IMG/VR virus record: IMGVR_UViG_3300046477_000087
Coordinates: 1 to 42,424 of that record
DNA length: 42,424 nucleotides
Reading direction: 5' to 3' (one strand)
From: a virus
Notes under the pieces: model-generated
The model's database searches: none
Seen by the model: only the letters and a program-made list of their open reading frames with translations
Told to the model about the DNA's origin: nothing
Made by a program: the position numbers and the translations under genes
Part shown: positions 1-42,424 of the stretch, piece by piece
Layout of the letters: every line of letters starts with the position of its first letter
How positions within the stretch are numbered: position 1 is the stretch's first letter

Positions 1-2
1 CT

Positions 3-107
3 CGTGTCGGTCCCGCCGCCGATATCGAATTACGCAACATCACCAGCGTCTCCGAAGTCACCGAGGCGGCGGTAGCCGCATGGGAGGCCGAGCCGTGGTC
101 AAAGTAA
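3..107 (+). CDS. C-terminal end of a small DUF6948-like phage protein (5' end outside window)
   Basis: The third forward frame is open from the window edge to a TAA at 105-107 and gives a credible protein end (VGPAADIELRNITSV ... WEAEPWSK). It aligns without gaps to the C-terminus of the gene at 41823-42131: I count 17 identities in 34 positions, including the shared GP, LR-IT, AV-AWE and PW residues. It is therefore a diverged paralogue of that gene. It resembles a small phage family I recall as DUF6948, whose function is unknown. The next gene's GTG start lies inside this reading frame, so the two are probably translationally coupled. Only the last 34 residues are visible. Confidence 0.72.
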   Translation, partial: RVGPAADIELRNITSVSEVTEAAVAAWEAEPWSK

Positions 108-742
108 TCCGGGGCATCCTGCCTGATTCCGGCTCCGGCTCCGGCTACGGCGACGGCTACGGCTACGGCTCCGGCTACGGCGACGGCTACGGCTACGGCT
201 ACGGCTCCGGCTACGGCTACGGCTACGGCTACGGCTACGGCTACGGCGACGGCTCCGGCTCCGGCTCCGGCTACGGCTCCGGCTCCGGCTCCGGCTACGG
301 CTCCGGCTCCGGCTACGGCTACGGCTCCGGCTACGGCTACGGCGACGGCTCCGGCGACGGCGGCTACGGCTACGGCTCCGGCTCCGGCTCGAAAGAATAT
401 TGGCTGGCCACGATTGACGCTTTCGCGTCCAAGTGGCCGGACATTTTTAGACAGCGGCTTGCGAGCCTCAGAGATGCCGGAGCAACGATCGCCTTTTGGC
501 GATCGAGCCGCACGGGGCTTCCGTCCAACGGTGGCGGCGCAATCGAGGCCGCCGCGCCTGGGGTGGTGCACATCGCACCGGGGCCGATCGCGCTATGTAT
601 GCCTGGGACGCTTCACGCCACGCTATTGCCGACGAAATGGAGTGGCGAGCGGTGGTGGATCGTTGCGCTCACTGGCGAGGTTGTGGGAGATGAGGAAAAG
701 TACGGCGCGCTTACCCGTGAAATCTTGGGCGAGGCGATTTGA
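95..742 (+). CDS. Protein with long Gly-Tyr/Ser/Asp tract and a conserved C-terminal domain
   Basis: I chose GTG at 95 because a perfect GGGAGG lies at 82-87, seven bases upstream; an in-frame ATG at 80 lacks such a site and lies deeper in the upstream gene. The 215-residue product has a 10-residue head (VKVIRGILPD), then about 88 residues in which every second residue is glycine and the other is Tyr, Ser or Asp. A globular domain of about 115 residues follows, with the motifs EAGATIAFWRS-like (here DAGATIAFWRSS), PGTLHATLLPTKW, GERWWIVALTGEV and a GALTREILGE end. I recognise this C-terminal pattern from phage proteins of unknown function (possibly the DUF7666 group, recalled and not checked). 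It follows a DUF6948-like gene and precedes the excisionase/integrase pair. The tract resembles low-complexity Tyr/Gly sequences that self-associate, which is only an analogy. Confidence 0.8.
   Translation: MVKVIRGILPDSGSGSGYGDGYGYGSGYGDGYGYGYGSGYGYGYGYGYGYGDGSGSGSGYGSGSGSGYGSGSGYGYGSGYGYGDGSGDGGYGYGSGSGSKEYWLATIDAFASKWPDIFRQRLASLRDAGATIAFWRSSRTGLPSNGGGAIEAAAPGVVHIAPGPIALCMPGTLHATLLPTKWSGERWWIVALTGEVVGDEEKYGALTREILGEAI
128..391 (+). repeat. In-frame GGC-NNC hexanucleotide repeat tract, copy 1
   Basis: This is a 264-bp tract of six-base units made of a glycine codon (always GGC) and one of TAC, TCC or GAC. The alternating codons differ by one or two bases. The only break in the alternation is a GGC-GGC doublet near 360. 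Because units are 6 bp, gain or loss of units keeps the reading frame. A matching tract is at 42179-42424. Confidence 0.95.
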
Positions 743-760
743 CGGCGAGGCGCGAGAAAA

Positions 761-1132
761 ATGACCGACCTTTTAACCATGGATGAAGTCGCTTGCCGCT
801 TGCACAAATCCAAGCGATGGCTGCAATATTTCCTGCGCGAGCGCCCAATCGGCCGGCTGGCCGGGAGGACCCGGCTGTTCACATCCATGGACCTAGCCCA
901 GATCATTCAGGAGCTCCCATGCCCATCCGTCTCATCCCGCCTCGTAAAGGCAAGAGCCCGAACTGGACGATCCGCGGCGCGTACCTCGGAACCCACGTTA
1001 ACCGAAGCTCTGGCACTGGCAAGCGAGCGGTCGCCATCCAAGTCCTCAAGAAGCTTGAGCGGCAGATCGAACGTGGTGAGCTTGCCAAGCCCGGCGAGCC
1101 GACCTTCGCGAGCGCAGCCGCGGCCTACATGA
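761..1132 (+). CDS. AlpA/MerR-type DNA-binding protein, probable excisionase
   Basis: The first 50 residues form a helix-turn-helix of the AlpA/excisionase kind: MTDLLTMDEVACRLHKSKRW is followed by a GRTRLF wing and a short DLAQII helix. After the CPS motif the protein becomes Ser/Arg/Ala-rich and looks disordered. The last 214 bp (919-1132) overlap the integrase in a different frame. I recall the same arrangement in related rhizobial phages, so the overlap is probably genuine, although the tail may be under weak constraint. Its position directly before int fits control of integration and excision. It could instead regulate transcription. Confidence 0.75.
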   Translation: MTDLLTMDEVACRLHKSKRWLQYFLRERPIGRLAGRTRLFTSMDLAQIIQELPCPSVSSRLVKARARTGRSAARTSEPTLTEALALASERSPSKSSRSLSGRSNVVSLPSPASRPSRAQPRPT

Positions 1133-1899
1133 AGGCGGGCGGCGAGCGGAAATATCTACGGCCATTATTGGAATATTTCGGTGAAACACCAATCGGCAGA
1201 ATCGATCAAGATGCAATCGACATGGCGGCAGCTTCTCTCTATCCAGACGGAAGTGGAGCGACTCGTAACCGATCTGTCCATACTCCGATATCAGCTATTC
1301 TCCGTCACGCTGGATATAGCCTCCGCCTTAGACGACCGAGGGGTTCCGCTGGCAACAAGCAAACCTCGTGGCTCTGGCCAGAGCAAGCCGAAGCCATCTT
1401 CGCGGAAGCCGAAAAGCTCGACAAGGAGTTCGCCGCGCTCCTGATCGTGCTCTGCTACACGGGCCTGCGGCTATCAGAGGCGCTCGGACTGAACTGGAAC
1501 GATATGAGGCTCCAAGATGGATTTGCCTATGTCCCAGATACGAAAAACGACGAGCCTAGAGCTGTCTTTTTACCGCCGGTGGCCGTGGCTGCGATTGGAA
1601 ACATGGGGGATCGATCTGCCGGGACCGTCTTCCGATTTCATAAAGGCGGGCATCTGTATTCTCTTTTACGGGCAACAGCGTTCAAAGCCAACGTCGAACT
1701 CCCCAAGCGAAGTGCCTTCCACCTCCTGCGACATACGTTCGCCACATGGATGCGCCGATACGCCGGACTCGACGAGAAGGGCCTGATGGCGATCGGGGCA
1801 TGGAAGGACCGCAAGTCGGTTGATCGATATTGCCACACTGTAGTCAGCGAGGAAGCCCGCAAGGCCGTGCTGCTGCCGACCGGGAGGAAGATGGGATGA
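919..1899 (+). CDS. int: Tyrosine-family site-specific integrase
   Basis: The 326-residue enzyme should recombine attP with the host attB. The catalytic set is visible: Arg184 in TGLRLSE, Lys209, His268 and Arg271 in HLLRHTFATW, Trp295 in GAWKD in the second His/Trp position, and the nucleophile Tyr304 in DRYCH. The N-terminal part (MPIRLIPPRKGKSPNW, with YLG and the KRAVA-LKKLE helix) is the arm-binding/core-binding region. The ATG at 919 is preferred over an in-frame ATG at 793, because the family begins with this MPIRL-PPRKGKSPN sequence and the 793 start would add residues antagonistic to the upstream gene. The stop overlaps the next ATG. attP lies about 400 bp downstream. Confidence 0.95.
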   Translation: MPIRLIPPRKGKSPNWTIRGAYLGTHVNRSSGTGKRAVAIQVLKKLERQIERGELAKPGEPTFASAAAAYMKAGGERKYLRPLLEYFGETPIGRIDQDAIDMAAASLYPDGSGATRNRSVHTPISAILRHAGYSLRLRRPRGSAGNKQTSWLWPEQAEAIFAEAEKLDKEFAALLIVLCYTGLRLSEALGLNWNDMRLQDGFAYVPDTKNDEPRAVFLPPVAVAAIGNMGDRSAGTVFRFHKGGHLYSLLRATAFKANVELPKRSAFHLLRHTFATWMRRYAGLDEKGLMAIGAWKDRKSVDRYCHTVVSEEARKAVLLPTGRKMG

Positions 1900-2267
1900 C
1901 TTGGCTCTATGGCATTCAATCAGGTCTGTTCACAAAGATAGGATGCGCCAACAATATACCTGCGCGCCTCAAGACAATGAACCTCTATAATCCTCATCCC
2001 TGCAAGGTCGTCATTCGCCGCCAGTTATTCGATTACGCCTATGCGGTCGAGAAGAGAATGCATCGGGTTCTCACGCCATACTCCATCGGCCGCGAATGGT
2101 TCATGGTCGATGCAAAGCTGATCCGCGCCGCCCTTTCGATTGTAATCCGAGAAGTTGAGGCCGATCGTTTTGCATGGAAAATGGAATGCATTCGGAAGGA
2201 ACAGGAACGCGAGGCTCGTAAGAGCGCCCGTGTACTGGACGTGGTTTTGCCTGTGGACAAAAATTAA
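1896..2267 (+). CDS. GIY-YIG / T5orf172-like small nuclease-fold protein
   Basis: The start is the ATG at 1896, overlapping the integrase TGA (ATGA), with GGGAGG about ten bases upstream. The 123-residue product has the layout of T5orf172/MUG113-type GIY-YIG domains: WLYGIQSGLFTKIGCANN, then IPARLKTMNLYNPHP, an AYAVEKRMH helix and EWFMVD. The second YIG element is replaced by TKIG, which is usual in this divergent branch. The long C-terminal helix is charged. Such proteins are presumed DNA-binding or DNA-cutting; activity is unproven here. It is co-transcribed with int and is the last gene before attP. Confidence 0.75.
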   Translation: MTWLYGIQSGLFTKIGCANNIPARLKTMNLYNPHPCKVVIRRQLFDYAYAVEKRMHRVLTPYSIGREWFMVDAKLIRAALSIVIREVEADRFAWKMECIRKEQEREARKSARVLDVVLPVDKN

Positions 2268-2304
2268 ATGCATGATATGAAACAACAATTATCCGCACGG
2301 AACG

Positions 2305-2352
2305 CCCTTGGTAAGGGAGGGGTCGTAAGTTCAATCCTTACCGGCAGCACCA
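2305..2352 (+). other. attP: attP core: 3' half of a tRNA-Thr(GGT) gene
   Basis: The sequence from 2305 to 2352 reads as the 3' half of a tRNA. An anticodon loop TTGGTAA (2308-2314) has anticodon GGT at 2310-2312. The T arm has stem GTAAG (2325-2329), loop TTCAATC (2330-2336) and stem CTTAC (2337-2341). The 3' acceptor strand CGGCAGC is at 2342-2348, the discriminator A at 2349 and CCA at 2350-2352. There is no D arm or 5' acceptor strand upstream, and the 5' anticodon stem is already mismatched at 2304, so this is not a working tRNA. It lies just downstream of int, as expected of an attP core copied from a host tRNA-Thr gene. Confidence 0.85.
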
Positions 2353-2399
2353 CAAAACAATGGAATTGCAATGGTTTTCCATTATCGGCGCGAGCCGGT

Positions 2400-2414
2400 C
2401 GCGCAACTGCGCGC
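2400..2414. repeat. GC-rich hairpin, copy 1 of a 15-bp repeat
   Basis: CGCGCAACTGCGCGC occurs here and again at 3704-3718. It folds as GCGC-AACT-GCGC. This copy is in the 149-bp non-coding stretch (2353-2501) between attP and the next gene. That stretch also holds a small inverted repeat, AATGG-TTTT-CCATT (2370-2383). Both could be integrase arm sites or termination or folding elements; I cannot tell which. Confidence 0.5.
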
Positions 2415-2501
2415 AGAACACAGCGAGAACCGCGCAGGATTTGTGGTGAAAAATCCGTGGACTAATCTCATTTCGTTCTCAGGAAAAGATGGGGGATAAC
2501 A

Positions 2502-2711
2502 ATGTCTAATCCATGGATCGTTGATCGGCACGGCGGGCGCTATTCCGATACACGTAAGGTTCGCGCCGCAGGACCGGACGAAGCGTCGGTCCGGCCCGTC
2601 TTCGATGAGCTCAAGCGCGACTTGCGGCAGGGAGAAGTTAGGCTGCTCGATCCGACCGGAAATATCGTCGATCGGTGCTGGGCGCCGTGCGCCAGAGTGC
2701 GTTTGGGGTGA
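2502..2711 (+). CDS. Hypothetical small protein (69 aa)
   Basis: I do not recognise this protein. It starts at ATG 2502 with a GGGGGAT ribosome-binding site six bases upstream. The sequence is hydrophilic with a coherent charged pattern (VFDELKRDLRQGEVRLLDP) and no membrane segment. It is the first of a series of short + strand genes placed between attP and the end of the leftward late operon. That is a common place for accessory genes expressed from the prophage or early after infection. Confidence 0.6.
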   Translation: MSNPWIVDRHGGRYSDTRKVRAAGPDEASVRPVFDELKRDLRQGEVRLLDPTGNIVDRCWAPCARVRLG

Positions 2712-2793
2712 TTGATGGCCAAGGGTTGCTATGTGGCATCGACGCCAACCGGCTGAACCGCACACGGGAATAGTGGGAACCAGGGATAGAGCG

Positions 2794-2988
2794 ATGAGAT
2801 TGATGGCTTGGACGATGCCAGCCGCGCTTGCCATTGCGGCGATCGCATATTCAGTGTCGCTCTACAGTATTGAGGCCGCGAAGCAAGAAGCTTTTATGAT
2901 GAAGGTGTGTATCAGCGCCGGGGGGGAATGGCTCAAGTATTGGAACAATAAATCCTATTGCTCCAGGCCAAACCCGCCGCACACATGA
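2794..2988 (+). CDS. Hypothetical small protein with N-terminal membrane segment
   Basis: The 64-residue product starts at ATG 2794 (MRLMAWTMPAALAIAAIAYS), giving one hydrophobic segment from about residue 5 to 25. A short soluble part with two Cys residues (VCISAGGEW, KSYCSRP) follows. It could be an inner-membrane anchor or a signal-bearing protein. An in-frame ATG at 2731 is rejected because the added residues are unlike a signal region. The stop overlaps an ATG at 2985 that opens a 29-codon frame into the next gene; I do not call that frame. Confidence 0.55.
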   Translation: MRLMAWTMPAALAIAAIAYSVSLYSIEAAKQEAFMMKVCISAGGEWLKYWNNKSYCSRPNPPHT

Positions 2989-3024
2989 TCGGGGCGCTCA
3001 CGAGAGTTCTGCGCACCAGATGGG

Positions 3025-3291
3025 ATGAAGATAGCGATGTCTTTGACATGCATGCACGAGCACTGGGAATCTGAGGCAGCGGTCGCAGATGGAATGTGCC
3101 CAATCTGCTTGGCGGCCGAACGCGATGACCTGATGAAGGCCAACGCGCTGTTGCACGCGCTTATCGGCAACCGCGAGGCCGAGATCGAGCAACTGCGGGC
3201 GGCGCTCAAGGAGATCACGTCGGGAGGTTTGGGCTTGTTCGGATCAAAACAGGTTGCCCGCGCCGCCCTGGAGCAGAAAGCGGCGCCATGA
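3025..3291 (+). CDS. Hypothetical protein with zinc-knuckle-like Cys pair and coiled coil
   Basis: The product is 88 residues from ATG 3025, or 84 from ATG 3037. Cys and His residues cluster near the start (LTCMHEHWES, MCPICLAAER), giving a CxxC that could bind zinc. A long amphipathic helix follows (NREAEIEQLRAALKEI) that looks like a short coiled coil. I recall similar Cys-plus-coiled-coil small proteins in many tailed phages, without a known function. Its stop overlaps the next start (ATGA), so the two are probably coupled. Confidence 0.65.
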   Translation: MKIAMSLTCMHEHWESEAAVADGMCPICLAAERDDLMKANALLHALIGNREAEIEQLRAALKEITSGGLGLFGSKQVARAALEQKAAP

Positions 3292-3479
3292 AAAACATGC
3301 CCGATACCGAAACGGAATACGACGCCCCTGGCGAGTACCAAGGGCAGTGCCGCAGCTTGTTCAACATCATAGAGCAGTGGGATGGGAAAAGATGGCGTAG
3401 CGTGCCGGTCGTTGTGGATCGACGGCCGCAGCCAACGGGGCGGCTCCACTTCGGTCCAGAAGACTTTGGCCGTGACTAG
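3288..3479 (+). CDS. Hypothetical small protein (63 aa)
   Basis: It starts with an ATG overlapping the previous TGA. The product is acidic at the N-terminus (MPDTETEYDAPGEYQ), with an aromatic core NIIEQWDGKRW and a basic turn. There is no recognisable domain. The tight coupling to its neighbours is the main support for it being real. Confidence 0.5.
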   Translation: MKNMPDTETEYDAPGEYQGQCRSLFNIIEQWDGKRWRSVPVVVDRRPQPTGRLHFGPEDFGRD

Positions 3480-3518
3480 CTTCGTGGCGGCTCGGCGTTA
3501 TTACGGGATGCCGAAAGA

Positions 3519-3701
3519 ATGACCTACGACAAATGGAAGTCCACCGAACCAGACACCCGTCAGGATTCACATGGCGAATGCGACCACTGCGGCCGATGGC
3601 GGAGGCTCACGAGATGCTGGACCTCCATCGGCAAGGAAATGCTTTGCTGCGAGGAATGCCAGGACCATGAAAGCGAGCTTCAGGATTCGATGAGGGACTA
3701 A
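3519..3701 (+). CDS. Small Cys-rich, probably zinc-binding protein
   Basis: The 60-residue product contains CDHCGRW, a Cys in LTRCW, and CCEECQDH, that is two CxxC-type pairs arranged like a zinc ribbon. The family is not recognised. It is the last + strand gene. It ends at 3701 and meets the leftward operon (ending at 3698) tail to tail, with a GC-rich hairpin in the overlap. Confidence 0.6.
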   Translation: MTYDKWKSTEPDTRQDSHGECDHCGRWRRLTRCWTSIGKEMLCCEECQDHESELQDSMRD

Positions 3702-3835
3702 TGCGCGCAACTGCGCGCCAGTTCCTTTGCGGCCTGGGAAATCAGCAGCAGCAATTGTTCGCCCGTCAGGGGATAAATAGCGCTCCTGCCATCCTCGCAG
3801 ACGACGAGTTCAGACCCGCATTCTCCCTGCCTCAC
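3698..3835 (-). CDS. Hypothetical small protein, last gene of the late operon
   Basis: The convincing part of this frame is its C-terminus (ELVVCEDGRSAIYPLTGEQL, then LLLISQAAKEL). I place the start at GTG 3835 because upstream codons in the frame are antisense-like and lie over the previous gene. No clear ribosome-binding site is seen, and the true start is uncertain. The product would be about 45 residues. Its function is unknown. Confidence 0.4.
   Translation of the reverse strand: MRQGECGSELVVCEDGRSAIYPLTGEQLLLLISQAAKELARSCAH
3703..3718. terminator. Hairpin at the convergence point, copy 2 of the 15-bp repeat
   Basis: GCGCGC-AACT-GCGCGC can form a six-pair stem at the point where the + strand accessory genes and the long - strand operon converge. 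The last 15 bases are identical to 2400-2414. There is no T-run on either side, so if it stops transcription it is not a textbook intrinsic terminator. It also overlaps the 3' end of the gene at 3698-3835. Confidence 0.4.
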
Positions 3836-4001
3836 GATGAACAGGCATCGGGGCTGGGCAATCGCAGAGCCATTCGACCAGGACGGCGAATTGTCCGTGA
3901 ACGCATCCGTCGAGGCTATCGTGGGGAAGCCAGCCAAGGCGCAGAAACGTCTCCACATCCTCCAGCTTTGCGTAGGCGTAGGTCCATCCATGCCGATTCA
4001 T
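3810..4001 (-). CDS. Conserved hypothetical phage protein (63 aa)
   Basis: It starts at ATG 4001, overlapping the stop of the upstream metallopeptidase-like gene. The product begins MNRHGWTYAYAKLEDVETFL and has a Cys pair (WLCDCPAP) near the end. The WTYAYA opening recurs in small proteins of alphaproteobacterial phages as far as I recall; no function is known. An in-frame ATG at 4115 is ignored because it would run through the coding end of the upstream gene. Confidence 0.65.
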   Translation of the reverse strand: MNRHGWTYAYAKLEDVETFLRLGWLPHDSLDGCVHGQFAVLVEWLCDCPAPMPVHREAGRMRV

Positions 4002-4336
4002 TGGCACATATTGCAGAGCCAAACCAATAAAGTCGGATTGTCCCGCAGAATTTGCGTCCAGCCATTCGCCATTCCGTCGCAAATGCGTTCCTCGTCGTCG
4101 CCTTCGCGTAGGCATTGCGCCTTAAACACGGCATGATTTATTTCGTGAACTAGCGTATTGACGGCGCGCAATTTGGTCGGGATTTCTGCCGCCAGAGTAA
4201 TGCTATGCTGAATGTCTTCATAGACTCCCCATATCTCTTTGTCGTCGCGATCGACCGGAGCGATAATAACGTTGACATCGTAAACTCCGATTCTGATTCG
4301 TCTCGGCATCGAATCAAAATGATGGTCTTCGCTCAT
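3998..4336 (-). CDS. Small HExxH metallopeptidase-like protein
   Basis: This 112-residue protein carries HEINH at residues 64-68 inside LVHEINHAVFKA, the zinc-binding helix of zincin-type metallopeptidases. A downstream acidic stretch (REGDDEERICD) could supply the third ligand. The N-terminal half is a compact beta-rich region (IRIGVYDVNVIIAPVD). It resembles short phage-encoded Zn-peptidase-like proteins found among late accessory genes; the substrate is unknown. It follows endonuclease VII by three bases and overlaps the next gene's start. Confidence 0.7.
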   Translation of the reverse strand: MSEDHHFDSMPRRIRIGVYDVNVIIAPVDRDDKEIWGVYEDIQHSITLAAEIPTKLRAVNTLVHEINHAVFKAQCLREGDDEERICDGMANGWTQILRDNPTLLVWLCNMCQ

Positions 4337-4339
4337 CGG

Positions 4340-4891
4340 TCACACCTTAATGATGCCGCCGCGGAATTGCAGAAGGTAGTCCGCTGCCCTATGGACAATT
4401 GCCGGACTGTCCTGGAATTTTCCGAGAGCCGTGTTGCATGGAGAGCAGAGGAGGCCACGAAACTTATTCGTGACGTGGCAGTGATCGACCACAAGGCCGC
4501 CATGTCTAGCGCCCGATCTTCCTTCTATTTTGCAGATAGCGCATATGCCACCTTGAGCCTTGAAAGTCGCGCTTATGATGTCCTCATCAATATTGAGGCT
4601 GCGCAAAAATCTCTTCCGTACATTTTTCCTAGCAGCCTCTCTCACCTTTTCTGGGAACTTCTTTTTATAAGCCAGCTCTCGCGCTTTTGCTTTCTCTGGG
4701 TTTTTCCGTTTATAGTTCAATGACCATTGCCGGGACTTGTCTGGATTTTTAATCCTATAAGCTGTCGTCTGGGCAATGCGACATGTTTTACAAATACCAG
4801 AAGAATGACCGTCTCGCCCATCAAGATAAAAGCAATCCGCAGATTGCTCTTTACCGCATTTTGTACATTGTTTTATGCTAGCAGCAGCCAT
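4340..4891 (-). CDS. Recombination endonuclease VII family protein
   Basis: T4 endonuclease VII relatives resolve branched DNA before packaging. This 183-residue protein has an N-terminal zinc-finger-like Cys set (CTKCGKEQ, GICKTCR), a basic middle and the family core at the C-terminus: GGICAICK, LVVDHCHVTNKFRGLLCSPC, then NTALGKFQDSP. I chose ATG 4891 because TGGAGGT ends four bases upstream. An in-frame ATG at 4963 overlaps the previous gene but has no such site, and it would span a strong hairpin. Confidence 0.85.
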   Translation of the reverse strand: MAAASIKQCTKCGKEQSADCFYLDGRDGHSSGICKTCRIAQTTAYRIKNPDKSRQWSLNYKRKNPEKAKARELAYKKKFPEKVREAARKNVRKRFLRSLNIDEDIISATFKAQGGICAICKIEGRSGARHGGLVVDHCHVTNKFRGLLCSPCNTALGKFQDSPAIVHRAADYLLQFRGGIIKV

Positions 4892-4920
4892 GCTGACCTC
4901 CATCGAAGGCTGGCTGGTTA

Positions 4921-4954
4921 GAGGCGGCGTATCGTTGACGCGATGCGCCGCCTC
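4921..4954. promoter_or_regulatory. Long perfect hairpin before the endonuclease VII gene
   Basis: GAGGCGGCG (4921-4929) pairs with CGCCGCCTC (4946-4954). The stem extends inward through ATCG/CGAT with one T-G pair, leaving the loop TTGACG. It lies between the stop of the metallophosphoesterase gene and the endonuclease VII ribosome-binding site. There is no T-run, so an mRNA-processing or partial-termination element is as likely as a terminator. Confidence 0.55.
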
Positions 4955-4955
4955 G

Positions 4956-5918
4956 CTAAACATTAATGATCTGCCCTCTAAATTGCACGTTTTTTTCGTC
5001 CCATTTTACTACCAGCTCAGGCCACAATAGCTGCCCGTCCTTGAACGTCAGAATGCAGAATGCAGAAACCCAATTCTTGGGCGAGTCCTCCGTATAGTTG
5101 GTGAACGCCCGCGCGTCTGAATCGGCCACGCAGCCTGCGTCCACCCCGTAGCGCGTCCCGTTGTAATCCGTAAACGGCGTAACCTTGGCCGAATGCAGAT
5201 GGCCGGTGACCATCGTGCGCCCAGCCCAAACTGTGTTGTTGTGCGGAGCGTGAATGCCGCCCTTGAACCTGTGTTTCACGACCACATTATCGTTGATGAA
5301 AGCCGACCACGCCGGTTCCCAGACGGGGAAATGATCGCGCAAATGAACACCATAGACCTTCGCGAACTCGGGCGCGACCGTGGCGATGCGCGTCTCAAAT
5401 CTGGCGTCATGATTACCGAGAGTCCAAATCTTACGGCAGCCAGACGGACAAACTAATGCAATCTCATGCATCCGGTCCTGTGCCGTCTCGATTTCCTGAA
5501 TAAGCGTCGGCCGCGATTCCCATCCGATCGGAGGGTGTCGGCTGATGCTGGCAGCGTCCATAATATCGCCGTTCGCGATGACTGCAACGGGACGCAATTT
5601 CTTGATGAAATGCACCATGGCACGGTGCGAGACGCTGGGCTCGCCGGGCCAATAATGGAAGTCCGAGCCAATAATGACATGCCCATCGCGGAGGTCTACC
5701 TGCATTCTGTGCGGGTATTGAATGCGATCCATCATCCCGCTATCAGGAATGTTAGGTCGTAAATGCATCGGGGCATCGATTTTTGCCCCGGTTCTCGTCT
5801 CAAGACGTTTTCGGCGAGCAAATACTCTTCTGACGCTGATTCCAAGCTTATCCGCTAATTTCTTGGCGCCGAGTTCACGAAATTGTTGTGCGAACTCGGC
5901 TTCCGATATGGGTTGCAT
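4956..5918 (-). CDS. Calcineurin-like metallophosphoesterase with N-terminal HTH
   Basis: The 320-residue protein has the metal-binding motifs of the family in order: GSDFHYW (84-90), NGD in ANGDIMD (115-121), GNHD (168-171) and GHLH (239-242). Residues 1-45 look like a helix-turn-helix (EFAQQFRELGAKKLADKLGI, then SVRRVFARRKRLE), which could guide it to DNA. Phage relatives are often annotated as DNA repair exonuclease or phosphatase. The substrate cannot be told from sequence. The start overlaps the stop of the upstream membrane protein gene, and the stop overlaps an alternative start of endonuclease VII. Confidence 0.88.
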   Translation of the reverse strand: MQPISEAEFAQQFRELGAKKLADKLGISVRRVFARRKRLETRTGAKIDAPMHLRPNIPDSGMMDRIQYPHRMQVDLRDGHVIIGSDFHYWPGEPSVSHRAMVHFIKKLRPVAVIANGDIMDAASISRHPPIGWESRPTLIQEIETAQDRMHEIALVCPSGCRKIWTLGNHDARFETRIATVAPEFAKVYGVHLRDHFPVWEPAWSAFINDNVVVKHRFKGGIHAPHNNTVWAGRTMVTGHLHSAKVTPFTDYNGTRYGVDAGCVADSDARAFTNYTEDSPKNWVSAFCILTFKDGQLLWPELVVKWDEKNVQFRGQIINV

Positions 5919-6226
5919 TAAGGCCTCAGTGGCACCTGACGGAGGATTGCCTTGATTTCCTGCAAGGTGTCAGCCACAGCGTCGAACTTGGTTTCCATCT
6001 TCACCATGCGCTCGGAGAGCGGTGCCGCCGATGTTGCCTGCCGCTCAAGAACATCGATCCTTCCGCTGATTGTAGCCGCCCACCAAAGCGCCCCGCCACT
6101 CTGAAACGCGAGCGCTGCGATCAATGCGACCGGAATATGTTTGTCGATTTTCCAGTTCCGATCAGACCGCATGGAGCCTTCCTCCGGCTCTTCAACGTCC
6201 GGGGGAAATATAGGTTCGTGGTTCAT
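5918..6226 (-). CDS. Small membrane protein with coiled coil, lysis-cassette associated
   Basis: It starts at ATG 6226, overlapping the holin stop (ATGA). The 102-residue product has an acidic N-terminus (MNHEPIFPPDVEEPEEGSM), one membrane segment (VALIAALAFQSGGALWWAA) and a C-terminal helical region (RIDVLERQATS, MVKMETKFDAVADTLQEIKA). The one-TM-plus-coiled-coil plan and the place after the holin would fit a spanin-like or holin-modulating role, which is inference from context. Confidence 0.72.
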   Translation of the reverse strand: MNHEPIFPPDVEEPEEGSMRSDRNWKIDKHIPVALIAALAFQSGGALWWAATISGRIDVLERQATSAAPLSERMVKMETKFDAVADTLQEIKAILRQVPLRP

Positions 6227-6621
6227 CGCTTGATGATCCTCGCCACCTTCTCGATCGTTCGGCCGCCGAACCACATTGCCATGACCATGCCGGCCCAGGG
6301 CTGAATGTCGCCGCCGAGCGGATCGGTCGAGCCCCAGCCTAGAACCTTGTCCCATACTACGGCCTTAACGATAAAGATGGCGAAAGCGTATTGAACCATG
6401 GCCCTCGGAAGGGCCGTCCACCACCTGCCTTCCTCGGCAATGGTGACCTGGGACGCTAACTCCGCCTCGCGCTGCTCGACTGCAAGCTCACGGGCCGCCA
6501 GATCGGCCGCGATGTGCTCCGCCGTGTTCCCCGCGTCTAGTTTGGCCTTATAGGCGCCGATCAGCCCGGAGATGACCGGACCACCAAGGAATGACAGGAG
6601 CGGGGCGAGGAAGGCGAACAT
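6223..6621 (-). CDS. GTA-type 3TM holin
   Basis: The 132-residue protein matches the pattern of the 'holin of 3TMs, for gene-transfer release' family: a hydrophobic start (FAFLAPLLSFLGGPVISGLI), a charged amphipathic helix, an RWWTALPRAMVQYAFAIFIV segment, then DPLGG and MVMAMWFGGRTIEKV. Holins of this type permeabilise the inner membrane to release endolysin. It sits between another small membrane protein and the TM/coiled-coil gene, two genes downstream of the endolysin. Start ATG 6621 directly follows the upstream stop. Confidence 0.85.
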   Translation of the reverse strand: MFAFLAPLLSFLGGPVISGLIGAYKAKLDAGNTAEHIAADLAARELAVEQREAELASQVTIAEEGRWWTALPRAMVQYAFAIFIVKAVVWDKVLGWGSTDPLGGDIQPWAGMVMAMWFGGRTIEKVARIIKR

Positions 6622-6900
6622 CTAGCCGACTTTCGTAACCAGCCGCAGCACGATCATCGCCAAGCTCATATAGAACGCCACACGGGCGGCTGAGTTCTGC
6701 GGCAGGACCGTGTTGAGGTCGAGCCCCTGCAGTTGGGCGATGACCTCGCAGAGAACGCTTGCCACTACGCCAAAGCTGCCGGTCAATAGGGTCTTTTTGC
6801 CCTTGAGCCATTCCTCCCATGCCGGCGGCAGATGAGTGAGCAGGACATAGGCGACGACCGCGATGACAACGGGAAGGACGTAAAGAATGAGCATAGTCAT
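6622..6900 (-). CDS. Small two- or three-TM protein in lysis cassette
   Basis: ATG 6900 overlaps the endolysin stop (ATGA) and gives MTMLILYVLPVVIAVVAYVL. A second hydrophobic stretch follows (LLTGSFGVVASVLCEVIAQL) and a third (ARVAFYMSLAMIVLRLV). It could be a second holin, an antiholin or another lysis accessory; the sequence does not decide. The ATG at 6942 in the same frame is rejected because it lies inside the endolysin coding end. Confidence 0.7.
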   Translation of the reverse strand: MTMLILYVLPVVIAVVAYVLLTHLPPAWEEWLKGKKTLLTGSFGVVASVLCEVIAQLQGLDLNTVLPQNSAARVAFYMSLAMIVLRLVTKVG

Positions 6901-7664
6901 TTCGGCACTTGAATTGTGATTGCGAAATGCCCGATCAGCCATCCGAGCACGGCACAGCCGAGCGCGATGGCGATGACCCAGCCGATGCCGAGCCCAGCCT
7001 GGTGGGCGGCGGCCGCACCGCCGGCGGCGCCAGCAACCGCGCCGCCTGGCTTGGCGGGATGCGGGAGCGGGAGGGCTGGCGGCTTGGCGCTGGCACCATC
7101 GAATCCGGCGCTGCTGTCAATCTGCGCCATGCGATATATGAGCGCGGCGCATCCGAGCTGCTTATCCGCCACCGGCATAATCGGCCCATGGTCGACCAGG
7201 ACTTTCCCGGTCGTATATTGATCGGTCCCGGACCACACATAGGGCGATGGAACGCCGTGGCTTGCGTAGGCGAGGCCATTGTACTGCTCAAGCAGCGTCA
7301 TCGCGCCGCCGGGCGACCAGTCGCGCCAGGCTCCCGCATAAGGCGGACATTTCGTCAGTGCATCGATGGCTGCGGCTTTGAAGCTGATAAACGGCCCGCG
7401 ACCGGCCGGAACATGGGTCGAAACTCTGTTCCAAGGATCGCCCTGCGCTATATTGGCGCCCCAACTCCCGGAGGCCTCGCGTTCATGAATAACGGCCACG
7501 ACCGACCATGGAACGCCAGTCGCGGCGGAAATCTCCTGATATCGCGACTTTCCGCTGATAAGACGCCGCGCAACTACGTCGATTTCGTTCCTGCGATCGT
7601 CATTGATATGCATCGCCTTCCAACGCTTGGCGTTGGCGGCCGTCAAAGCGGCAATGTCGGTCAT
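6897..7664 (-). CDS. Lysozyme-like endolysin with C-terminal membrane anchor
   Basis: ATG 7664 is preceded at once by GGGGGAGGGT and overlaps the previous stop (ATGA); an upstream TTG is less likely. The 255-residue protein has a lysozyme-like domain, with IHEREASGSW (candidate catalytic Glu61 or Glu63), then QGDPWNRVSTHVP, and LLEQYNGLAY with the conserved YVWSGTDQY. A Pro/Ala/Gly-rich linker then leads to one C-terminal transmembrane helix (IGWVIAIALGCAVLGWLIG). I recall this muramidase-like family in many alphaproteobacterial phages. A C-terminal rather than N-terminal anchor would tether the enzyme to the membrane after holin action or in another way; this is unusual but not unique. Confidence 0.85.
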   Translation of the reverse strand: MTDIAALTAANAKRWKAMHINDDRRNEIDVVARRLISGKSRYQEISAATGVPWSVVAVIHEREASGSWGANIAQGDPWNRVSTHVPAGRGPFISFKAAAIDALTKCPPYAGAWRDWSPGGAMTLLEQYNGLAYASHGVPSPYVWSGTDQYTTGKVLVDHGPIMPVADKQLGCAALIYRMAQIDSSAGFDGASAKPPALPLPHPAKPGGAVAGAAGGAAAAHQAGLGIGWVIAIALGCAVLGWLIGHFAITIQVPK

Positions 7665-7771
7665 ACCCTCCCCCAGAAGATCGCGAGCAGACAATCTCCG
7701 AACATATGTCCAATGACGCCGCCGAAGGCGCTGCCCATCACGAAACCGAAGATGAAAAGCAAAATGGTCAT
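7661..7771 (-). CDS. 36-residue membrane protein coupled to endolysin
   Basis: This short frame starts at ATG 7771, overlapping the upstream TGA (7768-7770). It ends at TGA 7661-7663, overlapping the endolysin ATG. The product (MTILLFIFGFVMGSAFGGVI, then GHMFGDCLLAIFWGRV) is almost all hydrophobic. The overlaps on both sides and the hydrophobic content argue that it is translated. It may be a mini-holin or simply a translation coupler. Confidence 0.65.
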   Translation of the reverse strand: MTILLFIFGFVMGSAFGGVIGHMFGDCLLAIFWGRV

Positions 7772-7971
7772 CCGTCGCGCCCCTTTATCGGCTCGATTGC
7801 ACATCCCGAGGCAAAGCCAATCACACCGGGGCCTGATTTCTTAGCGTCCTGCTCATCCCACGCTATGGCGGCATCGAAACATTCACGCAGCGACTTCATG
7901 TCGTGGCTTTGAGTGATATCGTCCTTCCCGTCTCCCATGATCAGGATTACCGTCAGGACAAAGGTGAACAT
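7768..7971 (-). CDS. Small secreted or membrane-anchored hypothetical protein
   Basis: The 67-residue product starts MFTFVLTVILIMGDGKDD, a hydrophobic leader, and continues with a soluble part containing two Cys residues (LRECFDAAIA, ASGCAIEP). A GGAGGAG site lies about ten bases before ATG 7971. It is the first member of a chain of overlapping lysis genes. Its function is unknown. Confidence 0.65.
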   Translation of the reverse strand: MFTFVLTVILIMGDGKDDITQSHDMKSLRECFDAAIAWDEQDAKKSGPGVIGFASGCAIEPIKGRDG

Positions 7972-7974
7972 CGA

Positions 7975-8373
7975 CTAGACTCCTCCGGGCGCGACGTAGC
8001 AGTAAATTATTGCTCCTGCCCCTCCGAGAAATATGACGCCGTGGCCAGTCGGATTGCCGGCATCCCATTTCACTTTGTTGGCAGGAACGCGGAACTTGGT
8101 GCCAGGGGGAACGTGCGGCCGGGTCACGCCATTTGAGAACGTGTCGTCGCGATCGTCCGTGATAATGGCCACGATGGTATCGCCATCGACTTCGTATTCA
8201 TCGCTCTGATAGGCGTCGGCCTCGCCGCAGCACGATATGTAGGGATTGTCGGGCTGCATCAGCGATTGATACCATTTGCGCACGTTCGGCGGCGTGTCCT
8301 CCCACCCATTATCGCGGGCGAGTGCTGGACATAGGACGGCAACCGCTGCGATGGCGGCGAGAGCAAATTTCAT
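7975..8373 (-). CDS. Exported conserved phage protein
   Basis: The 132-residue protein has a clear signal peptide (MKFALAAIAAVAVLCPALA). The mature part contains WYQSLMQPDNPYISCCGEAD, then AIITDDR, WDAGNPTGHGVIFL and a YCYVAPGGV end. I recall this SCCGEADAY/GNPTGHG family in alphaproteobacteria and their phages as a periplasmic protein of unknown function. Its paired Cys residues would be oxidised outside the cytoplasm. It lies between the tail fibre and the lysis genes. Confidence 0.8.
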   Translation of the reverse strand: MKFALAAIAAVAVLCPALARDNGWEDTPPNVRKWYQSLMQPDNPYISCCGEADAYQSDEYEVDGDTIVAIITDDRDDTFSNGVTRPHVPPGTKFRVPANKVKWDAGNPTGHGVIFLGGAGAIIYCYVAPGGV

Positions 8374-8387
8374 GCTGAATTGTTCCG

Positions 8388-9404
8388 TCAGATGACGCGG
8401 ACGATGAAGGGCAACGTCATTGCGGGCGGCACAATCGTATGACCGTTTCCGCTTCCAAGATTGCTGGTAAAGGCAGCCGTTATGCCGGTTGTATTCGCCT
8501 GGATAGTCGTTTGGGATACCCCACCACCGCTGCTTCCGCCAGATATGTAGATCGCGCCGGCATTCGTGCTAATGGGACTTAGGCCATTGGTAAGGAGATG
8601 CGAATGGCTGGGATCAGTAATCGTAATCCCAGGCTTGAAGGCCGGCAATTCCGCCTGTGTCAGCGTGTGGGTCTGAGCGCCGCCCGATCCTCCAATCACC
8701 GTGCCGTCGAAACTGCCACCCGCAGCGGTGATCCGACCTGCGGTCGAGCCGCCCATATTGTCGAGGCCGAAGATCGCACGTCCGCGAAGATCGGGAAGCG
8801 AGAAGTTTCCGCCGCTGTCTGTGCCAAATGCATTCGGCCCGATGGTCGCATAAAGCACCACATAGGTCGCCTGCGAGATTGCTTGTCCATATAGCAATGC
8901 AAACGAACTGCTAGGAGGGGTTGACGCCAGGTAAGGCACTATTCCTCCGACTGGAACGCCGTAGGTATTATTGAAACTGTTCTGAATGTAGAACGATGAA
9001 TCCGCATTGACATATGTTGCAACGTATGGTGTGCCTTGGATCAGAACACCGGATTGGATTTCGCTGGCCCGCGTAGTCGGTCCGAATCGCAAACCTTTTG
9101 CCCCAAGGCCGTCAACATTAAGCGTTGGTGCCGTACCGTTAGTGACATGCGGGATGAAGCCGATCATGGCGCCGTCTAGATGCGCCAAGGTATCGAATGT
9201 TTGATTTGAAGTCACCGTGTAAGCGGTCGATGTCCCGCCCGTGGTGATAGTCCCGGAGACATCCTGCCGCCAATCGGCAAGACGGGCCATCATGGCGCGA
9301 GCGGAATCGTTGATCGAAGACGGGCTCTGTCCTTCGGCCCAATTGATCGTATTGTCGGCCGTGGCATTTGACGCGGCTGTGCGGGACCAAGACCAGAAGG
9401 CCAT
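8388..9404 (-). CDS. Tail fibre protein with phage tail collar domain
   Basis: This 338-residue structural protein starts with MAFWSWSRTAASNATADNTI and a conserved QSPSSINDSARAMMARLADW segment typical of these fibres. A collar domain follows (YGQAISQATYVVLYATIG, then GNFSLPDLRGRAIFG), and a Gly/Thr/Ser-rich tip (THTLTQAELPAF, HSHLLTNG, IVPPAMTLPFIVRVI). Collar fibres contact the host surface. The start overlaps the stop of the muralytic protein (TAATG). Confidence 0.88.
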   Translation of the reverse strand: MAFWSWSRTAASNATADNTINWAEGQSPSSINDSARAMMARLADWRQDVSGTITTGGTSTAYTVTSNQTFDTLAHLDGAMIGFIPHVTNGTAPTLNVDGLGAKGLRFGPTTRASEIQSGVLIQGTPYVATYVNADSSFYIQNSFNNTYGVPVGGIVPYLASTPPSSSFALLYGQAISQATYVVLYATIGPNAFGTDSGGNFSLPDLRGRAIFGLDNMGGSTAGRITAAGGSFDGTVIGGSGGAQTHTLTQAELPAFKPGITITDPSHSHLLTNGLSPISTNAGAIYISGGSSGGGVSQTTIQANTTGITAAFTSNLGSGNGHTIVPPAMTLPFIVRVI

Positions 9405-10090
9405 TAGGATTGCCCTATTTGCTGAGATTTAAGGAACGCTTGAAGCATGGACATATCGACCGGCGCCCGCTGCTGCTGCGGGAACATCGGCATGGGAGGC
9501 GGCTCCGGTCCACCGGCCGGCAGGAACGATGCCAGGGACGCCCCCTGCGGTGAAGGCGCACCACCGGCCGCCTGTGCCCCGAATAGCCCTATGCCAGGGG
9601 GAGCGGCCGCGGGCGGGATGGCCTGGAATGGGGCGGGCTTTGCCCCTTCAAACTTGCCCACCCAGAACCGCGAGAACTGATCGGCCGTGGCGGTCGCGGG
9701 ATCGATCCCGGAGCCGGCCGGCAGATTCCCGGAAATGGCCTTCTGGGCCATGGCGTCGGACTTGTAATAGGGCCGGATGGCCTGCCAAGCCGGGATATTG
9801 CCGCCCGTGAGCAGTGCGGGGCCGCCGGCGATGCCCTGCTGGTGAGCCAGATAGAGCTCGCCGGGAGTGGGCTGCCGCCCCAGCGCGCGAGCCAGCACGC
9901 CGGAATGTTGCGCTGCCTCCCGTTGCACCGCGGCGGCTTGCGCGGTAGGATCGGTGCGGTTTTGATCGTTGAGGCCGAATTGCGCCTCTTCGGCCGGCCC
10001 GAACTGACCAAGCCCGCGGTTCGAGCCGGTCACGGCATTGGGATTGCCACCAGATTCGATCTGAAACAGGCGGGCGATATAGGGGTCCAT
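9404..10090 (-). CDS. Virion muralytic transglycosylase-like protein
   Basis: The N-terminal 120 residues look like a degenerate lysozyme/SLT domain: YIARLFQIESGGNPNAVTGS and GLGQFGPAEEAQFG (catalytic-type Glu in QIESGGN), then PTPGELYLAHQQGIAGGPAL. The C-terminal half is Pro/Gly/Ala-rich. Such proteins help the tail or ejected proteins to cross peptidoglycan. A 124-bp stretch without a - strand gene precedes it. The ribosome-binding site is weak, and an opposite-strand frame begins at the same point. Confidence 0.82.
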   Translation of the reverse strand: MDPYIARLFQIESGGNPNAVTGSNRGLGQFGPAEEAQFGLNDQNRTDPTAQAAAVQREAAQHSGVLARALGRQPTPGELYLAHQQGIAGGPALLTGGNIPAWQAIRPYYKSDAMAQKAISGNLPAGSGIDPATATADQFSRFWVGKFEGAKPAPFQAIPPAAAPPGIGLFGAQAAGGAPSPQGASLASFLPAGGPEPPPMPMFPQQQRAPVDMSMLQAFLKSQQIGQS

Positions 10091-10301
10091 GGCTCAGTTC
10101 TTTTGGAAGCTGTTTCAGGCCGCAATTATGATTCTAGTTGCGGGATGGATAGCGACCGTCAGTCCGCACACAGGCGGGCCGGCTATTGGCTTTGTGGCCA
10201 TCGCTGCTGCGCTGCTAGGGACGCTGATATTGTGGAAGATTGGGGATTGGATAGCGCGATTGAGCACCCGACGAAAGAAGCCCCATAATCGCGTTTCTTA
10301 G
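10089..10301 (+). CDS. Possible antisense small membrane protein
   Basis: This + strand frame fills the only sizeable gap on the - strand between two structural genes. The 70-residue product has two hydrophobic segments (AAIMILVAGWIATV; AIGFVAIAAALLGTLILW) and a basic tail (ARLSTRRKKPH), a credible membrane-protein plan. AGGGG lies close before ATG 10089. It is the only + strand candidate within the 30-kb leftward operon, and its last 87 bp run antisense to the upstream - strand gene. A chance open frame in GC-rich DNA is still possible. Confidence 0.45.
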   Translation: MAQFFWKLFQAAIMILVAGWIATVSPHTGGPAIGFVAIAAALLGTLILWKIGDWIARLSTRRKKPHNRVS

Positions 10302-11870
10302 CGCCGTCTGCCTTGCCGAAGGTGCATTACGGATAGCGGCCGTCATGGCCTGATTACCGAGATAGCCGCGGCCCATTCTAACCAATGCAGAAAGCGCCAG
10401 CGGACCCCCCACGGCTCCAAGTGTCGCGCCAACTCCCGCACCCTCCGGGCCTTCGCCGCTGCCAAGAACGCCGCCGAGACCAGCTCCCGCCGTTCTAGCA
10501 AGCAGGCGTTGTGCGGTCCCGGAATTTGGAAGCGGCGGCATGATGTTGGTTCCCGCTCGCGCCAAATCGGCAAAATCACCCTGCCCTCGCGCATAGGCTC
10601 GGCGATTCTGCGTCACTGTCGCATTGCGAAGCTGTGCGGGCGAAATCAAACCTTCCGCTGTATCCGCCCCGGCACCCGTGGCCGCCTTCTCGACAACGAG
10701 CATATTCCGGTATTGTCGGCGTGCTTGCTGCCAGTCATTGACCGCTTGGACATTTCCTTGCAAGCGCAGACTTTGCTCCATGCCGTCATCTAGCGCATTG
10801 CGAATGTCGTAGAGCGCATGAGAGAGTTGCGGGTTCTGGGCAGAGCCGCGCGCCGCTCTATCTATCTGAGAGCGCAAGTTTTGATATACGTCACCCGTCA
10901 GAGTCCCATGGTTGTTCACGGCGGCGTTGCCGATATCATCCACAAGTTTTTCGACGATCGGAGCCCGCATGGCAGGCGGCGTAATCGTCAAATAATCTTG
11001 CTTTGCTTTCTGCACATCATTCCACACAGGAACCGTGACGTTCATGCTATTCTGGGATGACAGCCGGTCAAACTCGCCACCGATGCGACCGAAGGCGCGA
11101 TCTATTACCTCTGGCGTGGCTCGGTTTGCGTTCTCGCCAACCTGCGCCAATGCAGCGCGCGTGAATTGTTCTTTTTGGTTCTCGGCTGTTCGGGCCATGC
11201 CGGGCTCTTCAAGGTATTGAAGGCCCTTGCTACCCGTAACTTGACCCGCGCTCAAGTCGGTGACGCCTGCGTTGCGCAATGCATCAACCGATGCCTGACG
11301 TTCGGGGGAAATGGGAAATGGAGTTATGGCGCGGCGTGCCACGGATGGCAGCAATCCGCCGCCGATTGCGCCAGCGGCTCTAGCATAAGGCTCAAGCGCA
11401 GTTCCGGCCGTGGCCTGTCCCGCTGCTTCGCTTGTCGCCCCCGGAATGGCTGCTCGTGTGAGAAGCTTGCTTGCCAAGCTCTCTGGACCACCGATGACTG
11501 CCGGCGCAAATTCGCTAATAGTTTGGGCGTATTTTCCCGCCGTAGTCTTTGGTTCATAGAGCGGCCCGGTTACGCCTTCAACAGCCGATTGAATGCCTTG
11601 CGAAGTCGGCAGATTCGGGCTGAACTTTGTCCCTTGTGGGAGTGGCTTTAATCCGAGTTTGTTTCCAAGCCATTCTCCGCCGGACGCCATTAGGTCGTTG
11701 ATATCTCCGGGAAGGCCAGCAAGTCCAATGGCGCCCTTCACGAGCCCAATGCCGCCGGATTTGGCAGCGTCAACGGCCGGGGACGGCGCCGGCATGGCGG
11801 AGACAACATTCCAAGCATCGGCGCCCGAAGCGGCGGCGGGAGAATGAGAAACAACGTCCCAATCGCCCAT
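10215..11870 (-). CDS. Large virion protein, probable ejection protein
   Basis: The 551-residue protein has no catalytic motif that I recognise. It alternates Gly/Ala-rich hydrophobic stretches (GGIGLVKGAIGLAGLPGDI, GAGLGGVLGSGEGPEGAG) with long helical, polar regions (QKEQFTRAALAQVGENANRA, YQNLRSQIDRAARG). That composition, its size and its place after two similar proteins and before the muralytic protein match the internal/ejection proteins of short-tailed phages. These enter the cell envelope with the DNA. The assignment rests on context. Confidence 0.7.
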   Translation of the reverse strand: MGDWDVVSHSPAAASGADAWNVVSAMPAPSPAVDAAKSGGIGLVKGAIGLAGLPGDINDLMASGGEWLGNKLGLKPLPQGTKFSPNLPTSQGIQSAVEGVTGPLYEPKTTAGKYAQTISEFAPAVIGGPESLASKLLTRAAIPGATSEAAGQATAGTALEPYARAAGAIGGGLLPSVARRAITPFPISPERQASVDALRNAGVTDLSAGQVTGSKGLQYLEEPGMARTAENQKEQFTRAALAQVGENANRATPEVIDRAFGRIGGEFDRLSSQNSMNVTVPVWNDVQKAKQDYLTITPPAMRAPIVEKLVDDIGNAAVNNHGTLTGDVYQNLRSQIDRAARGSAQNPQLSHALYDIRNALDDGMEQSLRLQGNVQAVNDWQQARRQYRNMLVVEKAATGAGADTAEGLISPAQLRNATVTQNRRAYARGQGDFADLARAGTNIMPPLPNSGTAQRLLARTAGAGLGGVLGSGEGPEGAGVGATLGAVGGPLALSALVRMGRGYLGNQAMTAAIRNAPSARQTALRNAIMGLLSSGAQSRYPIPNLPQYQRP

Positions 11871-13379
11871 TTATTGCACCTGTACGGGCTGGCCGTTTTG
11901 AAGCGTCCATACCTGTCCGTTGCGGAACTTGGTATGAATCCCTTCTTTAAGTTGGGATTCCGCTTGCGGAGGCAATTGCGATGCAGTTCCTTTCGCCGCA
12001 CCGGCCGCCTTTCCACCATTCGCCCACGTCTTCATGGCAGCAATGGATTGCTCCGCTTGTGGATCAATGATCGGCGGCAAAGTCGGCGCAATCGCTCCAA
12101 ACGAATCCGAGTGCTTGCGCTCCATTGCCTTGATGCCGCCTTCGTACAGTTCCGCCGCCTTGCCTACGGCGGCGCGCTGCTGCGCGATCGTCCCGTTGAC
12201 TGGGAATCCATTTTCCCAAGCGCGAACTTCGGCATCGCTGTTGCCGCCGCCTTTCCAGATTTTCGACAACTCGTCCGCGAGTGCATGAACATTCAATTGC
12301 GCGGGACCATATTCGACGTTGGTGCCAATCGCATTGCCGATTTCATTTAGCGGCTTATTGACCACAGACCCGCCGGAATAGTTACCCAATCGGTCAAGGC
12401 TGCCAATCAAGGCCACTCCATGATCGGCGGCTTGCCTGATCTGCTGGACGCCGGATTGATCCTTGCCGCCTCCATAGAAGTCGTTGAATGCCTTTTGACG
12501 CTGCTGGTACGTCTGCGCGTTCAGATTTGGATCGGCCTGAGAAATCGCACCTTGCAGCCATTGACCATATGGCGTCTTTAGCAACATGCCGGAAGGATAA
12601 GGCAACTTTCCGGCTACGATGCCTTGCACGAGGTCGGCCTTTTGCGGCCCGAACCGGGGATCAGAGCGGATGGCATCGATGTAAGCTGGTCCCGTCAGGC
12701 TCGTATCGTCTGCCGGCCCCTGACTGGCAGAGGCGCCGGTTCCCCCAATTGGATTGCCGGCCGCGTCGGTAACCTTTCGCGTATTGGTATCGATCCACCC
12801 CTTTATCGGGATGCCAGTGGGGCTCATTCCAACGTCGCCAAAGGTCGGCTTTGCGAAATGCTGCGGCGCAAGCGTCTTGAGCAATTCCGGGTTAAGGGTC
12901 ATCGCCTGGGCTTGGGCAGGCGGAACCCCGGACTGGATCAGGGATTGGTATGTCGCAGCCAAGCTCGATTGCTGCATGTTGCGCTGGTAGTCCATCTGCC
13001 CCCCGGCCGCCATGCCGGGAACGCCCCGCATTAGGCCACCGGAAGCGATGCCGGCCCCCAGCCCCATGAGGGCATTGCTGTGGTTGCCCAGGAAGCCCTG
13101 CAGCGCGTCCATGAAGCCCCCGCCACCTTGGGGAGCCTGCATCGGCGGGCGCATGGGCGGGGCGCTCTGGGGCGCCGGCTGGCCTTGTGGCGGGATGATA
13201 CCGGACGCCATGGCGTCGGCGCCCGGCTGCTGCTGGGGGGGACTCGGGGGGAAGGCGGGGGGAAGCCCGCCAAGGCCCATCGGCTGACTTGCGCCCATGC
13301 CGGCCAATCGCGCGAATAGACCCATCGCGCCGGGAGCATCGACGTTCGGGAACATGGAGGGATCGAAGAGGCCGGCCAT
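11871..13379 (-). CDS. Large Pro/Gly-rich virion protein, probable ejection protein
   Basis: It starts at ATG 13379, just after the stop of the upstream gene; the longer frame from 13436 would overlap that gene. The product is about 502 residues. A Pro/Gln/Gly/Met-rich N-terminal third is followed by a mixed domain (TGPAYIDAIRSDPRFG, QTYQQRQKAFNDFYGG, RAWENGFPVNGTIAQQRAAV) and a C-terminal NGQVWTLQNGQPVQVQ. Similar modules occur in internal virion proteins of podoviruses. No enzyme motif is visible. Confidence 0.68.
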   Translation of the reverse strand: MAGLFDPSMFPNVDAPGAMGLFARLAGMGASQPMGLGGLPPAFPPSPPQQQPGADAMASGIIPPQGQPAPQSAPPMRPPMQAPQGGGGFMDALQGFLGNHSNALMGLGAGIASGGLMRGVPGMAAGGQMDYQRNMQQSSLAATYQSLIQSGVPPAQAQAMTLNPELLKTLAPQHFAKPTFGDVGMSPTGIPIKGWIDTNTRKVTDAAGNPIGGTGASASQGPADDTSLTGPAYIDAIRSDPRFGPQKADLVQGIVAGKLPYPSGMLLKTPYGQWLQGAISQADPNLNAQTYQQRQKAFNDFYGGGKDQSGVQQIRQAADHGVALIGSLDRLGNYSGGSVVNKPLNEIGNAIGTNVEYGPAQLNVHALADELSKIWKGGGNSDAEVRAWENGFPVNGTIAQQRAAVGKAAELYEGGIKAMERKHSDSFGAIAPTLPPIIDPQAEQSIAAMKTWANGGKAAGAAKGTASQLPPQAESQLKEGIHTKFRNGQVWTLQNGQPVQVQ

Positions 13380-13380
13380 G

Positions 13381-14244
13381 TCACTTTGCCCCAAAGAAGT
13401 TGTTGCCACCGAACAGCCCGGCCCCCGCGATGCCAAGCCCCGCCAATTGCTGCCAAAGCGGCGTTTGGGTCTGGCTGGTCTGGGTGCCGTTCGATTGCTG
13501 GCCGAGCTGCGCCAGCGGCGTCAGGAGGCTTTCATAGGCGCCCATATTCGCGAACGGCAAGTTCTGCTGCAGGTTCGCGGCCTGGAGCTGCGCTTGGCCG
13601 GGCGCCGTGGCGAGGCCCGGAATAGCCCCCGCCAAGCCCGCGCCGGCGAGCATGTTCTGGTTGCCCATCTGGTTAAAGCCGGTCAGCCCTTGCGCGGTCG
13701 TGTTGCCAGCGCCGAACAGCGAGTTCGAGGCGCCCTGCAGGTTCGCGGCGTTCTGATTGTACTGCGATTGGATCAAGCCGCCTTGTCCTTGCGCCAAGCC
13801 ACGAGCGAGTGCGGTCGAGTTTGCCGGCGATAGATCGCGCCCCGCGGCCGCAAATCGGCTGTCAACGTTGTTCGTGATGTCGTTGCCGAGCGTCCGGTAG
13901 GCATCAGAGAATCCGGGCGTATTGAACGGATTCAGATTTGCCGGATTGGTCAATGGCGAGAGCGAATTTTGCAGATTGCCATAGGCCCCCTGTAGCATTC
14001 CGGCTTGATTGTTCGCCCCGCCGCCCGCAAATAGAGAATTGGCCGCCCCCCCAGCCTGCGGAGCAAAATTTTGGAGCCCGTTCGCGCCGCCGAGTAGGGA
14101 ATTGACCGCATTCGTCTGATTGCCTGAAACCCCGGTATTGACGCCACCGAGATTGCCGAGCAAGCCCTGGAGTTGCGGAACAGCAGGTTGCCACGGTTGC
14201 GTGGCTGCGGTTATATTCTGTGTGGTGGTCGGTCCAGAACCCAT
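13381..14244 (-). CDS. Gly/Asn/Gln-rich virion protein, probable internal or ejection protein
   Basis: The 287-residue product is rich in Asn, Gln, Gly and Ala (LLGNLGGVNTGVSGNQTNAV, GLAQGQGGLIQSQYNQNAAN), with a conserved-looking NTPGFSDAYRTLGNDITNNV segment. It ends in a hydrophobic stretch (LAGLGIAGAGLFGG). The composition and position, first of three consecutive genes of this type, suggest an ejection or tail-internal protein. There is no clear family match from sequence alone. Confidence 0.65.
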   Translation of the reverse strand: MGSGPTTTQNITAATQPWQPAVPQLQGLLGNLGGVNTGVSGNQTNAVNSLLGGANGLQNFAPQAGGAANSLFAGGGANNQAGMLQGAYGNLQNSLSPLTNPANLNPFNTPGFSDAYRTLGNDITNNVDSRFAAAGRDLSPANSTALARGLAQGQGGLIQSQYNQNAANLQGASNSLFGAGNTTAQGLTGFNQMGNQNMLAGAGLAGAIPGLATAPGQAQLQAANLQQNLPFANMGAYESLLTPLAQLGQQSNGTQTSQTQTPLWQQLAGLGIAGAGLFGGNNFFGAK

Positions 14245-14245
14245 A

Positions 14246-14641
14246 TCACAGCGCCTTTTCGAGCGTGATAGAAATCAGATTGTAGTCAGGCAGCGCGCGG
14301 CCCCAGCCCTTGCGGCCATAAACTCGGATGGAAGCGCAGCCCTCGTCCTTGGCGAATTTCTCGATGACGGAAATCAGCGGGAGCCAGCGGTCTTTTTCTC
14401 GCCCTCCGCACGCCCAGATCACACAGAATTTCTGCCCGTTCTCGATATGCAGCCCCGTCACGACGCCGGCCCAGATGCCTTCCTCGTCCGCGACGATCCA
14501 TAGAAGCTTGTCGCCCCTGAGCACATCGCCTTGAACATTCTCGAAGTCGCCGCCGCCATTTTCCATCGCGGTGGCGATGTAGTGGCGCACCAGCGGCCAC
14601 ATCTTTTCGACGTGCGCCGGGTCGATGCATATGCAATGCAT
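14246..14641 (-). CDS. GNAT-like acetyltransferase fold protein in tail module
   Basis: ATG 14641 overlaps the tailspike stop. The 131-residue product (MHCICIDPAHVEKMWPLVRH ... LWIVADEEGIWAGVVTGLHI ... EGCASIRVYGRKGWGRALPD) follows the strand-helix order of small GNAT proteins that occur next to tail genes in several podoviruses. The acetyl-CoA binding signature (Q/RxxGxG/A) is not obvious, so activity is doubtful. It may act in virion assembly or modify a tail protein. Confidence 0.6.
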   Translation of the reverse strand: MHCICIDPAHVEKMWPLVRHYIATAMENGGGDFENVQGDVLRGDKLLWIVADEEGIWAGVVTGLHIENGQKFCVIWACGGREKDRWLPLISVIEKFAKDEGCASIRVYGRKGWGRALPDYNLISITLEKAL

Positions 14642-15984
14642 CAGTTGACTTGCCTTACGTCGAATGTCGATCCAGCCAGTAATGTTGACGCTGCCGCATT
14701 CGACGCATTCTGCGAGAACTCGACCGTGAGAGTTCCCGCAGCATTTACGTTGATGGTCCCCACGATCTTCACCCAAGCATTTGCGGCAGCGCCCCCGGTA
14801 GCTCCACCGAGGGCATTGAATCGGGCCTGCTGCGTCAAAACATTGGCATCCATCTGCACTGTGTCGTAAGTAATCGCAGTTGCGGTAGCGGTGCCGCCGA
14901 TATCGTAGCGAATCCCTCCGGCCCCTGAAGTCGTGTACAGATTTGCCTCGAAATGATATTGACTGCCATCCCTGACTCCGTTCGGGGCAAATAATCCGCT
15001 GAATGCCGGAGTGGCGTTGTTGGTGACGACAAAATTCGATGCTAGGCGGCTTATATGGTCGTCAAGCTGCGGGCCGAGGGCGTAGATTCCATATGACGCT
15101 ATTTGAGGCGGAGCGTTGCCTGGGAAAAATGTCGATGATGTTGGTATTCTATTTATGATGCCGCCTTGGTTGGCGATTGCTCGCGCGCCCGTAGCCACAT
15201 TGCTTGAGAATGTAACGTTGCTGTCGTAGGCTATCAATCCTCCGAATGACGCCTGCGCAAATGCCGTCGAGAACGTAAGGCCGCCTCCCACGGTAATGGT
15301 TTTGTTTACCGGACCGTAAATAGCCGAATGAGACTGCGGATTTATGTGAACTGTTGCACTGCCTGTAATTGAATACGCATCGCCCATAAAAATGACCGCG
15401 TGCGTCGATGAGTTGATGTGTTGCGTCGCACAGGAGCCGAAAACCATACCGGCACCGCAAAAAATGGTTGCTCCAACCGTTGCGCTTATCCCTCCGCCGG
15501 ATGCTGACGTAACAGTCCACCCCTGTAGCGTAAACTCGACTTTGCTGCCCCCGGTGAAGGTGACATTTCCGGCAGCAAAGCAATATGTATTTCCGCCTCC
15601 CGTATTATTTGCGGTCGACCCATTGCCATCGATGATGATCGATGCAGGACCGTTCGAGCCGGTTATTTCCTTGTTTGTGCTGAGGATGCTTGACGAGTTA
15701 TAGGTGGCGCCAGCAACCGACTTCAACGTGAGTGTAAATCCACCCAAGTCGATATTGTCAGCAGCATAGTCATATGCGGCCTGGAACGTCTTTAGCGCAT
15801 GGTCAGTTCCGACCGCCAATCCGTCATTGCCATCGCTGCCATTCGGATCGATATGGATCGTCAGCGGGGCCGTGAGCCTGATACGCCTTCCTTGCAATAT
15901 CTGGACAATCTGCCGAATGCAGTTGACGATCTTCTCTATCGTCTTTTCTCCCGGCGATAGCGTTAGCAGATTGCCGAGATTCAT
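14641..15984 (-). CDS. Tailspike-like beta-helix protein
   Basis: The 447-residue protein starts with a short helical head (IEKIVNCIRQIVQILQG), then a beta-rich repetitive body. The opening HIDPNGSDGNDGLAVG and ALKTFQAAYDYA is the usual entry of right-handed beta-helix phage proteins. Runs such as ITGSNGPASIIIDGNG, STHAVIFMGDAYSITG and QSHSAIYGPVNKTITV follow. The C-terminus (GTINVNAAGTLTVEFSQNA, then STFDVRQVN) looks like a trimerising or capping domain. It probably recognises or degrades a surface polysaccharide. Confidence 0.78.
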   Translation of the reverse strand: MNLGNLLTLSPGEKTIEKIVNCIRQIVQILQGRRIRLTAPLTIHIDPNGSDGNDGLAVGTDHALKTFQAAYDYAADNIDLGGFTLTLKSVAGATYNSSSILSTNKEITGSNGPASIIIDGNGSTANNTGGGNTYCFAAGNVTFTGGSKVEFTLQGWTVTSASGGGISATVGATIFCGAGMVFGSCATQHINSSTHAVIFMGDAYSITGSATVHINPQSHSAIYGPVNKTITVGGGLTFSTAFAQASFGGLIAYDSNVTFSSNVATGARAIANQGGIINRIPTSSTFFPGNAPPQIASYGIYALGPQLDDHISRLASNFVVTNNATPAFSGLFAPNGVRDGSQYHFEANLYTTSGAGGIRYDIGGTATATAITYDTVQMDANVLTQQARFNALGGATGGAAANAWVKIVGTINVNAAGTLTVEFSQNASNAAASTLLAGSTFDVRQVN

Positions 15985-17705
15985 TGCTTGCCCTCACGCT
16001 CAAGATCAGGGCGCAGCCCGGTCGCATAGGTCCATGTCGTGCCCGCCGGATTGCGCATCTTACCGCGCGCCAATCTGGTCGATACGTTCAACGAGCAATT
16101 GCCGAGCGAATCAACCACGGCCTCCGCGCTGGTGACCGGATCATTCTGCAGCCGCTCTCGCGTGATGATCGAAACGGCCGCAGACGCGCAATCCGTTATC
16201 GGACGCACGTTCTGGACCCGCATTCGATAGGCTTCGTCCAATTCCCGCTCGGCGGTCTGCAGCGTTGCCTCTAGATTTGCGCCGGCAAAAAAGCCCACCA
16301 CATGGGTCGAATTGGCTAACGATATGGCGGAGAGTGGCGAGGTCGAGAAGCTGTCCAGCGAGAGCTTCAAGGCATCGAGCGCACCGCCGATCGATCCGCC
16401 GCTGGTATAGTTCAGGCCGGTCGAACTCGATCCGGTCAGGTCGATATGCGTCGAATCATGGATGGAGAACGGCCAACTCCCGTTGATAGCCGGCCCGCTC
16501 CCGACCACCACCCCATAGATTTCGACGCTGTTTTCATTGTTCAGGTCCGTCAAGCCGGACGTGAGGCCGGAAATAGTCAGGCGGATCGCCCCGGCTCCAT
16601 TGTCGGCCGCTGCCGATATCGTGATGATGCCAGGCGCCTGCAGATCAAGGTTCTCCAGCGTAATCCCAGGAGTGGCCAGCGTCGTGAGATATTCGCCCTG
16701 CATGTTGACGACGGTCGCGCGCTGCAATTGCCAATCGTAAATTATGATCTTGTCGAAGATCAAAGCTGTACCGGCAGTAGACTTATAGGCCCAAAAGATG
16801 CGTGGGGCCTTCGGGTCGGCCGCTCCTATGCAGAATTGCAGATTGGCAGAATCGCAGTCGTGAAAGAAATAGCGATCGAATTTTTCCTTTCCGACCGGGC
16901 TTGGAGAGCCATCTGGTTGGATAACGCGAAATCCCATGGTGGAGATGAAAAATGTTGCCCCGCCGGCTTTCACGGCGCTTTGCGGCGCGAATATGCCCTC
17001 CTGATCCGAAATCTTGATGAAGTCGAACGTTTCCGGGCTGCCGGGATTGAAGACCATTCGGCGGATCATGCTGTCCTGCATGACGATGCCGCTCATGTCT
17101 CCGCCCACGGCACCGCGCGTTAATCCTCCGTCCGCCATATCCTGAAAATTCGACTGCAAGGTCACATTATCCCAGGACGTGCTCGCATTGACATTGTTGA
17201 GGCCCGACCACTGCACCCTATAGGGCGAGGACAGGAGCCCGGACAGCACGACAAATCGATTGATCGCCGTTATGTAGCTCGCCTGCGGTGGCGAACCAGC
17301 GGCGTTCGCGAAGGCAGTGGGCGAGGTCAAGTCGAGCACTTGCAGCACGGCGTTGGCCTGGGTCGCGAACAATAGCGAATTGAACTGCAGGAACTGCCAA
17401 TTGAACCCGGCCGAAAGACCCGAATAAGTGCCGGCCCCCAGGCTGATATCGCTCCATGTCAGGTCGGTATTGCTGAGTTTGTAGAGCTTCGTCGATGTTC
17501 CCGCCACGATCAGGATCGAGCCGTCCCCCAGACGCGCGAAACAGTAGCCACGACAAGCGGCCGGGAGCGCACTCGTCAGTGCCGAGAAGTCCGGGAACGG
17601 CCCATAGCCGTCCCCGCGCGGGAGCACGTTCGTTATAACCTGCGAGCCGCCACCTTCATAATCGCTGACATCCGGTTTCCATTCCGGGAAGGCGAGAACG
17701 GGCAT
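15981..17705 (-). CDS. P22 gp10-like tail hub / DNA stabilisation protein
   Basis: The 574-residue protein is mainly beta (MPVLAFPEWKPDVSDYEGG, GYCFARLGDGSILIVAGTST, FNWQFLQFNSLLFATQANAV), with the layout of packaged-DNA stabilisation proteins that close the portal vertex in P22-like tails. It ends with NPAGTTWTYATGLRPDLERE. It lies directly after the adaptor gene and before the tailspike, the order expected for portal-adaptor-hub-spike assembly. The family name is inferred from pattern and order, not from a search. Confidence 0.72.
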   Translation of the reverse strand: MPVLAFPEWKPDVSDYEGGGSQVITNVLPRGDGYGPFPDFSALTSALPAACRGYCFARLGDGSILIVAGTSTKLYKLSNTDLTWSDISLGAGTYSGLSAGFNWQFLQFNSLLFATQANAVLQVLDLTSPTAFANAAGSPPQASYITAINRFVVLSGLLSSPYRVQWSGLNNVNASTSWDNVTLQSNFQDMADGGLTRGAVGGDMSGIVMQDSMIRRMVFNPGSPETFDFIKISDQEGIFAPQSAVKAGGATFFISTMGFRVIQPDGSPSPVGKEKFDRYFFHDCDSANLQFCIGAADPKAPRIFWAYKSTAGTALIFDKIIIYDWQLQRATVVNMQGEYLTTLATPGITLENLDLQAPGIITISAAADNGAGAIRLTISGLTSGLTDLNNENSVEIYGVVVGSGPAINGSWPFSIHDSTHIDLTGSSSTGLNYTSGGSIGGALDALKLSLDSFSTSPLSAISLANSTHVVGFFAGANLEATLQTAERELDEAYRMRVQNVRPITDCASAAVSIITRERLQNDPVTSAEAVVDSLGNCSLNVSTRLARGKMRNPAGTTWTYATGLRPDLEREGKQ

Positions 17706-17706
17706 A

Positions 17707-18315
17707 TCAGGGTGTCGGGCTCATGACGCGGACCTGGGACGGAGCGCGGGCTTTCTTGTCGAGCTTGTCGATTTCATCGAACAACTCGTCCCGCCGCGAT
17801 TTCCACATCGCGAGCTTGTCGACATCGACCGTATATCCCCCAGCTTCCGCGAGCGAACCGAACAGATAGAGGTCAGGATGTGCCGTCATCAGCCAATTTG
17901 TCGTATTGCTCTGGAGCGACGGGATTTGTGCCCAATAGGATAGCTCGATATTCGTGTTCGTATCATCGGTCGGCATCATCTTGATATTTGCCGCCTCGAT
18001 CGTGAACACGGATGGAAGATCGGTCGGGTTGTCGGGATAGGCGCTCTGGAGCCATGACGGCTCGACGTAGGATAGTTCCCGCCTCGGATTTCCCAGCCAC
18101 GTAACGCGGCGCCAGGTTAGGAAATCGCTCGGCAACGCAATGACACCGGCCGCCGGCGTCAGTGTCGATATTGTCTCCTGCTGCCGTACCCGCAAGCGTC
18201 GATTGGCGCATGACTCGAACAAGGCAATGAAGTCGGGGAACCGCGCAATAATGTCCTGACGCTGCAGCCAATTCCCGATCGCTGTGGTGAGGTCGGTATA
18301 GTTGGCGAGGCTCAT
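17707..18315 (-). CDS. Head-to-tail adaptor (P22 gp4-like) protein
   Basis: The 202-residue protein has the adaptor plan: a helical start (YTDLTTAIGNWLQRQDIIAR, then FPDFIALFESCANRRLRVRQ), a beta section (SYVEPSWLQSAYPDN, IEAANIKMMPTDD, IELSYWAQIP) and a helical end (PDLYLFGSLAEAGGYTVD). These proteins bind the portal ring and join the head to the tail. It overlaps the upstream gene by four bases and is followed at once by the hub gene. Confidence 0.82.
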   Translation of the reverse strand: MSLANYTDLTTAIGNWLQRQDIIARFPDFIALFESCANRRLRVRQQETISTLTPAAGVIALPSDFLTWRRVTWLGNPRRELSYVEPSWLQSAYPDNPTDLPSVFTIEAANIKMMPTDDTNTNIELSYWAQIPSLQSNTTNWLMTAHPDLYLFGSLAEAGGYTVDVDKLAMWKSRRDELFDEIDKLDKKARAPSQVRVMSPTP

Positions 18316-18608
18316 CGGTCGGTCCGCAGAAACAGCCAGTCATGATCGGCAAGTTTACGCTTTACCATCGCATTGAACTGCTCATCGAACAGCTTCATAT
18401 CGACGTTGCCGCGCGCCCATTCCTCGTTTAGCCACTGATTTATGACGTTGTTGGGAATATCCGCAATCTTGCGGAAATCCCCGGTCTGCTTGCCGTCGAG
18501 ATGGGCGCGCTTGTTCGCTTCGATGATGTCCTCGACATCCTGATATGTTCGGACGAGCAGATTGCGCCCGTCCATCCGTAGATCGGTGATGACTGGAGTC
18601 GAGGACAT
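18312..18608 (-). CDS. Conserved small head-tail region protein (98 aa)
   Basis: The protein contains RMDGRNLLVRTYQDVEDIIE, then a GDFRKIADIPNNVINQWLNE segment and KRKLADHDWLFLRTDR. I recall the IP-VI-W and LRT pattern from a small conserved protein in the head-tail gene blocks of podovirus-like phages; its role is unknown. The start has only the AGGACAT-type context, but the frame overlaps the adaptor start by four bases. Confidence 0.7.
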   Translation of the reverse strand: MSSTPVITDLRMDGRNLLVRTYQDVEDIIEANKRAHLDGKQTGDFRKIADIPNNVINQWLNEEWARGNVDMKLFDEQFNAMVKRKLADHDWLFLRTDR

Positions 18609-18612
18609 CGGA

Positions 18613-18984
18613 TTACAGCGTCTCGCGAAGCGTCACGATGAAAGCGCAGGGGATGTTCGTTCCGCCGCCGCCGGATGGCGTCAGCGTGATCACATCGCCG
18701 TCATTGACGTAAATCGGAGACGTTGCAATCTGCACTACGGATTGCCCGGCCGCGGCGCTTGCGACCGGAATCGTCAGGTTTCCGGCCGTATTCGCCGTGC
18801 CGTTGAGCGCAAACGCAATGACGGAATCAGTCGTTGTGATTGCCCCCTGGGTCGTCGCGATGATCTTCATGACGGTCCCGCGCCAGGGGGACGTATTATA
18901 GCAGGCGACCGGGGTGGCACCGACGCTGGTCGTATTGAACGTCATCGTGAAATCGCGAAAGCGATGGAGTGACGGGAGAGCCAT
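18613..18984 (-). CDS. Beta-rich structural protein, possible head decoration
   Basis: The 123-residue product is rich in Thr, Ala and Gly (TMTFNTTSVGATPVACYNTS, TDSVIAFALNGTANTAGNLT) and ends with CAFIVTLRETL. It resembles small capsid-fibre or decoration proteins in composition only. It is placed between the sugar-modification genes and the adaptor block. Confidence 0.55.
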   Translation of the reverse strand: MALPSLHRFRDFTMTFNTTSVGATPVACYNTSPWRGTVMKIIATTQGAITTTDSVIAFALNGTANTAGNLTIPVASAAAGQSVVQIATSPIYVNDGDVITLTPSGGGGTNIPCAFIVTLRETL

Positions 18985-19026
18985 GATCGTTGTCCTTAGT
19001 TTTTGATTTGGGTTGACGATTACGCC

Positions 19027-19719
19027 TTACGCTGCAACGTCCCTCTGGACTTGCTGCAGATGATCCTGAATGGAGGCCGAATAGACCTTCTCGCCCACAT
19101 GGCCCAACGTGAGGGAGGGATCGAAATAAGGCTGGTATCCGATCTTTCGCAGTCGTGCGAAGAACGCCATATCCTCGCCCACAAATGACCCGTCATTCAC
19201 GTCGCAGGCGAATAGGTGCGCCATCGGCTCATTGTCTAGCCCGAACATGATTTTCGGCGTCACATCGGCCAGGGCCTGCACCGCCGTCCGACTAACGACT
19301 GTGAATCCGATGCCGAAGCCATTGCACGGCAGGCAGCCCCACTCATTGGATTCGTGCACCCCCTCCGTGCTCGGGAATTGCATAAAGAATGTCGCCGGCT
19401 CGCGTCTGGCGCAATATACCCCACCGACGACATCCATCTTGGTCGAAAGCGCCAGCAACCGCAGCACATTCTCCGACTTCCACTCCATGTCGGAGTCGAT
19501 CCAGAACAGCCGATTACATTTCGACTGTAGAAACCGATGTGCCCCCTTTGACCGGGCATATTCAATATTGCCGTCAACCTGAAATTCCATCTCGTACGAG
19601 ATACCGCGCGATCGCAGCATGTCGGCCGTTTCGATGAGTGAACGCACGGTCGGGATCGATATCGAGCCCTTTGCCGGCAAGATAATCATTACGGAAATGC
19701 CAGAGATATCGAACTTCAT
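19027..19719 (-). CDS. Family 2-type glycosyltransferase
   Basis: ATG 19719 overlaps the methyltransferase stop (ATGA). The 230-residue protein has a GT-A fold pattern: MIILPAKGSISIPTVRSLIE, EFQVDGNIEYARSKGAHRFL, the metal-binding LFWIDSDMEW (DSD), MDVVGGVYCARREP, and FVGEDMAFFARLRKIGY with the acceptor-side ED motif. It probably transfers a sugar to a virion or host component; donor and acceptor cannot be read from sequence. It is coupled to a methyltransferase within the capsid gene block. Confidence 0.82.
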   Translation of the reverse strand: MKFDISGISVMIILPAKGSISIPTVRSLIETADMLRSRGISYEMEFQVDGNIEYARSKGAHRFLQSKCNRLFWIDSDMEWKSENVLRLLALSTKMDVVGGVYCARREPATFFMQFPSTEGVHESNEWGCLPCNGFGIGFTVVSRTAVQALADVTPKIMFGLDNEPMAHLFACDVNDGSFVGEDMAFFARLRKIGYQPYFDPSLTLGHVGEKVYSASIQDHLQQVQRDVAA

Positions 19720-20225
19720 GCTTTCCTCAACATTGCCGCGATGTGATGATCGTCGCACTGTTCCAGCAGCACGACATCGAAATTTCGCTTCCAATACCAG
19801 CGATAATCGGTGAATGGCGTGCCCGCCGATTGACGTTCCTCATAGTATTTATGGCTTAGCATCGCGAAATGATTGGCACCAAAGAATCGTGTATGACCCG
19901 GATCAGCAAATGCTTCATTGTTGATCGGGACGAGAATGCCGAAATATCCTCCGGGCTTGAGGATGCGATGATATTCCGCCATCTCATTAAACCAGCGCCG
20001 CCAATCACCCTGTCGCCCAAGATGTTCGAGTACGTCATAGGCGGCAAGCTCGTCAAATTCATCGTCCGGGAATGGAAGCGGTAAATTCTCCAAATCCCAG
20101 ACGATATCTGCGCCGCAGTTGTCGCCCATATCGAGGGTGACAAGCGGATAGGTCCAATCGGGGGCTGATTTCAGCGCAACGTTCTTTGATCGGCTGTGAC
20201 CAGCCCCCAACAGGAGTGACGGCAT
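19716..20225 (-). CDS. SAM-dependent methyltransferase (class I)
   Basis: The 169-residue protein starts MPSLLLGAGHSRSKNVAL, with a Gly-rich SAM loop (LGAGHS), an acidic strand end (TLDMG), then ADIVWDLENLPLPFPDDEFD and LAAYDVLEHL, the usual class I order. HRILKPGGYFGILVP is motif III of methyltransferase type 11. It starts at the stop of the upstream capsid-associated gene (TAATG) and is coupled to a glycosyltransferase. Small-molecule, sugar or protein methylation is possible; no DNA-target motif is seen. Confidence 0.82.
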   Translation of the reverse strand: MPSLLLGAGHSRSKNVALKSAPDWTYPLVTLDMGDNCGADIVWDLENLPLPFPDDEFDELAAYDVLEHLGRQGDWRRWFNEMAEYHRILKPGGYFGILVPINNEAFADPGHTRFFGANHFAMLSHKYYEERQSAGTPFTDYRWYWKRNFDVVLLEQCDDHHIAAMLRKA

Positions 20226-20779
20226 TAAACGGTTGCCGACATCGGCGTGGTGGTCATCGGGGCAACGTCGCGGCCGGCGAGCAGCCAAAAGCCGGTTTTG
20301 ATGTCGGTGAACTCATATTCACCGCCGATCATGCCGCCCGTGGTGGTGCCATTCAGGGTCACAGTGTCGCTGGTCGAAGTGGCGCTAAACCCGATGACGG
20401 TCCCGGCCACAGTATTCAGCGAGATGACGAGTCCCTGCATGATGTCGGTCGAATTGGCGACCTTGATGGTGGATTGGGTCGCCGTGGCCGACACTTGGAG
20501 GACGAGCATGAATTTGGCGCCCGTCCCAGCAGACGCCGGCAGGGTCACGGCGATCGGAGCCGTGTTGTTCAGGGTAACCACGCGGTTTGCATGGGCCGCA
20601 ACCGTCAAGGCGAGCGCCGTGACGCCCGCGGTGACATTGACGGGCGCATTGCTGAACCCGCCGACCTCCGCCAAAGTTGCCTTCTTGATGCGACCAGAAC
20701 TGGCCTGGAACACGTCGAACTCGTCGCCCGCAGCAAGCGTGGTGGCGTCGGCTTCTGCGTCAATGGTGTATTCGCTCAT
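20225..20779 (-). CDS. Capsid decoration or head-fibre protein
   Basis: The 184-residue product (MSEYTIDAEADATTLAAGDE, FDVFQASSGRIKKATLAEV, then a Thr/Ala/Val-rich beta body with NRVVTLNNTAPIAVTLPASA) is typical of small fibre or decoration proteins encoded right after a major capsid gene. Sequences of the VTLPASA kind occur in phage appendage proteins. No enzyme motif is present. Confidence 0.68.
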   Translation of the reverse strand: MSEYTIDAEADATTLAAGDEFDVFQASSGRIKKATLAEVGGFSNAPVNVTAGVTALALTVAAHANRVVTLNNTAPIAVTLPASAGTGAKFMLVLQVSATATQSTIKVANSTDIMQGLVISLNTVAGTVIGFSATSTSDTVTLNGTTTGGMIGGEYEFTDIKTGFWLLAGRDVAPMTTTPMSATV

Positions 20780-20801
20780 TTGGATGATCCTTTGTCAGAA
20801 A

Positions 20802-21761
20802 TTACGACACAGTGTTGTCGAAGACGCCGCCGGACGATTTCTCGTTGCGGGCGACCAGCGCGTACTCGGACAGAATCTCTTTCCAGTCCGAGTCGCCGGT
20901 CTTGGCGAGCGGGAACGATACGAAACGCCGGCCATTGAGATAGGCCACCGCCCACATATCCATTTGCAGGACCAGCACGTCGCGGGTCCGAGAAAAGCGG
21001 TTCGGAACCACCTTGAGGGTGCCGAAGTCGCTCTCGTAAGCCTCAACCGACGCCGTAATGCGCTTCGTCGCGGCCTGCTCGATCGGGCTGGAGCGGCCCA
21101 CGAAGGTCGAGAAGACCTGCTTGTTGAACGAGCCGGTCATGATAACGTCGGGCTTGCCGCCGGCGTCCCAGCACTTTTTCAGGACCGACTTGAGCCGCGA
21201 TTCGGTGAACGCGATCTGCGTTCCGTCCGTGCGCGTCCCGGTGCCGTCAGCGACGGTCGGATCGGCGGCGCCGCCGGCGGTGCCCTTGTCGGTATTGGAC
21301 TTGATCCAAGACAGCACGGATGCCGTCTTGCGCGCGACCGCATCAGACCCGGCATTGGTGGCCTGATTGGTGGTCAGAACCGCCTCCATGTCGCGCTTGA
21401 GTTCAAGGCCCTTCAACATTTCCTGATAGGCCATTTCGTCATCGCGGCCGGCATGGTCGATGGCGCGCTGAGTGCCAGTCACGCGCGGAACCTTGTTGCT
21501 GATCTGACAGTTATTATTCAGACGAACGGTAACGGTCGTCGCGGTGGCGATCGCATCATCGCCTTCGAGGACGGCATTGGTGGAGGACGCGGCGGCAAGA
21601 GCCTGGGTCTGCCATTCATGCTTAACGGCCGACGCCTTTTCCTTCTCAATACCCGAGATGAAGGGCGTTTCCGTGGGATCGATGCGATAGATCACATCGG
21701 ACAAGTCTTCGCGATTGCCGATCGCCTCGTAGCTGGCAAAGGCATTGGTAGGGAGAGCCAT
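20802..21761 (-). CDS. Major capsid protein, SU10/DUF5309 family
   Basis: The 319-residue protein begins MALPTNAFASYEAIGNREDL and SDVIYRIDPTETPFISGI, the hallmark opening of the DUF5309 (SU10 gp7-like) capsid family. It continues with EWQTQALAAASSTNAVLEGD, a QISNKVPRVTGTQRAIDHAG segment, and PDVIMTGSFNKQVFSTF with RDVLVLQMDMWAVAYLNGR near the end. It should form the HK97-fold shell. The scaffold gene lies directly upstream and a decoration protein directly downstream. Confidence 0.93.
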   Translation of the reverse strand: MALPTNAFASYEAIGNREDLSDVIYRIDPTETPFISGIEKEKASAVKHEWQTQALAAASSTNAVLEGDDAIATATTVTVRLNNNCQISNKVPRVTGTQRAIDHAGRDDEMAYQEMLKGLELKRDMEAVLTTNQATNAGSDAVARKTASVLSWIKSNTDKGTAGGAADPTVADGTGTRTDGTQIAFTESRLKSVLKKCWDAGGKPDVIMTGSFNKQVFSTFVGRSSPIEQAATKRITASVEAYESDFGTLKVVPNRFSRTRDVLVLQMDMWAVAYLNGRRFVSFPLAKTGDSDWKEILSEYALVARNEKSSGGVFDNTVS

Positions 21762-21771
21762 TTGAGTGTTC

Positions 21772-22884
21772 CTATCTGGCGGCGCGACGCGCGTTCAAGA
21801 GCGCTGCTGCGGTCCGAATAGCGTTTACGCCGCTGGTTTTATCGAGACGGTTGCTGAGGTTCTGAACTTCGGCGCCATGGGCCGCCCCTCTGGGCTGGCT
21901 GGCGCCCGGCCGCTGAACCGGCGGGACAGGTTTGGGGACAGGCTTGGTGGTCGATGCCCTGGCCTCGCGATAGCGGACGCCATCGAGCAGGAGCAGTTGC
22001 AGGCGATGGTCATGAAGCGAGATATCCTTCTCGCCCCGCCACAGCTCGCCCAGCTCCTGATCTTTGAACCCTATATCGCGCAGTACGACAACGGCCGATT
22101 CCTGCAGCTTGGTTTTCTTGGCCGGATCGGAAAACTCGGGCGCCTTTTCGGAAAAGATGTCGGCTTCCCGCTTGGCGAACTCGCCAAGCTTCTGTTGCTT
22201 TTCCTGCGCCTGCCGTTGGCTGATCTGCTGCGCTTCGTATTGCGCGGATGCCAGGCGCTTCTGCTCGGCATCCCACATGACGTAACGCGGCCAGTCCTCC
22301 GCCGCCATCCGCGTCACATCATCGGTCGTCTTGATGTCCGGGAATTTGGCGTTGTGCTGCTGTTGCATGAGTGCCAAGGCTTGCGGCACCAATGCCTCGT
22401 ATTTTGCCCTTTCCTGTTCCGCCGCCTGCTCTTTTGCCGTTAGGCTCTTGAGCTGGTCGGCGGCTTCGTTCTGGACGCGGCGAACCTCTGCGCTGGCCTT
22501 CCTGTCATGGTCGAGCAGGAACTCCTGCGTACCACGGTCGAGTTTGGCCCAATGCTCGGCTCGGTCCTTTGTCCAAGACCTCGGCAACTCAAGTGGCGGC
22601 TCTGCGGCCGGGTCGGTTGCCTGCGTCTCGCCGGTAGCCTCAGTCTCCTGGGGGGCGGCGTCCGGCTCATCGCCGGATTGGGTTGCTGGCTCCGGGGCGG
22701 CCTCAATCGGGCGCTCCTGCGGGGCCGGCTGTGTGTCTGCGGGGCCATCCTGCTGCTTGTGCCGGAAGCTCGCCAGCGTGCGGGCGGCTTCCCGCGCCGA
22801 CATGACGGCATTATCGCCGGTGGTCGGAATCTGGACAATAGTGGTCGGCTCGGCCGACTGGCCGATAGAAGCGTCTTCGGACAT
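21772..22884 (-). CDS. Scaffolding protein
   Basis: The 370-residue protein is acidic and disordered at the N-terminus (Pro/Ala/Glu/Thr repeats), then mostly alpha-helical and charged (DRKASAEVRRVQNEAADQLK, EQAAEQERAKYEALVPQALA, QISQRQAQEKQQKLGEFAKR). It has a basic C-terminus (LNARRAAR). The composition and its position directly before the major capsid gene are those of internal scaffolds, which use basic ends to bind the shell and are lost from mature heads. There is no protease gene nearby. Confidence 0.82.
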   Translation of the reverse strand: MSEDASIGQSAEPTTIVQIPTTGDNAVMSAREAARTLASFRHKQQDGPADTQPAPQERPIEAAPEPATQSGDEPDAAPQETEATGETQATDPAAEPPLELPRSWTKDRAEHWAKLDRGTQEFLLDHDRKASAEVRRVQNEAADQLKSLTAKEQAAEQERAKYEALVPQALALMQQQHNAKFPDIKTTDDVTRMAAEDWPRYVMWDAEQKRLASAQYEAQQISQRQAQEKQQKLGEFAKREADIFSEKAPEFSDPAKKTKLQESAVVVLRDIGFKDQELGELWRGEKDISLHDHRLQLLLLDGVRYREARASTTKPVPKPVPPVQRPGASQPRGAAHGAEVQNLSNRLDKTSGVNAIRTAAALLNARRAAR

Positions 22885-22897
22885 GAATGTTCCTGGG

Positions 22898-23182
22898 TTA
22901 AATGACGCCGAAACGCTTGCGTTTGGCGGTCAATTGGTCGATTTCAGCCTGGGCGAGCTTGCCCGCGCTGGCCACGGTCAAGATTTGCTTGCGCAGATTG
23001 GCCAGATTGGCCTGCGAGCGCCAAAGCTCATCTCGCAAGGCCGGGTCTTCGCATCTGCGCCAGCCGTCGATGAAGGTCTTTTCCAGATAGGTGAAGCATT
23101 CCTGCAGCAGTTCATTGCGCATAAGCTCGTCGGCCCGCGCTTGTCTTCCGATATCGCGGGCTAGCTTGTTTTCGTCTGTCAT
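22898..23182 (-). CDS. Small helical protein upstream of scaffold
   Basis: The 94-residue product is almost all helical and charged (ADELMRNELLQECFTYLEKT, then LANLRKQILTVASAGKLAQA). I recall similar proteins between portal and scaffold genes in phages of this kind, role unknown. It could be an assembly chaperone or a minor scaffold. Confidence 0.65.
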   Translation of the reverse strand: MTDENKLARDIGRQARADELMRNELLQECFTYLEKTFIDGWRRCEDPALRDELWRSQANLANLRKQILTVASAGKLAQAEIDQLTAKRKRFGVI

Positions 23183-23184
23183 AT

Positions 23185-25539
23185 TTAAATGTCGGCCTTC
23201 AGATTCTTATGGCCCTGCGATACGAATATCCCAAATCCCCCCTTGAGATAGTTCACAACGGCATAGGTCGTGTAGTTCGTGTTCCAGTTATTCTTGCACT
23301 GGTTCGCTGCGATGGCGAGGAATGCGTCGGTGGTCGCAGTCTGCCCCAGGGTCGCGTGATACGAGCCTACGGAGTTGGTTCCGTCCGCGCCGCTGGTCCC
23401 CGGCCGTGGATAGAACACGCCCGATCCAACGAAAGTCTCGCCGGTGGTCCCTGCGAGGTTTGACTTTGGATTAGAGAACGTGTTGGCCGCACCATGACCG
23501 TCTGGGCTGCCTTCGTCATTCAGCCCACTCGTGCCCCAATCGTACCATATGTTGTTCTCATCTAGAATGCCGTGCGTTCCGCTCGAGCCAGACTGCCAGG
23601 GGCCTTGGATGCGGCCGGTTCCTCCCGACTGCATGTCTACGCCGCCCCCACCTTGGTATGCTTCAGTCCCGACAATATAAGAGATTGTCGGCCCTTTATA
23701 GTGCGCTAGGATATTATCGTGGACATGCACCCCGGTTCCCAAGCAATTGTTGTAGTTGATAGCAAGTCCACGAGCACCAAAATCCTTGTCTTCGGACTCC
23801 CAGATGCAATTTCCATAAACTTCCGCAGACTTGACAATAGTTGTCGCCTCAATATGCCCGATGTCGAAGCCGTAACTACCCCGGACAAATAGGCTGTCGT
23901 AAATCAATCCGCCAGTTCGGAACTGGACGCCTTCAGACCCGCTGTTGGCTGAAATGTTGCGCCGCCACGTCACGTTCTGGGTGTCGAAGCCTACATAGAC
24001 ATTTCGGCTGAATATGTCTTGAGTGCGCGGCGGGCTGGCGTCGTGGTTGTACCCGTTCTTGTCGAACAGGCTCTCTTCAACTAGAACAGACCCGATCACT
24101 CCGTATAGGCTCCAACCTTGACAGTGGCTGAGATTGGCATCTGCTTCCCAAGCCCCAACATTGACGTTCCGGCGATAGACTATCTGGTTTAGCTTATTTA
24201 CCGGATAGCACATCACCATAGAGACGGTGCCTGTGAATCCAACGCCAGTAACGGTAACCGTTGACGATCCGACTGTAGTATTGGCAACATCCTCCATATA
24301 CGTACCGGACGTGGTGCGAGTTGTTCCCGAGCCATTACCCACTGTGACGTGAACAGAGCCAGACGTGACGGTGATGATATAGGCAATTCGATATGTGCCG
24401 CTCGCCAGCGTGGCGGTCTGGCTAAGCGTCGAACTCGTTGCGGTCCCCGTCGCTGTGCTGACCGTTGTCAATCCCCCAACAGCCACGTCTGCAATAGACC
24501 AACCCGAGCCGGGGGTCCAGTTGGCGCTATCGATGTCACAATTGTTTGAATGGCTGCTGGCCGCTAGCATACTAGGTACAGCAGTCCCTGCGATATTTGT
24601 TCCGAAACTTCTGAACCTGCAATCTTCGATCAGTTGCCAGTTGAATTGTTGTTCGGTTTGGCGCCACCCTACACAAGTTAAAACAGACGATTTCCCCACA
24701 TAATCCGCCACATTGAGCGGGTCGCGCTGATATGAGTAGAAATCAATCCCAACAACGGCAATGTTGTCCCCGTTAACGAGCCCGTTTCGTGCTCCTTGTA
24801 TATTTACGCCATTGGTGCCGTTAGGAACCTTTAGCAGCGGGCGTCCCGCTACTCCAGGATGGAAGACTCCAGGCTGAGAAGGGTCGTAAGACGAAACCAC
24901 GAATGGTTCGGTAGGAGATAATCCGGTCGTCCTGAAACCATCGGCCGTGCCTGTCTCGAGGCACTGGTCGGTCCAGGTATCCCCTTCCTTCAGAAGAACC
25001 CAATCCGGTTGTCCCGGTCTGGCGCCAAATCCATTACCAGCCCCGGCCGTGTGCCAGTTGCCTAGCGTACCTAGTCCTGTTACGTCCCCGTTATCTGTAC
25101 CTGTGCCGATGCCAGGGCCAGAGCCGCCGAGAGCCTTGATAAGCGTTTTGACGGGGCCAGCGATGCCCAGCGCCATTGCCGTGTAGGTGAGGGGAGAAGT
25201 GCCGGAACCTGTTTGTAGGGTTAGTGTGCCGCTAGACGCGGGCGTGCCAGTGCGGTTCTTGCACTGCAGGGTCGGCCCCATGAACGAAAACGTCGCGATC
25301 GATACCGTAAACGTATGACCAGCACCATCCGAATACGTCGAATTCACCGTGATCGTCGTATTACCAGTGAGCGCAAATTGGATGGTATTCCCATCGTCTG
25401 TGTATGTCGGCGTGGACCCGTCCCGTAGATCATTCCCAATGCTGTCCGAGCAATAGATGATGTTCGTCCCGGCACTGGCCGTGATGACGCTCCACCCCCC
25501 TGAGCCGTTGTCGCCAAGGGTGCCGATTGTTACTCCCAC
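23185..25539 (-). CDS. Large beta-helix tailspike-like protein with internal carbohydrate-binding-like module
   Basis: The 784-residue protein has several parts: a beta-rich head (residues 1-150, Thr/Gly/Ser), a segment with FGARPGQPDWVLLKEGDTW, and a parallel beta-helix pattern (VGIDFYSYQRDP, LIEDCRFRSFG, VLVEESLFDKNGYNHD, VTWRRNISANSGSEGVQFR). A module at about 335-455 begins SANWTPGSGW and looks like a jelly-roll lectin inserted in the helix. The C-terminus is GGFGIFVSQGHKN. This plan fits a capsular-polysaccharide depolymerase or receptor-binding spike. Its site, between portal and scaffold genes rather than with the tail, is unusual and could mean a head-attached fibre. Confidence 0.72.
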   Translation of the reverse strand: MGVTIGTLGDNGSGGWSVITASAGTNIIYCSDSIGNDLRDGSTPTYTDDGNTIQFALTGNTTITVNSTYSDGAGHTFTVSIATFSFMGPTLQCKNRTGTPASSGTLTLQTGSGTSPLTYTAMALGIAGPVKTLIKALGGSGPGIGTGTDNGDVTGLGTLGNWHTAGAGNGFGARPGQPDWVLLKEGDTWTDQCLETGTADGFRTTGLSPTEPFVVSSYDPSQPGVFHPGVAGRPLLKVPNGTNGVNIQGARNGLVNGDNIAVVGIDFYSYQRDPLNVADYVGKSSVLTCVGWRQTEQQFNWQLIEDCRFRSFGTNIAGTAVPSMLAASSHSNNCDIDSANWTPGSGWSIADVAVGGLTTVSTATGTATSSTLSQTATLASGTYRIAYIITVTSGSVHVTVGNGSGTTRTTSGTYMEDVANTTVGSSTVTVTGVGFTGTVSMVMCYPVNKLNQIVYRRNVNVGAWEADANLSHCQGWSLYGVIGSVLVEESLFDKNGYNHDASPPRTQDIFSRNVYVGFDTQNVTWRRNISANSGSEGVQFRTGGLIYDSLFVRGSYGFDIGHIEATTIVKSAEVYGNCIWESEDKDFGARGLAINYNNCLGTGVHVHDNILAHYKGPTISYIVGTEAYQGGGGVDMQSGGTGRIQGPWQSGSSGTHGILDENNIWYDWGTSGLNDEGSPDGHGAANTFSNPKSNLAGTTGETFVGSGVFYPRPGTSGADGTNSVGSYHATLGQTATTDAFLAIAANQCKNNWNTNYTTYAVVNYLKGGFGIFVSQGHKNLKADI

Positions 25540-26220
25540 TTACAGACCCACTATCGCGTCCGCGATCCCGGCGTTGGAGTCGCCAACTCCAGTTCCAATC
25601 GTTACGCTCAGCGAAGTCTGTGGGGATGAGACGATCTGATATTCAACCAATTGATTGTTGGCCCCGATTATAGTGGTCCAGCCGGAACCCGCGGTGGGAC
25701 TCGATGTGGCGCCCATGCGAAACATGCCTATTATAAAGTCTTTCGAGCTGGTAGTGCTTATGCTCAATGGATCGGAAGTGCCCCCAACCGGAAGGCCACT
25801 ATGGGCATCGAAGGGCGAACCTGTGTTAGCTCCCGATATTCCAAATGCCGATGCAACCCCAAAGCTGTAGACGCCAGTTCCTATTGTGCAAGTAATGACC
25901 TGAGCAGACAGAGGAGACGCCGCCACTGCGGTAAACATCCTAATATGTTGCGACGTACTTCCGGTATTCTGATCCAATCGCTGCGACCATGTTAGGCCGG
26001 CCCCTGTAACGGTGACCGTTTGGCTTGGGTTGCTATCGTTTGAGACCAGAGAAACAACGATTAGATCATTGGCGTTTGTCGTGGTTAGTGTGACCGTGCA
26101 TGTGGTGTTACCACTGCCCAAAGGACCCTGCGCACTTCCGTCAAGTGCCAGTGAACTTGCCGCTGCCGCTAATATCGGGGGCGGCGTCCATAACGCTTGG
26201 GGACTGTGCGGCAGGAACAT
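25540..26220 (-). CDS. Beta-rich structural protein (226 aa)
   Basis: The product is Thr/Ser/Gly/Ala-rich with a repeating beta pattern (TTCTVTLTTTNANDLIVVSL, VTVTGAGLTWSQRLDQNTGS, QVITCTIGTGVYSFGVASAF, TSSKDFIIGMFRMGATSS). This resembles a lectin- or Ig-like domain of phage appendages. The N-terminal MFLPHSPQALWTPPP looks like an attachment peptide. It sits between two other appendage-type genes. Confidence 0.65.
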   Translation of the reverse strand: MFLPHSPQALWTPPPILAAAASSLALDGSAQGPLGSGNTTCTVTLTTTNANDLIVVSLVSNDSNPSQTVTVTGAGLTWSQRLDQNTGSTSQHIRMFTAVAASPLSAQVITCTIGTGVYSFGVASAFGISGANTGSPFDAHSGLPVGGTSDPLSISTTSSKDFIIGMFRMGATSSPTAGSGWTTIIGANNQLVEYQIVSSPQTSLSVTIGTGVGDSNAGIADAIVGL

Positions 26221-27306
26221 TTACGCTGTCCTTCCCTGGAAGCCGCGCACCGTACCGATGATCGTGGTCGAGTTGGCGGATGGCGTGAACACATCCAATG
26301 TCTGGTACTGAATAAACAGCGTCTTAGCACCTGAGACCGGCTTGGTGACGACAAAGCCGCCGGCCGGAGCATTAGGCACGGGTGCAGTTGCGCTGTCGTT
26401 GAAGCTCGGAACAAGCCGGCCCACGGTGCCGTCACTGAAACCTGTCTCTAGCACGCCTGACATGGAGCCGATATAACCGGCCTTTTTCTGCGAATAGGCA
26501 GCATTGTCTCCACCACCGACGCCGCTAGAGGCGGTTGGATCAGTGTTGAAGAGATATGCCCGGATGCGCTTGCCGGCCAAGCCCGTGTCTGTCGAACTCA
26601 CAAGGATGTCTGTGAGCGTCAATAAATCGTCATTGGTGTCGGAGACGGTCGCAGTCAGGGCGGTGACGGAGCCGGCCGTGGCGTTGTCGGAGATCGAGTC
26701 GGCCGCCGAGTAAGGAGTCGTATTCGCTGGCCTCGTCAGCGTCGAAAACGCCACCGCGAAGGCACGGGGCGACATGCCGGTCTGATATCTCTGGTCACTC
26801 GCCATCGTCACCGGCGCACTCGACGCCATGACGGCCTGGCCGTTGGAGTTGCCGCCAGACTTGACATTGATGTCTAGTGCACTGCCCGTCGATGTGAGCA
26901 AATTTCCGCTGCCGTCAGCCGTGCGGACTACGCCCGTCCCGTCAGATGGCAGTTCGACGCGGATGGCCGCCGCGGCGGTGCCATGCCCTTGCGCGATCGC
27001 GGAGCCCGCGACCTTCGTAATATCAGCCGCAACGAGGTCGGTAGTTCCGTGCGTGGTTTGGTCGGTCGTAACCTTGCCGATAATTGCAGAGCCCGCAACG
27101 AGAACGGGCGCGGTCGCGATCGATACTGGCTGGGTGACGGCAGAGCCATCCACCTTAACCGCAGTCATCGACGCGATGCCCTGCACCGTAACGACCTGCG
27201 CCGATGCAGTGCCCGCGGCACCCACCAGGTTGTCAAGCGTGGATACCGTGCCGGTGCCAGCGGTTGGCAAACCAGCCGTAAGAGTAACTGATGTCAGGTT
27301 GGGCAT
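26221..27306 (-). CDS. Structural protein, probable head fibre or baseplate-like appendage
   Basis: The 361-residue protein starts MPNLTSVTLTAGLPTAGTGT and is rich in Ala, Thr, Val and Ser. The middle VKSGGNSNGQAVMASSAPVT, MASDQRY pattern recurs in phage and bacterial structural proteins. The second half (RAFAVAFSTLTRPANTTPYS, LTLTDILVSSTDTGLAGKRI) looks like a compact beta domain. The function is inferred from position only. Confidence 0.65.
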   Translation of the reverse strand: MPNLTSVTLTAGLPTAGTGTVSTLDNLVGAAGTASAQVVTVQGIASMTAVKVDGSAVTQPVSIATAPVLVAGSAIIGKVTTDQTTHGTTDLVAADITKVAGSAIAQGHGTAAAAIRVELPSDGTGVVRTADGSGNLLTSTGSALDINVKSGGNSNGQAVMASSAPVTMASDQRYQTGMSPRAFAVAFSTLTRPANTTPYSAADSISDNATAGSVTALTATVSDTNDDLLTLTDILVSSTDTGLAGKRIRAYLFNTDPTASSGVGGGDNAAYSQKKAGYIGSMSGVLETGFSDGTVGRLVPSFNDSATAPVPNAPAGGFVVTKPVSGAKTLFIQYQTLDVFTPSANSTTIIGTVRGFQGRTA

Positions 27307-27307
27307 T

Positions 27308-27421
27308 TCAGAATCCTAGATAGTAGAAATAGCCAATCGAAGGGGCGGCGGGCTGATCAACAGACCCGGCTCCCGGCGAGGCACCCATATGCGAGAAGAT
27401 TGCTCCGAGAAATCCAAACAT
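27308..27421 (-). CDS. 37-residue small protein between appendage genes
   Basis: ATG 27421 overlaps the TGA of the upstream gene (TGATG), and the frame ends at TGA 27308-27310, just before the next ATG. The product opens MFGFLGAIFSHMGASPG and closes IGYFYYLGF, hydrophobic at both ends. The exact fit between two genes in a densely packed operon supports translation. Its role is unknown. Confidence 0.55.
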   Translation of the reverse strand: MFGFLGAIFSHMGASPGAGSVDQPAAPSIGYFYYLGF

Positions 27422-27714
27422 CAGAGACACTCCGTAACGTAGAGGGTCCCGCCACTGGCTACCTGAACAGCCGATACCTTCATGCCCGGCGTTACCGTGA
27501 CATATTCGGGAATGCCGGCCGCCATATAGACATCCGCCGTCGTGGCGACGGGCGAGCCGCTATCCACCCTTACGAAAGCGGCTGTCGTCACGATCAGGCG
27601 AACCTTGTAAATCTCGCTGCCGATGGCATTCGTAATCGATGCCGCCGTGCCAGTGTAGGCTGCGGATTGGGTCGTGCCCCATCGGGCCGTCCCGAAATAT
27701 TGCGTGGCTGCCAT
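27421..27714 (-). CDS. Small beta-rich structural protein (97 aa)
   Basis: The product (MAATQYFGTARWGTTQSAAY ... YKVRLIVTTAAFVRVDSGSP ... MAAGIPEYVTVTPGMKVSAV) is a compact Thr/Ala/Val-rich protein of the kind that decorates heads. It follows the portal gene directly. Confidence 0.65.
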   Translation of the reverse strand: MAATQYFGTARWGTTQSAAYTGTAASITNAIGSEIYKVRLIVTTAAFVRVDSGSPVATTADVYMAAGIPEYVTVTPGMKVSAVQVASGGTLYVTECL

Positions 27715-27723
27715 AGCTGAATC

Positions 27724-29385
27724 CTATTTTACGGTGGCCGATTGCTGCTTGAGCTGCGCAGCTTGATTTGAAGCCTCGATCTTGGCTGCGATCTGCATCA
27801 GATTGCCAACATGCTCCTGATGGCTCTGCCGCAGGTTTTGCATATGCTCCTGCGTGGCAATGTGCTGCTCGAACAGCATCTTGCGCATTTCAAGCTGGAA
27901 CTTGTTGTTCTGCTCCGCCATATCGGCCTGAGCCTTAGTAAGCTGATGCTGCTGGTCGGCCTGGGCCTTCTGCTGTGCCAGCTCCTTTTGGTTCTGAATC
28001 TGGATCAGTTTCGGGTCGGGCGGGGCCTGCGGGGCCGGCTGAGTGGCCGGATCGGTGAAGAACTGCTCGCCATCCTTGCGGCCGATCGCGCGGGCGAGCT
28101 CCTGGCTGGCGTTATAGAGGTTCGCCGGCGTCACGATATTGGTCAGCCCGCCCGCCAGCGCGTCCTTCTGGGCATTGATCAGGACCGTCAATTCCTGCAC
28201 CTGTTGCGCGCGTCCGCCTGAACCTAGCCCCACATTGATCGTCATATCGTCGCGCCTTTTCCAATCTCGGGGGTCGACCGGGACCCATTTATTGCGCAAT
28301 CGGATCGTCTGCGCCTGGCTGCCATTGCGGCGGATCACGCCATGGAGCAGCGAGAACAGGTCGCGCACGCCAGTCTCAGCGAATATCCGCGCAATGAGCT
28401 TCATGCGGGCCTGGGCTGCGCTATATATTTGCGCCGCCGCGGTGGCGGATTGGTTCTGCAGCGCGTTGGCATCTAGCCCTTGGCTCACATGGCTGACGCC
28501 AGTGCGCCATTCACGCTGGCTATCCATGTATTCGATGACCGGGAAGGCGCCGGCCGCGATATTGGGCACTTCCTGCCAGTTCACGCCACCGGGCATCTTG
28601 GTCCGCACGATGCCGCCGGGGCGGGATACGAGAAGATCATCCAGCGTCGTATCGGACGCATGGGCCTCGCTGACCTCGACCCGCGGATTATTGGCCAGAT
28701 AGACGTTATCCAGAATACCGCGCAAAATGGCGGTCTTGACCCGCTGGATATCCATCACGAGGTCGGCAATCGATCGCCCGAAGAAACGGTGCGTCACAAT
28801 GACCGGCGTCATGGCGGCGAACGGCATCTCGTCCACCTCGACAATCTGCGGCTTGCCGTCCTTTTTCAGAACCTCGCCCTGGTCGCCTCCGGTCGTGACC
28901 ATGTAGAGCTTGGGCTTGTCGTTGTTCTCGTAGTCCATCCGAACGTAATGCTCGGTGATCTTGATCTGACGGTTTGCCTCGTTAACGCCCTCGTCGCCGC
29001 CGGCGGCCAAGTGCTCGTCCACCGTATCGCGGGCCAGTTCCTCGGTATTGGTCAGCATCGCATAGGTGGGGATGCCCTTGATCTGGTCGCTGTCGTAGCC
29101 CTCCGCGATCGCGTCCTCTTCCCGCTTTAGCACCTCATGGAAGCAATAGCCGGCATCCCTGAGATTGCGGGCGAACCGGCTGATGCCGAACTCTTCCGGG
29201 GGCACGCCCATCACGCACGCCCGCTCAACGTGCTTCTTGCGCATAACCACGACATCGTGGAACTTAGGGGCCACAGCCGCGCCCGCGCCGCCAGTCGGGG
29301 GAGACGGTGGCAGCGCGGGCTGCGGCATTGCCGACCCTGGGAGGGGTTGTGCCGGCAATGGCGGGGATTGGGGAGGCATCAGCAT
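27724..29385 (-). CDS. Portal protein, C-terminal part (SU10-like), second frame
   Basis: The 553-residue frame contains the main portal body: KFHDVVVMRKKHVERACVMG with VPPEEFGISRFARNLRDAGY, then MPFAAMTPVIVTHRFFGRSI, ADLVMDIQRVKTAILRGILD, NNPRVEVS, and a long C-terminal coiled coil (QKELAQQKAQADQQHQLTKA). Its first 35 residues are Pro-rich. The open frame continues upstream of the ATG (KNRPKPIEMLMPPQ), and the N-terminal portion of the portal lies in the preceding gene in another frame. Together they give about 740 residues, the normal size of a single-chain portal. Confidence 0.85.
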   Translation of the reverse strand: MLMPPQSPPLPAQPLPGSAMPQPALPPSPPTGGAGAAVAPKFHDVVVMRKKHVERACVMGVPPEEFGISRFARNLRDAGYCFHEVLKREEDAIAEGYDSDQIKGIPTYAMLTNTEELARDTVDEHLAAGGDEGVNEANRQIKITEHYVRMDYENNDKPKLYMVTTGGDQGEVLKKDGKPQIVEVDEMPFAAMTPVIVTHRFFGRSIADLVMDIQRVKTAILRGILDNVYLANNPRVEVSEAHASDTTLDDLLVSRPGGIVRTKMPGGVNWQEVPNIAAGAFPVIEYMDSQREWRTGVSHVSQGLDANALQNQSATAAAQIYSAAQARMKLIARIFAETGVRDLFSLLHGVIRRNGSQAQTIRLRNKWVPVDPRDWKRRDDMTINVGLGSGGRAQQVQELTVLINAQKDALAGGLTNIVTPANLYNASQELARAIGRKDGEQFFTDPATQPAPQAPPDPKLIQIQNQKELAQQKAQADQQHQLTKAQADMAEQNNKFQLEMRKMLFEQHIATQEHMQNLRQSHQEHVGNLMQIAAKIEASNQAAQLKQQSATVK

Positions 29386-29386
29386 T

Positions 29387-29959
29387 TCAATAGGCTTCGG
29401 CCGGTTCTTTGCGCTCGTCCGGCGGCTCGCCCGGCTGATCCTTGACGGTATGCTCGACCAGCTCTAGGTCGGGATCGGACATCAACAGCGCAAAGCCATC
29501 ATCGGAGAGGTCGTAATAGGTCTCGCGGTGCTCTTCCTCGTCCTCTTCCCACCAGACTTTCACGACGCCGACCTTCGAGAGCAGCGCGTCCTTGATGAAC
29601 GAGTACAGGATGAGAAATCCGGGATTCTGCTGCATGAAGACGTGATTGACGTAATCCGTCTCCTGCTGCGCTGCGGCGACATCTTCGGGACCGACCGGGT
29701 TGAACTTCACCACGTCCTCGGACCCGGCAAAAATCTCCATGAGGCTCGGCATCAATCCATCTATGGTGTCAGCCACGTCGCTCGACACCGCCCGCGAGCG
29801 CCCGTCCTGAGCCGGCATATCGCGGTTCATGTCGCCGTTGTAGTAGTCCATCGCCTTGGTGCGCTCGGCGGAGAGCTTGCTGGCTCGCATGGCGGCGAGC
29901 GCGTCGAGCTTTTCGGCCTGCAGCATGGACCGAAGTTCGAGCAGCGACTTTTTGGCCAT
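29387..29959 (-). CDS. Portal protein, N-terminal part, first frame
   Basis: The 190-residue frame matches the start of SU10-type portals: LRSMLQAEKLDALAAMRASK, KAMDYYNGDMNRDMPAQDGR, SRAVSSDVADTIDGLMPSLM, EIFAG, then VNHVFMQQNPGFLILYSFIK, DALLSKVGVVKVWW. It ends at TGA 29387-29389 in a low-conservation Pro-rich linker (GEPPDERKEPAEAY), two bases before the next ATG. It is either half of a genuinely split portal or one gene with a frameshift (natural, programmed or assembly error). Confidence 0.82.
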   Translation of the reverse strand: MAKKSLLELRSMLQAEKLDALAAMRASKLSAERTKAMDYYNGDMNRDMPAQDGRSRAVSSDVADTIDGLMPSLMEIFAGSEDVVKFNPVGPEDVAAAQQETDYVNHVFMQQNPGFLILYSFIKDALLSKVGVVKVWWEEDEEEHRETYYDLSDDGFALLMSDPDLELVEHTVKDQPGEPPDERKEPAEAY

Positions 29960-31234
29960 CTATTGACTTTGCGATAGATACGGAGGCGACTGCAATGGCA
30001 TTCCGGCAACTCCGCTCCCGAGCATTAGACCGGCCATTCCGTACTTGCGGGCGATATCAATCAGTTTGTCGTCAAAGACCACGTAGTTGTGGGTGCCATT
30101 TCCGACCCCGCGCGATCCTTGGTCGAGGTATTTAATGCCGGGGATGCCGGCGTCACGGAGTTTAGCGGCGGCATCTGCCGTCATGGGCACCAAGTCAGAA
30201 ATATGCCTCTGAGCGTTCATCTCGTCAGCGGCGGATTGTGCTGCCGCTTCCGATCTATAATAAGACTTGGCCCCGTTTGGCACCCATCCACCGGGATGCC
30301 GCACTTCCCAGGTCTTTCCGGTCTGGGCGACCTTATATTGGTTTAGCTGCGGGATAATTTCCTGCACCTTCGGGTGCTGCTCGCTCAGCGGCTTATCCCA
30401 ATCCAGGAAGTGCTCGGGGTCGGCGTTGATGTTGACCTCGTACATGCGGCCCTGATAGGGCGTTCCAACAAATCGCGCGCCTGGATTCCCTTTCAAATAG
30501 TCAAGCGTATCTTGCGCCCGTTTCACGGCAGCCACGGCAAGCGGCCCCTTTCCACCCTGAACATCGGCAAGATTCTGTTGGGCGCGCGAAATCAGATCAG
30601 AGTTCGAGATGCTAGCCCGTTCCTCTCCCATTTTGGGGAGCATGTGCAAATCGAGCCCCTCCGGCGGCATTTCGCCGGGATGGTTCTCGTCGGCGCTCGT
30701 GAGGAAACGTCTATATTGCTCATCCAGTGGATTATTCCGCTGTGTCAGAGCATCGCGGTAAGCGGTCGCAGTCGCAGGATTCTCCGCGAAATACAGCCCA
30801 TGCCCGTAAACCTGCGCCCCCTCCCCGGTCCCGATCTTCGATAGGTCGAAGGCGTTGAAGTCGTGCGGCGAGCCGTGATAGGCCTTGATGCTGCCAATGG
30901 CCCCGCCGCCAATCCCGCCCAATAGCCCCCCGGCTTGCGACCGCATGGCCGGATCGAGCACGCCAAGCGGATATTGGTCTGCCCGCTGCTGCATGGCCCC
31001 CATTTGCTCTAGCCAGCTCGGCTGGCGCTGATACCAGTCTACGGCCTGCTGACCTAGGTTGCCGCCAATGGCCGCCAGGCTGCCCGCTACGTTGCCCTGC
31101 GGGCCTGTCCCGTGGGCGTTCTCAAGTGGGTCGGTCGCGAACGCTGGCGGCTGCTGTGGCGGGATGGGATAAGGTCCACCAGCCGGCGGGAAATAGGGCG
31201 CCGTCTGTGGCGTCGGAATGTCCCACCAAGCCAT
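29960..31234 (-). CDS. ADP-ribosyltransferase-like (PARP/H-Y type) protein in packaging module
   Basis: The 424-residue protein has a Pro-rich N-terminus (about 1-35), a helical/Gly-rich spacer, then an ART-like domain. The elements are IKAYHGSPHDFNAFDLSKIG (His120 in YHGS), YGHGLYFAE (Tyr148), RMYEVNINADPEHFLDWDKP, GIKYLDQGSRG and a final HNYVVFDDKLIDIARKYG (383-399). The H...Y pairing and the NYVVFDD end are those of ART domains found in large phage polyvalent proteins. The third catalytic position is not certain. It lies between terminase and portal, where MuF-type co-injected proteins are often found, so delivery with the virion is possible. Confidence 0.72.
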   Translation of the reverse strand: MAWWDIPTPQTAPYFPPAGGPYPIPPQQPPAFATDPLENAHGTGPQGNVAGSLAAIGGNLGQQAVDWYQRQPSWLEQMGAMQQRADQYPLGVLDPAMRSQAGGLLGGIGGGAIGSIKAYHGSPHDFNAFDLSKIGTGEGAQVYGHGLYFAENPATATAYRDALTQRNNPLDEQYRRFLTSADENHPGEMPPEGLDLHMLPKMGEERASISNSDLISRAQQNLADVQGGKGPLAVAAVKRAQDTLDYLKGNPGARFVGTPYQGRMYEVNINADPEHFLDWDKPLSEQHPKVQEIIPQLNQYKVAQTGKTWEVRHPGGWVPNGAKSYYRSEAAAQSAADEMNAQRHISDLVPMTADAAAKLRDAGIPGIKYLDQGSRGVGNGTHNYVVFDDKLIDIARKYGMAGLMLGSGVAGMPLQSPPYLSQSQ

Positions 31235-31240
31235 AGATGA

Positions 31241-31420
31241 TCAGCCCAAATCAATCCGAGCACCAGGAGGCCCGCTCACGCGATAGTCATACCCGCAGAG
31301 CCAAAGGTGATAGACGCTGGGACGCGCATTCTTTTTGCCACGCCATACCCCACACGCGCATTTTTCGGTGAGCGCGCAATCTGAATCGATCTTGAAATCG
31401 TGAACGTGTTTATTGGTCAT
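31241..31420 (-). CDS. Small hypothetical protein with Cys residues
   Basis: I place the start at ATG 31420 (MTNKHVHDFKIDSDCALTEK); the frame is open to 31510, but the added N-terminal residues would overlap a strong hairpin. The 59-residue product has CALTEKCACGVWRGKK and YHLWLCGYDY, suggestive of a small metal-binding fold. It begins with HVHDF, as many short zinc-binding phage proteins do. The role is unknown. Confidence 0.5.
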   Translation of the reverse strand: MTNKHVHDFKIDSDCALTEKCACGVWRGKKNARPSVYHLWLCGYDYRVSGPPGARIDLG

Positions 31421-31502
31421 TCTAGACGGCGAATCCGTTATCTGGTATGCATCGGTTTGCAGTTCACAAAGCCGGCCCTGAGCCGGTGGCGAAACTGCCG
31501 GG

Positions 31503-31528
31503 GCGGCCACCTGTAAAAAGGTGGCCGC
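31503..31528. terminator. Nine-pair GC-rich hairpin after terminase
   Basis: GCGGCCACC (31503-31511) and GGTGGCCGC (31520-31528) pair perfectly around the loop TGTAAAAA. It lies in the 126-bp non-coding stretch between the terminase stop and the next gene. Leftward transcripts have no T-run after the stem, so it may attenuate or protect mRNA rather than fully terminate. A weaker CCGGC/GCCGG stem lies just beside it (near 31473-31487). Confidence 0.5.
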
Positions 31529-31546
31529 TCTATTTCAAGCGCACAA

Positions 31547-32848
31547 TCATGCTACGCTCGCCTTCGGATAGTGGATTGTCCGGCTGAACCCGGTCTGTAT
31601 CGCGCGGCGATCTAGCGTCATGGCGAGGTAGCGGAAAGCGTCTGCCGGGTGGGATGTCCAATCGTGTATAGGTGCCGGCCGCAGAACTTGCAGCTTACCG
31701 TCGTAGTCTGATCGATAGAGCTTGAGGGCATCGATACCACGAGCGCACTTCTGGGCGTCAAACCAGCATCGCGGCAGGAACATGCGGACGGCGTTGATTC
31801 CATCTTCCACCCGATGCATTGGCGCGACGGATAGGCTTTTCAGCCCGAGGCTTTCGAGTGTTTCGAGCCGGCTCTTGCCGGTGCCGAGTTCTTTGGCTTG
31901 CGCGTCATGCGGGACGATGTGACCGGCGTAGGTGTATGGCTTGGACTGCAGCTCTCGGACATAATGGCCGAGGTCGACGCCGCTGGCCTCGTAATAGTCA
32001 ATGATCCTGATTTCACGCCCGACGACTTGGGCAAACCAGATTGAAGTGGCGTCCCGAATCCCAAGGTCCCATGCGGTCCATACCAGGGCGGCCGGCTCAT
32101 GCGCCACCCCAGTTATGCGCTTGTCCTTCTCGGCCGCCGCCATCAGCTTGCCGTAGTAGGCGCCAATGATAGCCGCCTCGAATGAGCACTCAAGCTCCTG
32201 TTCGTATTCCTCCGGCGTCAAATCCCGCGCAAGGGCTTCAAGCTCGGCTGGCGGTACAAGGCCAGTCTCCGATGCCTTGAGCATCAGGGCGAACCACTCG
32301 GGATCATCCTTGGCGCCTATCTTCCCTTTGCTGTTCCCGGCCCAAATGTCGTAAAATGCATTACGACCCTTTGGCGTCCCGATGAATGTAGCTCGCCCGC
32401 CGCGGTCGGATAGCGCCGGCCGAATAACCTGCGGCCATAGCGCCGGATCGTGCTGAGCAGGTTCGTCCAGAACCACATCATCAAGATAGATGCCACGGAG
32501 AGCATCAATATTGTCAGCGCCGTGTAGCCTGACCTGACCGCCATTGTGGTAATCCACCCGCAGCTCGGCCTCGTTGATGGTGGCGCCAAGTTCCAGCAAA
32601 GGAGCAGCAGCCGCCTTGAGATAGTCCCACGCGACCGTCTTGGCCTGATTGCGCAACGGCGCGACGTAAGCGCTGCGGTGGCGCAGCTTGGTCGATCGAA
32701 GCGCAGCGTCCTGGAGGTCGTTAATGCACGCGACCGTCTTGCCGGCCCTGCGGTGAGCGACGATGCAGGCAAAACGCTGGCGGCGGGCGTGGTAGGCTGT
32801 GAACTGCGGGCGGGCGGTGTAGTCAAGCCGGATCGTTCTCACGGTCAT
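31547..32848 (-). CDS. terL: Terminase large subunit
   Basis: This is the ATP-driven DNA packaging motor and nuclease. The 433-residue protein has a Walker A-like AHRRAGKT (31-38), Walker B VVLDE (125-129), a coupling-type FIGTPKG (155-161) and a nuclease domain beginning TAWDLGIRDATS (Asp261), with DAFRYLAM near the end. Its length is typical. The start (MTVRTIRLDYTARPQF) overlaps the end of the DUF5681 gene by 26 bp. Confidence 0.95.
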   Translation of the reverse strand: MTVRTIRLDYTARPQFTAYHARRQRFACIVAHRRAGKTVACINDLQDAALRSTKLRHRSAYVAPLRNQAKTVAWDYLKAAAAPLLELGATINEAELRVDYHNGGQVRLHGADNIDALRGIYLDDVVLDEPAQHDPALWPQVIRPALSDRGGRATFIGTPKGRNAFYDIWAGNSKGKIGAKDDPEWFALMLKASETGLVPPAELEALARDLTPEEYEQELECSFEAAIIGAYYGKLMAAAEKDKRITGVAHEPAALVWTAWDLGIRDATSIWFAQVVGREIRIIDYYEASGVDLGHYVRELQSKPYTYAGHIVPHDAQAKELGTGKSRLETLESLGLKSLSVAPMHRVEDGINAVRMFLPRCWFDAQKCARGIDALKLYRSDYDGKLQVLRPAPIHDWTSHPADAFRYLAMTLDRRAIQTGFSRTIHYPKASVA

Positions 32849-33122
32849 CTGGTCTGACTACCCCCGTTATGATAATCCCGACCGGCGGATGGTCGTCGTC
32901 GCCCACCACGGCCTGCGGAACCTTGCCGTCGAGGCGGTCGGCAATCTCCCGAATGGCCGATACGTCGCCCTCCATGCCTTTTGAGACAAGGGCCTCGGCT
33001 ACCTTGCGTAGCGCTTTGTTGTCGCCCTCGGCATCAGCAATGGCCATCCGCAGGGCATCGCGGAATGGTTTTGCCTTTTGCTTGCCGCCGGGATTGCCGC
33101 TTTTGCCGGGCTGAAAAACCAT
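32823..33122 (-). CDS. DUF5681 protein, possible small terminase
   Basis: The 99-residue protein opens with FQPGKSGNPGGKQKAKPFRD, the signature of DUF5681, followed by ALRMAIADAEGD and GDVSAIREIADRLDGKVPQA. Such proteins usually precede the large terminase and are thought to act as the DNA-recognition subunit; this is inference from position. It overlaps terL. Confidence 0.85.
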   Translation of the reverse strand: MVFQPGKSGNPGGKQKAKPFRDALRMAIADAEGDNKALRKVAEALVSKGMEGDVSAIREIADRLDGKVPQAVVGDDDHPPVGIIITGVVRPDDRENDPA

Positions 33123-33151
33123 GGTTTCTGGTCAATAGCGAAGCTATTGCC

Positions 33152-33352
33152 CTATTTCCCCAATTTCCGCGCGGCCTTGGCCCTAATGCGCTGCGCCTGG
33201 GCGAGTGAGATTGAGCCCGATTTGACCGCCCTGCCGACAAGGCGTTCGGCCGCTACGGCATGGGCTCGGTCCTCGATCGGAAAAGATCGACCTGGCCCCG
33301 CGAACTGGCTGGCGGGGATTTTGCTGCGGGCCTTGGCGGTGAGGCGGGCCAT
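33152..33352 (-). CDS. Small conserved phage protein (DUF6582-like pattern)
   Basis: The 66-residue product has MARLTAKARSKIPASQFAGP, GRSFPIEDRAHAVAAERLVG. The FAGPGRSFPIED and AHA pattern recurs in short proteins and domains of phage packaging modules (a DUF6582-type segment, recalled and not checked). It is basic and probably DNA- or capsid-associated. It is followed by DUF5681 and terL. Confidence 0.72.
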   Translation of the reverse strand: MARLTAKARSKIPASQFAGPGRSFPIEDRAHAVAAERLVGRAVKSGSISLAQAQRIRAKAARKLGK

Positions 33353-33355
33353 GGA

Positions 33356-33550
33356 TTAGTCCTTGTCGATCCGCTTGCCAAGATCGCGGCGGCTGTCTGC
33401 CGGGTGCATTGCGGCAGCGCGGGCCGGAAGCTTCCCGCCGGGATCAGCCTTGGTGAACTCCTTGCCGACCGACTTCGGGATGCCGAGTGTGGATTTGCCT
33501 TCCGCGGCTGCGAACATAGCCGCGCGTTGAGCTTGCGATCGGGGCGGCAT
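33356..33550 (-). CDS. Small conserved basic protein of packaging module
   Basis: The 64-residue product opens [20 protein letters not shown] and continues [20 protein letters not shown]. The PRS-AQ-AM...[15 protein letters not shown] motif is widespread in short phage proteins of unknown function. It starts three bases after a 25-codon frame with a much stronger ribosome-binding site, so translation may be coupled. Confidence 0.72.
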
Positions 33551-33552
33551 CG

Positions 33553-33630
33553 CTATCGCCGCGGAAGAGGGGCGGACGGGGCGTCGGGCGGGAGCGGAAC
33601 TTCGCGGCTGCCGGGGGATTGCTTGGCCAT
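33553..33630 (-). CDS. 25-codon leader-like frame with strong ribosome-binding site
   Basis: AGGAGG lies five bases before ATG 33630. The frame encodes [20 protein letters not shown] and PLPRR, then TAG at 33553-33555, just before the next ATG. It is the first translatable frame after the terminator at 33646-33680. It could be a short structural peptide or a leader coupling ribosomes into the packaging genes. An assembly frameshift joining it to the next gene is also possible, as the two lie end to end. Confidence 0.5.
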
Positions 33631-33645
33631 TCGAACCTCCTGAAA

Positions 33646-33680
33646 TGCAAAACGCCCGCCGGAAATCACCATGCGGGCGC
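33646..33680 (-). terminator. Intrinsic terminator between early and packaging genes
   Basis: On the - strand, CGCCCGC (33679-33673) pairs with GCGGGCG (33659-33653) around a 13-base loop, followed at once by TTTTGCATTT. This is a good intrinsic terminator for leftward transcripts. It lies after the gene at 33715-33915 and before the packaging genes, so late genes need read-through, antitermination or their own promoter. Confidence 0.75.
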
Positions 33681-33714
33681 GCGGACCGAAGTCATAAATT
33701 AGCGTCTGCCATTT

Positions 33715-33915
33715 TTATTTCCCCTTGTCAATAGCGGATTCCAGCCGATCCGCCAAATACCTAAAATGAGAAGCCAATGCGCGGACCTGCTGAATATCTT
33801 CCTCGTTCTTGATTTTGACGGTAGCCATGAGCAAGATATTCAAATCACCAAGATTATCGAGGTTGCAGTCGATACTAATCTTCCCTGCATGATCCACAAA
33901 CTTTGCATCAGGCAT
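33715..33915 (-). CDS. Hypothetical small protein (66 aa)
   Basis: ATG 33915 overlaps the previous stop (TAATG) and has GGGAGGA just upstream. The product (MPDAKFVDHAGKISIDCNLD ... EEDIQQVRALASHFRYLADR, LESAIDKGK) has a beta start and a helical end and no known domain. It is the last gene before the intrinsic terminator. Confidence 0.65.
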   Translation of the reverse strand: MPDAKFVDHAGKISIDCNLDNLGDLNILLMATVKIKNEEDIQQVRALASHFRYLADRLESAIDKGK

Positions 33916-34475
33916 TATTTCCTCCCCTTGTCGGCCAATAGGTGGTGGGCAAGCGCGTCCAATCCCACCAGCAAATAGTCAAGATTTCCACAGACTCGCC
34001 CATGAACGGCCACATGCGAGACCTCGACCTGAGCGCGGTGTCCGACTTCGGCCAATGCCTCGAATGCCGAGTTGTAAGCCACCTTGCGGGCGCGGCACTC
34101 ACAGGCGGGCTCTCCTTGCCCCAGGCCGCATCGCGGGGCTCCGGTGCAGGGATAGGACTTGCCATGCGGAAGGCCATCCCTTGGGCTTCCTATCGATGCC
34201 AGATAGGCAAGCGCGATGGTCTTGTAGCGCTGGCCTGCCTCGTGACGACGCCAGCCGCGTTCGGGGTCGCCCGGAACATCGTAGGCGCCGGCGAGGTAGA
34301 GCCGGCCGAATGGCGTCTCGGCCTCGGCTGCCAAGCGCAGCGCGGGCGGGAGAGTGCGCCGGTGCGGTTGCGCCGCGGCCAGTTCGCCCGCCGATTCCGG
34401 CCGCACATTGAGCCGGCCCGGCACCGTGCCCCGGAACTTGCGCTTGCGACCGACCTTGACCATGACGATTTGCAT
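33915..34475 (-). CDS. Conserved hypothetical protein of the replication block
   Basis: I use ATG 34475 (MQIVMVKVGRKRKFRGTVPG), which has a GGGGG-type site upstream and begins after the previous stop. The in-frame ATG at 34529 would overlap that gene. The 186-residue product has a basic start, then AAEAETPFGRLYLAGAYDVP, ERGWRRHEAGQRYKTIALAY, and YPCTGAPRCGLGQGEPACEC with four Cys residues that could bind zinc, then SAFEALAEVGHRAQVEVSHV. It is not assigned to a known family. Confidence 0.7.
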   Translation of the reverse strand: MQIVMVKVGRKRKFRGTVPGRLNVRPESAGELAAAQPHRRTLPPALRLAAEAETPFGRLYLAGAYDVPGDPERGWRRHEAGQRYKTIALAYLASIGSPRDGLPHGKSYPCTGAPRCGLGQGEPACECRARKVAYNSAFEALAEVGHRAQVEVSHVAVHGRVCGNLDYLLVGLDALAHHLLADKGRK

Positions 34476-34485
34476 TCCAAGCCCC

Positions 34486-34767
34486 CTATGCGGCATCCCC
34501 GCGCGACGCGGCGGCGTAATCGGCGTCAAACCATTCCGGCCATTGGGTCGGAACCGTCATCGCCTTGTCGGGATTCTGATCGACGTTGATCCGCTGCATC
34601 ACCACCGGCTCGAAGCCCCGGTATTCGCGGAAGTATCGTTCCCAGGCTTGCCATTCCGGGCTTCCGAGTTTGATGATCGTGAGCGGTTCGGTCTTCCGGG
34701 TCGATCGGTATTGCTCGACTTGCCGATGGTATTTCTCCGCTCGATTCCGGTGGGTTTGGCCGTCCAT
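34486..34767 (-). CDS. Separate small protein or frame-shifted C-terminal part of the replication protein
   Basis: The 93-residue frame contains RNRAEKYHRQVEQYRSTRK, then LTIIKLGSPEWQAWERYFRE and VPTQWPEWFDADYAA. A GSPEW-AWERY helix ending in a WPEWF-type motif is what I recall at the C-terminus of phage replication proteins. The overlapping end of the upstream gene (34526-34767 in the other frame) looks like non-coding translation. A frameshift near 34767 is therefore likely, and the true product may be one fused protein. Confidence 0.6.
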   Translation of the reverse strand: MDGQTHRNRAEKYHRQVEQYRSTRKTEPLTIIKLGSPEWQAWERYFREYRGFEPVVMQRINVDQNPDKAMTVPTQWPEWFDADYAAASRGDAA

Positions 34768-35542
34768 TTGCGTACCTTTTCAGCATTTCCTCGTGGCTTG
34801 GCAGGCTCGGGTCCGGGGGCTTCGGCGGTCCGGTGGCGATCGCGGCCACCGGCTCAAGCAACCCGTCAAACCGCCGCTGCGAGAGAAACCGGCAGGCGTG
34901 TACGGCGGGATGATCGGGCTTCTCGGTAAGGAATTTCCGATAAGGCGCTATGGCCGAAACCGCGCGCTCCCGATCGTCCTCGGACAACCGAGCCCATGCC
35001 TCCAGCGCGAGCTTTTTCGACATGATCGGGGTTTTGGGGTAGGCGAGCCACCAGCCTTCGAAAGCCGGTGGATATTTTAGCTTTCGCGGGAGGATCGGGT
35101 CGCCAGACCCGATGGCTTCTTTTTCTTTGATCCTAGATCCTAGATCCAAGATCCTAGATCCTAGATCAGGCGCGAGGCTTCGCGAATCCTCGCGAGGCTT
35201 CGGCGAATGCTCGCGAATGGGAGGCAAACGAGATGCCGAAGGCTTGTCAATCTTCTGATGTTTCAACCAGTTACATATCTGTAGATAATGGGTCCCATCG
35301 ACCTCGTATAAGACCAGACACCTCTCAGCCTCCAACTCAGACAACCACGCTTCAATTAGGGTTCGAGCATCGTCGTCGTAGGGGTATAGAAGGCTCGCGA
35401 GCATTCGCGAGGCCGCGCGAGCCCTCCCCTCATCATCGACCAAGGTCCAGAGCTGGATAAAAAGCAGCCGAGCATCTCGCGACAATCGGCCTACAGATTC
35501 AGATTGTGGAAATTCCGGCTTGATACTGCGGATGCGCGCCAT
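34526..35542 (-). CDS. Replication initiation protein, O/DnaD-like winged helix
   Basis: ATG 35542 overlaps the methyltransferase stop (TGATG); the longer frame to 35641 is ignored. The N-terminus (MARIRSIKPEFPQSESVGRL, then RDARLLFIQLWTLVDDEGRA, VDGTHYLQICNWLKHQKIDK) is the winged-helix replisome-organiser pattern. A linker containing repeats (LGSRILDLGSRI) follows, then FEGWWLAYPKTPIMSKKLAL, EAWARLSEDDRERAVSAIAP. After about residue 258 (HEEMLKRYANG) the frame is probably no longer the real one. The linker DNA holds six 7-bp repeats that could be the origin. Confidence 0.78.
   Translation of the reverse strand: MARIRSIKPEFPQSESVGRLSRDARLLFIQLWTLVDDEGRARAASRMLASLLYPYDDDARTLIEAWLSELEAERCLVLYEVDGTHYLQICNWLKHQKIDKPSASRLPPIREHSPKPREDSRSLAPDLGSRILDLGSRIKEKEAIGSGDPILPRKLKYPPAFEGWWLAYPKTPIMSKKLALEAWARLSEDDRERAVSAIAPYRKFLTEKPDHPAVHACRFLSQRRFDGLLEPVAAIATGPPKPPDPSLPSHEEMLKRYANGRPNPPESSGEIPSASRAIPIDPEDRTAHDHQTRKPGMASLGTILPRIPGLRAGGDAADQRRSESRQGDDGSDPMAGMV
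35129..35170 (+). repeat. Six 7-bp iteron-like repeats inside the replication gene
   Basis: The units are GATCCTA, GATCCTA, GATCCAA, GATCCTA, GATCCTA and GATCAGG, in exact tandem from 35129. A T-rich stretch (TTTTTCTTT) lies directly on one side. Lambdoid and many other phages place origin iterons inside the initiator gene, so this is a candidate origin. It also encodes a repetitive LGSRI-DLGSRI linker, which could be the sole reason for the pattern. Confidence 0.7.
35171..35216 (+). repeat. CGCGAGGCTTCG repeats next to the iterons
   Basis: CGCGAGGCTTCGCGAATCCT (35171-35190) is followed by a near copy, CGCGAGGCTTCGGCGAATGC (35191-35210), and a truncated third CGCGAATG (35212-35219). More TCGCGA and CGCGAG motifs occur at about 35394-35425 and 35475. 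They extend the repeat cluster of the candidate origin. Confidence 0.6.
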
Positions 35543-36162
35543 CAAATGTACTCCGCCCCAGCGTTGCCCGCCGGTGGGTGGTCCCATGAAATACGGTGCA
35601 GCTCGGTCGGTCCGGTGGAGGCGAGATCCCAGACGAACCACGCGAAGGCCATGGCCGAACTGTTGGTTTTGGCGATCTGGGTTCCCCGCCCAGAACGGTG
35701 CATCATCGGCAAGCGATTTCGAAAGACATGGACTCTCGCCAAATGGCCGGTATCCAAAATCGGGCGCCGTCTTTCACTCTCGATGAACGCCAACCTCAGA
35801 AGCATTGCCACGCGCGGGACGAGATCCAGTGCGTGGCTGACAAACTCGCCAGCCAGTTTGAATGGCGGATTGGTGACGATTGCTTCGGTGCCAGCCGGGG
35901 CTTGGCGCTCCATCAGAAAGTCGCGGCCGTAAAAATGGGTGGAGTCCCCGTAGTCAACCAAATCGCTGCCCAATACGGTATGGCCTGCAGCGCGCAGGAC
36001 GCGCACAATGGCGCCGGGTCCGCAGGCTGGTTCCCAGATGTACTGCGGTAGTTTTTCCGCCCCCAGGAGCGCCGTAACGGCAACGGCCGGCGTCTCATAG
36101 AGATCATCGCCCCGATGGATGAGCGCTGCCTTGGCATTCCCGGTATTGAGGCCAACGCTCAT
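35542..36162 (-). CDS. Adenine-type DNA methyltransferase-like protein (NPPF)
   Basis: The 206-residue protein starts after a ribosome-binding overlap with the DnaA-like gene. It has YETPAVAVTALLGAEKLPQY, a SAM-binding IWEPACGPGAIVRVLRAAGH and SDLVDYGD, then the catalytic TNPPFKLAGEF (NPPF), and RLAFIESERR. It fits small phage N6-adenine methyltransferase-like proteins, which may protect the genome from host restriction. The target site is unknown. Confidence 0.85.
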   Translation of the reverse strand: MSVGLNTGNAKAALIHRGDDLYETPAVAVTALLGAEKLPQYIWEPACGPGAIVRVLRAAGHTVLGSDLVDYGDSTHFYGRDFLMERQAPAGTEAIVTNPPFKLAGEFVSHALDLVPRVAMLLRLAFIESERRRPILDTGHLARVHVFRNRLPMMHRSGRGTQIAKTNSSAMAFAWFVWDLASTGPTELHRISWDHPPAGNAGAEYI

Positions 36163-36638
36163 GCCGCCTCCGGTCCAAGCGTCGGATCGGCGGCGATCGC
36201 GAGCGCTCGCACCGCCTCGACATCGGCCGCGAGCTTGCAGTCTGTCGGGATGAGCCGTTCGATCTTCTTGACGGCGTGCAAAATAGTTGTGTGATCCCGG
36301 TCATCGAATTGGGAACCAATGGCGGGGAATGACATTGAGGTCATGTCGTAGGCGAGGAACATCGCGATATGGCGAGCCCTGACGAGCGGCGCTCGATGGC
36401 GATGCGAGACGATCTGGAGCGGCTGCAAGCCGGCATGTTGGGCTGCCGCATGGATGATCGTGCGAACCGGATTGAGCCGGCGGACGATCGGAGATGGCGG
36501 CGGAGGCGGATCGACGGCCATGACTATGGGCGCGACCGGCTTTGCGACCGGCTTTTCTGGCCGCGGCCGCGGATTGAGCCTGGCTCGCACGGCCGCGTAA
36601 TGCTTCATCAATTCGGAACCTGATGTGAACTCAAGCAT
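36159..36638 (-). CDS. Stand-alone DnaA domain IV protein
   Basis: The start is ATG 36638 with GGAGG five bases upstream. After a Pro-rich N-terminal half (PRPRPEKPVAKP, DPPPPPSP), residues 58-130 match the DNA-binding domain IV of DnaA: VRTIIHAAAQHAG, then VRARHIAMFLAYDMT, SFPAIGSQFDDRDHTTILHA. No ATPase domain is present. It could bind DnaA boxes or phage origin sites and recruit or displace host DnaA. It is coupled to the methyltransferase gene by overlap and lies just upstream of the O-like gene. Confidence 0.88.
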   Translation of the reverse strand: MLEFTSGSELMKHYAAVRARLNPRPRPEKPVAKPVAPIVMAVDPPPPPSPIVRRLNPVRTIIHAAAQHAGLQPLQIVSHRHRAPLVRARHIAMFLAYDMTSMSFPAIGSQFDDRDHTTILHAVKKIERLIPTDCKLAADVEAVRALAIAADPTLGPEAA

Positions 36639-36652
36639 GTTTTCCTCCTACG

Positions 36653-37054
36653 CTATTTCACGATTCTGACTTTCGTTCCTGGATATGCGGCTTCAACAAG
36701 CTTGCGCTTGAGCCGCGACAACGGATTATCTTTGCCCTTCACATCTTCAGTGAAGCGCTCAGTGCCTTCCCAGTAGCGGAAGTCCAAAATCACCCTGCAG
36801 ATGTGCCTTCCGCCGATGTCGATCGAATAGACCGGCTGGAGTTCGAGCTGCCTGATGTGCTTGGCGCGCTCCAGGAGCTTCAATTCGCCGTACCTGCGGG
36901 CCTCGGCCGCGCTGTGGAACTCGATGCCATCAGCCACGGTTTTGACCGCGCCGTATTTGCTGCGCTTGGCCACCGGATCGATCGGCGCGTCGAAGCCAAA
37001 CGGTCGATGCGGGAAATCTGCGGGCGTGAATGGCTTATGTGCGGCGCCAGACAT
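36653..37054 (-). CDS. DUF1064 family nuclease, Holliday junction resolvase-like
   Basis: The 133-residue protein has the family core: RSKYGAVKTVADGIEFHSAA, EARRYGELKLLERAKHIRQL, ELQPVYSI, then VILDFRYWEG and FTEDVKGKDNPLSRLKRKLV. The E-x(n)-D-x(n)-ExxK-type pattern (EARR, LDFRY, EDVKG) marks a PD-(D/E)xK fold. Such proteins are thought to process branched DNA during phage replication. There is no strong ribosome-binding site. The 189-bp stretch upstream (37055-37243) holds only a small CATCGC/GCGATG stem and a doubtful 23-codon frame (37055-37126). Confidence 0.82.
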   Translation of the reverse strand: MSGAAHKPFTPADFPHRPFGFDAPIDPVAKRSKYGAVKTVADGIEFHSAAEARRYGELKLLERAKHIRQLELQPVYSIDIGGRHICRVILDFRYWEGTERFTEDVKGKDNPLSRLKRKLVEAAYPGTKVRIVK

Positions 37055-37243
37055 TTATTTTCCAAACGTGAGCAATATTGACCAGGCCCATCGCCCTATA
37101 TGTGCGATGACAGACGTATGCCGCATGGAGGGATGCGAGACTTTCAGATAGCGGTCCCAGCCAAGTGTTTCATGAACGAAGACGGCCCAGGCCCCTCAGC
37201 CCGCACTGCCTCCCGCGCTTACTCAATCCACACGCAACCGGAA

Positions 37244-37621
37244 CTAACGCTCGCGATCGACGGCCTCGGCTATGCGCCGAGCTCGTTTAGTTTCAGCCCA
37301 CCAGCGCGCCTCGCTGCCCTCCATGAGAGCGGCGAGAAACTGCCATCCTTCCTCGGACCGCAGCAGCGTGCGGATGAAATAGCCGGGCGGCCGGACGTGA
37401 CCTGCCGCGTATCGCTGACACGTCCGCTCATCGACGCCGGTAATGCAGTGCAGGGCGGTGCCGCCTTTAACGGCGAACAGCGAGCGAACAATCCGTGAAA
37501 ACCAAAGCTCCGCAGATGTGTCGGCGGACTCGTCCGCGGTTCCAATGTCAGGTTTTCGACTGACAAAGCTGCCGTAGCCGTTGATTGCTGCGCGCTGTCC
37601 GATTTTGGACACTGTGCCCAT
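37244..37621 (-). CDS. Putative DNA-binding early regulator
   Basis: ATG 37621 has AGGAAG six to seven bases upstream and is preferred over ATG 37645. The 125-residue product contains LFAVKGGTALHCITGVDERT, CQRYAAGHVRPPGYFIRTLL, RSEEGWQFLAALMEGSEARW. The GV-ERT-RYAAG-RPP segment looks like a helix-turn-helix. Similar proteins follow cro-like genes in rhizobial phages as far as I recall. It could be a CII-like or early control protein; this is inference. Confidence 0.68.
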   Translation of the reverse strand: MGTVSKIGQRAAINGYGSFVSRKPDIGTADESADTSAELWFSRIVRSLFAVKGGTALHCITGVDERTCQRYAAGHVRPPGYFIRTLLRSEEGWQFLAALMEGSEARWWAETKRARRIAEAVDRER

Positions 37622-37733
37622 GACGTGCTTCCTGCACTGCCACAAGGTTGAAGGCGCCGGCCGGCGGGTTGGTGTTGCGTCTCGCCGGCCGGCGAGTTGT
37701 CCACCGGGAGGACCGTGGTGGAAGTCGTGAAAG

Positions 37734-37946
37734 TCATTGCCTGGTGCTCATTTTCCAGAGTGTCGGGGGGGCTCGGTATCCAGCCCTATTCAGTGCCTCC
37801 GTAAGCGCGACGTAGGTATTCGACGGGAAGTGACCGAAGACCGGCCAGTTCGCGGCGGCGTTATATTTGCGGCCCGTTAGGGCGGCGGTGGCTTTGATGC
37901 CGCCGAGCGCTTTGACGACCTCGGCTGCCGTCTGGATCGATTTCAT
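37734..37946 (-). CDS. Cro-like helix-turn-helix regulator, first gene of leftward operon
   Basis: ATG 37946 follows AGGTGG; the frame could extend to GTG 37955, but that lies in the probable promoter. The 70-residue product (MKSIQTAAEVVKALGGIKAT, AALTGRKYNAAANWPVFGHF, PSNTYVALTEALNRAGY, APPTLWKM) has a phage Cro-type HTH: GIKATAALTGRK as turn, and NAAANW in the recognition position. It is divergent from the repressor-like gene, with three operator-like palindromes between. Confidence 0.8.
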   Translation of the reverse strand: MKSIQTAAEVVKALGGIKATAALTGRKYNAAANWPVFGHFPSNTYVALTEALNRAGYRAPPTLWKMSTRQ

Positions 37947-37954
37947 GGAACCCA

Positions 37955-38028
37955 CCTATACCCAAATGGCTTGGTGGCGCAAGTGGCCAAAATATTTTTC
38001 TTTTGTCCCCAAAAGGTTTTGCTAACGT
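37955..38028. promoter_or_regulatory. Divergent switch region with three operator-like palindromes
   Basis: Three related palindromes lie between the Cro-like and repressor-like genes: CCAAATGGCTTGG (37962-37974), CCAAAATATTTTTC (37987-38000) and CCAAAAGGTTTTGC (38009-38022). A leftward promoter can be read as TTGCGC (37982-37977), 16 bp, TATAGG (37960-37955), with the first palindrome filling the spacer. A weak rightward one is TTTTGT (38001-38006), 16 bp, TAACGT (38023-38028), with the third in its spacer. The leftward start would lie almost on the ATG, so leaderless translation is possible. The operators are clearer than the promoter boxes. Confidence 0.65.
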
Positions 38029-38055
38029 GGTGGGAATAGGAGGGAGTAACCCGCC

Positions 38056-38373
38056 ATGGTGATGGTACGGGAGGAAACAGGTGGCCCAGATGCGCCGGTT
38101 GCGCGGCGACTGCAGTTGTTGCGCCAATGCTTTACCGGCGACAATGGGGCCGAGTTCGCCCGCCGGTATGCCCGGATCACGCCCAATCGCTGGAATAATT
38201 TTGAACGCGGCTACCCGCTCAGCAAGGATGTAGCCTTTAACCTCGTTAGATGGATCCCCGGCCTATCGCTTGATTGGCTCTGGCATGGGGAGCGCAGGGG
38301 CCTCACGTTCGATTTGGTCGCTCGCCTCGACGAGATGGAGGCGACTCTGGAACGCAATAGGCGGCCCTCCTAG
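38056..38373 (+). CDS. CI-like repressor, XRE-type helix-turn-helix
   Basis: The 105-residue protein (ARRLQLLRQCFTGDNGAEFA, RRYARITPNRWNNFERGYPL, SKDVAFNLVRWIPGLSLDWL) has an XRE-like domain with the recognition helix at TPNRWNNFERG and a C-terminal short helix that may dimerise. There is no LexA-type cleavage domain, so induction would not be by autocleavage of this protein. It is transcribed away from the Cro-like gene. Its last 111 bp overlap, tail to tail, the - strand gene at 38263-38532. Confidence 0.8.
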   Translation: MVMVREETGGPDAPVARRLQLLRQCFTGDNGAEFARRYARITPNRWNNFERGYPLSKDVAFNLVRWIPGLSLDWLWHGERRGLTFDLVARLDEMEATLERNRRPS

Positions 38374-38532
38374 CCCGATTGTTGCCAGCGCGCCGGCCCC
38401 CAGGAAGTTAACCACTAGATCACGGGCATAATCGAGGACAGCCAGCGCGTCCTCCGCGTTCTCTGGCAACTGCGCCACGAGCTGCAAGGCCTGCCTGCGC
38501 CGCCATAAGACGCCTTTTTCCGATATTCCCAT
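38263..38532 (-). CDS. Hypothetical protein convergent with the repressor gene
   Basis: ATG 38532 has AAGGGGAAA just upstream; the frame is open to 38580. The 89-residue product has a coherent helical N-terminal part (MGISEKGVLWRRRQALQLVA, QLPENAEDALAVLDYARDLV, VNFLGAG). Its C-terminal 37 residues are antisense to the repressor gene. It would be transcribed from the same intergenic region as the recombination operon, in the opposite direction. It may be a lysogeny-expressed gene; its function is unknown. Confidence 0.5.
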   Translation of the reverse strand: MGISEKGVLWRRRQALQLVAQLPENAEDALAVLDYARDLVVNFLGAGALATIGLGGPPIAFQSRLHLVEASDQIEREAPALPMPEPIKR

Positions 38533-38598
38533 GATTTCCCCTTTTGCGGCGGGGATTGCACCAAATACCGCCAACCTCAATTGAATTTTATGCGCAGC

Positions 38599-38645
38599 AT
38601 ATGTTCGCTATTAAACATTAACCCCAGATATGTTCGCTACAAAAC
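38599..38645 (+). repeat. Direct repeat ATATGTTCGCTA, two copies 29 bp apart
   Basis: ATATGTTCGCTA occurs at 38599-38610 and 38628-38639. The first is followed by TTAAAC and the second by CAAAAC, so the similarity extends to ATATGTTCGCTA-nnAAAC. The repeats lie in the AT-rich intergenic stretch upstream of the recombination operon and do not resemble the CCAAAA palindromes. A second regulator's binding site is likely. Confidence 0.65.
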
Positions 38646-38663
38646 ACAAATTGTACATGTCAT

Positions 38664-38715
38664 CCAAAATATTTTGGTGAAGGGGCTTGCATCCCCAAAA
38701 TTCTTGGTGTACGGT
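38664..38715 (+). promoter_or_regulatory. Early right promoter with two operator-like palindromes
   Basis: CCAAAATATTTTGG (38664-38677) is a perfect 14-bp palindrome, and CCAAAATTCTTGG (38695-38707) is a close relative. A promoter can be read as TTGCAT (38687-38692), 17 bp, TACGGT (38710-38715), with the second palindrome in its spacer and the first just upstream. The same palindrome family stands in front of the Cro-like gene, so one repressor probably controls both early operons. Confidence 0.65.
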
Positions 38716-38746
38716 GGTCTCCATCGAAACGAGGGGAGACGCCGCC

Positions 38747-39127
38747 ATGACCCGCTCAGAACGCATCGCGCCCGACACCGCCCGGCGACCGGCCACCACC
38801 GTCACCATCGAGCCGGTGATCCTCGCCCGGCATCGGTTCATTCTCGCCGTCAACGACCCGCAGAACCGGCCGACGCCATTCGGGGCCGATCCTAGCCCCG
38901 ACGCCATGGAGTTCCGCGCCTGCCAAGTCGAGGCCATCGGCATCGCCATGCGGGACTACCTGCTAGCGCTGGCCGAGGACTGCGCCGCGCACATGAGCCT
39001 GCCCGCCGATCCCCGCTCCACCATCATCGCCCACATGGACGACATGATGGGCGATTTCAGGGGCGCTCTCAACGTCGCGGTCGAGGACGCGCGGGACGAG
39101 GCTGGAACGCTGCGGAGGATAGGATGA
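38747..39127 (+). CDS. Hypothetical first gene of the recombination operon
   Basis: ATG 38747 follows GAGGGGAG; an in-frame ATG at 38687 lies within the operator region and is rejected. The 126-residue product has ILARHRFILAVNDPQNRPTP, then a helical part (EFRACQVEAIGIAMRDYLLA, PRSTIIAHMDDMMGDFRGAL) and a polar end. It is an unknown family. It overlaps the next small gene (ATGA). Confidence 0.65.
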   Translation: MTRSERIAPDTARRPATTVTIEPVILARHRFILAVNDPQNRPTPFGADPSPDAMEFRACQVEAIGIAMRDYLLALAEDCAAHMSLPADPRSTIIAHMDDMMGDFRGALNVAVEDARDEAGTLRRIG

Positions 39128-39216
39128 GCGAGCACATCATGGTCGCAACCATGATCGCGGGAGTGGCGTTCCTCGCCTTCGCATACATCTCAATCCTGAC
39201 AATGGTGATGCCATGA
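39124..39216 (+). CDS. 30-residue membrane peptide
   Basis: The frame overlaps the previous TGA (ATGA) and encodes MSEHIMVATMIAGVAFLAFA, then YISILTMVMP, a single hydrophobic segment. Its coupling and membrane character argue that it is translated. It could be a small superinfection or membrane-associated peptide. Confidence 0.55.
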   Translation: MSEHIMVATMIAGVAFLAFAYISILTMVMP

Positions 39217-39229
39217 TCTGTGCCTTCAA

Positions 39230-39421
39230 ATGACCTCCCGCCCCAAGCCCCTATACGCGAAGGCCCGCCAACTCCTTGACGAAAAGGTCAAGCAAGCTCG
39301 CGCTCGTGCCTTTTTGCATCCTCCGGTGATTTGGCTGACTCAGACAGACCTGAACGAGCGCATCAGCCGTGAGGTCGCGGCGCAGATGGCGCGGCGCGTA
39401 TTCGTCATGAGGGCGAAATGA
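39230..39421 (+). CDS. Small basic hypothetical protein (63 aa)
   Basis: The product (MTSRPKPLYAKARQLLDEKV, KQARARAFLHPPVIWLTQTD, LNERISREVAAQMARRV) is rich in Arg/Lys and Ala with predicted helices, and could bind nucleic acid. It overlaps the next gene (ATGA). There is no known family. Confidence 0.55.
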   Translation: MTSRPKPLYAKARQLLDEKVKQARARAFLHPPVIWLTQTDLNERISREVAAQMARRVFVMRAK

Positions 39422-39600
39422 CCATCATCGCATTCCCTTCCAAGCGGCCGGCGCCCAGCTTCCGAGAAATCTCCGCAGCCCGCGGCGATGTGGCGCCGGC
39501 CGCTTGGGACATGGGTGTCCTCGTAATCTGGATCGTCGTCGCGTTCGGGCTGGCGGTGTTTTGGACCAGCGTTGTGAAAGTAGCATGGAGGGCAATGTGA
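39418..39600 (+). CDS. Small single-TM protein (60 aa)
   Basis: It starts with ATG overlapping the previous stop. A polar N-terminus (IAFPSKRPAPSFREISAARG) precedes one membrane helix (MGVLVIWIVVAFGLAVFWTS) near the C-terminus. Its stop overlaps the start of the annealing-type protein gene. Its role is unknown. Confidence 0.6.
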   Translation: MTIIAFPSKRPAPSFREISAARGDVAPAAWDMGVLVIWIVVAFGLAVFWTSVVKVAWRAM

Positions 39601-40343
39601 TGAACCAAGTCGTGGCTATCAAGCAAAACAGCAGCGACATTATGGAATCCGTAATCGCAGCCGGGGATTTGTCCAAGTTGCCGTCAGCGGAGCGGGTTCG
39701 GTACTACAATGAGGTTTGTCGATCGATCGGTCTAAATCCGCTCGTGCAGCCGTTCTCCTATATCGTACTTAATGGCAAGTTGACGCTGTACGCCACGCGG
39801 ACATGCGCCGACCAGTTGCGGAAGATCAATGGCGTATCACTGGAAATCGTCTCGCGCCAGCAGGCGGACGGCATCTTGACTGTCCATGTCCGTGCCAAGA
39901 TGCCAGATGGCCGCTGCGACGAAGATTTCGGCTCCGTATCATTCCCCGACACACTTAAAGGCGAGGCGCGGGCCAATGCCGAGTTAAAGGCGGTGACCAA
40001 GGCCAAGCGCCGCGCGACGTTATCAATCTGCGGGCTAGGGTGGCTCGACGAAACCGAGATTGCGGATATCCCGTCGCGGGCCAAGTCCGAACCTCCGAAG
40101 CAAATCGCGGCTGAGCCCTACAACATCGAAACCGGCGAGATTTACGATGAATCGGGTCCGCCATCGGTCGCGCCGGCCCTGACGCCTGAGCAGATCGAAA
40201 CCATCCGCCAACTCATCGTGGAAACCGGATCGAACATCGCCCTGTTCTGCAAATATCTTCGCGTGGATCGGATCGAGAATATCGAGCCGGCTAGGTTTGC
40301 CTTCGCGGTTGATGCGCTTGAAGCCAAAAGGAAAAAATCATGA
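39600..40343 (+). CDS. Putative single-strand annealing recombinase (RecT/Beta-like)
   Basis: ATG 39600 has GGAGG upstream and overlaps the previous stop; an in-frame ATG at 39504 is inside the previous gene. The 247-residue protein has RVRYYNEVCRSIGLNPLVQP, FSYIVLNGKLTLYATRTCAD, QLRKINGVSLEIVS, then ELKAVTKAKRRATLSICGLG and LDETEI. The C...GLNP...Y...KLTLYAT...QLR pattern recalls the Redbeta/RecT fold. The gene immediately after encodes a YqaJ exonuclease, the usual partner. The exact family is not one I can name, so the assignment rests on context and motif likeness. Confidence 0.68.
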   Translation: MNQVVAIKQNSSDIMESVIAAGDLSKLPSAERVRYYNEVCRSIGLNPLVQPFSYIVLNGKLTLYATRTCADQLRKINGVSLEIVSRQQADGILTVHVRAKMPDGRCDEDFGSVSFPDTLKGEARANAELKAVTKAKRRATLSICGLGWLDETEIADIPSRAKSEPPKQIAAEPYNIETGEIYDESGPPSVAPALTPEQIETIRQLIVETGSNIALFCKYLRVDRIENIEPARFAFAVDALEAKRKKS

Positions 40344-40996
40344 GCGGCGAAATCATACAGGGATCGGCCGAATGGAAGTCGCAGCGGCTCGGCCGCGTCA
40401 CCGCCTCTCGCGTGTCCGATGTGGTCGCCAAGACCAAGACGGGTTGGAGTGCATTGCGCGCCAACTACATGGCGCAATTAATTGCCGAGCGCCTGACCGG
40501 AGAAGTGCAGGAATCCTACACGAACGCCGCGATGCAATGGGGAAGCGACACCGAAGGACGCGCCCGCGAGGCTTATCAGTTTCGCATCGACGCCGAAGTG
40601 CAGCCGGCTGGCTTCGTCAACCATCCAACAATCATCATGAGCGGAGCGAGCCCGGACGGCTATGTGGGCGACCTGGGCCTAGTCGAAATTAAGTGCCCGA
40701 ATACGGCCACGCACATTGAAACGCTGATCGATCAGTCTGTCCCGAGCAAATATCTCACGCAGATGCAATGGCAGATGGCGTGTACCGGCAGAAAATGGTG
40801 CGACTTTGTTTCATTCGATCCTCGAATGCCGGAATCTATGCGGTTCATGATGTCCCGCGTCTACCGTGACGACGTTTTGATTGCGACGCTGGAAAACAAC
40901 GTCCGCGACTTCCTGGCCGAACTCGACGCCAAGATCGGAGCGCTCAATAAGGGATTCAAGTTGCGTGAGCCGGCGAACATGATGGCGGGAGGGTGA
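40340..40996 (+). CDS. YqaJ/lambda-type 5'-3' exonuclease
   Basis: The 218-residue protein has the YqaJ pattern: QGSAEWKSQRLGRVTASRVS, then NAAMQWGSDTEGRAREAYQF (Glu), MSGASPDGYVGDLGLVEIKC (Asp and Glu-x-Lys), KYLTQMQWQMACTGRKW (Gln) and RDFLAELDAKIGALN. It degrades one strand of duplex DNA to expose single strands for the annealing protein. The start overlaps the previous gene (ATGA), consistent with an exonuclease-annealing pair. Confidence 0.92.
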   Translation: MSGEIIQGSAEWKSQRLGRVTASRVSDVVAKTKTGWSALRANYMAQLIAERLTGEVQESYTNAAMQWGSDTEGRAREAYQFRIDAEVQPAGFVNHPTIIMSGASPDGYVGDLGLVEIKCPNTATHIETLIDQSVPSKYLTQMQWQMACTGRKWCDFVSFDPRMPESMRFMMSRVYRDDVLIATLENNVRDFLAELDAKIGALNKGFKLREPANMMAGG

Positions 40997-40997
40997 C

Positions 40998-41396
40998 GTG
41001 AGCCGAGCCCTGATAACACTGCATGGCGCCGCCGACCGCGAGCGGGCGCGCGCCTTACTGGCAAAGGCTCCGACCGGGACGCGGATTGAGTTCAAGGCCG
41101 CCAAGCGCACGTTGGATCAAAACTCGCGCATGTGGGCGATGTTGACTGAGGTCGCGCGCCAAGTTGATTGGCACGGCATGAAGCTGCGTCCCGACGACTG
41201 GAAACTCATTTTCATGGACGGACTCAAACGCGAATTGCGTTTGGTGCCGAACATAGAAGGCAACGGATTCGTGAACCTGGGCCGATCATCGTCTGACCTG
41301 ACAAAAGCGGAAATGTCGGACCTGATTGAACTGATATTTCAGTTTGGCTCAAACCACGACGTAAAATTCTGTGACCCGATGGAGCAGGCCGCATGA
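40998..41396 (+). CDS. ninB: NinB-like recombination protein
   Basis: The 132-residue product begins at GTG 40998, one base after the YqaJ stop. It contains RIEFKAAKRTLDQNSRMWAM, LTEVARQVDWHGMKLRPDDW and LIELIFQFGSNHDV, the core of NinB (Orf) proteins. NinB aids phage recombination by binding single-stranded DNA, probably with SSB. Its place between exonuclease and HNH genes is typical. Confidence 0.88.
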   Translation: MSRALITLHGAADRERARALLAKAPTGTRIEFKAAKRTLDQNSRMWAMLTEVARQVDWHGMKLRPDDWKLIFMDGLKRELRLVPNIEGNGFVNLGRSSSDLTKAEMSDLIELIFQFGSNHDVKFCDPMEQAA

Positions 41397-41770
41397 GTCG
41401 TGATTTGCCAGAGTGGATTGCCAAGGATGACAACGAGGCTGTTCCCCGTCGCGTGCGGATTCGCATCTTCATCCTAGCCGATGGCCGCTGCGGGTGCTGT
41501 TCACGGCGCCTCCGACCCGGAGACGCCTGGATATGTGACCACAAAATCGCGCTCATCAACGGCGGCAAGAACCAGGAATCTAACCTGCAAGTCCTCTGCG
41601 ATTGGTGCGACCGTAAGGTAAAGACACCGGCCGATGTCGCTGAGAAGTCCGTAGCCGCCCGCAAGCGCGCGGCTCATATCGGTATCAAGCGCAGATCGCC
41701 CAAGCCGTTGCCGGGAACGAAAGCGAGCGGCATCAGAAAGCGAATGAACGGCGCGGTCGAGCGCTGGTGA
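41393..41770 (+). CDS. HNH endonuclease-like protein
   Basis: The 125-residue protein has IFILADGRCGCCSRRLRPGD, WICDHKIALINGGKNQESNL and QVLCDWCDRKVKTPADV. The Cys33-Cys36 region, Asp49-His50 and Asn60 follow the HNH layout, with zinc-binding Cys69 and Cys72. The usual final H is an Asp (CDRK), so activity is uncertain. It is coupled to ninB by overlap (ATGA). A 52-bp spacer follows. Confidence 0.85.
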   Translation: MSRDLPEWIAKDDNEAVPRRVRIRIFILADGRCGCCSRRLRPGDAWICDHKIALINGGKNQESNLQVLCDWCDRKVKTPADVAEKSVAARKRAAHIGIKRRSPKPLPGTKASGIRKRMNGAVERW

Positions 41771-41822
41771 AAGAGCTGGACTTCCGGCGCCTCGCGGATT
41801 TTCAGGGGCAGGAGAAACGAAG

Positions 41823-42131
41823 ATGATCAACCATCCCAATCGAAAGAAGCCGACCGGCGAACGCGCCGTCTTGGTTACCACGGCGCATAAGGGCGTCTTT
41901 TTCGGATATGCCACTAATACGGACGGCGCGACGATCAGCCTCCGCGCGGCTAGGAACTGCATTTATTGGTCGAGCGATGTGAAGGGGTTCATCGGTCTTG
42001 CCGCGACCGGCCCCAGCAATAATTGCAAAATAGGCCCATCGGCTAATATCACGCTTCGCGATATCACTTGCGTTGCAGAGTGCGACCCGAAAGCCGTCCA
42101 GGCGTGGGAATCTGCGCCCTGGGCTCGATGA
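41823..42131 (+). CDS. DUF6948-like small conserved protein, copy at right end
   Basis: The 102-residue product has RAVLVTTAHKGVFFGYATNT, ARNCIYWSSDVKGFIGLAAT and a C-terminus KIGPSANITLRDITCV, AVQAWESAPWAR that pairs with the fragment at 3-107. VFFG...CIYWSSDV-G..GLAATGP is the pattern I recall for DUF6948, a phage family of unknown function. The stop overlaps the start of the Gly-rich protein gene (ATGA), so the two should be made in a fixed ratio. Confidence 0.82.
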   Translation: MINHPNRKKPTGERAVLVTTAHKGVFFGYATNTDGATISLRAARNCIYWSSDVKGFIGLAATGPSNNCKIGPSANITLRDITCVAECDPKAVQAWESAPWAR

Positions 42132-42424
42132 CAATGGAAACAATAACTCTCCTGCAAGGCGAGCAGCCGAGTTGGATTAGCGGCTACGGCGACGGCTCCG
42201 GCTACGGCTCCCGCTACGGCTACGGCGACGGCTCCGGCGACGGCTACGGTTACGGCTCCGGCGACGGCTACGGCTACGGCTACGGCTACGGCGACGGCGA
42301 CGGCTACGGCTACGGCGACGGCGACGGCTCCGGCTACGGCTACGGCGACGGCGACGGCGACGGCTCCGGCTACGGCGACGGCTCCGGCTACGGCTCCGGC
42401 TCCGGCTCCGGCTACGGCTCCGGC
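42128..42424 (+). CDS. Second Gly-Tyr/Ser/Asp tract protein, cut by window end
   Basis: ATG 42128 overlaps the previous TGA (ATGA). The head (MTMETITLLQGEQPSWI) differs from copy 1 (MVKVIRGILPD). The tract then runs to the window edge, in frame at the final GGC (99 codons visible). A C-terminal domain like that of copy 1 would be expected beyond the window but is not seen here. One Arg (CGC) replaces glycine early in the tract, and one glycine is GGT instead of GGC. Confidence 0.85.
   Translation, partial: MTMETITLLQGEQPSWISGYGDGSGYGSRYGYGDGSGDGYGYGSGDGYGYGYGYGDGDGYGYGDGDGSGYGYGDGDGDGSGYGDGSGYGSGSGSGYGSG
42179..42424 (+). repeat. In-frame GGC-NNC hexanucleotide repeat tract, copy 2
   Basis: At least 246 bp of alternating glycine and TAC, TCC or GAC codons follow an AGC at 42179 and run into the window end. 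The tract is richer in GAC (Asp) than copy 1. The break of the sequence in such a tract is what an assembler would produce at a repeat it cannot span. Confidence 0.93.

Follow-up and report, generated by a model that had tools for sequence, protein, structure and literature searches.

A phage gene pair of a DUF6948 protein with a predicted Sm-like fold and a hypervariable Gly-[Tyr/Ser/Asp] tract protein

Results

We find, with near certainty, that a DUF6948 gene and a gene encoding a low-complexity tract of Gly-X dipeptides form a conserved, overlapping two-gene module of phages. An adjacent tract gene was present in 225 of the 227 informative contigs drawn from three divergent DUF6948 groups, counted as contigs and not as de-replicated lineages. 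Control scans of the same contigs found tracts in only 4/146 upstream and 2/108 more distant downstream stretches.

The window and its gene context

The stretch of DNA analysed here, called the window, is the whole IMG/VR record IMGVR_UViG_3300046477_000087, which is 42,424 bases long and classed as linear. The encoded phage is temperate, and its gene products include an integrase along with portal, major head, ejection-type and terminase proteins. The operon at its right end runs from a Rad52-like annealing protein through a YqaJ exonuclease, NinB/Orf and an HNH endonuclease to DUF6948 and the tract gene (Table 1). The first-pass annotation had described a DUF6948-like gene overlapping a tract gene at this end, and both the PF22253 profile match and the position of the tract ORF, which begins over the DUF6948 stop codon and runs off the contig, confirm it. 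The same annotation had seen, at the left end, the C-terminus of a diverged DUF6948 gene overlapping the GTG start of another tract gene, and this too holds. The left and right DUF6948 tails align with a score of 99, the highest score among 2000 shuffles being 49, and the best other relatives of the left tail reach 24/34 identity. An exact search of IMG/VR for the left tip gave no match elsewhere and no source contig. TrAA12 matches of the tract were discarded as low-complexity matches below the cutoff.

Table 1. Features of the two window ends that concern the gene pair and its neighbours.
Feature	Position	Strand	Basis or remark
Last 34 codons of a second, diverged DUF6948 (most likely a foreign or variant tip)	3..107 (stop 105-107)	+	17/34 identity to right copy
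Left tract gene, GTG start: head, tract, C-terminal domain	95..742	+	13-nt overlap with DUF6948 stop
Hexanucleotide-repeat tract GGC-(TAC/TCC/GAC) = Gly-[Y/S/D]	about 131..390	+	sequence
C-terminal domain, 116 aa, predicted DUF7666-like fold, weak ADP-ribosyltransferase resemblance	389..742 (residues to 739)	+	model pLDDT 93.7
Tyrosine integrase, 3' of left tract gene (context)	793..1899	+	PF00589 E 2.8e-20
Rad52/22-like single-strand annealing protein, start of the operon ending with the pair	39504..40343	+	PF04098 E 7e-4, 19.9 bits vs cutoff 20.3
YqaJ exonuclease (context)	40340..40996	+	PF09588 E 2.7e-28
NinB/Orf recombination mediator (context)	40998..41396	+	PF05772 E 2.1e-34
HNH endonuclease (context)	41393..41770	+	PF01844 E 9e-7
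DUF6948 gene, 102 aa, first of the pair, predicted Sm/LSm-like small β-barrel	41823..42131	+	PF22253 E 3.2e-23, 82.1 bits vs cutoff 27
Tract gene, 5' part: head MTMETITLLQGEQPSWIS, then Gly-[Y/S/D] repeats, cut by contig end	42128..42424	+	head also in L002-L004 and L010

Because recombination genes lay near the pair at few loci (14/80, 6/80 and 6/71 in the three groups, by a low-sensitivity search), the recombination setting of the window is not general. Elsewhere in the window, a MUG113/T5orf172-type (GIY-YIG-like) protein is encoded at 1830-2267, directly 3' of the integrase. Positions 2514-2711 and 3044-3272 are 92-95% identical to sequence just 5' of the cassette in a related contig, L003, and another contig, L008, is similar; the window phage, L003 and L008 have blocks in common in a differing gene order.

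Pairing of DUF6948 with tract genes

In the DUF6948 group to which the window belongs, a tract lay directly downstream in 77 of the best 80 contigs (77/78 informative); of the other three, two run out immediately and the third carries an HNH-like gene in that place. A second group, retrieved with queries from cultivated phages and a spring-water genome that are about 45% identical to each other, had a tract downstream in 80/80 contigs, usually encoding a tract-only protein. The third, gut/rumen group, retrieved with queries from gut phages, had one in 67/69 informative contigs, or 68/69 when a tract lying upstream in reversed order is counted, and here most partners join the tract to another domain of about 154 aa. 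Three partner architectures are therefore seen, namely tract only, tract with a DUF7666/ADP-ribosyltransferase (ART)-like domain (the type of the window) and tract with the unrelated domain of about 154 aa, and the DUF6948 groups track them.

Searches in the opposite direction agree. DUF6948 was found upstream of the window-type C-terminal domain in 61/65 informative contigs and with the gut-type domain in 49/50, the exception being contig L412, described below. The first-pass annotation had proposed a coupled two-component unit kept by selection, and the adjacency counts, set against the controls and joined by these reciprocal counts, support it strongly: the small protein and the tract protein are neighbours across phages, and a DUF6948 occurring mostly without a tract protein was not seen. 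The tract gene starts before DUF6948 has ended, by 13 nt in 101/147 cases and by 4, 16 or 19 nt in most of the rest, a geometry that points to translational coupling of the two genes. Fused forms also indicate that the two belong together, since three contigs (L002-L004) carry an in-frame tract-DUF6948 ORF, and phrog_18306 is matched by the tract at 46-133 (weakly, E 0.025) and by DUF6948 at 154-236.

One cassette or two in the window

With a partial DUF6948 and a tract at each end, the window had been described as carrying a duplicated cassette. This is probably wrong; judged from the sequences compared, the window probably holds one cassette that the assembly has cut in its repeat. Contig L010 (IMGVR_UViG_3300046780_000036, 4211 nt) is 96.85% identical to window 39000-42180 over 3239 nt. 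Beyond the match to the right end it continues with the right-type head and a tract and then with a C-terminal domain that matches window 391-642, part of the left copy, at 100% identity over 252 nt. The right-type head METITLLQGEQPS is present in all four other contigs found with the C-terminal domain of the window, and the head MTMETITLLQGEQPSWIS continues into the C-terminal domain in L002-L004 as well as in L010. Five further contigs resemble the window in that one end carries the C-terminal domain and the opposite end DUF6948; of the three inspected, two have a left end that lies wholly inside the tract, without a second head, and the third, IMGVR_UViG_3300045257_000068, has the same head at both ends. 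DUF6948 is present in 30/32 records with the C-terminal domain, as a single copy in 29/30. Contig ends cluster at the tract: 15/80 C-terminal-domain loci lack an upstream DUF6948 solely through the contig end, and in the Rhodopseudomonas infernalis genome the break between two contigs falls at the tract.

Because L010 joins the right end to the left C-terminal domain, relatives mostly have one copy and contigs break at the tract, we favour a single cassette. The simplest reading, and the most likely, is that the genome is circular or concatemeric and holds a single cassette, which the assembler split within the repeat, and that positions 1 to about 130 of the window are a foreign or strain-variant tip. 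The duplication had also been taken as a sign of selection, for which it offers no support, as the two "copies" are most simply the halves of one gene split at the repeat.

Less probably, the phage has two tandem cassettes, DUF6948-A/tract-A at the right followed by DUF6948-B/tract-B/C-terminal domain at the left, with a missing stretch between them. Tandem repeats would break assemblies in the same way, and real tandems exist, if rarely. In L033 a second DUF6948 starts directly after the C-terminal domain (near 4296-4386), making a genuine tandem cassette that the end of the contig truncates; L223 reads tract-DUF6948-tract with near-identical heads; and L002-L004 carry an extra tract before DUF6948 (for example L003:4172-4800, with the same head and a Cys-rich end, MCPCGHHEGYHNDKGVCLLSRNCRCKG, in frame into DUF6948 just 5' of the normal cassette). 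On the other hand, L010, 97% identical to the right end, goes straight into the left C-terminal domain, nearly all DUF6948 records have one copy, and the contig ends of IMGVR_UViG_3300045257_000068 share one head: the same DUF6948 tail and head stand at both of its ends, followed by tracts that differ. Because tandem copies do occur in other contigs, a true tandem in the window keeps about a quarter of the probability.

Composition and repeat changes of the tract

The tract was present in 82/83 non-redundant proteins with the C-terminal domain. We counted its composition in frame with that domain (n = 2535 dipeptides), which is safer than the automatic survey, where the T and P counts probably come in part from GGG-type repeats read one base off. 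In window-type tracts X is Tyr in 40%, Ser in 32% and Asp in 25% of dipeptides, together 97%; in the other two groups these residues make up 84-90% (S 37-41%, Y 27%, D 20-22%) and codon endings differ. The Gly codon likewise varies by phage: most use GGC, about a dozen use GGG exclusively or almost so, and one uses GGT. Ala accounts for 21/2535 (0.8%), though its codon GCC can be reached from either TCC or GAC in a single step. The 64 complete window-type tracts are acidic, with one K/R against 553 D/E, and have a median of 13 Tyr, with Gly at every second position. As S/Y/D are kept while codons differ, Ala is scarce and basic residues are nearly absent, we conclude that selection acts on the tract protein.

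Tract length ranges from 5 to 96 units. Six independent contig pairs, each 100% identical in DUF6948 and in the 300 nt that follow the tract, differ in length by 6, 6, 54, 54, 78 and 108 bases; all six differences are multiples of six and keep the frame, although some could be assembly errors. A different change was seen between L299 and L300 (IMGVR_UViG_2548877171_000001 and _000005), which come from the same source and have identical DUF6948 genes: one tract leaves the frame and the C-terminal domain is lost, which may reflect a frameshift, a phase switch or a sequencing error.

Predicted structures

The small gene of the window is a member of the Pfam family DUF6948 (PF22253) by score, and the profile was matched by 72/72 diverse relatives; the texts found on the family give neither a function nor a partnership with a tract gene. 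An AlphaFold model of DUF6948 (pLDDT 83.7, moderate confidence) was compared with known structures. Nearly all of the 50 PDB matches listed by Foldseek were Sm or LSm proteins (prob 0.98-1.00, best E 5e-3), and structural alignment gave Z 7.4 for chain A of S. pombe Lsm1-7, the top value against Sm proteins and below 8, and Z 7.3 for PDB 3by7, an Sm-like protein from an uncultured source. On the strength of this model, DUF6948 probably has an Sm-like fold. By sequence, none of the 72 relatives had a significant Sm profile match (SM-ATX reached E 0.035, short of significance, in two of them), and sequence searches of the PDB, Sm entries included, found no relatives. The predicted fold is thus common to DUF6948 and the Sm/LSm/Hfq proteins, from which DUF6948 differs in the lack of a sequence-level match and in its pairing with a low-complexity gene.

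For the C-terminal domain of the window, the best matches of the model in BFVD include several DUF7666 proteins (prob 1.00, TMq 0.53-0.59), which are phage and giant virus proteins, many of them named ankyrin or pentapeptide repeat proteins. The DUF7666 profile (PF24703) did not match the window's domain and matched 4/29 relatives weakly (best E 0.0087). Because it falls below the family cutoff by sequence, we call the domain DUF7666-like and not a member, despite the shared predicted fold; it also lies C-terminal, not N-terminal, of the repeat. Its PDB matches are weak and mostly to ADP-ribosyltransferases or ART-like proteins (Arr with Z 6.2, PARPs and TreTu; Z 6.2 to 4.1 by VIA-align), with none significant in Foldseek, and PHROGs and NCBIfam gave no match. 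The second C-terminal domain, of about 154 aa, had no significant Pfam or PDB match, the best being a HEPN toxin at E 0.14.

One contig, L412 (IMGVR_UViG_3300007961_000082), has an ORF from 2635 that combines a true DUF7666 domain (98 bits), a Gly-X tract like those of the pairs and a gut-type C-terminal domain; no DUF6948 was found nearby. The fusion indicates that domains are exchanged around the tract, and it ties DUF7666 to Gly-X tracts independently.

Discussion

An acidic Gly/Ser/Tyr/Asp chain with regular Tyr residues, encoded beside a predicted Sm-like barrel, suggests a nucleic-acid-binding protein acting with a self-associating scaffold. By its sequence, the tract has the low complexity and the regularly spaced aromatic stickers of phase-separating low-complexity proteins. 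We therefore propose, tentatively, that the Sm-like small β-barrel of DUF6948 would bind RNA or single-stranded DNA and would be co-translated with its tract partner, an acidic low-complexity chain in which Tyr "stickers" are set in Gly/Ser/Asp spacers. This chain may self-associate into a condensate or a fibre-like scaffold, and early in infection the two proteins would jointly assemble such a scaffold on the nucleic acid of the phage. Since the partners in a whole group are tract-only, the shared functional part must be the tract and not a C-terminal enzyme, while optional C-terminal domains would add further activities. The hexanucleotide repeat would permit tract length to change by whole dipeptides with the frame kept. 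The explanation as a whole, comprising the module, a single cassette in the window and the Sm-like/scaffold mechanism, is one to which we give slightly less than even confidence. A bolder idea, which we consider unlikely, is that the pair represents an unrecognised class of phage system in which Sm-like and hypervariable Tyr-rich low-complexity proteins might build a nucleic-acid condensate, the counterpart of eukaryotic RNP granules, with exchangeable effectors.

Could the pair instead be a toxin-antitoxin or anti-defence module, with the tract protein and its exchangeable C-terminal domains as effector and DUF6948 as constant partner? Two small genes that overlap, mostly by 13 nt, would suit this, as would exchangeable domains of which one weakly resembles ADP-ribosyltransferases and the toxin TreTu, and DUF6948 groups that follow the partner architecture. 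However, the tract-only form, which is the rule in a group of 80, has no effector domain, PADLOC returned no match, and the pair is rare in bacterial genomes (3/289 and 1/398), so that we judge such a function improbable.

We give equally little weight to a role of the tract as DNA or mRNA, either as a repeat bound by the Sm-like protein or as a recombination hot spot that swaps C-terminal modules. The near-pure hexanucleotide repeats that change by whole units, the differing modules after the same kind of tract and the predicted Sm fold of the neighbour are consistent with it, but the codons for Gly and X vary by phage while G-S/Y/D is kept, Ala and basic residues are nearly absent, and L412 has a DUF7666-tract-domain protein on a contig without DUF6948. 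Least probable is a structural or fibrous role of the tract protein in the virion or in a coat on the host surface, where it would form silk-like Gly-X sheets and DUF6948 would serve as chaperone or anchor: strict Gly-X alternation with Ser or Tyr at X does recall silk fibroin, but in the window the pair belongs to an early/recombination operon, and several records have it close to RusA/SSB, Erf/SSB or RecE/Bet genes, not among virion genes.

The scaffold proposal can be set beside two known kinds of sequence. FUS-type [G/S]Y[G/S] low-complexity domains place Tyr in Gly/Ser spacers, as the tract does; the tract differs in its strict Gly-X dipeptides, its richness in Asp, the absence of Gln and Arg, its hypervariable DNA repeat and its occurrence in phages. 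In the (GX)n repeats of Bombyx silk fibroin, Gly alternates strictly with Ser/Tyr and Ala. The tract has this alternation in common, with Asp and not Ala as the third main residue, a short length and a place in bacterial viruses.

The pairing appears to be undescribed. In open-access full text, we found no paper naming DUF6948 or DUF7666 and nothing relevant on phage Sm-like proteins, glycine-tract phage proteins or such a pair. As a system, the pair fits no known kind that we found; its parts are known, DUF6948 as a catalogued family and the Sm-like fold. Across many environments, hundreds of phage contigs thus link two domains of unknown function; the hosts of the phages and prophages are Pseudomonadota, Chlorobi and Bacillota. 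The tract breaks short-read assemblies, and its repeat nature makes the gene easy to overlook or to annotate in a wrong frame. If the Sm-like/low-complexity reading is true, the pair would offer a small, tractable bacterial system for phage RNP-like condensates; even otherwise, the near-absolute pairing makes its function directly testable in cultivated phages such as Iodobacter PhiPLPE and Vibrio IKEMa6-1.

Reference phages and genomes carrying the pair

When the window's DUF6948 and its C-terminal domain were searched for in reference phages by tblastn, neither gave a match, but a more distant DUF6948 query did. This query was a phage sequence checked against Pfam, and the conclusions rest on the records retrieved. 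The pair is present in Pectobacterium phage Taid, Podoviridae MW202898, Vibrio phage IKEMa6-1 and two human gut phages. It is also present in Iodobacter phage PhiPLPE, where the tract gene is unannotated, and in Chlorobiaceae phage CV-1-33, where the tract is annotated in the wrong frame as MAMALA. In a Monoglobus record the pair adjoins RusA and SSB genes.

Complete Neisseria gonorrhoeae records carry the pair as well, with three DUF6948 places per record, of which one was inspected. Two of these records, NZ_CP119142.1 and NZ_CP119140.1, are filed as plasmids of about 2.17 Mb, and their DUF6948 places are unannotated in the table of the collection. At the place inspected the partner is tract-only, with X mainly N/S/Y/D. 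In MT192033.1 (gene 25, QOE32032.1) and MW202478.1 (UOF77468.1), the annotation of the repeat gene follows a wrong frame and reads MAMALAMA; in the latter record the tract is found upstream of DUF6948.
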